64,000 bases of DNA from contig NZ_CP065193.1 in NCBI RefSeq assembly GCF_018831625.1, forward strand, positions 620,001-684,000. Reading direction: 5' to 3'. This document shows, piece after piece, positions 1-64,000 of this stretch (within the stretch, counting starts at the first letter, position 1; every line of letters starts with the position of its first letter). The position numbers and the translations under genes are program-made. Source of the stretch: Spiroplasma endosymbiont of 'Nebria riversi'. Its GTDB lineage: Bacteria > Bacillota_I > Bacilli_A > Mycoplasmatales > Nriv7. The notes below the pieces were generated by a model. The model was not told where the DNA came from and searched no databases. It saw nothing but the letters and a program-made list of their open reading frames with translations.

Positions 1-1696
1 TTTAATGAATCCTACTGCAAAGTTTACTAATGGTAATCCGTTAACTTTACAAGAAAATAATGACTTTATTGATGAAATGAATGTTGCTGCTACTAATGAT
101 GCTGATTATAAAAACCGCTATGATGTGGTGTTAAAAATTTATGAAGAAATTAAAAAGCGACTTAATAATGGTCAAAGTGCTACGCCAAGTGAAAATGACG
201 AACAATGAAATCGGTATTTAAATAAGGTGATAATAAAACTGAAAGCAATTGCTAATGATTGAGGACTTACTAAAACCTTTAATATTCAATTTGGGTTGAC
301 ACCCTATAATCCTGATGAAGATGAGTTAGCAACTTATTTTAAGCCTAATATTGAAACAATTTCTCGTGGTAATATTACTTATGAAAATAAAAAAACGTTA
401 AAGCTTAAAGCTTATGGTATTGAACGAAGTAGTAAAATGAATCTTTTATTAGATAAAGATAATAATAATAATCTTTTAGAAGCAATGTATGAAAATCATT
501 CGCCTAATGCAGAAATTATTCCTGTAGTTATTAATCAAACTATTGCTAAACATTTGCAAATTAATCAAGGTGACATTTTAGATATTAATCCTAATAAGCA
601 ATCATTATATTCTAAAACTGCTACGGCTGATAGTAAGATTGTTGATCTGAAAAATTGGAATCTAAAAGGATTAAGTAGTGGTTTCCAAGAAGTGACAAAT
701 AATGATATCGCAGAAGAAATAAGATTGTATTTTTCAATTGGTGATGTTCCTTCACCAATGTATGAGAAAATTACTAGTGGTGATGTTTATATTAAAACTG
801 AAGATAATCAAAATCAGAAAATGCGCGTTATTGGTATCCAAGAGGGTTATGGCGACCCTAAAATGTTTTTACCTAAATATGATGCTGATGTGATGTTAGG
901 TTATATTGAAAAAGGTAAAAGTTGAGAGCTTTCAGAACATTATCAGAAAATTAAAGATATATTTCAAGAAGTTACTCACTTTGCTAATGACACAACGCCA
1001 GAATTTAAGCAAAGATTTCCTAATATGACTTATGATGAGGCTGTGCAGGCAATGTTTCCTTTGTTTAATGCTAAATTTTCATTAAATAAAAATATTACTG
1101 ATATTACTGATAGTATTAGTGTGGCGCAAATGTATGGTGATTTTACGCAGTTAACATTAAATGGTATGGTAACTAAGGATGAGATTTCTGGTGATTTAGT
1201 TCAAAAGTATATTGGATTAGGACAAGGAGCAATTGCTTTTGCAATGCCGATTGCAACACATCAATCGGTATTTGATGAAATTAAAGGTATTGCTGATTCA
1301 ATATTATGGGCTTTTATGGCGATTTCTTTATTAATATCATTTGTGACAATTTTAATTACTTCTAATATAATTATTACCGAAAATAGTCGGTTAATTGCAA
1401 CAATGAAAGTTATTGGTTATAGTGATTATAAAATTAATTGATTAACATTAGGAATGTATTTACCCATTGTTTTTATTGCTTTTGTTATTGGTTTTCCTGT
1501 GGCGTTGGTAATTATGAATCAGTTAGTTAATTATTTAGCATTGAATTCAACGTGAGTTATGCCGTTTTACTTTAATTGAGGACTAATCTTTGCGGTTTTA
1601 GTGATTATTTTAGCAATTTATGCGATTACATTTGTTGTTGGTTGATTTATTTTAAAACGCGTCAATCCAATTGAAGCTTTAAAAATAAATGATTAA
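1..1696 (+). CDS. FtsX/MacB-type ABC transporter permease, C-terminal part (5' end outside window)
   Basis: One reading frame is open from the window edge to TAA at 1694-1696 when TGA is Trp. It begins inside a large extracytoplasmic domain rich in Asn, Asp and Lys. It ends with three hydrophobic segments (about 1290-1370, 1440-1540 and 1575-1650) and the C-terminal signature RVNPIEALK, which is typical of FtsX-like permeases ending after their fourth membrane helix. The family exports lipoproteins or peptides, or signals to the cell envelope, together with a cytoplasmic ATPase; no ATPase is visible here, so the partner must lie upstream. The substrate cannot be told. The assignment to the fold is firm, the function is not. 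Confidence 0.8.
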
Positions 1697-1727
1697 TTTA
1701 GATATTTAAATTAATGGAACATAATTG

Positions 1728-1733
1728 TATAAT
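1728..1733 (+). promoter_or_regulatory. -10 box of the small exported-protein gene
   Basis: TATAAT lies 24 nt before the GTG start at 1757, followed by an AAAGGAG ribosome-binding site at about 1740-1746. No convincing -35 hexamer is seen at the expected distance. Confidence 0.5.
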
Positions 1734-1986
1734 AAAATAAAAAGGAGTTGGTTTAAGTGAGAAAAAATTTAATCGTTTTTTCTTTGTTAGGAACATCACT
1801 AATAACACCTAATTTAATTAATTATCAACAGAGTAATCGTGAAAATGTTAGACAAATGAAAGTATATCAGGATATGAAAAAGCATTATGTTAATACAAAG
1901 TTTTATGCTGAGTATACAGGATATGAATATATTCCAATATATAATTTTCATTATGTAAATAATTTTATTAAATCATATTCTGCTTT

Positions 1987-3125
1987 TTTAATTTTGTAGA
2001 AAAATCTTGATATTTATTGAATATACTTAATTTTAGGTATATTTTTAATATGATAGAGGTGGATAATAATTATGGAAAAAATAATTCAAGAACTAGTAAA
2101 TACTTTAACAGATGATCAATTTTTAGAATTTTATGAAAAAGTCAAACAACAAGCAGAATTAATAAAAAAACAAAAACGTTTAAATGAAATTGATCAAAAA
2201 TTTAGAGCACAAGGTATTAAATGCCCTAAATGTGAAGCTTACCACTGCGTTAAAAATGGACATAATTCAGAAGGAAAACAAAAATATTTATGTAAAAATT
2301 GCGCAAGTTTTGGTGCTTTCCGTAATTATTTTATTTATTGAAGTCATTTAAATTATGAACAATGAAATTTATTGATTCAAATTTCATTGCCGGGGCAATC
2401 TAGTAAAACAATTTCTCGTTTTATTAAAACTACATTAAAAACTGCTTGATATAATCGTCAAAAATTAATGAAATCAAAACAATTAGAAAATACCCAATTA
2501 AAATTTAAAAAATTATCTGGTAAAATCCAAATCGATGAAACATTTATTAAAGAAATTCATAAAGGAAATTTCAAACATAAAACTGATCCACGAAGAATTC
2601 ACCTTGACCCATTCGCAACTAATACTAAATGCTGTATTCAAATGGCAGTTGATAATAATAACAATATTTATGTTAAATCCACAAACACTAAACGTTTACA
2701 AAAACAATGAGTTATTGAAAATATGAACAAAGAATTAATTAACCAAAATTCAATTATTACTTCTGATATGCAAAAATTATATTTTTTAGTAGCAAAACAA
2801 ACAAATTCTACTTTGTGTGTAACTAAAACAACAATTAATCCTGAAGCTAGTTATCGTAACTTAAATAAAATCAGTAAATTACAATCTAGTCTTAAAGAAG
2901 CCTTAATTCATTATCATGGTTTAGGTTTTACTAATATTAAAAATTATTTAAATCTCTGAAAATGAAAATACCAATATAAGGGTTTAACTCCAAACCAACA
3001 AACAGCGGTATTATATTTTAATGTATAAAAAATTAAAGTAAAAATATTAATTTTACATAAAAGCCTTTTAAAATTATCAAGTTGATGATTTTTTTATTTT
3101 ATCAAGAGTTTTCGACAAAATTAAA
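1987..3125 (+). mobile_element. IS1595-type insertion sequence, copy 1 (complete, with target duplication)
   Basis: The left end TTTTAATTTTGTAGAAAAAT and right end ATCAAGAGTTTTCGACAAAA are imperfect inverted repeats of about 27 bp. The 10-bp sequence attctgcttt directly repeated outside both ends contains the 8-bp duplication usual for the IS1595 group. One transposase gene fills the element. The left end contains a small hairpin (AATATAC..TTAGGTATATT) ahead of the transposase start, which could limit read-through from outside. The family call rests on the zinc-ribbon N-terminus plus DDE-type body; no ISfinder search was possible. Confidence 0.85.
2072..3028 (+). CDS. IS1595-type transposase, copy 1
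   Basis: The 318-residue frame (TGA = Trp) starts at ATG after GAGGTGGATAATAATT. Residues 1-45 are a charged helix. Residues ~50-80 form a zinc ribbon with CPKC and CKNC pairs. The rest is the ISXO2-like catalytic body (KIQIDETFIK supplies the first acidic residue, then NIYVKSTNTKR and the C-terminal WKYQYKGLTPNQQT). Relative to the other copies it lacks one codon right after the second Cys pair (CASFGA instead of CRASFDA), an in-frame 3-nt loss that may weaken the ribbon. It may still be translated in full. Confidence 0.85.
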
Positions 3126-3316
3126 ATTCTGCTTTAAGAAATACGATGATTATGGTTATTGAAAAATATCAATATCAAGGTTATAGTAATTTTCTTTGAA
3201 GGCAATTTTAAAAAAAGAAAAAATAATCACAGGTTCCAATATATGCTGAGGAATTAGCAAAACGATTTTATTATTATATTGCCCCAACATATTGAACCTT
3301 AATTTAGTTTAATTTG

Positions 3317-3350
3317 TACCTTATCATTAAGCGATGATAAGGTATTTTTT
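3317..3350 (+). terminator. Rho-independent terminator
   Basis: A 10-bp stem TACCTTATCA/TGATAAGGTA with an 8-nt loop is followed by a T run. It separates the exported-protein locus from the flavoprotein gene. Confidence 0.8.
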
Positions 3351-3388
3351 GTTATTAAAACACAAATGGTTTTTTTGATGTGTGTAGT

Positions 3389-3406
3389 GTTCTTATTAGT
3401 AAGAAC
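3389..3406 (+). promoter_or_regulatory. 18-bp palindrome upstream of the flavoprotein gene
   Basis: GTTCTTATTAGTAAGAAC has 7-bp arms around a 4-nt centre and sits 30 nt before the ATG at 3436, without a T run. Position and symmetry fit an operator for a dimeric repressor, possibly a redox- or metal-responsive one given the gene downstream. No regulator can be named from sequence. Confidence 0.45.
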
Positions 3407-3435
3407 AATTACTAAATAGAAGGAGGATTAAAGTT

Positions 3436-4755
3436 ATGCGAACAATTATTATTGGTGGTGGGGTATCGGCAATGACTTGTGCTAGTAAACTACGAAGAAA
3501 TGATGCAACGATGGAAATTATTGTTTATCAAGCAAGTAGTTATGTTTCATTAGGCGCTTGTGGGATTCCATATTATATTGCTGAAGAATTTGATAATGTT
3601 AATGATTTATTAGCAAGAACGCCCGATTGATTTGAAAAACAAAATATTCAAATTTTTTTAAACTCGCAATTAACTGCGGTTGATTTTGATAAAAAAGTAG
3701 TTATGATTGGTAATCAAGTAACTTCTGAGATAATTACTAAACAATATGATAATTTAGTTATTGCTACAGGGGCGATGCCAATTGTTCCTAAATTTGAAAA
3801 TGACCATTTAGGAAATATTTTTACAGCCGTTAGTAAAGAAGATATTTACAATATTAAAAAACAAGTTAAAGATAAACAAAAAATTGCTATTATTGGTGGT
3901 GGTTTTATTGGTTTGGAACTGGTTGAAGCATTTAGTCATTTGCAGAAAGAAGTTATTCTTGTTGAGGCGTTAGAACGAGTTGGTGCTAAAGCTTTTGACG
4001 TTGAGATTACTACTATAATACAAGAATATTTATTGGAAAAAACTGTGCAAGTGCATTGTTCCAAAGAATTATTAGATTTTCAAGGCGAAAATGATGTTCA
4101 AGCAATTGTATTAGCAAATAATGAAATTATTGCTGCTGATTTAGTAGTTTTAGCACCGGGATTTCGTCCGCATACGCAATTATTTAAGGATACGGGTTTA
4201 GAAATGCTGGATAAGGGGGCAATTGTTATTGATCATCAAGGAAAGACTAATATTGCTAATGTTTATAGTGTTGGTGATTGTGCAACAATTACTAATTTAG
4301 TAACTAAAAAACAATCATATCTTCCTTTAACAACAGCAGTTAAATTAGCTCGCGTTATTGCTAATGTTGATGATCGCTTAGAAGGAACTTTGGGAAGTGT
4401 GATTTTACAAATTGTTGATTTGCAAGTTGCTCGGACTGGATTAAGTGAATGAGAAGCAAAAGTAATGAATTTTAACTATCAAACAATTATCATTGATAAT
4501 TATGATTTACCAAATTATATGTCAAAGCAAATGCCTTTAAAATTAAAATTGCTTTATGAAGTTGATTCCTTAAAATTATTAGGAGCACAAATTGTTGGTT
4601 ATAATAAAGTATTTTTAAGAATTAATGCTTTAGCGGTTGCGATTTGCAAGCAAATGACATTACCAGAAATTGCCAAGTTAGATTTGGTGTACGCACCACC
4701 TTTTGGATGCACTAGTGATATAATTCATATTGGCGCTAGTAAAATCAAGAAATAA
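3436..4755 (+). CDS. CoA-disulfide reductase / NADH oxidase-like flavoprotein
   Basis: The 439-residue protein belongs to the pyridine nucleotide-disulfide oxidoreductase superfamily. It has an N-terminal FAD site (IIIGGGVSAM, residues 4-13) and a single active cysteine near residue 42 in SLGACGIPYY, the pattern of CoA-disulfide reductases and related NADH oxidases/peroxidases. It also has an NAD site (IAIIGGGFIGLELVEAF, ~153-169) and the second FAD motif VYSVGDCA (~275). It would reduce CoA disulfide, peroxide or oxygen with NAD(P)H in the cytoplasm. A strong AAGGAGGATT site fixes the start. A second, more typical NADH oxidase is encoded at 46530. The choice between CoADR and NOX activity is uncertain. 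Confidence 0.8.
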
Positions 4756-4774
4756 TTAAAGGAGAAGTTAATTT

Positions 4775-6262
<1,488 letters not shown>

Positions 6263-6281
6263 GAGGGTGCTAAGAAGCGTT

Positions 6282-6319
6282 AAAAAAGAGTAAGGAATTA
6301 AATTCTTTACTCTTTTTTT
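6282..6319 (+). terminator. Terminator after lysS
   Basis: The stem AAAGAGTAA../..TTTACTCTTT is followed by a run of seven T. The A run on the other side lets it also serve the convergent RNR pseudogene. Confidence 0.85.
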
Positions 6320-6335
6320 GTTAATTCGAAGATGT

Positions 6336-9190
6336 TTATAACCCGCATTGCAGTTGAGCACTGCAATTATCGCAGGTGTTGCATCCTCCCGCTTCAACGA
6401 TGTTGCCTTCATCGCAGAAAGCACAGAGGTCGCCGATATTAGTTCCACGGATGCGGTCTTGTTTAATATCACGGTATTGGTTTGTAGGAAAGGCGTTGCT
6501 AGGGGTTGTGGGATTAGGACTAGTGACAATGGGTGTTTCTAATGGTGACAGACCGAGTTGTTCTTGGATTGGTTCGCTGTCATCGGTTAGCGATAGCACA
6601 TGGGCGTTTATTGATCCATCAACATAGACAGTACCGCCTTTGGCACCTTTTTTGTATAAGCGCATATATAGTTTTCCCGCATTTTTAAAGGTGTAGCCAA
6701 CGGGAGCATTAACGGTTTTGGAAATTGATGAGTCAACTCAGCGTTGAATAATACATTGTACATCAGCATGAGCAACGGGAGTTAGTTCCATCGCGCTAAT
6801 GAAAATATTAGGTAGCGGTTTATTAACATATTGGGGATGATATTTTAGTCATTCGTCAACGATTTTAGCATTAACTTTAATATTTTTACCAAGGCGACCA
6901 CTCCGATAAAAGTTAAAAGCAAAGTATGTTTCTAAGCCAGTAGAAACAACAACCATTGTTCCGGTTGTTCCCGTAGGAGCGATAGTTAGTAAGCGGGAAT
7001 TGTGAATCCCATATTTTTTAATAGCATTACGAATTTCGGGGTTCATTTTTCTTCATATAACCCCTATTAATAAAGGCGTTGTGGTCTTTTAAAAAGGGAA
7101 ATGAACCCTTTTCTTTGGCAATATTTACTGATGTTAAATAAGCAGTTTAGGCTATTAATTGAAATATGTTGTTAATAATGCTATTTCCGCAATCGAACCA
7201 TAAACGACATCGGTTCATATTAATAAGTCGTGTGTGTAATCCCATAACACATAAACCAATCCGGCGTTCGCCCAAAGCTTGGATTTTGTTTAATTCTAAA
7301 AAGCAAGGAGTACTGTCAATAACATTATCTTGTAAACGAATAGCAATATTAACGGTTTCTTTTAACTTATCTCAAAGAATTTCTTTTGTGTATTGCGGTT
7401 AACAAAGTTATCTAAGTTAATTGCCCCGAGATTGCATACTGAATAAGGAGCAAGTGGTTGTTGACCACAAGGGTTAGTAGCGACAGCTTTCATACCATAG
7501 GCTTTAGTGTTAGTCATATCGTTGGCTTGGTCAATGAAAAATAGTCCAGGTTCGGCTGAATAGGTGGCACAAAAACTAATTAAGTCTCATAAGTCGCGAG
7601 CTTTCATTTGATAATAGTTTTTAAGTTTGAATCCCGTTTGCTCTCATTGTTTAATATCACCAATTGTGTGTCAAAGAGTATTGTATTGTTCTTTTTCTGC
7701 TTGTGAATAGTTATCTAAGTCGGGAAATTGTAAAGTTCATTGGGCATCATTTTCTACTGCTTGCATAAAGGTGTGGCTAATGGTAACAGAAATGTTGGCT
7801 CCGGTTAAAAATTCAGGACGATTTACTTTTTATTCACCGCCATTTAAGAGTTTTTTGTGGGCAGTTTCACCAATAGTAAGAGCTGCGGTGTTTTCGTTTT
7901 CAATAATAGCTTCTAATAATTGTTTTTCAGCTGGTAATATTGGTTCAAATCGGATTTTTTTAGTTGCTTCTCCGCGAATTGCTTGGTCTTGCGAATTTTC
8001 TTTTAATCATTTTAAAATTTTGGGGTTTTGCATTTTACAAACGATAAATTCAATAATATCAGGATGTCAGTAGGCTAACATAATCATTTGGGCTCCGCGC
8101 CGACTGCCACCTTGTTCAACTAAGTGGGTTAGCGAAGATAAGTCGTTTAATCATGATACAGAACCAGATGATTTGCCACCAACGCTTTTAGCAACGGTTC
8201 CTTTGGGTCTTAAAGTTGAAACGTTGCTACCAACCCCGCCACCATGAGACATAATTTCCATTACTTCTTTACGATGTTCAGAAATACCATTTCTTGAGTC
8301 TTTAATCATTGGCATTACAAAGCAGTTAAAAAAATTAACATCAGAGTTGCTTCCCGCTGGAACAAAGTTATTTTGGATAGGTTACAATAAGTTGGGCCAT
8401 ATTTATGTGGATTTTCAAATAAAATAAAATCATTGATGAAATTTTAATAACCTTTAATATTAAAAGATCATTGAGCGCGAAGGGTTGTCCTTATGACAAT
8501 GCTGTGGCTGAAACAACTTACAAAACTTTTAAAACGGGATTTATCAAGAGTAAAAAATTTGAAAATTTAACACAATTAAAATGCGAATTATTTGATTTTG
8601 TTAATTGATATAACAACATTCGAATTCGCGGCAGCCTAAATTATTTAACGCCTGTTGAATTTAGAAAACAACAGTCTACATAAAAAGTGTCCAAAAAAGG
8701 GTTTCCATACCATTTTTTAATTGTTCATAAAACTTATTTTGTCATTGCTCTTTGTTGTTAGTTTCAACAGTTGCTAAGTTAGTAGCAACGAGAAAAGCAA
8801 TTTGCTCATAAAATAATTCTAATGGTTTATCAAGTTCGTGTTTTTTTTAATAACAATATTGTTTATTGCTGAGTTTTGTAAAATATTCGGGTCAATACCA
8901 TTAATATATTCGTTTTCAATTAATATTGCATAGTAATTATTTGCTAATTGTTCGTGGACATATCCAATTGATCGCGTGGGAAATGTGGCATCATCACGAA
9001 CAATTGTAACTACTAAATAACCAACTTTGAGACTTGCTAATGTTTTGTCTTTTCGGGAATAACGGTCAAGCATTACCATTCGTGACACCCCACTATGAAC
9101 AATGTTAAATGAATTGTCAATAGTTTTAATATGAGGAAAATATTTTTCAATATCACCATTTAATGAATTAATTAGTTTTTGACTATACAT
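6336..9190 (-). pseudogene. nrdJ: Class II (adenosylcobalamin-dependent) ribonucleotide reductase, decayed
   Basis: Read on the minus strand from ATG at 9190 (good AAAGGAA site), the protein shows the N-terminal GVSRMVMLDRYSRKD segment, GGGVGSNVSTLRP, NPCGQQPLAPYSVCNLGAIN, ERRIGLCVMGLHD, HNSRLLTIAPTGTTGTM and a C-terminal cysteine cluster (CxFC, CNTCDNC, CGL). This suits a B12-type RNR, which reduces ribonucleotides. Damage is extensive: an IS3 relic at 8374-8712; a base lost in an A run near 8848; TAA near 7836; one base lost near 7400; two extra bases near 7240; TAA near 7153; one extra A near 7048. About 840 codons existed originally. It cannot make a full enzyme, so DNA synthesis must rely on another RNR outside the window. 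Confidence 0.85.
8374..8712 (+). mobile_element. IS3-type deletion derivative inside nrdJ
   Basis: It begins TGGATAGGTTACAATAAG and ends AAGGGTTTCCATACCA, matching the ends of the full IS3 copy at 44042-45296. Most of the element is missing: the left 50 bp run straight into the end of orfB through the shared octamer AATAAAAT. Outside both ends there are T runs compatible with a 3-bp target duplication. Removing the element restores the RNR reading frame (QLKNNFVPAGSNSDVNFF). Confidence 0.8.
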
Positions 9191-9486
9191 AAATAATTAA
9201 ATTCCTTTCTTTATTTTATGACTGTATTATTTAGTATAGTAAATTATTTTTATAGTGCCAGATATATTTTAAATTTTTTCTCAAGCAAAAAATTATAATT
9301 CTGTTAAAACAAATGTAGATTGGGAAATTAAAGTGATGATTAGGTATCAACAGAATAAAAATAAATAATAGTATTATTATGTTGAGGATTGTTATATAAT
9401 TACTGTTGAATTAATAAATTCCCATATTAATTTCTTGTTCTGTTAAAAGAACCAATAATATTTATTGTCCAGAGGAGGTTGAAGTG
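9191..9486. promoter_or_regulatory. Divergent promoter region between nrdJ and rpsF
   Basis: About 296 bp without coding sequence. The nrdJ ribosome-binding site is at 9199-9210 (minus). For rpsF a TATAAT at 9395-9400 is visible, but no clear -35. The GAGGAGGTTG site at 9474-9483 precedes the rpsF start. Nothing else is recognised. Confidence 0.5.
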
Positions 9487-9906
9487 ATGAATAAGTACGA
9501 GATTATGTATATTATTAATCCAGAATGTAAAGATATTAAAGCATTGCAAGAAAAGATGCATAATATTTTAAAACAAACGGGAAAAGTTGAAAGTGTTACT
9601 GATTGAGGCTTAAGAGATTTAGCTTATCCAATTAATCATAAAAATAAAGCTTATTATACAATATTAAAAGTTGCGGTTAATAAAGAAACAATTAATGAGT
9701 TTAAGCGTGTTGCTAAAATTGAACAAGATATCTATCGTCATTTAATTATTAATCTTGATACTGAACAAAATTATAGTGATAAAATGATTGCTGACTTAAA
9801 GTTAAATACTAATGAAAATGATGAGCGACCAAGTCGTTATAGCGGTGAAAGAAGGCAAAGACCTTATGTACCGCGTGAAACTTATAAAAAAACTGAAAAT
9901 AAGTAA
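9487..9906 (+). CDS. rpsF: 30S ribosomal protein S6
   Basis: The 139-residue frame is interrupted only by a TGA (TDWGLRDLAYPI), read as Trp. MNKYEIMYIINPECKD at the N-terminus and RDLAYPINHKNKAYYTILKV are the S6 core, which packs with S18 on the small subunit platform. A charged tail (ERPSRYSGERRQRP) extends past the usual ~95-residue core, as in some other Mollicutes. Order rpsF-ssb-rpsR is the standard Firmicute operon. ATG 9487 is preferred over the adjacent in-frame GTG at 9484 given the GAGGAGG spacing. Confidence 0.95.
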
Positions 9907-9930
9907 ATACCATAAAGGAATGAATATATT

Positions 9931-10473
9931 ATGTTAAATAAAGTAATTTTAATTGGTAGAATTACCAATGATTTAAATTTACGGTCAGCAAAAAATAATA
10001 AATCATTTTTATATTTTACAATAGCCATTAATAATTTTAATCATCAAGCAGATTTTATTAATTGTGTTGCTTGAGAAAAGGTAGCAGACTCAATGTATAA
10101 TAATCTTCGTAAAGGTTCGTTAGTACTGGTTGAAGGTTGCATTCAATCAAGAAAACAAGAACAAAATGGTGTGTTAACAACAATTACTGATGTTAGAGCG
10201 ATTAGTGTTAAGTTTTTAGATTCAAGAGGTAGTGGCGGTGGCGCTGGGGTTGGAAATTCTCGCGATGCTGCGACACCGTCATTTGTTAATGATTATAATT
10301 CTCCCGTTGATAAAAAAATTGATGATCAGACATTTAATCTTAATAATATGAATTTTAATTTTGTTAATAATGATGTTGTTGATAATAAGGAACAAGGGGA
10401 AAATAACGAAGGTGCAAATTTAACATTTGATAATGATAATGATAATGATGATGCTATTGCGTGAGGAGAGTAA
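9931..10473 (+). CDS. ssb: Single-stranded DNA-binding protein
   Basis: This is a 180-residue SSB: an N-terminal OB fold (MLNKVILIGRITNDLNLRSA, FINCVAWEKVADSM, LVLVEGCIQSRK; residues 1-110) and a Gly/Asn/Asp-rich linker. It coats single-stranded DNA at replication forks and recruits partners through its C-terminal tip. That tip normally ends in an acidic stretch plus Pro-Phe. Here the frame passes a TGA and ends DDAIAWGE, so the acidic part is present but the Pro-Phe pair is not. It lies between rpsF and rpsR and is translated from AAAGGAA. Confidence 0.93.
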
Positions 10474-10476
10474 ATT

Positions 10477-10719
10477 ATGGAAAATAAGCGTATAAATGTA
10501 AATCGGTTTAAAAAGCGAAAAAAACCATGTTTTTTTACAAAAAATAAAATTGATTACATTAACTATAAAGATGTTGAAAAATTAAAAGAATATATTTCTG
10601 CTAATGGACAGATTTTAACAAGAAGAGTTAGTGGTAATTGCTCTTTCCATCAAAGAATGGTGGCAATGGCAATTAAAAGAGCAAGAACCGTGGCTTTATT
10701 ACCATATCTTGTAAAATAA
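10477..10719 (+). CDS. rpsR: 30S ribosomal protein S18
   Basis: An 80-residue basic protein with the S18 core: CFFTKNKIDYINYKDVEKL, then ISANGQILTRRVSGNC and HQRMVAMAIKRARTVALLPY. It binds 16S rRNA next to S6. It starts 4 nt after the ssb stop; the GAGGAGAG ending ssb acts as its ribosome-binding site. Confidence 0.97.
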   Translation: MENKRINVNRFKKRKKPCFFTKNKIDYINYKDVEKLKEYISANGQILTRRVSGNCSFHQRMVAMAIKRARTVALLPYLVK

Positions 10720-10732
10720 TTAAGGGTTGATT

Positions 10733-10768
10733 AGCATACTTAATACAAATATTAAGTATGCTTTTTAT
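10733..10768 (+). terminator. Terminator of the rpsF-ssb-rpsR operon
   Basis: A 12-bp stem AGCATACTTAAT/ATTAAGTATGCT is followed by five T. Confidence 0.9.
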
Positions 10769-10832
10769 ATTACAATTAGTAAGTAATGTATTATATATAA
10801 TGCAAAAAATTTGTGATGTGGAGTGTTAACAA

Positions 10833-11279
10833 GTGAAAGTAATTTTATTGAAAGATTTAAGAAATTATGGTAAGAAAAACGATATTATTACCGTTGCTGA
10901 TGGATATGCAAAAAACTATTTATTACCACAAAAAATAGCAATTGTGGCTTCAAGTCAAGCTTTAGTGCGGTTAGGAAAACAACAACAAAAATTTGATAAT
11001 GAAGTTAATGAAAAAAAGCTTGAAAATGAAGCATTAAAATTAGAAATTGAAAAGCTAATTTTAAATTTTGATTTGAAAATTAATAAAAATAAGGTATTTG
11101 GAACAATTACTAGTAAACAAATTATTGAAAAATTAAGTCAAGAGTATAATATTCAAGTAGATAAAAAACAGTTAGTTAATTATCAAAATATTAATACTAT
11201 TGGTATTAATGATATTAATATTAAATTATTTAATGATATTTTTGCAATTTTGAAAATTCAAGTCGTGGGTAAAAAGTAA
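10833..11279 (+). CDS. rplI: 50S ribosomal protein L9
   Basis: This is a 148-residue L9: N-terminal domain MKVILLKDLRNYGKKNDIITV with ADGYAKNYLLPQKIA, then the long connecting helix and a C-terminal domain. It starts at GTG with GGAGTG upstream. The stop overlaps the next gene (TAATG), so rplI and dnaB are translationally coupled, as in other Mollicutes. Confidence 0.95.
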   Translation: MKVILLKDLRNYGKKNDIITVADGYAKNYLLPQKIAIVASSQALVRLGKQQQKFDNEVNEKKLENEALKLEIEKLILNFDLKINKNKVFGTITSKQIIEKLSQEYNIQVDKKQLVNYQNINTIGINDINIKLFNDIFAILKIQVVGKK

Positions 11280-12607
11280 TGACCATTACTAATAATTTTT
11301 TATTAGAAGATGCTGAGGTTAGTGTTTTAGCGGCAGTTATTAATTCTAAAAATGCTAGTGATGAGGTTGTTGTTCTGCTTAATGAGAATGATTTTATTAA
11401 TTCCCGTCATAAATTAATTTTTAAAGCCATTATTTCGTTATATAATCATCAATTACCAATTGATTTACCAATTTTAACTGATATGCTAGTTAAACAACAA
11501 AGTCTTAATCAGGCTGGCGGGGTGGAATATTTGACTTTGATTACGCAAAGTTATATTAGTGATGCTAATTTAGATGATTATTTAAAAATTATTGTTGAAC
11601 GGACAATGTTAAGAAATTTGCAAGTAGTAACCCAAGATATTACTAAGAAAATTAATACTGAAATTAGTGTGTGAGAACTTTTGGGAATTGCTGAACGACA
11701 GATTCTGGAAATTGCTAATAATCGTAAAAAAAATGAGTTTAAAAGTACTAAGGATGTTGTTGATGCGACATTATCTAAGATTGAAAAGTTGCAAAATAGT
11801 GATAATCAATTAACAGGTTCAGATAGTGGTTTTATGCAATTAAATAAGATTACTAATGGCTTTCAAAATGGTGATTTTATTATTTTGGCAGCGCGACCAT
11901 CAATGGGGAAAACAGCTTTAGCATTAAATTTTGCTGTTAATTGTGCACGAGTTTATAAAGATAGTGCTGTGGTCATTTTTTCTTTAGAAATGCCAACTGA
12001 ACAACTAATTTTAAGAATTTTAGGTTCAGAAACAAAAATTGGTTCAATGCAAATTAAAACGGGAAAAAATTTAACAAGTCGTAATTGACAAGATTTAACT
12101 AGTGTTGGTAGTAAATTAAAGCAAAGTAATATTTTTATTGATGATTCGCCAGGATTACGAGTGATTGAGTTAATTTCTAAATTAAGAAAATTAAGTCGTA
12201 ATTATGACTTAAAATTGGTTGTTATTGATTATTTGCAATTATTAGCTGGTGATGGTGAGAATCGACAACAAGAAATTTCTAATATTTCTCGAAGTTTAAA
12301 GGCATTAGCAAGAGAGTTAGAAGTTCCAATTATTTGTTTGTCACAATTATCGCGAAAAGTGGAATCAAGAGAAGATAAACGACCATTAATGTCTGATTTG
12401 CGTGAATCAGGTGCAATTGAACAGGATGCTGACTTAATTATGTTTCTTTATCGTGAAGATTATTATGAAAAGAAAGAAGATAGTTTGAATGAAGAATCAC
12501 ATAAAGCACAATTAATTATTTCTAAGCATCGTAATGGTCCCACCGGCATAGTAGAATTACTTTTTTTACAAAAGTATGGTAATTTTATTGATTATAAATA
12601 TGGATAG
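11279..12607 (+). CDS. dnaB: Replicative DNA helicase (DnaB family), last residues altered by an IS
   Basis: A 442-residue hexameric helicase that unwinds DNA at the fork (called DnaC in Bacillus). The N-terminal domain (residues ~1-130) is followed by the RecA-like core with Walker A ARPSMGKTALA (~205), Walker B LVVIDYLQLL (~318) and LSQLSRKVESR (~360). Two TGA Trp codons lie inside. The native stop was the TAA after FIDYK. An IS3-type element inserted within that stop codon, so the frame now adds Tyr-Gly and stops at TAG in the IS (12605-12607). The enzyme should remain functional. Confidence 0.95.
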
Positions 12608-13716
12608 GTTACAATAAGTTGGACCATATTTATGTGGACTTTCAAATAAAATAAAATTATTAAAGAATACGGAATTTCAAAATCAGCCGTATATTCAGTG
12701 AATTGAAAATTTTAATAATTTTGCGTCATTTAAAGTGCAAGATAATTGCACTATCGAAGAAAACGAATTAATTTACTTGCGAAAAGAAAACCAACAATTA
12801 CGAATGGAAAATGACATTTTAAAGCAAGCAGCACTGATAATTGGCAAAAAATAGGAATTATTAAAAATAATAAAGAAAAATATCCCGTGCTAAAAATGTG
12901 TCAAATATTAAAAATAGCAAAATCAACATATTATTATCAAACTAATAATTATGTTAAGTACGATGTTAATAATTATGAAGAATAAGTTATCAGTGCATTT
13001 AATAAAAGTCGTAAAATTTATGGTGCTCGTAAAATTAAAGCTTTTTTAATGAGAAAAGATACGATCTTATCACGTCGAAAAATCAGATTCCTTATGATCA
13101 AAAATAATTTGGTTTCTAAATACACCAAATTAAAATATCGTAATCATAAAACAATGGTTAATAATGACCAAATTAGTAATGTTTTAAATCGTCAATTTAA
13201 TAACAAAAAACCTAATGAAGTTGTTATTAGTGATTTAACATATGTGCGAGTTGGAGGAAAATGACATTATATTTGTTTATTAATTGACTTGTTTAATCGA
13301 GAAATAATTGGCTATAGTGTCGGACCAAACAAAACCGCTGAACTAGTTCAACAAGCTTTTTATAAAATAACACGACCATTAAATAAAATAACTTTATTTC
13401 ATAATGATCGTGGTAATGAGTTCAAAAATAAAATCATTGATGAAATTTTAAGCACTTTTAAAATTAAAATATCATTGAGTGCGAAGGGTTGTCCTTATGA
13501 CAATGCTGTGGCTGAAACAACTTACAAAACTTTTAAAACGGAATTTATTGAGGGTAAAAAATTTGAAAATTTAACATAATTAAAATACGAATTATTTGAT
13601 TTTGTTAATTGATACAATAATCGTAGAATACATGGCAGTTTAAATTATTTAACGCCTGTTGAATTTAGAAAATGACAGTCTACATAAAAAGTGTCCAAAA
13701 AAGGGCCGCCATACCA
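12601..13716 (+). mobile_element. IS3-type element, degenerate copy in the dnaB stop codon
   Basis: Ends TGGATAGGTTACAATAAG and GGGCCGCCATACCA, flanked by the trinucleotide ata on both sides, a 3-bp target duplication. orfA lost about 110 bp between short repeats (AATTATTAA) near 12657, removing its start. orfB (13049-13676) has TAA codons replacing Glu (GAATAA near 12983) and Gln (13577). It retains DDE-region pieces (SDLTYV, NDRGNEFKN, AETTYKTFKTEF). It is not autonomous. Confidence 0.88.
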
Positions 13717-13758
13717 ATAAGACTGTGAATAAAAATGAAAAGAAAGAAGGAACAGAAT

Positions 13759-14379
13759 ATGAGAAGAATTTTTTCAGTAATTAGTTATTTAATGACTAGT
13801 TTTGTAACGGTATTTACTATTGTTGCTTGTAGTATGAAGACCCATCCGATTACGATTAATATTACTAATGCTGCCAGTGAATCAACAATATTTGATAAGA
13901 TTTTTCGTGCTGAGGCAGTTATGAAGACAATAAATAGTTTATTTTATACTTATAAAAAAACTGGTAAAACAGCGTGAGTAGAAGCCAATAAAGAGAAAGT
14001 AAAACAATTAAATAGTGAATTAGCAACGCAATTTTATGCTGATTTTTATACAAGGTCAGGGGATACCTATTCATATCATTTTGATATTAATAATTCGTTT
14101 GTTAATGATAAATTAAATTTTAATGGGGCAGAGATTAAAGTAATTGATGGTATTAAGGCAGAAGTAATCGATGATAAGACAGCACCTAAAGAAATTGCTT
14201 TTGATGTTTTCTTTCAAGGTATTGCTCAGAAGTATAAGTTTAGTGGTACTGTTAATTGAAAATATAATACTATGAAACTTAATCCGAAGGAAGAAACAAC
14301 TGATAAGTTGATATTTTTTTGAGACTATCAAAGTGATTTAGCAGACATTAAGATTAATAATTTTGTAAAAGTAACTTAA
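13759..14379 (+). CDS. Lipoprotein of unknown function
   Basis: A 206-residue product with a typical mollicute lipoprotein signal: MRRIFSVISYLMTSFVTVFT followed by IVAC, with Cys24 as the lipid-modified residue. The rest is soluble and Lys/Asp-rich. An upstream ATG (13735) is in frame, but AGAAGGAA sits directly before ATG 13759. The frame crosses several TGA codons. The family is not recognised. It probably had its own promoter upstream, now separated from dnaB by the IS3 relic. Confidence 0.75.
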
Positions 14380-14397
14380 TTTAATATTTAATTATTA

Positions 14398-14437
14398 TTT
14401 CCATAATTCTTTTTAAGAGAAGAGTTATGGAAATTTT
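14398..14437 (+). terminator. Terminator after the lipoprotein gene
   Basis: Stem TTTCCATAA/TTATGGAAA closes a loop and is followed by TTTTCTT. Confidence 0.75.
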
Positions 14438-14444
14438 CTTAGTT

Positions 14445-15335
14445 GGTCATTGCTTTAAAAATGGACATAATTCAGAAGGAAAACAAAAATATTTATATAA
14501 AAATTGCCGTGCAAGTTTTGACGCTTCTCGTAATCATTTTATTTATTGAAGTCATTTAAATTATGAACAATGAAATTTATTGATTAAAATTTCATTGCTG
14601 GGGAAATCTAGTAAAACAATTTCTCGTTTTATTAAAACTACATTAAAAACTGCTTGATATAATCGTCAAAAATTAATGAAATCAAAACAATTAGAAAATA
14701 CCCAACTAAAATTTAAAAAATTATCTGGTAAAATCCAAATCGATGAAACATTTATTAAAGAAATTCATAAAGGAAATTTCAAACATAAAACTGATCCACG
14801 AAGAATTCACCTTGACCCATTCGCAACTAATACTAAATGCTGTATTCAAATGGCAGTTGATAATAATAACAATATTTATTTTAAATCCACAAACACCAAA
14901 CGTTTACAAAAACAATGAGTTATTGAAAATATGAACAAAGAATTAATTAACCAAAATTCAATTATTACTTCTGATATGCAAAAATTATATTTTTTAGTAG
15001 CAAAACAAACAAATTATACTTTATGTGTAACTAAAACAACAATTAATCCTGAAGCTAGTTATCGTAACTTAAATAAAATCAGTAAATTACAATCTAGTCT
15101 TAAAGAAGCCTTAATTCATTATCATGGTTTAGGTTTTACTAATATTCAAAATTATTTAAATCTCTGAAAATTAAAATACCAACATAAGGGTTTAACTCCA
15201 AACCAACAAACAGCGGTATTATATTTTAATGTATAAAAAATTAAAGTAAAAATAGTAATTTTACATAAAAGCCTTTTAAAATTATCAAGTTGATGATTTT
15301 TTTATTTTATCAAGAGTTTTCTACAAAATTAAAAA
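14445..15335 (+). mobile_element. IS1595-type element, copy 2 (5'-truncated)
   Basis: Homology to copy 1 starts inside the zinc ribbon (KNGHNSEGKQKYL) and continues to the right inverted repeat (ATCAAGAGTTTTCTACAAAA, 15309-15332). The left end and the first ~55 codons of the transposase are missing. The remaining frame (to TAA 15234-15236) is open with TGA as Trp. Confidence 0.85.
14457..15236 (+). pseudogene. Transposase remnant of IS1595-type copy 2
   Basis: The frame lacks its start and half of the zinc ribbon but keeps the catalytic body (IQIDETFIKEIHKGNF, NIYFKSTNTKR, HKGLTPNQQT). It has no ribosome-binding site and cannot make a normal transposase. Confidence 0.8.
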
Positions 15336-15363
15336 AAAAATTTAATAATAATTAATAATTTTT

Positions 15364-15511
15364 ATTGTGTAAAAATTCAATAATATGATAGAATGGTAAT
15401 GAATAAAAATGACAATAACAAGAAAGGCAGGGTTAGTTTAGTAATTAAATAATATAATTAGCTGATTGTTTTACTTCTTCAAAACAATACCTAAGAAAAC
15501 TAAACGCGACC
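15364..15511 (+). ncRNA. Repeated leader element, copy A (upstream of the DUF402 gene)
   Basis: About 147 nt, nearly identical to copies at 28085 and 41184. It begins with promoter-like boxes TTGTGT (15365) and TAGAAT (15389), 18 nt apart. A 10-codon ORF (15409-15441) follows, then a foldable region. GGT (15431)/ACC (15509) and GTTTAGT (15436)/ACTAAAC (15499) close a junction. Inside are hairpin AATTA/TAATT (15443/15455) and hairpin ATTGTTTT/AAAACAAT (15465/15481). The last arm has A where the other copies have G, keeping a pair with U. A solo IS end separates this copy from the gene at 15650. Function unknown. Confidence 0.55.
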
Positions 15512-15530
15512 AAATAAAATATTTTTTTAA

Positions 15531-15560
15531 TTTTATCAAGAGTTTTCGACAAAATTAAAA
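15531..15560 (+). repeat. Solitary IS1595-type right end
   Basis: TTTTATCAAGAGTTTTCGAC plus AAAATTAAAA equals the outer right end of the IS1595-type element without any transposase sequence. It lies between leader copy A and the DUF402 gene. Confidence 0.75.
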
Positions 15561-15649
15561 ATGACCTTGTATTAATTAGGTTGTTTTCTATGTTATAATT
15601 ACTTTGTACTTTTGTATTAATTATAAGAACGACTTTGGAGGTGTAATAG

Positions 15650-16183
15650 ATGAAAAACACACTTATAAAAGGTCAAAAAATTTTAATTCATGCCTATAAA
15701 CATAATGGTGAAATATATCGTTCTTGGGATTATGCTATTGTTTTAGAAGAAACTAAAAATTATTTAATTTTAGTAAATGAAGCCGTTATTGTTACTGAGG
15801 TTAATGGGCGTAAGTGGAAAACTCATGAACCAGCTATTTGGTTTTTTTCTAAGAACCGATGATATAATATTATTTCAATGTTAAAAGATAATGGGATTCA
15901 TTATTATTGTAATATTGCTAGTCCTTTTACTTGTGATGGTAAGGCAATAAAGTTTATTGATTATGATATTGATATTAAAGTATTTCCTGATGGATATACA
16001 AAAATATTAGATTTAAAAGAGTTTAGTCGTAACAAGATAAATTGAAATTATCCTGAAAATTTGCAAAATATTATTTGGAGTGAAATTGAAAGATTAAAAA
16101 TCCAAATTAAAGATAAAGATGATTTATTTCATGAAAAAACAGTATTAAATCATTGAAACAATTATCAAATTAATTTTAAATAA
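15650..16183 (+). CDS. DUF402-family protein, probable nucleoside tri-/diphosphate phosphatase
   Basis: The 177-residue frame contains two or more TGA Trp codons. Conserved family features are the N-terminal KGQKILIHAYKHNGEIYRSW, WKTHEPAIWFFSKNRWYNII, and the acidic cluster CDGKAIKFIDYDIDIKVFPDG followed by ILDLKEFSRNKI. Characterised relatives hydrolyse nucleoside tri- and diphosphates in the cytoplasm, so a nucleotide-pool role is plausible; this is inferred. GGAGGTG precedes the ATG. Confidence 0.75.
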
Positions 16184-16205
16184 TTATTAAACTTAATTTT
16201 TTGTA

Positions 16206-16232
16206 GCAGCTAATAATATAGCTGTTTTTTTT
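16206..16232 (+). terminator. Terminator after the DUF402 gene
   Basis: Stem CAGCTA/TAGCTG with a short A/T loop is followed by eight T. Confidence 0.8.
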
Positions 16233-16340
16233 GATTTTTAAAATATGTCAAGGGTATATGCAATAAAAGAATAGATTTTCATATTTAGAAAGTTATGACA
16301 TTATAATGTTGCTTAAAAGAAGGGAGATAATAATAAATTA

Positions 16341-16697
16341 ATGGAAACTTTAATTAAAAAAATGCGTTTAATAAATGGTTTAACACAAACCTAATTGGCA
16401 AAAATGGTTGGGGTAAAACAGCCAATTATTAGTAGACTATAGGCCGATGCTATTCATATATCATGAGGTTTTATTTCTAAAGTTTTAATATATTTTAGTA
16501 TTAAAAATGATGAAATGACTAGTCATTTAAAAATTAGTGAGGGCGATAATATGGAGTCATTTGTTAAATTAATTTATCGCAATCCTAAATTAAGAACAAT
16601 GATTAATTATGATCCAGTAAAAACTGCTAATGATTTAATTAAAATTGTTAATCGGGTTGATAGTTATGATTTAACTAATTTTATTTGAAATAATTAA
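16341..16697 (+). pseudogene. XRE-type helix-turn-helix regulator, inactivated by two stops
   Basis: A frame of 119 codons starts at ATG after AAGAAGGGAGA. It reads like an N-terminal HTH (KKMRLINGLTQT*LAKMVGVKQPIISRL*AD) with TAA and TAG exactly where XRE proteins carry Glu, so two G-to-T changes (GAA to TAA, GAG to TAG) likely killed it. The C-terminal ~70 residues are open (FVKLIYRNPKLRTMINYDP). It sits just ahead of the nucleoside importer operon and may once have regulated it or been an antitoxin-like protein. Confidence 0.7.
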
Positions 16698-16747
16698 TAA
16701 GTTTTTTATTATTAAGTTGAATTAATTTTCAATAATTTAAATAAATC

Positions 16748-16776
16748 TTGCTAAATTTTTATAAAGAAAGTAAAAT
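16748..16776 (+). promoter_or_regulatory. Promoter of the nucleoside importer operon
   Basis: TTGCTA (16748-16753) and TAAAAT (16771-16776) are separated by 17 nt, about 50 nt before the GTG start at 16825. Confidence 0.65.
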
Positions 16777-16824
16777 GAAAAAAGGAGTTTAAGATAAGAA
16801 ATATAGAAATGAGAGGAAAAACAA

Positions 16825-18108
16825 GTGATAAATAATTTAGGAAGGATTAAAGGACAGCGTTGATTATTGACAATGTTTTTGCCGGTTGTCTTTATTACTA
16901 GTTGTAGTAGTCGTTATAGTATGTCATCCCTTAAAATGATTGCTAATAATCCTTTAAAGGCTCAAGATGGTGGTTTTAATCAAGCGGCTTGAGAAGGAAT
17001 GTTAAAAGTAGATTCTAATTTAAATGAAGCATTAGATGTCTTATACCCTGATACACAAGATGATCCTAATATGATTACTCCTGCAATTACAAAAACTATT
17101 GATGATGGTTATCTAGCTGTCGTGTTTCCGGGGTTTACATATGTTAAAACTGTTCTTCAACCTAATTTTTTTGATGTATACAATAACACATATTTTATAA
17201 CGGCTGATCTTACTGTTTATGAAATGATTAAATCATTAAATATTAAAGCGGTTGATAAATATTATGAAATTTCAGTTGATGAATCAAAACCAGGGTTTGC
17301 AGCGGCAATTGATGTAGCGGGACAAATTTTACAGCGGTTTAAAGTTGATAAAGATAATATGGGATTACCCGTTATTAAAAATGGTGATAATATTACTGTG
17401 AAAATGACTGGTATTGGGGGATTAAATATTCCCGCGATTAAAAACTATATGATTGGTTTTAATAAAGGTTTACGATGGTTTAGTGATAATATTCTGGCTA
17501 ATGATATTGATGCTAAGGGTGACAAGTTACGATTTGAGTGATTTGCCGGAACTTTTAATGGTGGTTTTGGAACAAATGATGCTATTAAGGCTGCCCAAAC
17601 TAATACTAATAATGCTATTAACAATAATGTTGGTGTTATTTTTAATATTTCTGTTCCTGAAGGAAATACAATTTTAAAACAAATAGCAGCGGCTAATGCT
17701 AATATTTGATTTGTTGGTGTTGATGTTGACCAAGCGAATGATAAGAATTTGTTAGGATATAAACATTTAATTAAGTCATCAGCTTTAAAAGATGTGTCTT
17801 TTGCTGTTAAAACTGTATTGGATGCTATTAATTATCGTATTAAAAATAATAATGCTATTTTTTATAAAAATGAGTATTCCACCCCGGGAACTAAATCATT
17901 TATTTGAGAAGAAACTAAGCAGGTTTCTTTAGTGCCAATGAATGGTAAAGATTTTGACAATTTTTATGGCGAAAGAGTTGGTAATAATAAATTAGTTGCT
18001 TTAAAAAAAGCATTGGCTATTAGTGTTGAAGATTTAAGGAAATGTAATGGAACAAATATGCTAGGAGATATTGTTAATGAAAGTGTTTGTGAAGAAACAA
18101 AGTGATAA
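16825..18108 (+). CDS. BMP-family nucleoside-binding lipoprotein of an ABC importer
   Basis: A 427-residue substrate-binding lipoprotein. The signal segment ends FITSC with Cys27 as the lipid site. The body is of the basic-membrane-protein (PnrA/BmpA-like) family: NQAAWEGML, GFAAAIDVAG, IFWLMxx-like ANIWFVGVDVDQAN and KHLIKSSALKDVSFAV. This family binds purine/pyrimidine nucleosides outside the membrane and passes them to the permeases encoded next. The start is GTG after GAGAGGAAAAA. The first of four cotranscribed genes. Confidence 0.88.
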
Positions 18109-18123
18109 GGTAGGATATATTAA

Positions 18124-20268
18124 ATGATGCATAGTGAAATAAAGAACAAAAAAGCTGTGGAATTAATTAAAGTTTCAAAGATTTATTCTAATGGTATTGT
18201 TGCTAACAAAAATATCAATTTAGATCTTAAATATGGTGAAATTCATGCTATTTTAGGTGAAAATGGTGCTGGTAAGTCTACTTTGATGAAAACACTTTTT
18301 GGGTTGCATCAACCAACTTCTGGAGTTATTAAAATTGATGGTGAAGTGATGCAAATTACTTCCCCTAATATTGCTACTGATTTAGGTATTGGGATGGTAC
18401 ATCAACATTTTCAATTAATTAATAATTTTTCGGTTTTAGATAATATTATTCTTGGTTATGAGTTAAAAGATAAAGCAAAAATTAATCAATTAAATTATTT
18501 CTTCTTCATTTATATAAGTTATATTGATAAAATTGAATTAGCAAAAATTGCAAAAATTAAAGGTGATTTTTTTAATTATAAGAAACATAAATGTGAAGCA
18601 AAAATTTTCCGTAAAGCTAAAAAAATAGATTTTAAAGTTGCAAAAAAAATAAAAAAAATTAATGATTGACATCATAAAGAACAAAATAAGAAACTTAATA
18701 CTCAGCAAGTTAAAGATTTAGAACATAAATATCAAGAACTTCTTGAAAAATTTAATTTATTTAATAAAACGATGGCTTATAAATTAGAAAAATTGGAATA
18801 TAAATTAACTGATATTATTATTGCTTTAAAAAATAAATATAATAATCGTGTTGAAAATAATGCTGATACAGAAACAATTATCTGTAATAAAATTAATCAA
18901 CTTAAAAAAAGAATGAATTTTTATCGCAGTTTTTTACATCGGATGAAAAGAAAATGACAAACAAGATTTTGATTAAATTCTCGTGAAGCTAATAAAAGAA
19001 TTGAACAAATTTGTGAGAAAATGAATTTTAAAATTAATTTAAAAGAAAAAGTTAATAATATTTCTATTTATGACCAACAAAAAGTAGAAATTTTAAAAGT
19101 GTTATATCGTGATGCCAAAATATTAATTTTAGATGAACCGACAGCAGTTTTAACACCTCAGGAAATAGATGATTTGATGAAAATGCTTTTAGAATTTAAA
19201 TCGCAAGGTAAAGCGATTCTTATTATTACTCATAAATTAAATGAAATTAAAGCAATTGCTGATCGTTGTACAATAATTAGACAAGGCGAGTATATTGATA
19301 CGGTTAATGTTAAAAAAACATCAGTTGATAAATTAGCTGAGAAAATGGTCGGAAGAAAAATAAGTTTTTCTTTAAAGAAAAAACCTCTTAAATTAGGGGA
19401 AAAGTTATTAGTTCTTAAAAATATTAATACTTTAAGTAAAACTAAGGTTAATATATTAAAAAATTTTAGTTTAACAATTAATCGTGGTGAAATTTTGGGT
19501 ATTGCAGGGATTGAAGGCAATGGTCAAGAAGATATTGTTAATATTATTTGTCGTCATTTAAATCCGGTTAGTGGTGAAGTAATGTTATTTGATGAATTAG
19601 ATGTTGTTAATAAGGTTACTAATAAGTTAAAACAAATTAAAGAAAAAGAAGCAATATTAAAAGATAGTAATATTAAAGTTGGTCAGAAAATACCATGAGA
19701 GTGTAATTTATTACGATTAGATACTAAAGATACATATAATTTAGGAATTCATCATATTCCTGCTGATCGTCAAAAGCAAGGTTTAGTTTTAGATATGAGT
19801 TTATGAGAAAATATTTCGTTGCGTGATCAATTTAATTGTAAATATAATAATTATGGATTATTAAATCTTGCTAAAATTAAAGAGAAAACGCAAGAAATAA
19901 TTAATAATTTTGATGTTCGCGGCGCTAAAAGTGTTCAAAATATGGCTAAAGAGTTATCTGGTGGTAATCAACAAAAAGTAATTATTGGCCGAGAACTATC
20001 AGAAAGTCCGAAGTTAATTATTGCTGAACAGCCAACACGAGGATTAGATGTGGGTGCTATTGAATATATTTATGAATCGTTATTAAAACAAAGAGATCAA
20101 GGTAATGTTGTGCTTTTAATTTCATATGAATTAGATGAAGTAATAAATTTATCTGATCGGATTATTACTATTAATAATGGTAAAAATATGGGTGAAGTTA
20201 AAGCGAATAATGTTACCAAAGAGAAATTGGGTTTAATGATGGCGGGGGTGAATTTTAAAGATGAGTAA
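18124..20268 (+). CDS. Nucleoside ABC importer ATPase with a long coiled-coil insertion
   Basis: A 714-residue tandem ATPase of the BmpB/NupO type, usually ~510 residues. NBD1 has Walker A GENGAGKST (~44) and Walker B ILILDEPTAVLTPQEID (~335). NBD2 has the family's degenerate P-loop GIEGNGQED (~461), signature LSGGNQQKV (~612) and LIIAEQPTRGLDVGA. Between the NBD1 Q-loop and signature lie roughly 155 extra residues (about 118-290), Lys-rich and helical, with predicted coiled-coil character. The NBD1 signature itself is ISIYDQQKVEI. A further ~45-residue Lys-rich insert sits in NBD2. The frame is clean under code 4, so the inserts are part of the protein. Confidence 0.9.
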
Positions 20269-21946
20269 ATATAAAAAAATATTTTTTCCCATATTATCAA
20301 TTGTAGTAGCTTTTATTATTGGATTATTCCTTTTATTAATTAGTAATGATCCATTAGCAAAATATAAAATTGGTGATTTACTATGAGGTAATTTTCGTAG
20401 TAAAAATGCATTTTTAGATTTTTTAGGATATTTTTCTGTTTATGGCTTAGTAGGAATTGCTGTTGCAATTGGATTTAGAGGCGGAATATTTAATATTGGT
20501 GTTTCGGGACAAATGATGTTTGCTGGGGTGATGTCTTATATTGCTTTGAGTTGAGGGAATGCTGATGCTCTAAATCCTTTCTTTGTCTTTATAATTTGTA
20601 TATTATCAGCAATGGCACTAGGATTACTTATGGCAGTATTAAAAGTTTATGCTAATATTCATGAAGTTGTTGCAACGATAATGCTAAATTGAGCGGCCTT
20701 ATATTTTTATCAATTTGTTTTAGAAAGTGGGCCCGCTCTTGAAACTAATGGCGCATCAATTGGTTTTCCTAATCATTTATTAATAAATTTAAATTTAAAG
20801 GAAATTGTTACTTCGCCTTTTAATATAGGGATTTTTATTACAATAATTTTAATTGCTGGTTTTTGATTTATTTTTAAATTTACTAGTTTAGGATATAAAA
20901 TTAAAATTAGTGGTAGTAATCCTTTGGCTACAAAGTATGCCGGCGTTAAGTATAATAAAATTGTAATTTATACAATGTTAATTTCTTCGTGTGTTGCCGG
21001 AATTGCTGGTTTTGTTTATTACTATGGGATGGTAAGGTTTTTACCTGTACAATCTATTCCATTAAATATTGGTTTTGATGGCATTACTGTAGCATTATTA
21101 GCAAATAATAGTTTTATTGGTATTATTTTCTCAGCATTATTTGTTAGTGCTGTGTATGCTCAAAAAGTTGTTATGTCAGGTAATAAAGAAATTGTTGAAA
21201 CGATTATTGCCATTGCCTTATTATCAATTGCTTTAGGAACATATTTTTTAGTTAAACCAAAATCAAAAATAACAAAGTGATATTTACAATTAACGGCTAC
21301 AAGACAACTGAGATTGCCGTATAGTTATCATGGAATTAATAGGTGGTATTTAAAGTTTTTACGATTTAAAGATTTTATTCAACTTGAAATTTATTATCTT
21401 TTAAATAAAATTGATATTTATTATGAATATTTTGAAGCTCATATTAGAAATTGATTAAAACTTATTTTTATGAGAAATCATGCATTATATTTATCGCAAA
21501 AGTTATTAATTAATGTTAATAAAGAAATGAATATTATTGAATATTGAAAAGAATATGAAGAAATATCAGAACAAAAAAATAATTTTGCAAAGCAATTTTT
21601 TAAAGAAGACAAAATAAAAATTAAAAAGTTGAATAGTAAAGAAAATAAAATTATCGATTTAACAAAAAAAATTATTTTAATTAAACAAAAAATAATTTTA
21701 AAATTGCATAATAATAATATGACATTAGTAATTGATGAATATGAAAACAGTTATGAAGCAAAAGAAAAAAAGATCTTAGAGTTAAATAAAATAATTAATG
21801 ATTCTAATCTTTCATTGTTTCAAAGATGATACTATAAATTACAATTGCAAAAACTGACAAAATCACAATTAAGAAATGCATCGCAATTTATTAGTAAGAA
21901 GAATTTAATTGAAGAAATAACGAAGAAGGTAAAGAAAGATGCTTAA
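20261..21946 (+). CDS. Nucleoside ABC importer permease 1 with C-terminal cytoplasmic extension
   Basis: ATG overlaps the ATPase stop by 8 nt. Residues ~1-340 are a NupP-like permease: an N-terminal helix, GIAVAIGFRGGIFNIGVSGQ, then further membrane segments to YFLVKPKSK. Unlike relatives of ~350 residues it continues for ~220 more (total 561), a charged Lys/Glu/Asn-rich helical tail (for example KKIILIKQKIILKLHNNN) likely in the cytoplasm. The tail could pair with the coiled-coil insert of the ATPase. The frame passes many TGA codons without TAA/TAG. Confidence 0.88.
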
Positions 21947-22871
21947 TTCAGTTTTTGGAACTTCTTTAATAAGTGGACTACCTTTAATTAGTATTTTTAT
22001 GATTACTGCTATTGCTGCTTTAATTTCTGAGCGAGCAGGTGTAATTAATATTGGTTTGGAAGGACAGATGGTATTTGCTGGTTTTGGTTATTCATTAGTT
22101 ACTTATCGTCATTATGATGTTAATAATTTAAATAATCATCATTTAGCAGTAATAGCAATTATTGTTGGCATTCTTTTTGGAATGATAATATCGTTGCTTC
22201 ATTCACTAATGGTATTAAAATTTAAAATTAATCATATTATTTCTGGGACAGTTGTTAATGTTGCGGGCTCTGCTATTGCCGCGATGGGAGCAACATTATT
22301 AAATAATCGTGCTAATATTTCAAGTAATATTCAATACATTCCTTGAAAAATAGATAGTTTAATTTTTTATCCGTTTATTATTTTAATTATTGTAATTGCT
22401 ATTATTTGTTTATTAGTTTTTAGTAAGTTTGGGTTGCGTTTAAAATCAGTTGGCGAAAATCCTTGAGCTAGTGAATCTGTTGGGATTAATGTTATTCATT
22501 ATAAATTTGTTGCGATTACAATTTCGGGAGCTTTAGCTGGATTAAGTGGTTCATTATATGTGATAACCCAAAATATTTTTATTCCAATAGCAGGGGGCTA
22601 TGGTTTTATTGCTATTGCGATTATGATTCTGGCCCGCTGAAATGGATGGTTTATTATATTAAGTTCATTTATTTTGGGATATCTAATTCAGTTAACATAT
22701 GAGGCTGCTGCTGTTCCTGATATTACTAAACATATTAATCCCCAATTGTTAAAATCATTAATTTACTTGTCACCATTAGTATCATTATTAATTTTTCGGT
22801 TTATTTATAATAAAAAAATTACGGGTGCACCAAGTGCTTTGGGAATAAATTATTCAGCGGATAGTTGTTAG
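21939..22871 (+). CDS. Nucleoside ABC importer permease 2
   Basis: A 310-residue NupQ-like permease of normal length, overlapping permease 1 by 8 nt. The family loop AALISERAGVINIGLEGQMV is at residues 27-46; later segments include TISGALAGLSGSLY, YGFIAIAIMILARWNG and LGINYSADS near the end. With the preceding three genes it completes a lipoprotein-ATPase-permease-permease importer. The stop is only 4 bp before the start of prophage remnant 1. Confidence 0.92.
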
Positions 22872-22875
22872 TTTG

Positions 22876-23390
22876 GGCACATAAAGTTTTGTTAGGCGGG
22901 AAAAGATTTGAATAAGTATTAAGACAGTCAGCAGTGATTGTCTTTTTATTTTATAAGGTGTTAAAAGTTTGTTCTTTGAAAATTAAATACAAGTGAATTA
23001 ATAATGTTGGTATGTATTAAAGCGCGTTAAATTGTGGGTGGTCGCCATAACCAAAAGAAGTTTTACCAGTTAATAGATAACATCCTATTAACTATAGCAA
23101 TTTGTTTCGTTTTGCAATAAAAAAATGAATGGGTGGATTTCCTAAAAATATACACGCTATTAAATTAGTTCCAAGGGTAGGATGCAGATGTTAAAGCGTA
23201 AAAATTTCTATATAGGGGTATGCTAAGTTTAAAATTATTAAAATCTTTATCTAAATCTAATTAAAAAACAAAATTCAATAACAAAGCTTGTTAAACACTT
23301 AAATCTGCGATATATAAGTGTTTAAAAAACTAAGTTAACTAACTTAGTTAATATAACTTAGTTTATAACAAATAATAAAGGTAATTTATT
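22876..23390 (+). other. Plectrovirus non-coding (origin-like) region, remnant 1
   Basis: No ORF. It holds inverted repeats: AACACTT/AAGTGTT near 23294-23323 and several AACTAAGTTA-type palindromes at 23328-23372, suited to single-strand replication origins or packaging hairpins. The same region is found inverted at 38295-38812 with point changes. Confidence 0.6.
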
Positions 23391-23717
23391 ATGAAAAACA
23401 TTGAAAACATTTTCTTAAATACTAAAAAATATCTTTTAAAAGAAACACAAAACGCAATGCTTATTAAAGCACCAAAAATTCCGTGATTTAATGAACAAAT
23501 CGGTATTTGGTTTCCAAAGCGATTTGTTTATAAAGGAAAATACGAAAATTCAATTTGCATCGGAATAATAAAAGATAGTAAATATCAAGTAATTTCGATT
23601 AATCAAAAAGAAAAAGAAACCAAATTAATTAAGGGACAAGAATTATTAGGTTTTTTCATTGCCGAAAAAGAAAACAACAAAAAAGATACAAATTATAACT
23701 ATTTTAAAGGAGTTTAA
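23391..23717 (+). CDS. Plectrovirus small protein (type 1)
   Basis: 108 residues, MKNIENIFLNTKKYLLKETQ at the start, then RFVYKGKYENSICIGIIKD and GQELLGFFIAEK. It is the first gene after the viral non-coding region in remnant 1, remnant 2 (37968-38294) and the relic at 31748. The 45576-45812 protein is a distant relative. Function unknown; its position before the phage morphogenesis genes suggests an early or regulatory role. Confidence 0.75.
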
Positions 23718-23719
23718 AA

Positions 23720-23941
23720 ATGAATATTGCGATTGGACTGATATTTATTATCATTTGCATAATGCTATTGGCATATTTTGCTTATAAAATTTATGCCAAA
23801 ATAAAAATGCGAATTAAATATAAAAATGCCATTAAAAATAATACTGGTAATTTTACAAAAGACGAAAAAGTATTTATTGCTCGCTTTGAAGAATGAGTTA
23901 AAGCTCCTAATTCAAAAGAAAATAATGAGAATAAAAAATAA
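23720..23941 (+). CDS. Plectrovirus small membrane protein
   Basis: 73 residues: one N-terminal membrane segment (IAIGLIFIIICIMLLAYFAY) and a basic/charged tail ending EEWVKAPNSKENNENKK. AAAGGAG precedes the ATG. Its TAA overlaps the next ATG (TAATG). The copy in remnant 2 has lost its ATG. Confidence 0.75.
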
Positions 23942-24102
23942 TGTTTTGAAAAATTATCATGGAATTCTTAGAACTGTTTGTTCCGATAGAAAAAATGCTT
24001 GCATAAGTTGCGTTTATTGCTGGATTAATTATTATCATTACTTTTCTTTTCACACTAATTTCAATTATGTATTTACCAATAAAAATGATTTTTGGGAGAT
24101 AA
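23941..24102 (+). pseudogene. Plectrovirus membrane protein, nonsense-mutated
   Basis: The frame matches the intact 53-residue protein of remnant 2 (37583-37744) but has TAA at 24004-24006 where the other copy has CAA (KMPAQVAF versus KMLA*VAF). It carries one hydrophobic segment, GLIIIITFLFTLISIMY. Confidence 0.75.
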
Positions 24103-24105
24103 AAA

Positions 24106-24336
24106 ATGACAATAAACTTAAAAGAATTTAATTGAGAACAAATTAAACAAACTTTCTGAGATTTATTTATTCAAATTACAACTATTCCGGCTCACATTAC
24201 TGGTGGTAAATAAATTAAATTAACCGAAGCACCACTTTGACTTTTAATAGCAAACATTTCTTTTTGATTCTTAACAGTGATTATGGTGTGATTTATTTTA
24301 ATACTACTTTGAAAAACCATATCAGTATTTAGATAG
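24106..24336 (+). pseudogene. Plectrovirus membrane protein with internal TAA
   Basis: It starts MTINLKEFNWEQIKQTFWDL. TAA follows ITGGK, then the frame continues with a membrane segment (LLIANISFWFLTVIMVWFIL). The same TAA is present in remnant 2, so it predates the duplication or the gene is truly two short ORFs. Confidence 0.6.
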
Positions 24337-24347
24337 AGGCAAAATTA

Positions 24348-24482
24348 ATGTCAAGAAGTTACATTGTGATGCATTCCCAAAGAAATTCAAAATTAATTAG
24401 AAAAAAATATAACCGCGTTAAGGTTAATCGTGGTTTTAACAAATTTAAGAAAAACTTTGAATATAAATGGTGAATGTTTTAA
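24348..24482 (+). CDS. Plectrovirus small basic protein
   Basis: 44 residues, with 14 Lys/Arg (SRSYIVMHSQRNSKLIRKKY, RGFNKFKKNF). Probably binds the single-stranded viral DNA; inferred from charge and from its position just before the coat gene. Identical in length in remnant 2. Confidence 0.7.
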
Positions 24483-24501
24483 AAAGAAAGGGGGTGATTA
24501 T

Positions 24502-24744
24502 ATGATTGGAACTTTCTTAACAGAAGCACCAGCAGTAACAAAGATAACAGCTAGTGACGCGATGACTAAATTATGAAATGCGATTATAACAGCGTTTACT
24601 AAAATTTGAGAAATTATTGCTGTTAATATGCCGCAAGTCGGTAACTTCTTTGCTGACTACTGAATATTCATTTTTCCATTTATTTTGGCAATATTATTTA
24701 TTCGCTTTAAAATGTTTGAAAAATTACTTGGCGCAGTTTGTTAA
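24502..24744 (+). CDS. Plectrovirus major coat protein
   Basis: 80 residues after a strong AAGGGGGTG site. An amphipathic N-terminal part (MIGTFLTEAPAVTKITASDA) is followed by the hydrophobic segment YWIFIFPFILAILFIRF and a short basic end (KMFEKLLG). This is the layout of filamentous/plectrovirus coat subunits, which sit in the membrane before assembly. The homologue in remnant 2 is 82 residues. Confidence 0.8.
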
Positions 24745-24770
24745 CAAAAAAAAATAAAGTGAGGCGCAAG

Positions 24771-25790
24771 ATGAAATTTTGCAAATGAATAATAGAAAAA
24801 AATAACCATTTTATTGAATTAAATCGCACCTCATTTTTAATTTTATGACATTGCGGAGCAATTTGATACGTTTACAAAGGTTATTTAAAAAACATTGTGC
24901 GCTATTTATTTTTAGCAGGTTGTATTTTAATTTTCCTTTTTAAAATCAGTAATTTAACACAAATTAACAAAGTTATTAATTTTTTAAAAAACTCACCATT
25001 AAACATCGTTATTGGTTCATTAGGAACTGGAAAAACCGCCTTTCTAGTATACGCATCAAAATTACTAAAAAAGAAGAAATATCATATCGCCTCAACCTTT
25101 CCATTACTAGAAACCCAAAAATTAAGTTTAGGACATATGGGATTATTAGATTTTGATTATCCGGTATCGCCAGACAAAACCTTACTGTTATGAGATGAAA
25201 CCAACTTATTTTTAGAAGTAACTGATTGATAAAAAAATAATACCAAAAATGAAGAAACTGGTATTCAAGAGTATTTTGCTCTGGCACGCCATTGTGGTCA
25301 TATTATGCTTGCCAGCGGTCAAAGAGATAAACATATTTGAGTTAAAGTTCGTGATATTGCTAATAATGTGATTACGGGAATTCGTAAAAAACCAGTTAAT
25401 ATTTTTTGTCCCTACTTAAAAGTCATCTATGGTACCTTTACGAGCATTGAAGAATATGAACGCTGACGAAACACCTTAATTGATGCTAAAAATAGCAAAA
25501 AAGGTCGCCGTATTAAATATCGTGATATTCCTGAACTTGATATTTATTTTTTTAAACTAAAAATTCCTCTACCAATATTAAACACTTACAACTCTTTTTA
25601 CCTAGCGTTTTTAAGAGATTACTTAAATTTAAAAGTAAATCTTGACTATGAAGATAAATACTATACTGACACAGCAATTGATTTAGAAGACTTAGAATAC
25701 TTAAAAATGGATAAATTTAGCAAATTTTTAAGAAAAATGAAAGAAAAATAACGGTTAACCCTTTTTTAGTAGCGACAATTATTATTTAGA
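24771..25790 (+). pseudogene. Zot-like (gene I-type) assembly ATPase, inactivated
   Basis: An N-terminal membrane segment (YLFLAGCILIFLFKI) precedes a Walker A VIGSLGTGKTAF at ~85 and LLLWDETNLF. The intact version is in remnant 2. Here TAA at 25230-25232 replaces a Glu codon (DW*KNNTKN). Near 25740 one extra A shifts the last codons, so the frame runs on to TAG at 25788. The family drives extrusion of filamentous phages. Confidence 0.8.
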
Positions 25791-25817
25791 CATTAATTAA
25801 ATTAAATTAATTTTTAT

Positions 25818-25989
25818 TTAATATTTTTGTTTTATTATCATTGTAATTCCAATAACAATCATAATTCAGAAAAAAAATGCCATTGGTGTAAAATCAGATA
25901 AAAACTCAAATATATTATATACAAGAGTTCAAGCGCCTTCTAAAAACTTTAAATACGGGATTTCTTCGGCGGGCGGACTATTTTATCAT
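25818..25989 (-). pseudogene. Coat-like small membrane protein in opposite orientation, frameshifted
   Basis: On the minus strand GAAAGGAGGTGAGAT precedes ATG at 25989; one base out of frame follows SPPAEEIPYLKFLEGAWTLV and a hydrophobic segment (MAFFFWIMIVIGITMII) to TAA at 25818. Size, strong ribosome-binding site and single membrane segment resemble the coat gene. It lies in ~300 bp (25793-26060) that remnant 2 does not have at the same place. Confidence 0.5.
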
Positions 25990-26075
25990 ATCTCACCTCC
26001 TTTCTAAATAATGTCTCTACTAAAAACGCAATCAGCCATAACATTATCTTACTCTATGAAAGGAACAATAAAAAA

Positions 26076-26359
26076 ATGGAAAATCTTGTAAAAATGGCGG
26101 ACTTTATTGCCCAAATGCTTTACAAAGTTTTTGATTTAATTTGAAGTCTTGAAGTACCGGGAACAAATATTCAACTAATATTCCTCTATTCTTAACGCTC
26201 GCTGTAGAATTTCTTATGGCAATTATTCTTGGATTTGGTAGTCAACAAGTTAATTTAGAAAAACAACGCCAATATGCCATTAAAAATAAGGGTCGTTTAA
26301 GTGCGTGAGGAAAAGTTAAAAAGCAAGTAAAACCAATAAAAACCAAACAAGGTAATTAA
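26076..26359 (+). pseudogene. Plectrovirus membrane protein, frameshifted
   Basis: It starts MENLVKMADFIAQMLYKVFD. One T is missing near 26191 compared with remnant 2 (IQLIFPLFLTLAVEFLMAI), giving an early TAA. The C-terminal part (GSQQVNLEKQRQYAIKNKGR) remains readable in the shifted frame. Confidence 0.7.
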
Positions 26360-26361
26360 AA

Positions 26362-26610
26362 ATGTTTAAACTAATTATTATTTTTATCTTAATAACTGTT
26401 CTTGGATTATTAGCGGGTAGTCATTTTGAAACTTTAACAAACTATATTAGCGAAGGTCTTGCCAATTTCCGAAAGTTTATTACTAGCAATTTAACAATTT
26501 TAGAACTATTTAAACCAATGGCCCGGACATTTTATCAACATCCAATCTTTACCATTCTTGGTGTCACTTGTGTACTTATTGTCTTATTTATTGTAATTAA
26601 AGGTAGGTAA
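26362..26610 (+). CDS. Plectrovirus two-helix membrane protein
   Basis: 82 residues: N-terminal helix FKLIIIFILITVLGLLAG, a central soluble part (FETLTNYISEGLANFRKF) and C-terminal helix FTILGVTCVLIVLFIVI. Resembles minor structural/assembly proteins of filamentous viruses by layout. Remnant 2 has a frameshifted copy. Confidence 0.7.
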   Translation: MFKLIIIFILITVLGLLAGSHFETLTNYISEGLANFRKFITSNLTILELFKPMARTFYQHPIFTILGVTCVLIVLFIVIKGR

Positions 26611-26614
26611 AAAA

Positions 26615-26935
26615 ATGGAAAAATGAACTAAAAAACAAGAATTAGAAATAGAGAATGACAAATTAAAAATTGCTAATGTCATATTAGAAAATAGTGTTAA
26701 TACTCTTAAATACATAATAATGGAAAAAAATGAAGAAATTTTAGAACTAGAAAAGCGAAATAGTATTCATATAGATGAAAAATCAGAGTTAGTTATTGAA
26801 AATGAAAAATTAAAAATTTTTAAACACGAAAGGAGAGTTAAGATGAAAAAACTTTTAGCAAAATTATTTAAAAAAGATAATTCAAAAGAAAAAATATCAT
26901 TAAAAATTAAAAATTCTTTTAAAAAACAGTTTTAA
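26615..26935 (+). pseudogene. Plectrovirus coiled-coil/membrane protein, truncated by IS
   Basis: The N-terminal ~65 residues are a coiled coil (KQELEIENDKLKIANVILEN). Then an AAAGGAG and internal ATG start a second domain (MKKLLAKLFKKDNSKEK), which is a separate 130-residue ORF in remnant 2 (34972-35364). Here the frame stops at the IS border (KNSFKKQF*), losing the membrane segments. Confidence 0.65.
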
Positions 26936-28072
26936 TTTTGTAGAAAACTCTTGATATTTATTGAATATACCTAATTTTAGGTATATTTTTAATATGATAG
27001 AGGTGGATAATAATTATGGAAAAAATAATTCAAGAACTAGTAAATACTTTAACAGATGATCAATTTTTAGAATTTTATGAAAAAGTCAAACAACAAGCAG
27101 AATTAATAAAAAAACAAAAACGTTTAAATGAAATTGATCAAAAATTTAGAGCACAGGGTATTTTAAATGCTCTAAATGTGAATCTTACCATTGCGTTAAA
27201 AATGGACATAATTCAGAAGGAAAACAAAAATATTTATGTAAAAATTGCCGTGCAAGTTTTGACGCTTTTCGTAATCATTTTATTTATTGAAGTCATTTAA
27301 ATTATGAACAATGAAATTTATTGATTAAAATTTCATTGCTGGGGAAATCTAGTAAAACAATTTCTCGTTTTATTAAAACTACATTAAAAACTGCTTGATA
27401 TAATCGTCAAAAATTAATGAAATCAAAACAATTAGAAAATACCCAATTAAAATTTAAAAAATTATCTGGTAAAATCCAAATCGATGAAACATTTATTAAA
27501 GAAATTCATAAAGGAAATTTCAAACATAAAACTGATCCATGAAGAATTCACCTTGACCCATTCGCAACTAATACTAAATGATGTATTCAAATGGCGGTTG
27601 ATAATAATAACAATATTTATGTTAAATCCACAAACACCAAACGTTTACAAAAACAATGATTTATTGAAAATATGAACAAAGAATTAATTAACCAAAATTC
27701 AATTATTACTTCTGATATGCAAAAATTATATTTTTTAGTAGCAAAACAAACAAATTCTACTTTATGTGTAACTAAAACAACAATTAATTCTGAAGCTGGT
27801 TATCATAACTTAAATAAAATCAGTAAATTACAATCTATTCTTAAAGAAGCCTTAATTCATTATCATGGTTTAGGTTTTACTAATATTCAAAATTATTTAA
27901 ATCTCTGAAAATGAAAATACCAACATAAGGGTTTAACTCCAAAAAAACAAACAGCGGTATTATATTTTAATGTATAAAAAATTAAAGTAAAAATATTAAT
28001 TTTATATAAAAGCCTTTTAAAATTATCAAGTTGATGATTTTTTTTATTTTATCAAGAGTTTTCGACAAAATT
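26930..28072 (+). mobile_element. IS1595-type element, copy 3 (full length, frameshifted)
   Basis: Left end TTTTAATTTTGTAGAAAACT, right end ATCAAGAGTTTTCGACAAAA. No matching target duplication: the left flank is phage, the right flank is leader element B, so the surrounding DNA was rearranged after insertion. Confidence 0.85.
27016..27977 (+). pseudogene. IS1595-type transposase, copy 3, frameshifted
   Basis: Two extra T near 27163 (GGTATTTTAAATGC instead of GGTATTAAATGC) put the zinc ribbon out of frame. The catalytic body continues in another frame to TAA at 27975. Confidence 0.8.
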
Positions 28073-28084
28073 AAAAATTGTTTG

Positions 28085-28231
28085 TTGTGTAAAAATTCAA
28101 TAATATGATAAAATGAAAACGAATAAAAATGAAAATAACAAGAAAAGCAGGGTTAGTTTAGTAATTAAATAATATAATTAGCTGATTGTTTTACTTCTTC
28201 AAAGCAATACCTAAGAAAACTAAACGCGACC
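28085..28231 (+). ncRNA. Repeated leader element, copy B (upstream of deoD)
   Basis: TTGTGT (28085) and TAAAAT (18 nt later) are followed by the 10-codon ORF (28129-28161), and GGT..GTTTAGT pairs with ACTAAAC..ACC at the end (28231). The third stem reads ATTGTTTT/AAAGCAAT (G-U pair). The element ends 77 nt before the deoD start. The IS1595 right end lies directly against its -35 box, so the upstream part shared by copies A and C is lost here. Confidence 0.55.
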
Positions 28232-28270
28232 GTTATTTTTTGATAAGTAATTATTAATATTAAAAAGTGG

Positions 28271-28276
28271 TATAAT
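28271..28276 (+). promoter_or_regulatory. -10 box of deoD
   Basis: TATAAT lies 33 nt upstream of the ATG; the -35 region is A/T-rich and unclear. deoD may thus have its own promoter besides that in leader element B. Confidence 0.5.
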
Positions 28277-28308
28277 AACGATATTAAAATATAAAGAGGA
28301 GCAAAAGA

Positions 28309-29034
28309 ATGACACCACATATTAGTGCTAAAAAAGAGGATATTGCCCCAATAGTTTTAATGCCCGGAGATCCAATTAGAGCAAAATATATTGCAACAAA
28401 TTATTTGCAAGATGTGCAATTAGTAAATAGTGTTCGTAATATGTTAATGTATACAGGAATATATCAAGGGAAAAGAATAACTATTGCTGGTAGTGGTATG
28501 GGTTGTCCTTCAATCGGCATTTACTCATATGAATTATTTAAATTTTATGATGTTGATGTAATTATTAGAATTGGAAGTGCAGGTGCATATGACGAAAATT
28601 TAAAACTGTATGATGTTATTAATGTAAGTTCGGTGTATGGTGAAAATAATTATGCCAAAATTGTTGGTGCAACAAATGGCGATATTATTGAAGCCAATCC
28701 TAATATTTATGAATTAATTAAAAAAACAGCAAGTGATAAAAACATTAACATCATATCTGGAAGGGTGCACTGTTCTGATGTTTTTTATCGTAAAAATTTT
28801 GAAGAATATAAAAGATTTTTAAATGAAAAACAAACTATTGCTGTAGAAATGGAAGCTTTCGCGTTATTTGTTAATGCAAAAGTGTTAAATAAGCAAGCAG
28901 GATGTATTTTAACTGTATCTGATTCGTTAGTAACAAAAGAGGCTACTACGAGTGAAGAACGCGAACAATCATTTGATAAGATGATGATGTTGGCTTTAAA
29001 AACAGCAGTTAATTTTTATAAACAAGATGTTTAA
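28309..29034 (+). CDS. deoD: Purine-nucleoside phosphorylase, DeoD type
   Basis: 241 residues, usual length for the hexameric DeoD class. Phosphate and nucleoside site motifs: LMPGDPIRAKYIA, NMLMYTGIYQGK, IAGSGMGCPSIGIYSYEL, IRIGSAGAY, and VEMEAFALFVNA (the Glu that binds ribose). It splits purine nucleosides into base and ribose-1-phosphate in the cytoplasm, using substrates such as those brought in by the BMP importer. AGAGGAG precedes the ATG. Confidence 0.97.
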   Translation: MTPHISAKKEDIAPIVLMPGDPIRAKYIATNYLQDVQLVNSVRNMLMYTGIYQGKRITIAGSGMGCPSIGIYSYELFKFYDVDVIIRIGSAGAYDENLKLYDVINVSSVYGENNYAKIVGATNGDIIEANPNIYELIKKTASDKNINIISGRVHCSDVFYRKNFEEYKRFLNEKQTIAVEMEAFALFVNAKVLNKQAGCILTVSDSLVTKEATTSEEREQSFDKMMMLALKTAVNFYKQDV

Positions 29035-29075
29035 AGAAAAAGGTAAATTTTTATAAAGAGGGGTTTCTCAAACTA

Positions 29076-29900
29076 ATGGATAAAAATAGTATTGATAGTT
29101 TTTTAATTTTAGTTAAAACCAATGTATCTATTGATAAAGTTGTTAAGCCTTTTGTTAAAACAATAGATAAACAAACTTTGCATAAAATTAAATGACTTTA
29201 TATTTCAGAACATAAAATTAATGATGAATCTTATTTAACTATTGCTTTAAATGAGTTTACTTTTAATTTTATTAAAAAGTTAAAAAAGTGTGATTGAATT
29301 TTAGTTCATAAATATATTTTAAAAGATAAATTTCATAATAAAAATTATAAGGTTGTTAGTTGTGAAATGGGATTTTATAAATATAAATTAATTAACACGG
29401 TATATCATTGTCATCGTATCGATGAACAAACTTCAATTGATAGTAATTTATGAAAAGTATTAAGTGAAAAAAAGCAACAAATTTTGCTTGAATTTTTATT
29501 TGCTTTACGAAAAAAAAGAAAAATAGAGTTTTTAATTTTAAATGATATTTTTAGTAGTACAACAGAAAAGGAAATTGCTAATCAAGTTTGTGAACAGGCT
29601 AATAGCTATAAGAAGCATTATCATTTATTACGAATTGGGCAAGATATTATTGCTTGCTTAGGGCGATTAAAAAATATTATTGATTTTTATATTGAGGACG
29701 GTAGTATTAATTTTGCTTTGAAAGATAATGAAATTATTAATCAAAAAGTATTAAATGAATTAGAAATTGTTAAAAAAACAAAAACCAGTGCTAAAAATTT
29801 TACAAGTCTTTTTATAAATCATGATATGGAAGCGCTTTATCAAATAATGAAAAAGATTATTCGTGATAATCCGTGTTCGTTGTATGTAAGTTCAGGTTAA
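29076..29900 (+). CDS. Hypothetical protein
   Basis: 274 residues, no signal peptide or membrane segment, start at ATG after AAAGAGGGG. The only features are a Lys/Ile-rich helical composition, DWILVHKYILKDKFHNKNY in the middle and ITENSY-like ANSYKKHYHLLRIGQDIIACL later. Three TGA Trp codons are inside. It follows deoD by 41 nt and is probably in the same transcript. I do not recognise the family. Confidence 0.6.
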
Positions 29901-29910
29901 TAGATAATAA

Positions 29911-29945
29911 AAATCATTCTCATATGAGAATGATTTTTATTTTTT
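29911..29945. terminator. Bidirectional terminator between the hypothetical gene and tsaD
   Basis: AAAAATCATTCTCAT/ATGAGAATGATTTTTAT is a perfect long stem with T/A runs on both sides, serving two convergent genes. Confidence 0.9.
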
Positions 29946-30905
29946 CTTTTTAGAAGTTTCTTTTAAGCGATTATTAATTATTTGTCAAGTTAATCTTGCA
30001 ATCATCGCAGCATTATCGGTACAGTATTTATTATTAGGAATAATAACTGTGGTATTTTTTGTTGCTAAGTTTTCAGCCTTAGTTCGTAAAACACTGTTAG
30101 CAGCAACGCCGCCGACTACTGTTATCATTTTTGGATGATATTTTTTCATTGCCATTGTTAATTTTTTAATTAAAATATTAGTTGCTTGTTCTTGAAAAGA
30201 ACAAGCAATATCTTCTTTTCTAAATTCTAATTGGCGAACATTTAATTTCTTAATTAAATTTGCTACTGCAGATTTTAAACCACTAAATGAAAAGTCAAAA
30301 CTGTTATCATTTTTCCCTAATGGCAGTTCAAAAATATTTTGTCCTTTTTTTGCTATTTTATCAATTATTGGTCCACCCGGATATTCAAGTTCTAATAATT
30401 TTGCTACTTTATCATAAGCTTCACCGACAGCATCATCATAAGTTTCTCCTAAAATATGAAAATCAAGATGTTTTTTCATTAAAATTAATTGCGTGTGACC
30501 ACCGGATACTACTAAGGTTATTAAGGGAAACTTAAATTCATTATTAATGGCAGCGCTATAAATATGACCTTCAATATGATTACAAGCAATAAGTGGTTTT
30601 TTTAACATTAACGATATTGTTTGAGCGCAAACTTTACCGATATGAAGCGAACCACTTAATCCCGGATGGTCAGTATAACCGATGTAGTCAATATCATGAT
30701 ATTGGATCTGTGCTTGTTTAATGGCTTCTTTTAAAACATAACTAATTTTAGAAATATGAAGTCTTGAAGCAATTTCAGGAACAACCCCACCATATTGTTG
30801 ATGATTAGCTATTTGTGAAAAAATAATATTGCTTTTAACTTTTTTATCTTTATATATTGCTATTGCTGTTTCATCACAACTTGTTTCAATAGCTAAGATG
30901 GTCAT
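29937..30905 (-). CDS. tsaD: tRNA N6-threonylcarbamoyladenosine transferase subunit TsaD
   Basis: 322 residues. The ASKHA/Kae1 fold carries MTILAIETSCDETAIAIY at the N-terminus, the metal-binding HIEGH (~112), VVSGGHTQLIL, and GGVAANSVLR near the C-terminus. With TsaB/C/E it makes t6A37 in ANN-decoding tRNAs. The last residues (LTWQIINNRLKETSK) include a TGA Trp and reach a TAA overlapping the terminator. AAGGAG lies before the ATG. 11 nt downstream of the DeoR fragment. Confidence 0.95.
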
Positions 30906-30916
30906 ATTTTTTCTCC

Positions 30917-31435
30917 TTAATTAATAACAATAATTGAATTACCTGTTTTGTTAATATTGGGTAATGATTTATTGTTTGTAATAAATATATCACATTCCTT
31001 TAAATTAGCGTATTTAATAAAACCAATTGTGTTAATATTATCATTTTCAGCAATAATAATTTTAGTATTAAAAGCACTTAATACTTTTTGTTTCAGTTGT
31101 GCTTCTTCTTCATTTTTAGCATATAAATCATAAGTATTAGAAATATTATTAATATCAAGAATGCATTTACTGAATTTAACATTTTCTAAATTTGCTAAGC
31201 TATGACGTCCTACTAAAACTTTACTTTCAGCTAAATAACGACCACCAATTAAAATAGTATCTAAAATATTTTTATTATTAATTGCTTGTTTAAAAATTTC
31301 AATACTGTTTGTAAATAAATAAACTGGTTTATTTATTAAACTGATTAAATATTCATTGGTAATTCCTGAATTAATAAACAAAATGTCATTATTATTAATT
31401 AGTTTTTGTTGCCAGAAATATTTTATTGTTGTCAA
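30917..31435 (-). pseudogene. DeoR-family regulator, sensor domain only
   Basis: 172 residues equal to the C-terminal sugar-phosphate-sensing domain of DeoR regulators: NDILFINSGITNEYLI, VYLFTNSIEIF, ILIGGRYLAESKVLVG, and FITNNKSLPNIN. The N-terminal winged helix (~60-80 residues) is absent; upstream in frame is TAG and the only start is TTG without a ribosome-binding site. Either a truncated gene or a stand-alone sensor. It may have regulated sugar or nucleoside use. Confidence 0.65.
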
Positions 31436-31455
31436 TATCTAATAATTTAATTTGT

Positions 31456-31494
31456 GTAGAAACCATATACATATGACAAGATTTTGGTTTCTAC
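31456..31494. repeat. Inverted repeat GTAGAAACCA/TGGTTTCTAC
   Basis: Perfect 10-bp arms with a 19-nt spacer; no T run on either side. It could be an operator in front of the DeoR gene or a site left from deletion of its 5' part. Confidence 0.5.
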
Positions 31495-31510
31495 AAACTT
31501 GCTTTTAATT

Positions 31511-31540
31511 AATAAATAAATATGAGCTCATTTATTTATT
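31511..31540. repeat. 30-bp near-perfect palindrome
   Basis: AATAAATAAATATGAGCTCA then TTTATTTATT: the two halves match except for a one-base offset around a GAGCTC centre. Confidence 0.5.
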
Positions 31541-31747
31541 GCAAGAAATATAAGGTTAAATTAATATTTATTATTTTTAGTCATGCCTTGTATTTTTTTG
31601 TGCCTTGATAGTAATAAACTAAGTTAATTAGTAAACGAAGTTTACTAACAAATTTTGTTAAACATAAATATTTAACTTAGTTAGATAACTAAGCTAAACA
31701 TAACCTTAGTTTAATATAACTAAATATATCTGTAAGGAGTTATGTGC

Positions 31748-32029
31748 ATGCGAAATATTGAAAATATTTTTTTAAATACTGAAAAATATCTTTTAAAAGA
31801 AACGCAAAAAGCAGTACTTATTAAAGCGCCGGCAATTCCGTGATTGTATGAATCTACTGGTATTTGGTTTTTGAAACGATTTGTTTATAAAGGAAAATAT
31901 GAGAATTCTATTTGTATTGGAATAATTAAAGATGGTGAATATCAGTTGGTTTTTGTTAATAGTAAAGGCCAAGAATCTATTTTGATTTTAGGTCATGAGT
32001 TGTTAGGTTTTTTTGTTGCTGAAAAATAA
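31748..32029 (+). pseudogene. Plectrovirus small protein (type 1), 3'-truncated by a stop
   Basis: 93 residues (MRNIENIFLNTEKYLLKETQ, FVYKGKYENSICIGIIKDGE, GHELLGFFVAEK). TAA comes where the copy at 23391 goes on for ~15 residues; the downstream codons still match (HDKKVVSFDYFKNSF). AAGGAGTTATGTG precedes the ATG. Confidence 0.65.
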
Positions 32030-32162
32030 CATGATAAAAAGGTTGTAAGTTTTGATTATTTTAAAAATTCATTTTAAAAATGTTTTATGGTGTTTTAAGA
32101 ATAGGCGTAAAATATATAATTAAAAAAAATATCTTAGTTGGTTTTTATGGTGTTTAAACGGC

Positions 32163-32182
32163 GCGGAAAGCGTATGTTCCGC
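32163..32182. repeat. GC-rich hairpin in phage relic
   Basis: GCGGAA/TTCCGC stem, loop AGCGTATG, unusually GC-rich for this window; not followed by a T run. A phage-origin or packaging hairpin is possible. Confidence 0.4.
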
Positions 32183-32228
32183 CCGTTAATTATCGATGTT
32201 AGTTGAGTTATTTAACTAAGTTATTGCA

Positions 32229-32314
32229 TTTTTTTTAATTTTGTAGAAAACTCTTGATATTTATTGAATATACCTAATTTTAGGTATATTCAATAAATAT
32301 CAAGAGTTTTCAAT
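32229..32314. repeat. Palindromic mini-element made of two IS1595 left ends
   Basis: The IS left end (AATTTTGTAGAAAACTCTTG, then ATATTTATTGAATATAC) runs to the axis CTAATTTTAG and then repeats inverted back to TCAAGAGTTTTC. The outer bases of the second half are missing. No coding sequence. It abuts the truncated gene 32316-32930. Confidence 0.75.
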
Positions 32315-32315
32315 T

Positions 32316-32930
32316 AAATATGGATTAAATGGTCCATTATTAAAACTTTATGAAGAAAATATTCATCAGCAAAAAATTTCAGAGTCAAAAATTGCTGAAA
32401 ATCGTCGTAAACAAAGAAATTGAATCCAACAAAAGCAAGTATATGGTTATGAACCAACAGAGATTATTTCGCCAATTACAGGTTCTAATGCTAAGAAAGA
32501 AAGTATTGCTAGTGATAAACCAAAAGATTTTTCATTAGTAAATAATACTTATAGTATTAGACCACAATCATTAGTTAGAACAACAAAGACTTATAGTTCA
32601 ATTGAAGAATATGTTAATGAGCATGTTCGACAAGAAATTATTAATCGTAAAATTCAAAAATATCAAGATTTTTCAATATATGTTGAAGGAATAAATATGA
32701 CAAGAAATGTTAATCCAATTCCAATTGATTTTATTAATCGAAAAAGTGATAACAGTGTTAATTTAACAACTAGTGATGCACATTATGATGATACTAGTTA
32801 TATTCGGGAGCAAAGTCATGTTAATCGTTTTAATGATATTCATCAACGCGCTAGTAAATTTTATGATCAACAGCAAGTTACTGAAAAAAATCGGAGCATT
32901 GTTAATTTAATTGATGAAAAACAAAAATAA
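32316..32930 (+). pseudogene. 5'-truncated gene of unknown function upstream of tyrS
   Basis: An open frame begins right at the IS palindrome without a start (YGLNGPLLKLYEENIHQQ) and runs ~203 codons to TAA. It is polar and Asn/Gln/Ser-rich with likely disordered stretches (YGYEPTEIISPITGSNAKKE). No family recognised. An in-frame ATG exists at 32697 but without a good ribosome-binding site. 18 nt before tyrS, so formerly cotranscribed. Confidence 0.6.
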
Positions 32931-32948
32931 GAGAAAGAATGGTAAGAA

Positions 32949-34196
32949 ATGGAATTTTTAGAAGAATTGCAAGCTCGAGGACTTTTAAAACAAGTTACTA
33001 ATAGTGAAAAAATAAAACAGGCTAAGAATAGTAATGCTAGTGTTTATTGTGGTATTGATCCAACAGCAACATCATTGCATGTGGGGCATTTAGTACAAAT
33101 TGTTTTATTATATCGCTTTTCATTAGCGGGTTTTAAACCGCTTGCTGTTATTGGTGGGGCGACGGCAATGATTGGTGATCCGAGTTTTAAAGTTGAAGAA
33201 AGAAAATTATTAGATGCTAAAACAGTAAAATTAAATAGTGATGCGCTTGCTTTACAATTAGATAAATTATTAGATCATAATATTAAAGTTTTAAATAATG
33301 ATGATTGAATATCAAAATTAAATTTAATTGATTATTTAAGAGATTCGGGGAAAGAGTTTACGATTAATTATATGCTTGATAAGGAATCAATTAAAACAAG
33401 ACTCGCAACAGGAATTTCTTATACTGAATTTTCTTATATGCTTTTACAAGCATATGATTTTTGATATTTATATAAGAATTATCAATGTTTAATTCAAATT
33501 GGTGGTAGTGATCAATGAGGGAATATTACTGCTGGAATTGAATTGATTCGTAAAAAAGAACAAGATAATCATTTAGCAAGTGGGTTAACGATTGAATTAT
33601 TAACGCAAAGTAATGGTGTTAAGTTTGGCAAAACTGAGCAAGGAACAATTTGGTTAGACGCTAATTTAACATCCCAATATATTTTGTATCAGTTTTTTGT
33701 TAATCAAAATGATGCTGATGTTGAAAAACTTTTAAAATGATTAACTTTGTTATCATTAGATGATATTTTGCAAATAATGGCAAAACATAATGTTAATAAG
33801 GCTAAAAGATATGCCCAAAAGGTATTAGCAAAAGAAATTGTTGCTTTTGCTCATTCCCAACAAGAAGTTATGGTGGCGATTAATATTAGTGAAGCATTAT
33901 TTTCGCAAAAAGTTATGCAGTTACAAATGAGTGAAATTCAACAAATGAAAAATGCTGTTCCGTGAATAACTGTTAGTCAAGAACATAAACTTATTGATTT
34001 ACTTTTATTACTTGAAGTATGTAGTTCTAAAACTCAAGTTCGGGAACTATTAAAGAGTAATGCTATTTATGTTAATGAGCAAATTATTAATGATGAAAAC
34101 TATTTATTATCTAAAGATAAATTGCTATATGATAAAATAATTTTTATTCGTAAAGGTAAACAACATTATTATATTGTTGAAGTTAATAGCCATTAA
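32949..34196 (+). CDS. tyrS: Tyrosyl-tRNA synthetase
   Basis: 415 residues, class I. HIGH-type motif is HVGH (~47), then [14 protein letters not shown], tyrosine pocket [17 protein letters not shown] and QIGGSDQWGNI (~185). KMSKS-type loop is KFGKTEQGT (~226), and a C-terminal S4-like RNA-binding domain contains [18 protein letters not shown]. Charges tRNA-Tyr. Several TGA Trp codons. The usual promoter must lie upstream of the truncated gene; an IS now interrupts that region. Confidence 0.96.
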
Positions 34197-34265
34197 TGTT
34201 TAAAATAATAAGTTATTTTCATAAAAATTCATCTTGTTTTTTTAAATATTTTATTGCATAAATTG

Positions 34266-34301
34266 TTTTTATTTTATCAAGAGTTTTCGACAAAATTAAA
34301 A
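34266..34301 (+). repeat. Solitary IS1595-type right end after tyrS
   Basis: TTTTATTTTATCAAGAGTTT then TCGACAAAATTAAAA matches the outer right end of the element; no transposase. It forms the border of prophage remnant 2, cutting its last gene. Confidence 0.75.
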
Positions 34302-34706
34302 AAAATATTCAATATTTGTTTTTTGAAAATCTTTATCATAAAATTCTCTTTATTCTGGAGTGCTGTTTTCTTTTTTATAATTATAAATTTTTTTAATTTC
34401 TTTAAATACTGCTTCATTGGCAAAGACAACAAACCCTCTGGTATTTTATCCATAATTTTTTATTTCCAAAGGTAATTGCTATTTTACTGAGTCAATATTA
34501 ATATATACTGGGTCACTGCCTTTTTTATACAATGATTGTAAATAACTGTTATTTATTTCTGAAAATTTTAAGTCATATGTTTTATATTGAGTTTCTCTTT
34601 TATTTCTAACTGGTTGCACTGCCGTTTTCTCGTTGTTAATGTTTTGAGGAATGGTAAAAATGTTATTGAAACTAATAATTAATACGGTAAATATTTTCAT
34701 AAACAT
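34300..34706 (-). pseudogene. Plectrovirus DUF3688-like surface protein, N-terminal part, with stops
   Basis: AAAGGAG and ATG at 34706; a signal peptide (MFMKIFTVLIISFNNIFTIP) then KTYDLKFSEINNSYLQSLY. Stops TAG (34479) and TAA (two places downstream) sit where Trp fits (SVK*QLPLEIKNYG*NTRGF, NSTPE*REFYD). Cut by the IS end after NIEYFF. The family is the large minor coat/adsorption protein of SpV1-type viruses; assignment by layout and resemblance. Confidence 0.6.
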
Positions 34707-34721
34707 TTTTATCACTCCTTT

Positions 34722-34994
34722 TTAAAATATTTTATTTTTCATTGTTTTTTTAGTTTTGATTTTTTTAATAAGTCATTCAATACCACAATTTATAATTACA
34801 GCTATTGTCATGCATATATCTAAATATCCTAGTATCATAAGTGAAATTAATGCTTCAAATTTTTCATATAATAATTTCAAATCATTAATTTCCAATTTTA
34901 AAAATGAAATGAAAAAGATATTAATCATAAAAATGTAAGATACAATTCTCCATCAATATTTTTTTAAATAATTAATTAGTTTGTTTGATTTCAT
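34722..34994 (-). CDS. Plectrovirus membrane protein
   Basis: 90 residues: N-terminal basic part (MKSNKLINYLKKYWWRIVSY), two hydrophobic segments (IFMINIFFISFL; LISLMILGYLDICMTIAVII) and a Lys-rich end. Overlaps the upstream gene by 23 nt. No counterpart survives in remnant 1. Confidence 0.6.
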
Positions 34995-35364
34995 TTTTCA
35001 AGGCTCTTTTTGCTTTAATTTTTTGAATAATAAAGCGGATTAATTTTTCAAATTTAATTGCAAAATATATTGCTCCGCCTCATCAAAAAACAAATATTCC
35101 TGCCAACATAATACCGCTATTGAACTTGCCAAAGAAATCAACCATCTGTTTATTCATAAAATCATTAAATTCGTTACTTGTTCCAGTTATTCATTTAGTA
35201 TCGATTTCTGTTAATGCACAAAGTAATAAGCTTATAAAGATAAAAATGATACTTAATACTATTTTTAACCACTGCTTTTTAAAAGAATTTTTAATTCTTA
35301 ATTTTAATGGCAGTTTTTCTTTTGAATTATCTTTTTTAAATAATTTTATTAAAATTTTTTTCAT
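34972..35364 (-). CDS. Plectrovirus membrane protein, related to the truncated one at 26615
   Basis: 130 residues, MKKILIKLFKKDNSKEKLPL followed by two hydrophobic parts (LKIVLSIIFIFISLLLCAL; IMLAGIFVFWWGGAIYFAI). GGGAGAG precedes the ATG. The coiled-coil domain present before it in remnant 1 is missing here. Confidence 0.65.
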
Positions 35365-35386
35365 TTTAACTCTCCCTTCATATTTT

Positions 35387-35636
35387 TTATCGTCCTTTAA
35401 TTACAATAAATAAGGCAATAATTACACAATTAACACCAAGAATGGTAAAGATTGGATGTTTGCGAAAATGTCCGAGCCATTGGTTTAAATAGTTCTAAAA
35501 TTGTTAAATTGCTAGTAATAAACTTTTGGAAATTGATAAGCCCCTCGCTAATATAGTTCGTTAAAGTTTCAAAATGACTACCGGCTAATAATCCAAGAAC
35601 AGTTATTAAGATAAAAATAATAATTAATTTAAACAT
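35387..35636 (-). pseudogene. Plectrovirus two-helix membrane protein, frameshifted
   Basis: The copy of the 26362-26610 gene; one extra base near 35466 (ARTFSQTSNLYHSWC* instead of ARTFYQHPIFTILG) removes the second helix. Confidence 0.75.
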
Positions 35637-35638
35637 TT

Positions 35639-35923
35639 TTAGTTACCTTGTTTTGTTTTTATTGGTTTTATTTGTTTTTTAGCTTTTTATCATGAGCTTA
35701 AACGACCCTTATTTTTAATGGCATATTGGCGTTGTTTTTCTAAATTAACTTGTTGACTACCAAATCCAAGAATAATTGCCATAAGAAATTCTACAGCAAG
35801 CGTTAAGAATAAAGGAAATATTAATTGAATATTCGTTCCTGGTACTTCAAGACTTCAAATTAAATCAAAAACCTTATAAAGCATTTGAGCCAGAAAGTCG
35901 GCCATTTTTGCGAGATTTTCCAT
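35639..35923 (-). pseudogene. Plectrovirus membrane protein with internal TAA
   Basis: MENLAKMADFLAQMLYKVFD, then IFPLFLTLAVEFLMAIILGF; the frame intact in the middle has TAA at 35687-35689 (GRLSSW*KAKKQ) where remnant 1 has GGA. Confidence 0.75.
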
Positions 35924-35926
35924 TTT

Positions 35927-36913
35927 TTATTGTTCCTTTTCTTTAATTTTTCTTAAAAATTTGCTAAATTTATCCATTTTTAAGTATTCCAAGTCTTCTA
36001 AATCAATTGCTGTGTCAGTATAGTATTTGTCTTCATAGTCAGGATTTACTTTTGAATTTAAGTAATCTCTTAAAAATGCTAGGTAAAAAGAATTGTAAGT
36101 GTTAAGTAGGGGTAGAGGAATTTTTAGTTTAAAAAAATAGATATCAAGTTCAGGGATATCACGATATTTAATGCGACGACCATTTTTGCTATTTTTAGCA
36201 TCAATTAAGGTGTTTTGTCAGCGTTCATATTCTTCGATGCTTGTAAAGGTGCCATAGATGACTTTTAAGTAGGGACGAAAAATATTAACGGGTTTTTTAC
36301 GAATTCCCACGATCACATTATTGGCAATGTCACGAACTTTAACTCAAATATGTTTATCTCTTTGACCGCTAGCCAGCACAATATGACCGAAATGCCGTGC
36401 CAGAGCGAAATATTCTTGAATACCGGTTTCTTCGTTTTTGGTATTATTTTTTTCTCAATCAGCTCCTTCTAAAAATAAGTTGGTTTCATCTCATAACAGT
36501 AAGGTTTTGTCTGGCGATACCGGATAATCAAAATCTAATAATCCCATATGTCCTAAACTTAATTTTTGGGTTTCTAGTAATGGAAAGGTTGAGGCGATAT
36601 GATATTTCTTCTTTTTTAGTAATTTTGATGCGCATACTAGAAAGGCGGTTTTTCCAGCTCCTAATGAACCAATAACGATGTTTAATGGTGAGTTTTTTAA
36701 AAAATTAATAACTTTGTTAATTTTTGTTAAATTACTGATTTTAAAAAGGAAAATTAAAATACAACCTGCTAAAAATAAATAGCTCACAATGTTTTTTAAA
36801 TAACCGTTGTAAACGTATCAAATTGCTCCTCAATGTCATAAAATTAAAAATGAGGTGCGATTTAATTCAATAAAATGGTTATTTTTTTCTATTATTCATT
36901 TGCAAAATTTCAT
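35927..36913 (-). CDS. Zot-like (gene I-type) assembly ATPase, intact
   Basis: 328 residues. A membrane segment (YLFLAGCILIFLFKI, ~45-60), Walker A VIGSLGAGKTAFLV (~85), LLLWDETNLFLEGADWEKN, ALARHFGHIVLASGQRDKHI, and a charged C-terminal part. It would energise export of viral DNA through the membrane. No TAA/TAG inside; TGA = Trp throughout. Confidence 0.8.
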
Positions 36914-36934
36914 CTTGCACCTCACTTTATTTTT

Positions 36935-37183
36935 TTATTGGCATACTGCTCCAAGTAATTTTTCAAATATTTTAAAACAAATAAAGAATATTGCCAAAAT
37001 AAATGGAAAAATGAATATTCAGTAGTCAGCAAAGAAGTTACCGACTTGTGGCATATTAACAGCAATAATATCTCACATTTTAGTAAACGCTGTCATAATT
37101 GCATTTCATAATTTAGTCATCGCGTCACTAGCTGTTATTTTTTCTGCTGTTGCTGGTGCATCGGCCAAGAAAGTTCCAATCAT
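36935..37183 (-). CDS. Plectrovirus major coat protein
   Basis: 82 residues, MIGTFLADAPATAEKITASD, membrane segment YWIFIFPFILAIFFICF, end KIFEKLLGAVCQ. AAAGGAGGTG precedes the ATG. Nearly identical to 24502-24744. Confidence 0.8.
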
Positions 37184-37202
37184 ATAATCACCTCCTTTCT
37201 CT

Positions 37203-37337
37203 TTAAAACATTCATCATTTATATTCAAAGTTTTTCTTAAATTTGTTAAAACCACGATTAACCTTAACGTGGTTATATTTTTTTCTAATTAATTTTGAAT
37301 TTCTTTGGGAATGCATCACAATGTAACTTCTTGACAT
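37203..37337 (-). CDS. Plectrovirus small basic protein
   Basis: 44 residues, same as 24348-24482 apart from single changes (KYNHVKVNRGF, YKWWMF). Likely binds viral ssDNA; inferred from charge. Confidence 0.7.
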
Positions 37338-37348
37338 TAATTTTTTCC

Positions 37349-37579
37349 CTATCTAAATACTGATATGGTTTTTCAAAGGAGCATTAGAATAAATCACACC
37401 ATAATTGCTGTTAAGAATCAAAAAGCAATGTTTGCTATTAAAAGTCAAAGTGGTGCTTCGGTTAATTTAATTTATTTACCACCAGTAATGTGAGCCGGAA
37501 TAGTTGTAATTTAAATAAATAAATCTCAGAAAGTTTGTTTAATTTGTTCTCAATTAAATTCTTTTAAGTTTATTGTCAT
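37349..37579 (-). pseudogene. Plectrovirus membrane protein with two TAA stops
   Basis: Copy of 24106-24336: it shares TAA after ITGGK and has an added TAA replacing CAA (DLFI*ITTIP). Confidence 0.65.
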
Positions 37580-37582
37580 TTT

Positions 37583-37744
37583 TTATCTCCCAAAAATCAT
37601 TTTTATTGGTAAATACATAATTGAAATTAGTGTGAAAAGAAAATTAATGATAATAATTAATCCGGCAATAAACGCAACTTGTGCAGGCATTTTTTCTATC
37701 GGAATAAACAGCTCTAAGAATTCCGTGATAATTTCTCAAAACAT
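37583..37744 (-). CDS. Plectrovirus single-helix membrane protein
   Basis: 53 residues, MFWEIITEFLELFIPIEKMP then GLIIIINFLFTLISIMY. Intact version of the nonsense-mutated gene at 23941. Confidence 0.65.
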
Positions 37745-37965
37745 TACTTTTTACCAGCGCTATTGTTTTTTGAATTAGGAGCTTTAATTCATTCTTCAAA
37801 GCGAGCAATAAATACTTTTTCGTCTTTTGTAAAATTACCAGAATTATTTTTAATGGCATTCTTATATTTAATTCTAATTTTTATTTTGACATAAATTTTA
37901 TAAGCAAAATATGCCAATAGCGTGATGCCGATAATAATAAATATTAGTCCAATTGCGATATTAAT
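37744..37965 (-). pseudogene. Plectrovirus small membrane protein with ATG changed to ATT
   Basis: The 73-codon frame (INIAIGLIFIIIGITLLAYF..) and its AAGGAG site are kept, but the start codon is ATT instead of ATG as at 23720. ATT may start translation weakly. The stop overlaps the next ATG (TAATG). Confidence 0.65.
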
Positions 37966-37967
37966 TT

Positions 37968-38294
37968 TTAAGCTCCTTTAAAATAGTTATAATTTATATC
38001 TTTTTTGTTGTTTTATTTTTCGGCAATTAAGAAGCCTAATAATTCTTGCCCCTTAATTAATTTGGTTTCATTTTCTTTTTGATTAATTGAGATTACTTGA
38101 TATTCACTATCTTTAATTATTCCAATGCAAATTGAATTCTCATATTTTCCTTAATAAACAAATCGCTTTGCAAACCAAATGCCGATTTGTTTATTAAATC
38201 ACGGAATTTTTGGGTCTTTAATAAAAATTGCGTTTTGTGTTTCTTTTAAGAGATATTTTTTATTATTTAAGAAAATGTTTTCAATGTTTTTCAT
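37968..38294 (-). pseudogene. Plectrovirus small protein (type 1) with two TAA stops
   Basis: Same length as the gene at 23391; AAA to TAA in RFVY*GKYEN and TAA near the end (IAEK*NNKKDINY). Confidence 0.7.
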
Positions 38295-38812
38295 AGTAAA
38301 CTACCTTTCTTATAAATAAACTAAGTTATATTAACTAAGTTGTTAGTTAACTTAGTTTTTTTAAACACTTATATATCGCAGATTTAAGTGTTTAACAAGC
38401 TTTGTTAGTAAATTTTGTTTTTTAATTAGATAAAAATTTTAATAATTTTAAACTTAGCATATCCCCTATATAGAAATTTCTACACTTTAACATCCGCGCC
38501 CTAACCTTGAAACTAATTTAATAGCGTGTATATTTTTAGGAAATCCACCCATTTATTTTTTTATTGCAAAACGAAACAAATTGCTATAGCTAATAGGATG
38601 CTATCTATTAACTGGTAAACTTTTTTTGGTTATGGTGACCGCCCACAATTTATCGTGCTTCAATACATACCAACATTATTAACTCACTTGTATTTAATTT
38701 TCAAAGAACAAACTTTTAACACCTTATAAAATAAAAAGACAATCATTGCTGACTGCCTTGATATTTATTTGAACGCCCCCCCACCTAACAAAACTTTATG
38801 CGTCCAGGAACA
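38295..38812 (-). other. Plectrovirus non-coding (origin-like) region, remnant 2
   Basis: Inverted copy of 22876-23390 with the same hairpins (AACACTT/AAGTGTT; AACTAAGTTA palindromes). Nothing coding. Confidence 0.6.
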
Positions 38813-39662
38813 AAAATATTTATGTAAAAATTGCCGTGCAAGTTTTGACGCTTTTCGTAATTATTTTATTTATTGAAGTCATTTAAATTATGAACAATGA
38901 AATTTATTGATTAAAATTTCATTGCTGGGGCAATCTAGTAAAACAATTTCTCGTTTTATTAAAACTACATTAAAAACTGCTTGATATAATCGTCAAAAAT
39001 TAATGAAATCAAAACAATTAGAAAATACCCAATTAAAATTTAAAAAATTATCTGGTAAAATCCAAATCGATGAAACATTTATTAAAGAAATTCATAAAGG
39101 AAATTTCAAACATAAAACTGATCCACGAAGAATTCACCTTGACCCATTTGTAAATAATACTAAATGTTGTATTCAAATAGCAGTTGATAATAATAACAAT
39201 ATTTATGTTAAATCCACAAATACCAAACGTTTACAAAAACAATGATTTATTGAAAATATGAACAAAGAATTAATTAACCAAAATTCAATTATTACTTCTG
39301 ATATGCAAAAATTATATTTTTTAGTAGCAAAACAAACAAATTCTACTTTATGTGTAACTAAAACAACAATTAATCCTGAAGCTAGTTATCGTAACTTAAA
39401 TAAAATCAGTAAATTACAATCTAGTCTTAAAGAAACCTTAATTCATTATCATGGTTTAGGTTTTACTAATATTCAAAATTATTTAAATCTCTGAAAATGA
39501 AAATACCAACATAAGGGTTTAACTCCAAACCAACAAACAGCGGTATTATATTTTAATGTATAAAAAATTAAAGTAAAAATAGTAATTTTACATAAAGGCC
39601 TTTTAAAATTATCAAGTTGATGATTTTTTGATTTTATCAAGAGTTTTCGACAAAATTAAAAT
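38813..39662 (+). mobile_element. IS1595-type element, copy 4 (5'-truncated)
   Basis: Homology starts in the zinc ribbon (KQKYLCKNCRASFDAFRN) directly at the prophage border and goes to the right end (ATCAAGAGTTTTCGACAAAA). The transposase frame, open to TAA at 39561-39563, lacks its first ~65 codons. Confidence 0.85.
38817..39563 (+). pseudogene. Transposase remnant of IS1595-type copy 4
   Basis: Only the second Cys pair and the catalytic body remain; no start or ribosome-binding site. Confidence 0.8.
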
Positions 39663-39828
39663 TTTTTTATTGCCAAATTTTTAAATTTTTTGATACAGTA
39701 TAAATTGTAAAAAGATTTTTAGTGCTTTCGGTGGTAAGCATAGTAATTTTTTAAAAATTAAATAATTCTGGTTGTCCGTTTAAGGATATGCCTATAACAA
39801 CTTTACACCACCCTAATATAATTGTTAT
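39663..39828. other. Intergenic stretch upstream of rpmG with a possible gene scrap
   Basis: On the minus strand, codons from about 39840 to 39756 read ILGWCKVVIGISLNGQPELF then Asn-Phe-stop, protein-like but without a start; possibly the 3' end of a lost gene. Otherwise A/T-rich without signal. Confidence 0.35.
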
Positions 39829-39857
39829 TTGACAGCATATTTTTGTTATTATATAAT
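39829..39857 (+). promoter_or_regulatory. Promoter of rpmG-secE-nusG
   Basis: Consensus TTGACA (39829-39834) and TATAAT (39852-39857) with a 17-nt spacer, 27 nt upstream of the rpmG start. Confidence 0.9.
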
Positions 39858-39883
39858 GTATATGGATAAAAGGGAGAAAGATA

Positions 39884-40033
39884 ATGCAACAAAAAATTAT
39901 TTTAGTTTGCGATCAATGTCTGTCAAGAAACTATAATACTTTTACTAATAGTTCTAATCAAACTGTTAGATTATCTTTAAAAAAGTTTTGTAAGCACTGT
40001 AATCAACATACAATTCATAAGGAAACAAGATAA
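39884..40033 (+). CDS. rpmG: 50S ribosomal protein L33
   Basis: 49 residues with the zinc-binding form: CDQC and CKHC pairs (VCDQCLSRNYNTF; KFCKHCNQHTIHKE). Start ATG after AAGGGAGAAAG. Order rpmG-secE-nusG is standard in Firmicutes. Confidence 0.95.
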   Translation: MQQKIILVCDQCLSRNYNTFTNSSNQTVRLSLKKFCKHCNQHTIHKETR

Positions 40034-40057
40034 TATTTAGAGAGGAAATAAACATTG

Positions 40058-40423
40058 ATGGCTAAAGAAAAGCACAAAGTAAAAAAGGTAAAATCGGAAC
40101 ATAAGGCATTAAAAGTTAAAAAAACTAAACCGATTTTAGGACAAAGAAAAGTTAGTTCACAAACTAAAGAGGCGATTATTAAAAAAAGTATTTTAGATTC
40201 AAAAATAAATGGAAATCGTGGTCAGAGATTTAAAAAATCTTTACTGGACTCACCATTATTAATGACTAGAGAAATGCGTCGTGTTCGTTGAACAAAAAGT
40301 TTGCAATTAAATAAAAATTTTTGATTAACTGTTGGATTTATTACTTTCTTTGCAATTTTCTTTGCAATTGTTCAAATATTATTACAATTAATTTTAGAAG
40401 TTAGTAAAATTTTAGTCATTTAA
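40058..40423 (+). CDS. secE: Preprotein translocase subunit SecE
   Basis: 121 residues. A basic N-terminal extension of ~70 residues (Lys-rich) is followed by the SecE core: MRRVRWTKSLQLNKNFW then one membrane segment (LTVGFITFFAIFFAIVQILL). It stabilises SecY. The frame crosses two TGA codons. ATG 40058 is chosen over the in-frame TTG at 40055, with AGAGGAAATAA upstream. Confidence 0.9.
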
Positions 40424-40439
40424 TAAGGAGTAGAAAAAG

Positions 40440-41039
40440 ATGATAAAAGATGATATTAAACAAGAAAAGGATTCTAGTGATTTATTAGGTAAGTGATATG
40501 CAATTAATTGCTATAGTGGTCATGAAGAAAAAGTTAAAGAAGATTTATTACAACGAGTTGAAACTTTAAATATGAAAGACTTTATTTTTGATGTGCGGAT
40601 TGTGAAACAGCAAGAAATGTCAAAAAAAACAAAATCAATGATTGGCAAAAATCCATATCCGGGTTATTTATTTGTTAATATGATTATGAATGATGATGCT
40701 TGATTTATTGTTAGAAATACTCCTGGTGTTACCGGATTTATTGGGTCAAGTGGAAATTGATCCAAACCGTTTCCATTATCGCGTACTGAATCTAGAGATA
40801 TGTTAAGACGCAGTGAAGAAAAAAGTAATATTAGTAGTAAAAAAGTTCAACAAGTATTTGTTGCTGATTTTAAAGAAGGAGACCTAGTTAAAATATTATC
40901 AGGAGCTTTTGAGAATAAAGAAGGTGAAGTTATTGCTATGGATTATAGTAAAGGCGTAGCAACAATTAATATTGAAGTTTTTGGAGGAAGATATGTTCCT
41001 GTGGAAGCTGAATTTAGTTATTGTGAGAAAGTTAATTAG
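40440..41039 (+). CDS. nusG: Transcription termination/antitermination protein NusG
   Basis: 199 residues. N-terminal NGN domain (LGKWYAINCYSGHEEKVKED, PYPGYLFVNM, VRNTPGVTGFIG) and C-terminal KOW domain (EGDLVKILSGAFENKEGEVI, VPVEAEF). It links RNA polymerase with ribosome or Rho. ATAAGGAG precedes the ATG. Confidence 0.96.
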
Positions 41040-41050
41040 TTTTGTAAGTA

Positions 41051-41086
41051 AGTAGTTAGTATTTGAAATACTAACTACTTTTTTTA
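41051..41086 (+). terminator. Terminator after nusG
   Basis: A 14-bp stem AGTAGTTAGTATTT/AAATACTAACTACT followed by seven T. Confidence 0.92.
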
Positions 41087-41117
41087 TTTTATCAAGAGTT
41101 TTCGACAAAATTAAAAA
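41081..41117 (+). repeat. Solitary IS1595-type right end in the nusG terminator T run
   Basis: TTTTATTTTATCAAGAGTTT plus TCGACAAAATTAAAA continues straight from the terminator T run. No transposase left. Confidence 0.75.
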
Positions 41118-41183
41118 ATAAATATAATAGATTTAAGTAAGTAAAAATATTAGTTAAAATTTAATAAAATTAATAATTTTTCA

Positions 41184-41330
41184 TTGTGTAAAAATTCAAT
41201 AATATGATAAAATGGTAACGAATAAAAATGACAATAACAAGAAAGGCGGGGTTAGTTTAGTAATTAAATAATATAATTAGCTGATTGTTTTATTTCTTCA
41301 AAGCAATACCTCAGAAAACTAAACGCGACC
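41184..41330 (+). ncRNA. Repeated leader element, copy C (upstream of rplK)
   Basis: TTGTGT (41184) and TAAAAT, 10-codon ORF 41228-41260 (GCG instead of GCA for Ala), then the junction GGT..GTTTAGT with ACTAAAC..ACC at 41328-41330, inner hairpins AATTA/TAATT and ATTGTTTT/AAAGCAAT. The upstream ~25 nt (TTAATAAAATTAATAATTTT) resemble those of copy A, so the element may start near 41160. Confidence 0.55.
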
Positions 41331-41401
41331 CTCTATAGTAGTTATGTTTAATTATGACAGTAATAATGTTATTATATATAAGCCTGAAAAAAATAGGTTA
41401 A

Positions 41402-41426
41402 TGTGGGAGAGATATCGTTGACCACA
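41402..41426 (+). promoter_or_regulatory. Possible L1-binding leader hairpin before rplK
   Basis: TGTGGGAGAGATATC..GACCACA folds into a TGTGG/CCACA stem with an internal GAGAGATATC. The L11 operon is known in other bacteria to be repressed by L1 binding such a 5'-UTR; position and GTGGGAGA look right. Inferred. Confidence 0.45.
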
Positions 41427-41459
41427 GCGAGAACAATTATGTATAAGGAGGTGTTGCTC

Positions 41460-41894
41460 GTGGCTAAAAAAATTAAAAGAATTGCTAAATTACAGTTTAA
41501 TGCGACACAAGCTAAGCCAGGTCCGGAATTAGCTTCATTAGGGATTAATATGCCACAATTTTGTATTGCTTTTAATGATGCAACAAAAACAAGAATGGGT
41601 GATATTGTCCCTGTTGTTATTACTGCTTATGATGATAAGTCATTTGATTTTGTTTTAAAAACAACGCCAGCAGCTGTTTTATTAAAAAGAGCAGCTAATA
41701 TTGAAAAAGGTTCAAGTAGTAGTAAAAAAGAAAAAGTAGCAACGCTTACTGAAGATAAAATCAGAGAAATTGCTGAATATAAAATGGTTGATTTAAATGC
41801 TAATGATATTGAAAAGGCAATGAAAATTATTGAAGGAACAGCAAGAAATATGGGAATTTTTGTTGAAAAGCTATCAAAAGGGGAACAAAAATAG
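41460..41894 (+). CDS. rplK: 50S ribosomal protein L11
   Basis: 144 residues from GTG at 41460 after AAGGAGGTG; the longer in-frame start at 41403 is rejected since it has no site and exceeds the family length. L11 marks: AKLQFNATQAKPGPELASLG, FVLKTTPAAVLLKRAA, and the C-terminal RNA-binding KIIEGTARNMGIFVE. Binds 23S rRNA at the GTPase centre. Confidence 0.96.
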   Translation: MAKKIKRIAKLQFNATQAKPGPELASLGINMPQFCIAFNDATKTRMGDIVPVVITAYDDKSFDFVLKTTPAAVLLKRAANIEKGSSSSKKEKVATLTEDKIREIAEYKMVDLNANDIEKAMKIIEGTARNMGIFVEKLSKGEQK

Positions 41895-41896
41895 TT

Positions 41897-42598
41897 ATGG
41901 TAATTGTTAAAAAGAGTCGTTACTCTAAAAATTATCAAAAAGTATCCCAAATGTTTGATAAAAATAAAATATATTCAATTGATGAAGCTGTTTCATTAGT
42001 TAAAAAAACTTCAATAACAAAATTTGATGCTACGGTTGAGTTAGTTTTTCTTTTAAATGTTGATCCAAGACATGCTGATCAACAACTTCGTGGAGTGTTA
42101 GTGTTGCCGGCAGGAACTGGTAAAAAACAAAGAATTTTAGTATTAACTAATAGTATGAATCAAGTGGCGATTGATAATAAAGCTGATTTTGTTGGTGGTA
42201 AGGATTTAATTGAAAAAATTCAAAAAGAAAATTGATTTGATTTCGATGTTATTATTGCAACACCAGATATTATGGCTGAATTAGGAAAGAATGGTAAAAT
42301 ATTAGGACCTAAGGGTTTAATGCCAAATCAAAAAACAGGAACGGTAACTACTGATGTGCAAAAAGCAATTGCAGAAATTCGTAATGGTAAAATTGAATAT
42401 CGTGTTGATAAGCAAGGTAATGTTCATGTAATTATTGGTAAGGTTTCTTTTAGTGAAGAGCAGTTAAAGGAAAATTATCAAGCGATTTATGAAACGCTTA
42501 GAAAAGTTCGTCCCGCAGCCGTTAAAGGTGCTTATGTAAAAAATATTAGTATTAGCACTACTATGGGACCAGCGATTAAAGTTGCTATTGAGCATTAA
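41897..42598 (+). CDS. rplA: 50S ribosomal protein L1
   Basis: 233 residues. Signatures: [20 protein letters not shown], the central domain with [28 protein letters not shown] (typical L1 motif) and the C-terminal [20 protein letters not shown]. It binds the L1 stalk and probably its own leader. 2 nt after rplK. Confidence 0.97.
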
Positions 42599-42620
42599 AG
42601 ATATAATATAATGTTTTAAA

Positions 42621-42652
42621 GTGGTAGAGAAGATTTTTCTCTACTATTTTTT
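42621..42652 (+). terminator. Terminator after rplA
   Basis: Stem GTAGAGAA../..TTCTCTAC followed by eight or more T. Confidence 0.88.
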
Positions 42653-42769
42653 TTATATTATTTTTACCATCTTTGCGATTAGTTAGTAGTATTGCTAATA
42701 ACTGGTAATTTTGATATAACTATAATAAGTAATTATTTTAAGGTAATGCTATTGAGGTGTACATTCGTA

Positions 42770-43472
42770 ATGAAAAATAATCAAACAAAGTATGATGTTA
42801 TTATTATTGGAGCTTGATTTTCTGGTTTATCAGGAGTATCACGCTTAAAACCTTATAAGTTAAAAGTATTAATTTTATAAGCTGATGATGATATTGGTGG
42901 TTGTAGTTGAAATAAAGTTTTAGATGATGGAACAATAGTTGAATTAGGTGGTCAATGAGTTGGTTGACAACATCAAAGGATGTTATCGTTTATTAATAAA
43001 TATAAGTTACAAAAATATACAACACCGCCTTTTCCGGAAGGTAAAACATTATTTCAATATAATGGTAAAATTATTGATGAGTTTCCTGAAGAGGCAATGT
43101 TATTAGTTAATAATTTTGATAACTTAACAAAAGAAATTGATTTAGAAAAACCGTGAATGCATCCTAATACTAAATTATGAGATAATATTACCTTTGAACA
43201 TTGATTAGAAATGCAAGATGTAACAGTAGATGCTAAAAAAATGGTAGGAAGAATTATTGCTGGGGATTATTATCTCGTGATACTATTCATATTTCAATGT
43301 TGCAAGCATTATTTTATGTTGCTATTAATGCTGGATTTGATTGTGCTACCAGTTATGAAAAAGGTGCTCAGCATTATCGTGTTATTGGTGGTAGTTTTAT
43401 AAAATTGCTAGAAAAATGGTTAGTGATTTAAAAGGAACAGATATTATTTTAAATGAACCAGTAACAGTTTTT
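42770..43472 (+). pseudogene. FAD-dependent amine oxidase-like protein, damaged
   Basis: N-terminal FAD motif DVIIIGAWFSGLSGVSRL (GAWxxGL) then IGGCSWNKV, VELGGQWVGWQHQRM as in flavin amine oxidases. Damage: TAA near 42878 (LIL*ADDDIGG), frameshifts near 43257 and near 43402 (reading then moves to LLSRDTIHISMLQALFYV and KMVSDLKGTDIILNEPVTV), and the 3' half removed by an IS1595-type fragment at 43473. Non-functional. Confidence 0.75.
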
Positions 43473-43796
43473 AATTTTGTAGAAAACTCTTGATAAAATA
43501 AAAAAATCATCAACTTGATAATTTTAAAAGGCTTTTATGTAAAATTACTATTTTTACTTTAATTTTTTATACATTAAAATATAATACCGCTGTTTGTTGG
43601 TTTGGAGTTAAACCCTTATGTTGGTATTTTAATTTTCAGAGATTTAAATAATTTTGAATATTAGTAAAACCTAAACCATGATAATGAATTAAGGCTTCTT
43701 TAAGACTAGATTGTAATTTACTGATTTTATTTAAGTTACGATAACTAGCTTCAGGATTAATTGTTGTTTTAGTTACACATAAAGTAGAATTTGTTT
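43473..43796 (-). mobile_element. IS1595-type fragment (3' end, minus)
   Basis: The right end (TTTTAATTTTGTAGAAAACT as read on plus) and ~80 codons of transposase C-terminus, broken off after KQTNSTLCV, where the palindromic element begins. Confidence 0.8.
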
Positions 43797-43887
43797 TTAA
43801 TTTTGTAGAAAACTCTTGATATTTATTGAATATACTTAATTTTAGGTATATTCAATAAATATCAAGAGTTTTCTACAAAATTAAAAA
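43795..43887. repeat. Palindromic mini-element, two IS1595 left ends head to head
   Basis: Complete version of 32229-32314: both outer ends AATTTTGTAG../..CTACAAAATT are present and the axis is TTAATTTTAG. ~93 bp, no coding content; flanked by IS1595 fragment and IS3 fragment. Confidence 0.75.
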
Positions 43888-44041
43888 AATAACTTTATTT
43901 CATACTGATCGCGGTAATGAGTTCAAAAATAAAATCATTGATGAAATTTTAATAACCTTTAATATTAAAAGATCATTGAGTGCGAAGGCTTGTCCTTATG
44001 ACAATGCTGTGGCGGCTGAAACAGCTTACAAAACTTTCAAA
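43888..44041 (+). mobile_element. IS3-type orfB fragment
   Basis: About 150 bp of orfB (TLFHTDRGNEFKNKIIDE, SLSAKACPYDNAVA..) ended by the full IS3 copy at 44042. Confidence 0.75.
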
Positions 44042-44122
44042 TGGATAGGTTACAATAAGTTAGACCATATTTATGTAGACCTTCAAATAAAATAAAATTA
44101 TTAAGAAAGCAGGAAGATAAAA

Positions 44123-44398
44123 ATGGGGAAAAACTCATATTCAAATGAATTTAAAAAACAAATTGTTATGCTTTATCAAAATGGAAAAAGCATTGTTGAA
44201 ATTATTAAAGAATACGGAATTTCAAAATCAGCCGTATATCAGTGAATTGAAAATTTTAATAATTTTGGGTCATTTAAAGTGCAAGATAATCGCACTGTCG
44301 AAGAAAATGAATTAATTTACTTGCGAAAAGAAAACCAACAATTACGAATGGAAAATGACATTTTAAAGCAAGCAACACTGATAATTGGCAAAAAATAG
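44123..44398 (+). CDS. IS3-type transposase OrfA
   Basis: 91 residues: a helix-turn-helix ([35 protein letters not shown]) and a leucine-zipper-like tail ([20 protein letters not shown]). It ends IIGKK-TAG directly after AAAAAA, a likely -1 frameshift site producing the OrfAB fusion. Confidence 0.85.
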
Positions 44399-45267
44399 GA
44401 ATTATTAACAATAATAAAGAAAAATATTCCGTGCTAAAAATGTGTCAAATATTAAAAATAGCAAAATCAACATATTATTATCAAACTAATAATTTTGTTA
44501 ATTATGATGTTAATAACCATGAAGAAGAAGTTATCAGTGCATTTAATAAAAGTCGTAAAATTTATGGTGATCGTAAAATTTATGGTGATCGTAAAATTTA
44601 TGGTGCTCGCAAAATTAAAGCTGTTTTAATGAGAAAAGATATTATCTTATCATGTCGAAAAATCAGATTCCTTATGATCAAAAATAATTTGGTTTCTAAA
44701 TACACCAAATTAAAATATCGTAATCATAAAACAATGGTTAATAATGACCAAATTAGTAATGTTTTAAATCATCAATTTAATAACAAAAAACCTAATGAAG
44801 TTGTTGTTAGTGATTTAACATATGTGCAAGTTGGAGGAAAATGACATTATATTTGTTTGTTAATTGACTTGTTTAATCGAGAAATAATTGGCTATAGTGC
44901 CGGACCAAACAAAACCGCTGAACTAGTTCAACAAGCTTTTCATAAAATAACACGACCATTAAATAAAATAACTTTATTTTATACTGATCGTGGTAATGAG
45001 TTTAAAAATAAAATCATTGATGAAATTTTAATAACCTTTGATATTAAAAGATCATTGAGTGCGAAGGGTTTTCCTTATGACAATGCTGTGGCTGAAACAA
45101 CTTACAAAACCTTTAAAACGGAATTTATCAAGGGTAAAAAATTTGAAAATTTAACACAATTAAAATGCGAATTATTTGATTTTGTTAATTGATACAATAA
45201 TCTTAGAATACAGGGCAGTTTAAATTATTTAACGCCTGTTGAATTTAGAAAATGACAGTCTACATAA
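44398..45267 (+). CDS. IS3-type transposase OrfB (translated by -1 frameshift)
   Basis: 289 codons in the -1 frame relative to orfA. An N-terminal HTH_21-like part (MCQILKIAKSTYYYQTNN) and an rve-type integrase core with DLTYVQVGGKWHY, TDRGNEFKN, and AVAETTYKTFKTEF supplying the D-D-E residues. Between them a 15-bp unit (RKIYGD) occurs three times, unlike the single one in other copies. No TAA/TAG inside. Confidence 0.85.
44556..44606 (+). repeat. 15-bp tandem repeat in orfB
   Basis: The unit CGTAAAATTTATGGT(G/A) repeats three times in frame (RKIYGD RKIYGD RKIYGA). The copy near 13010 has one unit, so this is a +30 bp expansion. Confidence 0.8.
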
Positions 45268-45296
45268 AAAGTGTCCAAAAAAGGGTTGCCATACCA

Positions 45297-45409
45297 TTAT
45301 TACGCGAAACTCCATAATAGCGTTCTACAATTTCAGCAACGCTACCATAAATGCCGACTAACTCATTGGTTTCACAATAATATATAACATAACAATATTT
45401 TTTAGCCAT
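45297..45409 (-). pseudogene. Truncated small phage protein
   Basis: MAKKYCYVIYYCETNELVGI.. then YGSVAEIVERYYGVSRN, cut by the IS3 right end. Function unknown. Confidence 0.5.
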
Positions 45410-45435
45410 TTCGTACTTGTTCAAGATTTAATAAC

Positions 45436-45563
45436 TAATTTAAATCAGTTTCTTTTAGTCATTCGGGAATAATATAATTAAAATTAATATCTTTATCAAG
45501 TTCAGATTTTTTAATATTTTCTAAAAATTTTTGTCGATTTTTAATTTTAACTTCTTCATACAA
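45436..45563 (-). pseudogene. Small phage protein, probably frameshifted
   Basis: From a TTG the codons read YEEVKIKNRQKFLENIKKSE; near 45480 one base appears missing, since the better continuation (IIPEWLKETDLN) is in the other frame. No clear start. Confidence 0.4.
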
Positions 45564-45575
45564 ATTAATAATTTT

Positions 45576-45812
45576 TTACCCCTTAATGGTTGTAATTTTC
45601 TGTCCACCGTTGGTATCATACTTAATAACTTCATAATCATTTTCTGTAAAAATACCGATCACCATCTGATTTGCATATTTAATTGATGGGTATACTAGTT
45701 TGCGAGGAGCTAAAGAACTACCACCACTATTGGGAATTGATAGTAAAATCGCATTTGTTGTTTTGGCAACAATATATTTTTTATTCAAAAACAAATTTTT
45801 TAAGTTAGTCAT
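45576..45812 (-). CDS. Plectrovirus small protein, type 1 relative
   Basis: 78 residues: LKNLFLNKKYIVAKTTNAIL, then RKLVYPSIKYANQMVIGIFT. Compare IFLNTKKYLLKETQNAMLIK and KRFVYKGKYENSICIGIIKD in the protein at 23391: same length segments and positions. GAGGGGTTAATAA precedes the ATG. First gene after the viral leader, as in the other remnants. Confidence 0.6.
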   Translation of the reverse strand: MTNLKNLFLNKKYIVAKTTNAILLSIPNSGGSSLAPRKLVYPSIKYANQMVIGIFTENDYEVIKYDTNGGQKITTIKG

Positions 45813-45829
45813 TATTTATTAACCCCTCA

Positions 45830-46235
45830 TATCAATAATTTTTTGGTTTTTGTAAAAAGATAATATATATCTCTCCTTATATAATATTTCCTAGTTAGCT
45901 AACATAGTTAACTATGTAAGAAATCTATGTTATCTCTCTTATGTTAAACTAAGTTATGTTAGCTAACTAGGTGCGAGAAATGCTCGAAATTACCAAAAAG
46001 CATTTTTAGGCACACCTAAAAAAGTGTTATCATATTTACAACACAATTTTTAGATAGAATTTAGTTTTTGTTCGAACAAGTTAATAAATTAATAAAGTTA
46101 GTTTAATTTTATTTAATTAAAATCCCTCCCTTAAAAAATTATTGTTAAGAGAAGTGGTCTTACTGGTCTAAAATGTCTGTGTTACCTTACATAATTTATA
46201 AATTTTTCTATTGAAATGATAAAAAGGAGTGTAAA
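45830..46235. other. Phage leader with large inverted repeat, then A/T-rich spacer
   Basis: CCTAGTTAGCTAACATAG (45889) pairs with CTATGTTAGCTAACTAGG-like TTATGTTAGCTAACTAGG (45955-45972). Inside are further GTTAACTATG-type repeats. After 46000 no coding signal. Confidence 0.5.
45889..45972. repeat. 18-bp inverted repeat of phage leader
   Basis: The arms match at 17 of 18 positions around a ~48-nt centre that itself has short repeats. Origin or packaging structure by analogy with the other remnants. Confidence 0.55.
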
Positions 46236-46240
46236 TTAAT

Positions 46241-46335
46241 GATTAAACAAATAATTTTATAAATTAATGTAAGATGATAGCAATTAAAATAAATAGTTTA
46301 GAACTAGAATTAATCTTTCTAGTTTTTATTTTTAA
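46241..46335 (+). other. Seven-codon ORF and terminator before nox
   Basis: AAAAAGGAG is followed by ATGATTAAACAAATAATTTT and TAA: seven codons (MIKQIIL), either a truncated gene start or a decoy. A hairpin AACTAGA../..TCTAGTT plus T run at 46302-46330 terminates transcription before nox. Confidence 0.45.
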
Positions 46336-46402
46336 GATAATTAAGATATTGAATGAAATTTTTAATCATTATTTGAAAATTTTATTTATTCTGTGGTAAT
46401 AA

Positions 46403-46432
46403 TTGAATAATAGAAAAAAATTCGTATATAAT
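46403..46432 (+). promoter_or_regulatory. Promoter of nox
   Basis: TTGAAT (46403) and TATAAT (46427) with an 18-nt spacer, ~98 nt before the ATG. Confidence 0.65.
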
Positions 46433-46529
46433 TACTGTGTAAATTGAGTTTTTTCTTATTTTAATAATTATCATGAAAAATAACTAGAAACTTAGAAACA
46501 AATAAAATTATAGAAGGAGTCAAAAGACG

Positions 46530-47942
46530 ATGAAAGTTATTGCTATTGGTATTAACCATTCAGGGACCACCTTAGTTAGAACCTTAAGTCATTTAAGTAA
46601 ACAAGATAAAAAGGATATTAAAATTGTGGCATACGATCGTAATGACAATATTTCTTTTTTAGGGTGCGGAATTGCTTTATGAGTTGGTGGTGAAATTAGT
46701 AAACCTGATGGCCTATTTTATGCAACGCCAGAGTTGTTACAATTAGAAGGCATTGAAGTTCATATGAAACATGAACTTTTGGCTGTTAATAATAAAGAAA
46801 AGAAAGTTTTAATCAAAAACTTAGAAACAAATGAAGAGTTTTTTGACACTTATGATAAGTTAGTTATTGGTGTTGGTACTTGACCAATTATTCCTTCAGT
46901 TCTGGGGCTTAAAAATGATGACGGTACTGTTAGTGCCGGTGTTAATATTGTTAAATTGTTTCAACATGCAAAACAAATTAAAGCAATAATTGATAATTCA
47001 GCAATTAAAAATGTTGTTGTTGTTGGTGCTGGATATATTGGAATTGAATTAGTTGAAGCTTTTAGTCGTAATAATAAAAAGGTAACTTTAATTGATATTG
47101 AAGATCGGATTATGCCGCGATATTATGATGAAGAGTTTACAACACCTGTTCAACAAAGTATGGAAAAAGCAGGTGTTATTATTCGTACAGGTGAAGCTGT
47201 TAAAGAGTTTATTAAAGAAAATGGTATTGTTACTAAAGTAATTACTGATAAAAATGAATATGCTGTTGATATGGTACTTTGAGCCGTAGGTTTTAATACC
47301 GAAACAAAGATTTTAAAAGATGTTGTTGAATTAGGAGCAAGGGGAGCGATTAAAACTAATAGTTATTTTCAAACTAGTGACCCTGATATTTATGCCATTG
47401 GTGATTGCGTTGCGGTTCATAATAATGCTACAAAAGAAAATGCTAATATTGCATTAGCAACAACTGCGGTACGAACGGGGTTAGTGACTGCTTTTAATAT
47501 CATTAGGGATAATTCATTAACAAGTCCGGGATTTCAAGCTGCGAATGCGATTTCAGTATTTGGCTGAAAAATGGCAGGTGTTGGTGTTAGCGAAACAGTA
47601 GCAAAAATGAGTCAGATGGATGTTGAAGCAGTATTTTTTGAAGATAATGATCGTCCTGAATTTTTAGAACCGCATGTTAAGGTAAAAATTAAAATTGTTT
47701 GAGAAAAAGCATCTAGAAAAATTATTGGGGCACAAATTGCTTCAAAAGCAAATCATACGGAAGTTATTTATATGTTTTCTTTGGCAATTATGAAAGGTTT
47801 AACGATTGATGAGTTACCGTTAGTAGATATTTTCTTTTTACCGCATTTTAATAAACCATATAATTTTGTAACTTTAGCAGGTTTAAAAGCATTAGGGATG
47901 GATTATTTTCATCAATCAGTTGATGAAAATAATAATAATTAA
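46530..47942 (+). CDS. nox: NADH oxidase (water-forming type)
   Basis: 470 residues. FAD site MKVIAIGINHSGTTLVRTL with His10, redox Cys46 in SFLGCGIALWVGG, NAD site NVVVVGAGYIGIELVEAF (~155-172), second FAD motif IYAIGDCVAVHNN (~288). It re-oxidises NADH from the neighbouring pyruvate dehydrogenase using O2 in the cytoplasm. AGAAGGAG precedes the ATG. Paralogous to the flavoprotein at 3436. First gene of a run nox-lplA-pdhABCD in the same direction. Confidence 0.92.
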
Positions 47943-47957
47943 GAACAAATTTTAGTT

Positions 47958-48944
47958 ATGATTTATATTGAAAATAATAGTAAAAATCCTTATTTTAATT
48001 TAGCTCTTGAAGAATATTTAATGGAAAATTATCAGAATGATGATGATATTTTATTACTTTGACAAAATGATAATACAATTGTTATTGGTCGTAATCAAAA
48101 TGCGTATGAAGAAATTAATGTTAAGCAAGTAAAAGCGGATAATGTCAAAGTAGTTCGCCGATTATCTGGTGGTGGTACTGTGTATCATGATGAAGGGAAT
48201 TTAAATTTTTCTTTTATAAAAAAACGAAGTTCAAATTTTGTTAATAACTATTATCATTTTTTGCAACCAATAATTAGTGTTTTTCAAAAATTAGGATTAT
48301 ATGCTGAATTTTCCGGTAAAAATGATATTTTAATTGCTGGTAAAAAGATTTCTGGTAATGCTCAGTATGCAAATAGTAATAAAATATTACATCATGGAAC
48401 AATTCTTTTTAATGTGGATTTATTAAAGTTAGGGGCATACCTTAATGTTGATCCATTAAAGATGCAGTCTAAGGCGATTAAGTCTGTGCAAGCACGGGTT
48501 ACTAATATTTTGCCGCTATTAAAAGATAAAATTATGATTATGGAATTTAAAGCTTTGATTATTACTGAGTTATTAAAAGGGAAAAATAAAAAGGTTATTT
48601 TATCTTCTGAACAATTGGAGGAAATTAATAAATTAGCAATAGCGAAGTATGCATCATGAGAATGGAATTATGGTATTGCTCCTAAATTTCAAATTCAAAA
48701 TAAGAAACTTTATGAGCATAAAGGAACTGTTACTGTTGGTTTAAATGTTAATGCTGGTATTATTACTGATATTAAAATTTCTGGTGATTTTATGGGTTAT
48801 TATGGTACTGAGATTATTGAACAACAGTTAGTTGGTTGTAAGTATGATTATGATCATATTGCTGGGCAATTGCAAAATATAAATATTGAAGAAATTTTTG
48901 GAGTTAATTTTATTGCTTCGGAAATTATTGATTTAATAATTTAA
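47958..48944 (+). CDS. lplA: Lipoate-protein ligase A
   Basis: 328 residues. Motifs: NSKNPYFNLALEEYLM, IVIGRNQNAYEEIN, VVRRLSGGGTVYHDEGNLNF (lipoyl-AMP site) and KISGNAQYANSNKILHHGTI. The C-terminal accessory domain starts ~250. It attaches scavenged lipoate to the E2 subunit encoded downstream. 15 nt after nox. Confidence 0.94.
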
Positions 48945-48960
48945 GAAAGGAATTATTTAA

Positions 48961-50049
48961 ATGTTTAATGATTATAGTGATTTGAAGTTTGAAGTATTTC
49001 AAATTATGAATGAAAAAAGTGAAATTGTTAAGCCTGATTTGATGCCAAAAATTAGTGATGAATTATTACTAAAAGCGTATCGTTTTATGTGTTTATCAAG
49101 AAAACAAGAAGAAATTCAAACTGAAATTAGTGAGGGTGCTAAAAATGTTAATTTTTTAGCATCAGCAGGACAAGAAGCAACCGAAGTGGGGTATGCGATT
49201 CATTTACGAAAAGGAATTGATTGATTAGTTCCGGCATATCGTAATAATGCTGCTTGAATTACAGCTGGTTTTCCGATTGAAAATATTTACTTGTATTGAT
49301 TAGGAAATGAAGCAGGAAGTAAAGTTCCCGAAGATATTAACGTCGTACCAGTTAATATTCCAATTGGGACCCAATATTCCCATGCAACCGGAATTGCGTT
49401 TGCTGAAAAGTTTAAACAAAGTGATGGTATTGTCATTACTACGATTGGTGACGGGGGAACGAGTGAAGGTGAAGTTTATGAAGCAATGAACTTTGCTGCG
49501 ATTCATAAATTACCCGTAATTTTTATGGTGGAAAATAATCAGTGGTCATTAACCACGCCACGAAAAAAGGCATCAGCAACGGCATCTTTAGCAATTAGAG
49601 GTGTGGGCGTCGGGGTTGCTAGTGCGCAAGTTGATGGCAATGATTTTTTTGCAGTTTATGCAATGGTTGAAAAAGCAATTGCTCGTGCAAAAGCTGGTGA
49701 AGGGCCAACCTTTATTGAAGCAATTACTTATCGGCGTTTTGCTCATTCAGCATCGGATATTAAAAAAGATTATTATGATCCGCAATTAGAAGCTGAATGA
49801 TTAAAAAAAGATCCGCTTGACAGGTTAAGAAATTATTTAATTGCCAATAAAAAATGAGATGAAACCAAACAAAAACAATTAGATGTTGAAAATGAGGTAT
49901 TAATTCGTAATGAAATTAATAGTGCAATGAATAAAAAAGATACAAAATTGGCAGATATTTTTCAATATACATATGCAAAAATGACACCACAATTAGAAGA
50001 ACAATTAGCAGAAGCACAAGCATATTTTGCAAAGGAAGGTAATAACTAA
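48961..50049 (+). CDS. pdhA: Pyruvate dehydrogenase E1 alpha
   Basis: 362 residues. Thiamine-diphosphate motif GDGGTSEGEVYEAMNFAAIH (~160-180) followed by VIFMVENNQWSLTTP. FLASAGQEATEVGYAIHLRK early. Decarboxylates pyruvate with PdhB. AGAAAGGAATT precedes the ATG; the stop overlaps pdhB (TAATG). Confidence 0.96.
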
Positions 50050-51050
50050 TGGCGCTATATAGTAATATTCAAGCATTAACTAATGCATTAGACATTGCAA
50101 TGGAACGCGATAAGACAATAGTTACTTATGGTGAAGATGTTGGTTTTGCTGGCGGCGTATTTCGCGCAACGAGAGGTTTACAAAAGAAATATGGTGAAAA
50201 TCGTTGTTTTGATGCACCAATTGCTGAAGCTAGTTTAGTAGGAATTGCTGCCGGAATGGCTTTTAATGGACTTCGTCCGATTGTAGAATTACAGTTTCAA
50301 GGGTTTGCTTATCCGGCGTTTCAACAATTATTTTGTCATATAGCTCGGTTTCGTAATCGCACAAGAGGAAGATTTACTTGTCCAATGGTTATCCGGATGC
50401 CAGTTAATTTGTGAGGTTTAAAAGGTTTGGAACATCATTCTGAAGCGATTGAAGCAATGTTTGCACATGTGCCCGGTTTTAAAGTTGTTATTTCCGCTAA
50501 ACCTAGTGATGTTAAAGGATTAATGTTAGCTGCAGTGGAATGTGATGATCCCGTAATATTTTTAGAACCGTTAAGAAATTATTATACGCCCAAAGAAGAA
50601 GTTGCTGATGGACATTATACAATTGAAATTGGTAAGGCAAAACAAATTACTAAATGAGAAGCGAGTGATAACCCTGATTTAACAATTGTTACTTATGGAC
50701 CGTTAGTTTATGATTGTGAATCTGCTGTTGCTAAATTGCAACAAGAAGGAATGAAAATTGAATTAATTGATTTAATGACAATTCATCCGTGAGATGAGGC
50801 AACAGTTGTTGCTTCTGTTAAAAAGACAGGAAGAATATTAGTGGTGCATGAAGCAGTTAAATCTTTTTCAGTATCTTCAGAAATTATTACGACAATTAAT
50901 GAAAAATGTTTTGAATATTTACAATGTCCGCCAGCGAGATTAACAGGTTATGATGTGACTGTTCCTTTGTATCAAGGTGAACATTGATTTAAAATTACTG
51001 AAAAAAGAATTATTGATAAAGTAAAAATAATGATGACATATTTAGCTTAA
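50049..51050 (+). CDS. pdhB: Pyruvate dehydrogenase E1 beta
   Basis: 333 residues: VTYGEDVGFAGGVFRATRGL, CFDAPIAEASLVGIAAGMAF, RPIVELQFQGFAYPAF and the C-terminal transketolase domain LIDLMTIHPWDEATVV. Forms the a2b2 E1. Translationally coupled to pdhA. Confidence 0.96.
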
Positions 51051-51069
51051 GTGAGAAAGGAGTAGAGAT

Positions 51070-52329
51070 ATGATAAAATTTAAATTTTTAGGTCTTGATG
51101 GCGATATTAATGAAGGTCAAATAACACAAATTTATGTTAAGGTTGGCGATGATATTAAAAAAGGTCAAGATTTATTTGAGTTAGAAGCAGATAAACTTTC
51201 TCAACCAATAGTTGCTGAATTTGATGGTAAAATTGGTCAAATTAATTTTGCAATTGGCGATATTATTAAGGCCGGTGATGTCTTTGCTAGTAGTAATCCT
51301 AGTAATAATGTTCCTTCATCTAATAAGTCAGAAGAAATTATTAATAAACAAGTTTTATCAAATGTTATGGAAACTAATCCTGAAAAATCAAATAAGAAAG
51401 TATTGGCAACACCATTAGCGCGAAGAATGGCTCGTGAATTAGGGATTGATATCGAAACTATTAAAGGGACAGGACCTAACGGCAGAGTATTAAAACAAGA
51501 TTTAGTAGGTGGGCATTCTTTATCTAGTGAAGCTAAATCATCAAAATTAGTAACAGAAAAACCGTTAGCGGTTGTTCCACCAATGCAATCTCGTGGTGAT
51601 GATTTTTCTTCAAAGCCAGCATCACAAGCAGAACAGCGGGTAAAAATGACACCAACCAGAAAAGCAATTTCTAAAGCAATGAAAAATTCAGTATTTACAA
51701 TTCCGCATACTAGTTTAATGACACAAGTAAATGTTACTGCTTTAGTGCAATTACGAGTACAATTAAAAATGACAGTTATTAAACCTGATTTTAAATTAAC
51801 TTATATGCCATTTTTTATTAAGGCAGTTACGATGGCTTTAAAAGAATTTCCAATAATTAATGCCCGATTAGATGAAGTAACAGAAGAAATTGTTTATCAT
51901 AATTATTATAATATTGGCATTGCTGCTGATACTGATGCGGGATTAATTGTTCCTGTTATTAAAGATGCTGATCAACAAGATATTTTTAATTTAGCTGTTG
52001 TTTACAATGACTTAGTTGCCAGAGTTAGAAATAAGAAATTAATTCCTTCGGAAATGAAAGATGGAACTTTTACGATTACTAATTATGGTTCTGTTGGTTT
52101 AGATTTTGGAACGCCAGTTATTAATTATCCCGAAGCAGCGATTTTGGGTATTGGGGCAATTAAAAAAACGCCGGTTGTTGATGACAGCGGCAATATCGTT
52201 GTTAATGATTTATTACCGTTATCAATATCAATTGACCACCGTATAATTGATGGTGCTGATGCCGGAAGATTTATGTTGCATTTAAAGAAATTATTAGAAG
52301 CACCAACTGCACTGCTAATTTCATATTAA
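51070..52329 (+). CDS. pdhC: Dihydrolipoamide acetyltransferase (E2)
   Basis: 419 residues: one lipoyl domain (residues 1-76; LFELEADKLSQPI with the lipoyl Lys ~43), a Pro/Ser linker, peripheral-subunit binding domain (ATPLARRMARELGIDIETIK, ~115-150), a second linker and the catalytic domain with SISIDHRIIDGADAGRF (~387) as HxxxDG motif. Core of the complex. AGAAAGGAGTAGAG before the ATG. Confidence 0.96.
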   Translation: MIKFKFLGLDGDINEGQITQIYVKVGDDIKKGQDLFELEADKLSQPIVAEFDGKIGQINFAIGDIIKAGDVFASSNPSNNVPSSNKSEEIINKQVLSNVMETNPEKSNKKVLATPLARRMARELGIDIETIKGTGPNGRVLKQDLVGGHSLSSEAKSSKLVTEKPLAVVPPMQSRGDDFSSKPASQAEQRVKMTPTRKAISKAMKNSVFTIPHTSLMTQVNVTALVQLRVQLKMTVIKPDFKLTYMPFFIKAVTMALKEFPIINARLDEVTEEIVYHNYYNIGIAADTDAGLIVPVIKDADQQDIFNLAVVYNDLVARVRNKKLIPSEMKDGTFTITNYGSVGLDFGTPVINYPEAAILGIGAIKKTPVVDDSGNIVVNDLLPLSISIDHRIIDGADAGRFMLHLKKLLEAPTALLISY

Positions 52330-52340
52330 GGAGAAAATAA

Positions 52341-53717
<1,377 letters not shown>

Positions 53718-53724
53718 TTAAATT

Positions 53725-53757
53725 AAAAAAAGATAACACTGTTATCTTTTTTTAATT
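53725..53757 (+). terminator. Terminator of the pdh operon
   Basis: AAAAAAAGATAACA/TGTTATCTTTTTTT perfect stem. Confidence 0.93.
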
Positions 53758-53785
53758 TAAAATTTTAATGAAAAGGAGAATTATT

Positions 53786-54520
53786 ATGGCAGGACATTCA
53801 AAATGAGCAAATATTAAGCATCGTAAAGCGGCCCAAGATAAAATTCGTGGTAAAATTTTTCAAAAAATTTTGCACCAATTAAATACCGCGGTAAGAAACG
53901 GCGGGGTTAATGTTGAAACTAACAATCAATTGCGATTGCTCATTGAAAAAGCAAAAACAGTTAATATGCCTAAAGAAAATATTGACCGTGCTTTAAAGAA
54001 ATTTAGTCAAGATAATAGTAATCTTAATTATGAAGAAATTATTTATGAAGGTTTTGTTGCGGGACATATTGCTGTTATGGTTGAATGTTTAACTGATAAC
54101 CGTAATCGTACGGCGACTAATGTTCGGAGTATTTTTAATAAAGCTAAAGGAACATTAGGCGTTACTGGCAGTGTTCGTTATCTTTTTACTCGGGTAGGAT
54201 TATTAGTTTTTACTAATAAGATGGTTAGTGTGGATGAAGTTTTTGAATGAGCTTTAGAAATTTTGGCTATTGATGTTAATAACGATGAAGGAACATTTAT
54301 TATTACGACAACTGTTGATAGGTTTTGAATAACCAAAACCTTTTTAGAATCTAAGGGTGTTACCGCCTTTGATGTTAGTAAAATTATTTTTCAACAGAAC
54401 AAAACAGTATCCTTAGAAAATAAAATTGCGATTGAACAGTTTTGACGGTTAATTAATTCCTTAGAAGCTGATGATGATGTGCAAAATATTTATTATAACT
54501 TTGTGGAAGATGATAATTAA
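53786..54520 (+). CDS. yebC: YebC/PmpR-family transcriptional or translational regulator
   Basis: 244 residues. N-terminal MAGHSKWANIKHRKAAQD is the family signature; then NMPKENIDRALKKFS, YEGFVAGHIAVMVECLTDNR and RNRTATNVRSIFNKAKGTLG. The family affects transcription of some genes and, more recently, ribosome stalling at proline runs. AAAGGAG before the ATG. Confidence 0.93.
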
Positions 54521-54549
54521 AAAAGGAAATTATATTACTAATACGCAAG

Positions 54550-54590
54550 AACATTGCCGATAGTTGTTAGCGACAATTATTTTTTCATTT
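54550..54590 (+). terminator. Probable terminator after yebC
   Basis: ATTGCCG/CGACAAT stem with one mismatch, followed by TATTTTTT. Confidence 0.6.
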
Positions 54591-54645
54591 TTAAAAATTA
54601 TATTGTATAATTATAAATGATTTGACAATAAGGTTGGAAAAAGTA

Positions 54646-54888
54646 ATGGAAAAGTCTTATTTATATAGTTATGTTCTTAAATTATTAGAATTAAAAACTA
54701 TGGAATTGAAATTAGAAATTTCTTCGCTGTCAATCATTGATGTGGTAACTTATTATTTGGAAGTGATTTTGCATAAACGGCAAGCTACTAGTTTGCAACA
54801 AGCAACATATGGTATATTTAATATTAAACCAAATATTGTTATTGAATATATTAATAATAAATTCCTCGGATTAAAACAATATCTTTAG
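54646..54888 (+). CDS. Small helical protein before secDF, possibly ComN-like
   Basis: 80 residues, MEKSYLYSYVLKLLELKTME onward, all helical, no membrane segment. In Bacillus the small post-transcriptional regulator gene comN lies next to secDF; size (~80-95 residues), adjacency and the pattern of short helices ending in IEYINNKFLGLKQYL are compatible. Direct motif evidence is weak. TATAAT at 54606 and AAGGTTGGA precede the ATG; an in-frame TTG (54622) is less likely. Confidence 0.5.
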   Translation: MEKSYLYSYVLKLLELKTMELKLEISSLSIIDVVTYYLEVILHKRQATSLQQATYGIFNIKPNIVIEYINNKFLGLKQYL

Positions 54889-54932
54889 ATGATTTTAAAG
54901 AAATGTTTGAAAAGAAATAATGAGGTATAGAT

Positions 54933-57752
54933 ATGAAAAATAATATTAAAGGAACGCAACGAAACCTTTGAATTCAATTCGGTTTATTTATTATTTTAAT
55001 TTTAAGTATTACTGCTGGTTTAATTATGGGTAGTTTTTTTGTTGATAATAATTTTCGTTCAGGAATATTAGTTGGTGGGGCATATCAAACAATTGTTAGT
55101 TATGAAAATGCGAAAAATCGTCATGAGGCTGTTAATACTTTGCAAGATAAAATTGATCCTTTAAGAAAAAAACGAATGGATATTATTCATTTTGCTAGTA
55201 ATATTGGGGAAAGTCGTTTAAATGTTGTTGTTCCGCAAGCTAATTATGGTAATATTGCTGATTTTTTACGGGATGTTGAACGCAGCGGATCAATTTTCTT
55301 TTTAGATGATAAAGGTGATGATTTACTTGTTGGTACAGGGACAGGTGAAACTTACAAACCAGCAAAGAAGGATGGTAAAAGAATTGTTTTAAAAGATTTT
55401 ATTGATAGTAGTTCAATCAAAAATTCTTTAATTTCGGGAATAAATAAGCCATCAATTGAATTCAAAATTAAAAATTTAGATTTATATAATGCGATTTTAA
55501 AATATCAAGATAAAAAGTCAGTTTATGTTTGACAAGATTTTGGGCAAATGTTAGATGAGATGCGAAGCAATTATAACGATTTGATAAAACTTAGAAAATT
55601 TATTAATGCTAAAGCGGTAGCTTTACAAGGTGGTGAAGCGCAAGAATTAAGAAATGCTCTGCGAAGCCTCTTAACGGCTAGTGTTCGTAATCGTGAAAAT
55701 GGTGATGTTAAAGAAGTAAATTTAGCTGATCACAGTGTTAATACGGATTCTGATATTTATAACTATTTTCAAAACGCTGATGTTACTTTTAATGAGGTTC
55801 TTAGCTATAATAAGAATTCGCCAAATAGTGATTTAACAATTGATATTAATGATGAAGATGATACTTATGATAAGCAAAAATATTTAAATCTGTTTCGTCC
55901 TTTTTTAGTAGAACTTGTTAATACTGAATTTAAAGATGTTATGAATAACAAATATAAAAATAAGTATTTAATTACATCTTCATCATTACAGCTTAAACCT
56001 AATAATAGTGATAAAGTAAGTGATATTGCTTTTATTGAAATTAGTGGTGAAGAGGCAGCCGCTGGTTTATCTAAAATTTTTAGTGCCGGCATTAAAGGAA
56101 TTGCCTACCAAGTTGAGTCATATTCAGTATCCGATGCCGTAATTAGTAATGTCACAAAGGTGATGATGATTATTACTGTTAGTGTTATTTTGTTAATAAT
56201 ATTAGTTATTTTAGCAGTATTTTATCGTGTTTTGGGTCTTATTTTAGATCTTATTTTAGCAACAATGGTCGTTGTTACAATGGTTGTGTTTAATGTTTTA
56301 TTGGGGATTTATGGCTGAGAAGTGTTTATTGCCATGCTTATAGGTATGATGGTTGCTTTAAGTAGTAGTATTATTTTATTAGAACGAATGAAAACTGAGT
56401 TTAATGGGGGCAAATCTTTAATTCAATCTTTTTTAGATGCTAATCGAAAATCAATATCAACAGTTTTTGATGCGACTGTTTTGCCGTTGATAATTAGTTT
56501 CTTTATTTATTGATTTGGAACCGGTATTATTAAATCGTTTGCGATTATGCTAATTATTAGTATTTTAGGAGCTTTTATTTTTGGTATTGTTTTAATCCGA
56601 GGAATTTATTATTCTTTATTATCGTTAAACTGGATTAATAACCGTCAAGATTTAGTAATGACTAATTCTGTAATTATAAAACAAAAAATTCATCATCTTA
56701 TTAAAAAGCTTGGTTTTAATCGGATAACACAGTTTTTTAAGAAATTTAGTTATCAAAAAAGTTTTAAATGATTAGTTTTACTTTCTACGATTATTATTTC
56801 TTGTGGTGTTATTGTTGTCACAACTGCGGGGCCGGGCACTAGTTTAGAATTTACGCGGGGAACAATTTTTCAAGTGCAAACTTCTAGACATAGTATTACG
56901 AGTGATGATGAGGCGTTTCTAAAAGCAATTGAGGAAACTAAAAATGAAATTATTATTAAATTTAAAACCGATTATTTAGCAGATAGTTATTCGCTAGCAG
57001 TATTTAGGCGGATGGAAGATCGTGGATATAATATTTTTATTAAAACTTCCTTAATTGATAATAAATATGTTAACTCTTTACAAACTTGGTTATCAGAAAA
57101 TAATTTCCAATCTGAAATTAGAATTAATGATGTTAGTTATGGTTCTTTATGAAATGAAACTAGTGGTAGCGTTGTCATTAACGGGATTATTGTGTTAGCA
57201 GTTATTATGGTGATTATTCTAATTTATTTAATTATTCGTTTTGATTGAAGTTTTATTCTACCATTAATATTGACAATTATTCATGATGTTTTATTAACTT
57301 GTTCTTTGATAATTATTTGTCGTTTTGAAGTAACGATTGAAGTTGTTACAGCTATTTTAGCAGTAGTTATCTTTGCTATTTTTCATAAAATAATTATCTT
57401 TGACCGTGTTCGGGAAAATAAAATTGGTTTGGATATTACAAAAATGAATAAGAGTAATTTATCGGATTTGGTAAATACGGGATTTACAATGACTTTAAAA
57501 AGTAGTTTAATTGTTTTATCGTTAGTTTTGTTATTGTCAATGGCGCTATTTGTTATTGGTCAAAATATTGGGGCAGCATTTGGTCTTTTATTAGGTATTG
57601 TTATTGGTGTTTATTCTTCAGCAATTTTATTGCGATGATTATGAGTATATGTTGCTAACATTAAAGGAAAACTTTTACGAAATAAAAAGCAAAAAATTTA
57701 TAAATCATTAACTGGACCTGATGAGCAAATTGTTATCGGTGTTAATGATTAA
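54933..57752 (+). CDS. secDF: Protein translocase SecDF (fused)
   Basis: 939 residues under code 4. SecD part: first membrane helix ~15-35, large external P1 domain (about 60-390), then helices 2-6 (400-545: MMIITVSVILLIILVILAVF, IALSSS-type VALSSSIILLERMKTEF). SecF part: first helix ~610-630 (LVLLSTIIISCGVIVV), TAGPGTSLEFTRGTIFQV, and the last five helices with KIIIFDRVRENKIG (~818). It uses the proton motive force to aid Sec export. GAGGTATAG before the ATG. The motif LGLDLQGG of SecD is replaced, so the sequence is divergent as in other spiroplasmas. Confidence 0.9.
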
Positions 57753-57777
57753 TAATGTTGGAAGGATGAGTTAGTTA

Positions 57778-58290
57778 ATGGACTTAAAAAAATTAATAAT
57801 TAATGTTCCTGATTTTCCAAAACCAGGAATTCAATTTAAGGATATAACACCATTATTGGCTAATGGTGCAGCATTTAAACAAGTTGTTAAGCAATTAGGA
57901 GAAATTGTTAAATCATTTAAACCGGATGTTATTGTGACGCCCGAAGCCCGAGGATTTATTTTTGCAACTCCGGTTGCTAGCGAATTGGGATTGGGATTTG
58001 TCCCCATTCGTAAGTTAAATAAATTACCGCGAGCAGTTATTCATAAAAGTTATGAATTAGAATATAATAAAAGTACTTTAGCAATTCATAAGGATGCGAT
58101 TGCCCCTGGAATGAAAGTTGTTATTATTGATGATTTGTTAGCCAGTGGCGGTACGATTGATGCCATTATTAATTTAATTGAAGAATTACAGGGCGAGGTT
58201 ATTGCCGCAGTATTCGTTATTGAATTAACTAGTTTTAAAGCCCGCGAACAATTCCCTAATTTAAAAATTGAAAGCTTAATTCAGTATTAA
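57778..58290 (+). CDS. apt: Adenine phosphoribosyltransferase
   Basis: 170 residues. DFPKPGIQFKDITPLLANGA, PEARGFIFATPVASEL and the PRPP loop VVIIDDLLASGGTIDAI. Salvages adenine to AMP; works with DeoD. GGAAGGATGAG before the ATG; 26 nt after secDF and followed by rel: the apt-rel pair is conserved in Firmicutes. Confidence 0.96.
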   Translation: MDLKKLIINVPDFPKPGIQFKDITPLLANGAAFKQVVKQLGEIVKSFKPDVIVTPEARGFIFATPVASELGLGFVPIRKLNKLPRAVIHKSYELEYNKSTLAIHKDAIAPGMKVVIIDDLLASGGTIDAIINLIEELQGEVIAAVFVIELTSFKAREQFPNLKIESLIQY

Positions 58291-58306
58291 AATAAGTGAG
58301 TTTGAT

Positions 58307-60535
58307 ATTATAAAATCGATAACATTTAAACAAGTTTTAGACAAAGTTAAAACCTATATTAGTAATGAAAAAGATATTGAGGAAATAAAACGCGCATATG
58401 CCTATGCTTATAATAAACATGATCAGCAGTTAAGAAGAAGTGGTGAACCTTATATTAATCATCCTTTATGAACAATTTATTATTTGGCAACATGGCATAT
58501 GGATTTAGCAACATTAATTTCTGGTTTATTACACGATGTGTTAGAAGACACACCGACAACTTTTGAAGACTTGAATAAAGAGTTTGGTGGTGAGATATCA
58601 ACTTTAGTTGAAGCAGTCACGAAAGTATCTTATTTTGCTAAAATGAATCGTAGTGAAATTAAATCTAATTATTTGCGAAAGTTATATTTAAGTATGGCGC
58701 ACGATATTCGTGTTATTGTTATTAAGTTAGCAGATCGTTTGCATAATATCCAAACAATTGAATATTTGGAACCAGAAAAACAAAAAGTTATTGCGAAAGA
58801 AACTTTAGAAGTTTATTCTTCAATTGCGCACCGGTTAGGGATGCGACAAGTAAAAAGTCTTTTAGAAGACTTGTCTTTCGCAATTTTAAATCCTGTTGAA
58901 TATAAAAGAATTTCTCACAATGTTGATTTGGAAAAAGAACATTTAGAATCATTAATGGTCGTAATGATTAACAATATTAAGTCATTATTAAATAGTAAGA
59001 ATATTAAAGCAACAATTTCTGGTCGTAGCAAAAGTATTTATTCAATTTATCGCAAGATGTATTATTTTGGGCGTAAATTTGAAGATATTCATGATTTATT
59101 AGCGATAAGAATTATTACTAATACGATTGATGAATGTTATACGATTTTAGGTTATTTGCATCAGCGATTTCCACCTTTACCAGGAAGATTTAAGGACTAT
59201 ATTGCAACACCTAAATATAATTTATATCAGTCATTACATACAACAGTTATTCAAGATGCAACAATTTATGAGATTCAAATTCGAACTGTTGATATGGATG
59301 AAAAAGCAACTTATGGAGCAGCATCGCATTGAAAATACAAAGAGGGCGAAATCTATAATACTAAAAAACGCCAAGCTGATATTGATGAGCGCTTAGATAT
59401 CTTTAATCGGATTTTAGATTTAGAAAATATTAACAATGAAGAGTTAGAAAATAATGAAAAACCAAATATGGAGTTAGCCGTTAAGAGTGATATTTTTACT
59501 TCTTTAATTTATGTTTTAACTCCTAATGGTAAAGTTATTACTTTGCCTTTTGGGTCAACAATTTTAGATTTTGCATATAAAGTTCATACTGATATTGGCG
59601 AGAAAACTACGGGTGGTAAGATTAATGGTAACTATGTTTCTGTTAATACTGTTTTAAAATCTGGTGATGTTGTGGAAATTAAAACTAGTAAAAATATGCG
59701 ACCATCTCGTGATTGATTAGTTATTGCTAAAACTAGTTATGCATTGCATAAAATTAAAAGATTTTTAAAAAAACAAGAACAAGAATTTGATGAAACTCAT
59801 AAAGATAGTGAATCTAAAAATCTTAAAAAAATTAAAAATGTTAAAAAAGCGATTGATGATACTTTAACACAGCGAAAATTAAAATGAAAGTTAGTTTCCC
59901 AAAAAGAACTGATGTATCGCTTAAAGCAATTAAAATATCATACTTTAGAAGATTTTTATTTAGATGTTGCTAATAAGAAATATCAACTTGATGATGCGAT
60001 TAATCTTTTATTAGCAAGTAATAAAACTAGTCCTAATACTTATTTAAATCATCTTCAAGAAAAAAAAGTTGAAAAAATTAACTTAAAAGATGACTTTATT
60101 GTTAAAGGTGATGATAATATTAAAGCAACTTTAGCTCATTGTTGTATGCCAGTACCGTTAGAACCAATTACGGGATATGTTAGTAAACTTGGCGGGATTC
60201 GCGTGCATCGTGTTAATTGCCATAATATTCTTCCAGAAGAACGCCAAGGACGACTTTTGGAAGTGTGGTGGAATGAAAACGTCGTTAAGCGCCATCAATA
60301 TTATAGTAATATTAAAGTAATTTGTTACGACCGTGATGGTTTAATGGCTAATATTACCAATACTCTTGTTAATTTAAATGCTTCGATTCAACAAATTCAT
60401 ATTGAAACAAGTTCGGATAATAAATACATTATTAATCTTGTTATTAAAATTGCCAACAAAGTTCTGCTTCAACAATTGTTGTCATCATTACGACAAATAC
60501 CCCATGTGTACGATGTCGTTGTAACGGGAAACTAG
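58307..60535 (+). CDS. rel: Bifunctional (p)ppGpp synthetase/hydrolase, Rel family
   Basis: About 742 residues. HD hydrolase domain: RRSGEPYINHPLWTIYY, LLHDVLEDTPTTFEDL, and VIVIKLADRLHNI (~145). Synthetase: SGRSKSIYSIYRKM, HDLLAIRIIT, DYIATPKYNLYQSLHTTV. TGS domain ~398-460 (DIFTSLIYVLTPNGKVITLP), then zinc-finger-like HCCMPVPLEPITGYVSKLGG and C-terminal ACT. No ATG, GTG or TTG in frame ahead of the conserved HD part (first TTG 58484 is inside it), so the start is probably ATT/ATA near 58307, 6 nt after AAGTGAG. Start position uncertain. Confidence 0.88.
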
Positions 60536-60546
60536 ATATATAGTAA

Positions 60547-60588
60547 AATAAGTCTCTAACAAAGGAATTTAGTTAGAGACTTATTTTT
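60547..60588 (+). terminator. Terminator after rel
   Basis: AAGTCTCTAAC/GTTAGAGACTT stem followed by ATTTTTT; may also close the minus-strand microgene. Confidence 0.9.
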
Positions 60589-60608
60589 TATTTTGTTATC
60601 TTAATTTG

Positions 60609-60701
60609 TTAGCAACTATGTTTACTAGTACTATCTTTCTTACAGTCCTTGCAATTATGTCCCTCAGAACAAGAACATTTGCAGTTCTTACAATTGTTCA
60701 T
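60609..60701 (-). CDS. Metallothionein-like 30-residue cysteine-rich protein
   Basis: On the minus strand AAAGGGGGCAATAAA precedes ATG (60699-60701). The product MNNCKNCKCSCSEGHNCKDC then KKDSTSKHSC has 7 Cys, 2 His and 7 Lys in 30 residues, with CxxCxCxC and CxxC spacing as in small metallothioneins or copper chelators. No membrane or signal segment. Likely binds Cu(I) or Zn(II). Upstream is IS1595-type copy 5, which may have replaced its promoter. Short length leaves doubt, but codon structure, site and composition agree. Confidence 0.65.
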   Translation of the reverse strand: MNNCKNCKCSCSEGHNCKDCKKDSTSKHSC

Positions 60702-60736
60702 TTTATTGCCCCCTTTCTTCTTATGTAGAATAGTTT

Positions 60737-61864
60737 TTTAATTTTGTCGAAAACTCTTGATAAAATAAAAAAATCATCAACTTGATAATTTTAAAAGGCT
60801 TTTATGTAAAATTACTATTTTTACTTTAATTTTTTATACATTAAAATATAATACTGCTGTTTTTTGATTTGGAGTTAAACCCTTATGCTGGTATTTTCGT
60901 TTTCAGAGATTTAAATAATTTTTAATATTAGTAAAATCTAAACCATGATAATGAATTAAGGCTTTTTTAAGACTAGATTGTAATTTACTGATTTTATTTA
61001 AGTTACGATAATTAGCTTCAGGATTAATTGTTGTTTTAGTTACACATAAAGTAGAATTTGTTTGTTTTGCTACTAAAAAATATAATTTTTGCATATCAGA
61101 AGTAATAATTGAATTTTGGTTAATTAATTCTTTGTTCATATTTTCAATAACTCATTGTTTTTGTAAACGTTTGGTGTTTGTGGATTTAACATAAATATTG
61201 TTATTATTATCAACTGCCATTTGAATACAGCATTTAGTATTAGTTGCGAATGGGTCAAGGTGAATTCTTCGTGGATCAGTTTTATGTTTGAAATTTCCTT
61301 TATGAATTTCTTTAATAAATGTTTCATCGATTTGGATTTTACCAGATAATTTTTTAAATTTTAATTGGGTATTTTCTAATTGTTTTGATTTCATTAATTT
61401 TTGACGATTATATCAAGCAGTTTTTAATGTAGTTTTAATAAAACGAGAAATTGTTTTACTAGATTGCCCCAGCAATGAAATTTGAATCAATAAATTTCAT
61501 TGCTCATAATTTAAATGACTTCAATAAATAAAATGATTACGAAAAGCGTCAAAACTTGCACGGCAATTTTTACATAAATATTTTTGTTTTCCTTCTGAAT
61601 TATGTCCATTTTTAACGCAATGGCAAGATTCACATTTAGGGCATTTAATACCTTGTGCTCTAAATTTTTGATCAATTTCATTTAAACGTTTTTGTTTTTT
61701 TATTAATTCTGCTTGTTGTTTGACTTTTTCATAAAATTCTAAAAATTGATCATCTGTTAAAGTATTTACTAGTTCTTTAATTATTTCCCACCTCCTATCA
61801 TATTAAAAATATACCTAAAATTAAGTATATTCAATAAATATCAAGAGTTTTCTACAAAATTAAA
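60737..61864 (-). mobile_element. IS1595-type element, copy 5 (complete, with target duplication)
   Basis: Both inverted repeats are present. The sequence agaatagttt is found directly outside both ends (60727-60736 and 61865-61874), giving the 8-10 bp duplication. It lies between the metallothionein-like gene and an IS3 relic. Confidence 0.88.
60834..61785 (-). pseudogene. IS1595-type transposase, copy 5, start codon lost
   Basis: The body is open from the zinc ribbon (CPKCESCHCVKNGHNSEG) to TAA at 60834. About 15 bp covering ATGGAAAAA are deleted (GGAGGTGGGAAATAATTAAA), leaving no in-frame start near the AGGAGGTG site. Confidence 0.75.
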
Positions 61865-61873
61865 AGAATAGTT

Positions 61874-62995
61874 TGGTATGGCAACCCTTTTTTGGACACT
61901 TTTTATGTAGACTGTCATTTTCTAAATTCAACAGGCGTTAAATAATTTAAACTGCCATATATTCTAAGATTATTGTATTAATTAACAAAATAAAAATTAA
62001 CATTTTAATTGTGTTAAATTTTCAAATTTTTTACCCTTGATAAATTCCGTTTTAAAAGTTTTGTAAGTTGTTTCAGCCACAGCATTGTCATGAGGACAAA
62101 CCTTCGCACTCAATGATCTTTTAATATTAAAGGTTATTAAAATTTCATCAATGATTTTATTTTTGAACTCATTACCACGATCAGTATGAAATAAAGTTAT
62201 TTAATTTAATGGTCGTGAAATTTTATTAAAAGTATGATGAACTAGTTCAGCGGTTTTGTTTGGTCCGGCACTATAGCCAGTTATTTCTCGATTAAACAAG
62301 TCAATTAATAAACAAATATAATGTCATTCACCTCCAACTTGCACATATGTTAAATCACTAACAACAACTTCATTAGGTTTTTTGTTATTAAATTGACGAT
62401 TTAAAACATTACTAATTTGGTCATTATTAACCATTGTTTTATGATTACGATATTTTAATTTGGTGTATTTAGAAACCAAATTATTTTTGATCATAAGGAA
62501 TATGATTTTTCGACGTGATAAGATAATATCTTTTATCATTAAAACAGCTTTAATTTTACGAGAACCATAAATTTTACGACTTTTATTAAATGCACTGATA
62601 ACTTCTTCTTCATAATTATTAACATCATACTTAACACAATTATTAGTTTGATAATATTATGTTGATTTTGCTATTTTTAATATTTGACACATTTTTAGCA
62701 CGGAATATTTTTCTTTATTATTGTTAATAATTCCTGTTTTTTGCCAATTATCAGTGCTGCTTGCTTTAAAATGTCATTTCTCATTCGTAATTGTTGGTTT
62801 TCTTTTCGCGAGTAAATTAATTCATTTTCTTCGACAGTGCGATTATCTTACACTTTAAATGACCCAAAATTATTAAAATTTTCAATTCACTGAATATACG
62901 GCTGATTTTGAAACTCCGTATTCTTTAATAATTTCAACAATGCTTTTTCCGTTTTGATAAAGCATGACAATTTTTTTTAAATTCATTTGAATATT
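61874..62995 (-). mobile_element. IS3-type element, degenerate and left-truncated
   Basis: The right end TGGTATGGCAACCCTTTTTT is intact. orfB carries TAA for a Trp TGA (near 61978) and a frameshift near 62660; orfA reads from LIIGK back to [16 protein letters not shown] and is then cut by IS1595-type copy 6. Confidence 0.8.
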
Positions 62996-64000
62996 TTAAT
63001 TTTGTAGAAAAATCTTGATATTTATTGAATATACTTAATTTTAGGTATATTTTTAATATGATAGAGGTGGATAATAATTATGGAAAAAATAATTCAAGAA
63101 CTAGTAAATACTTTAACAGATGACCAACTTTTAGAATTTTATGAAAAAGTCAAACAACAAGCAGAATTAATAAAAAAACAAAAACGTTTAAATGAAATTG
63201 ATCAAAAATTTAGAGCACAAGGTATTAAATGCCCTAAATGTGAATCTTACCATTGCGTTAAAAATGGACATAATTCAGAAGGAAAACAAAAATATTTATG
63301 TAAAAATTGCCGTGCAAGTTTTGACGCTTCTCGTAATCATTTTATTTATTGAAGTCATTTAAATTATGAACAATGAAATTTATTGATTCAAATTTCATTG
63401 TTGGGGCAATCTAGTAAAACAATTTCTCGTTTTATTAAAACTACATTAAAAACTGCTTGATATAATTGTCAAAAATTAATAAAATCAAAACAATTAGAAA
63501 ATACCCAATTAAAATTTAAAAAATTATCTGGTAAAATCCAAATCGATGAAACATTTATTAAAGAAATTCATAAAGGAAATTTCAAACATATTACTGATCC
63601 ACGAATAATTTATCTTGACCCATTCGCAATTAATACTAAATGCTGTATTCAAATGGCAGTTGATAATAATAACAATATTTATGTTAAATTCACAAACACC
63701 AAACGTTTACAAAAACAATGAGTTATTGAAAATATGAACAAAGAATTAATTAACCAAAACTCAATTATTACTTCTGATATGCAAAAATTATATTTTTTAG
63801 TAGCAAAACAAACAAATTCTACTTTATGTGTAACTAAAACAACAATTAATCCTGAAGCTAATTATCGTAACTTAAATAAAATCAGTAAATTACAATCTAG
63901 TCTTAAAGAAGCCTTAATTCATTATCATGGCTTAGATTTTACTAATATTCAAAATTATTTAAATCTCTGAAAATGAAAATACCAACATAAGGGTTTAACT
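62996..64000 (+). mobile_element. IS1595-type element, copy 6 (runs off the window)
   Basis: Left end TTTTAATTTTGTAGAAAAAT followed by the hairpin and transposase. It inserted in the left part of an IS3 relic. The right end is outside the window. Confidence 0.88.
63080..64000 (+). CDS. IS1595-type transposase, copy 6 (3' end outside window)
   Basis: The most complete frame of the family here: charged N-terminal helix, zinc ribbon CPKC..CKNCRASF, IQIDETFIKEIHKGNF, NNNIYVKFTNTKR, and DMQKLYFLVAKQTNSTLCV, to the window edge at HKGLT. No TAA/TAG. It is the likeliest active source of transposase among the six copies. Confidence 0.87.

Follow-up and report, generated by a model that had tools for sequence, protein, structure and literature searches.

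The microgene at the rel locus

The DNA analyzed here, referred to as the window, is a stretch of 64,000 nucleotides from the Spiroplasma endosymbiont of 'Nebria riversi' (contig NZ_CP065193.1). The genome of the window is designated G000 and four further genomes of its genus G001 to G004; all other G numbers refer to other genomes of the order. TGA is read as Trp in this genome. The features of interest, in window coordinates, are as follows.

58310..60535, plus strand: rel, a gene of the RelA/SpoT family
60545..60587, both strands: hairpin, from RNA folding, able to terminate rel (plus strand) and the microgene (minus strand)
60609..60701, minus strand: microgene coding sequence, 30 codons plus TAA, encoding MNNCKNCKCSCSEGHNCKDCKKDSTSKHSC; the short paralogue of the family described below
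60702..60735, minus strand: residual ancestral leader, 34 bases, matching positions 77-110 of the leader in relatives at 94%
60709..60718, minus strand: ribosome-binding site, AGAAAGGGGG (AGAAAGGAGG in G002 and G004)
60736..61865, minus strand: IS1595/ISXO2-type element with an interrupted transposase frame

The peptide MNNCKNCKCSCSEGHNCKDCKKDSTSKHSC contains seven Cys and two His residues, has the spacing CxxCxCxC...CxxC, and is devoid of aromatic residues. Its ribosome-binding site lies 7 bases 5' of the ATG and differs by one base from the AGAAAGGAGG of the relatives. The original prediction, made from the window alone, had described a hidden, metallothionein-like gene of 30 codons on the minus strand; its coordinates, residue counts, and Cys spacings all proved exact, and the ribosome-binding site it called is present. 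Likewise borne out is the placement of the microgene between the rel terminator and an insertion sequence that has cut its upstream region. The hairpin is real, with a folding energy of -19.7 kcal/mol (z -6.2), and the element ends at ~60736, 35 bases upstream of the microgene.

In the relatives the short paralogue is preceded by a common leader of ~110 bases that includes TTGATATAAG, a putative extended -10 element. The rest of this leader, TTGATATAAG included, finds chance-level matches alone anywhere in the genome of the window, and the insertion sequence has thus probably taken away the upstream sequence that held the native promoter. With 34 leader bases left, expression of the window copy is uncertain; it may be driven by the insertion sequence or be weak. 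A candidate regulatory site in the leader of the relatives' short paralogue, TTATCA-T-TGATA, has no counterpart at the long paralogue described below.

Several minor observations pertain to the surrounding DNA. The start codon of rel (58310-58312) is ATA here versus ATG in the relatives, and the frame is otherwise open. An intact copy of the IS1595-type element (L010:8081-9040) matches PF12762. A second, different insertion sequence follows directly, from ~61873 (region 60736-62300), and several further copies of both types occur within the window. Matches to the insertion sequences at 85% were found only in Spiroplasma plasmids.

Two paralogues in the genus

Open reading frames of 20-60 amino acids that begin with ATG and contain at least seven Cys residues arose five times in 60 windows of 64 kb simulated from composition alone. 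Three occur in the real window, and two of these are not otherwise gene-like. Composition is therefore only mild evidence for a gene at 60609-60701, and for this reason its conservation was examined. A search with the single window peptide detected the microgene in all five genomes of the genus with E-values of 2.6e-8 or better. In each it lies beside rel, and it is intact in four and cut by an insertion element in one. The orthologues in G002, G003, and G004 are 87-93% identical to the window copy, whereas in G001 (L005) the last ~22 codons are left and the end of an insertion sequence stands in place of the start. Substitutions follow the reading frame, with pS 0.213, pN 0.034, and pN/pS 0.16, and seven of the ten variable sites occupy third codon positions. 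A chance open reading frame is ruled out by this conservation. Ruled out as well is the mirror frame on the plus strand (60606-60728), for the variable sites fall at the third codon positions of the minus-strand frame.

Judged from its sequence, 60609-60701 is a real, conserved gene, because of its synteny, its frame-specific substitutions, and the ribosome-binding sites and mostly present downstream hairpins found across a family in five genera. Conservation is the decisive evidence, and in this respect the prediction of a hidden gene holds. The prediction had also named the Cys spacing and frame in related genomes as the point at which it could fail, and both are conserved.

What the prediction missed is that the window copy is atypical and shortened, and that a canonical eight-Cys copy lies elsewhere in the same genome. 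The latter was found with the family profile.

G000:C1:265034-265189, plus strand: canonical (long) paralogue, MTDNCKLRCVACQCTCRTPGAEHQSNNINNCSDCPTCKSEDNHERKPPRKF, 51 residues, eight Cys

G002, G003, and G004 have orthologues of the long paralogue in which the leader is conserved and a hairpin lies downstream; G001 gave no match. The gene displays a pN/pS of 0.08, with eight of 11 variable sites at third positions. Relative to the canonical form, the window copy has no counterpart of the initial Cys or of the Cys that closes C-x2-C-x2-C; both His residues are retained, and the last His is followed by an extra Cys that the canonical form does not possess. The metal capacity of the window copy may accordingly be reduced, given the two missing canonical Cys residues, and most of the function in this genome may fall to the canonical paralogue. 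Note that in G000 the long paralogue, which lies outside the window, has IS-like sequence just past its terminator (L134, L146).

A family within the order

The family occurs in at least 25 genomes belonging to five genera (g1, g13, g15, g25, and g30) and three families of the order; 25 of the 320 genomes of the order have at least one intact copy. A DNA pattern encoding C-x2-C-x-C-x-C-x5-C-x2-C was employed, with the reversed pattern as the control. In g13 it yielded ten clear genes of the MECNKDCKDCNCSCDLDDNCAECQMCSTDTNHG type, every one preceded by a ribosome-binding site and almost all followed by a hairpin, which is the usual make-up of genes in this family; the reversed pattern yielded zero genes in g13. 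The g13 members show a pN/pS of 0.23, with 20 of 35 variable sites at third positions, and TGT/TGC exchanges at four of the eight invariant Cys codons. Profiles, the best match of which in another genus had an E-value of 1.7e-15, added g15 (three genomes) and g25 (six genomes with an intact copy), and a pattern match in G155 is a nine-Cys member in g30. Among the weak matches from single-sequence searches, that in G056 is a real member and those in G096, G108 (at that place), and G015 are spurious. Pattern matches of the TGTTGT/TGCTGC type are simple repeats.

The searches yielded no match in roughly half of the genomes of g13 and g25, nor in any g5 genome searched, and the family is therefore dispensable. 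A profile search of samples of 395 genomes of the class and 363 of the phylum, order members included, revealed no member outside the order, and searches of plasmids, phages, and viral contigs with the long paralogue were empty. A motif scan of a contig collection, which returned no Mollicute and so appears not to cover the order, gave 34 matches, all of them Cys runs, chance frames, or fragments and none a family-like short gene. Degraded copies were encountered in G114 (L128), with an in-frame TAA, and in G078 (L127), where the N-terminal Cys cluster is lost. The second copy in G125 (L135, G125:C1:638748-638834) keeps the N-terminal C-x3-C-x2-C-x-C-x-C half and has a different end.

No neighbor is conserved across the genera. 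In g13 (G108, G022, G056, G036, and G125) the microgene follows a gene of the PNP/UDP nucleosidase family, probably mtnN, and a nadD-like gene. This arrangement was counted in the five canonical neighborhoods that could be assigned to it, with G090, G069, G102, and G152 left out. The degraded copy in G078 is on the same side of the nucleosidase gene, ~0.6 kb away. The gene ahead of the microgene is of the GidA/TrmFO type in G120, and lepA is a neighbor in both G031 and G035.

The canonical pattern is C-x3-C-x2-C-x-C-x-C-xn-C-x2-C-x2-C-x5-H within 33-51 residues, and the spacer often contains another His. A second form, in G191, G087, and the second copy of G081, ends in C-x2-C-x-C-x3-H. In an alignment of 18 members, six Cys residues and the C-terminal His are invariant, and the mean column identity is 38%. 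Spacing is fixed inside each Cys half, and the spacer that joins the halves can be 5 to 14 residues long. The conserved features are thus almost limited to putative ligand positions, as would fit a metal-thiolate cluster peptide. In G146, a His occupies the position of the first Cys, an exchange that favors metal ligation over a disulfide or thioether role.

Proposed function and relation to known proteins

The peptides, of 30-51 amino acids with 7-9 Cys (15-24% Cys) and 0-3 aromatic residues, are tiny and Cys-rich and contain both CxC and CxxC motifs, and in sequence they look like metallothioneins in the broad functional sense. The metallothionein-like character proposed in the original prediction finds support in this composition and in the fixed Cys/His spacing with loose spacers. 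The most probable reading, which we hold with good confidence, is that translation of the microgene yields a metallothionein-like peptide that is cytosolic, as no signal sequence is apparent, and whose thiolate cluster would buffer or store soft metal ions, most likely Zn(II) and possibly Cu(I). Zn(II) is favored because the His is invariant. Metal binding, the metal itself, and the physiological role are what we infer from these features. No metal-transport or metal-sensor gene was recognized beside the microgene in the neighborhoods read, and the physiological role is therefore proposed from the peptide. An AlphaFold prediction for the 30-mer (pLDDT 61, pTM 0.18) gave no confident apo fold, as should be the case if the peptide folds upon metal binding; a single sequence served as the input, which makes this weak evidence.

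With somewhat less assurance, we consider it likely that these genes constitute a metallothionein family not described before, confined as far as the sampling goes to Mollicutes of the Spiroplasma type and with two paralogues in the genus of the window, one of them trimmed from eight to seven Cys residues. The family is apparently unannotated, and small metal chelators, none of which were found in the literature searched for Mollicutes, seem undescribed in these organisms. Should this be correct, the family would supply the first metallothionein to be described from wall-less bacteria. Genes of 30-50 codons can escape notice in such genomes. An eight-Cys-plus-His family that is absent from curated libraries and short enough for synthesis makes metal handling in reduced, host-associated bacteria directly testable, and the trimmed copy provides a natural test of the number of thiolates that such a cluster needs.

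Another explanation, which we judge improbable, is that the peptide is structural, a small zinc finger or adaptor in which one or two Zn ions held by Cys and His shape a surface for binding nucleic acid or a partner protein instead of being buffered. The CxxC pairs and the conserved C-terminal His are zinc-finger-like ligands, and the C-terminal half, C-x2-C-x2-C-x5-H, is strictly spaced. Besides the ligands, however, little is conserved in a family with 38% mean column identity and a variable spacer, a hydrophobic or aromatic core is almost nil, and the one match to zf-CXXC is at chance level (E 0.6). Moreover, the window copy dispenses with two canonical ligand positions and has one other instead.

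An iron-sulfur peptide is very unlikely. The N-terminal C-x3-C-x2-C of canonical members is reminiscent of the radical-SAM triad, their C-x2-C-x2-C looks like a ferredoxin half-site, and there is one chance-level match to Fer4_4 (E 0.41). An intact set of cluster cysteines is nevertheless not common to all members: the short paralogue in the genus of the window is without the first Cys of the former motif and the third of the latter, such that both sites would be broken in a gene that is still under purifying selection. Hydrophobic packing residues are also few. Little credence can similarly be given to a thiol redox buffer, in which oxidants or electrophiles are scavenged and metal binding is incidental. 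Such a role is possible for Cys-rich cytosolic peptides, and metallothioneins have been noted to scavenge reactive oxygen and nitrogen species (PMC7387436), but a metal cluster accounts better than a simple thiol pool for the invariant His and the strictness of the Cys spacing. Least likely of all is a RiPP precursor with crosslinked Cys residues, for which the peptides are suitably short and Cys-rich and a model of Cys-rich radical-SAM RiPPs gives matches to two members (E 0.054), but no maturase was recognized beside the gene when the nearest neighbors were scanned against Pfam, the loci differ between genera (rel, nucleosidase, GidA/TrmFO-type, lepA, and others), a leader/core division is absent, and His can stand in for Cys.

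The metallothionein-like reading invites comparison with characterized proteins. No credible match to the family was found in Pfam, NCBIfam, PHROGs, or the chains of the PDB; the PDB search matched no metallothionein of known structure, and the Pfam bacterial metallothionein family matched neither the window copy nor any of 18 members at E-values up to 10. The SmtA/BmtA proteins of cyanobacteria and Pseudomonas, with Zn3-4 Cys9His clusters, are likewise small and Cys-rich with both Cys and His ligands. The microgene family differs from them in having no Pfam match, its own Cys order, 7-9 Cys in 30-51 residues, and no link to an SmtB-type repressor such as accompanies the cyanobacterial form; the neighbors here are rel, insertion sequences, a nucleosidase gene, lepA, and others. 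The best reading would thus be a metallothionein in function, though one that falls outside the SmtA/BmtA family. The mycobacterial copper metallothionein MymT is likewise short, Cys-rich, bacterial, and outside the SmtA family, and its sequence and Cys order appear to differ from those of the microgene family. Fungal copper metallothioneins of the Neurospora type are CxC-rich peptides of ~25 residues with seven Cys and are not known to have the conserved His. They share the Cys number of the window copy, a putative likeness between unrelated organisms. According to a 2020 paper, SmtA and MymT were until then the only two metallothioneins of bacteria whose biological function had been investigated; MymT is reported to be crucial for copper detoxification, and the SmtA/BmtA-type proteins of Pseudomonas are also without a linked metal-responsive regulator (PMC7387436).

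Only two types of regulator were recognized near family genes. In G022 an HxlR-type gene is convergent with the microgene (L101:7861-8169), and in G002 and G003 a winged-helix gene lies downstream of the long paralogue (L147:1801-2259 in G002); a regulatory link is possible in each case.
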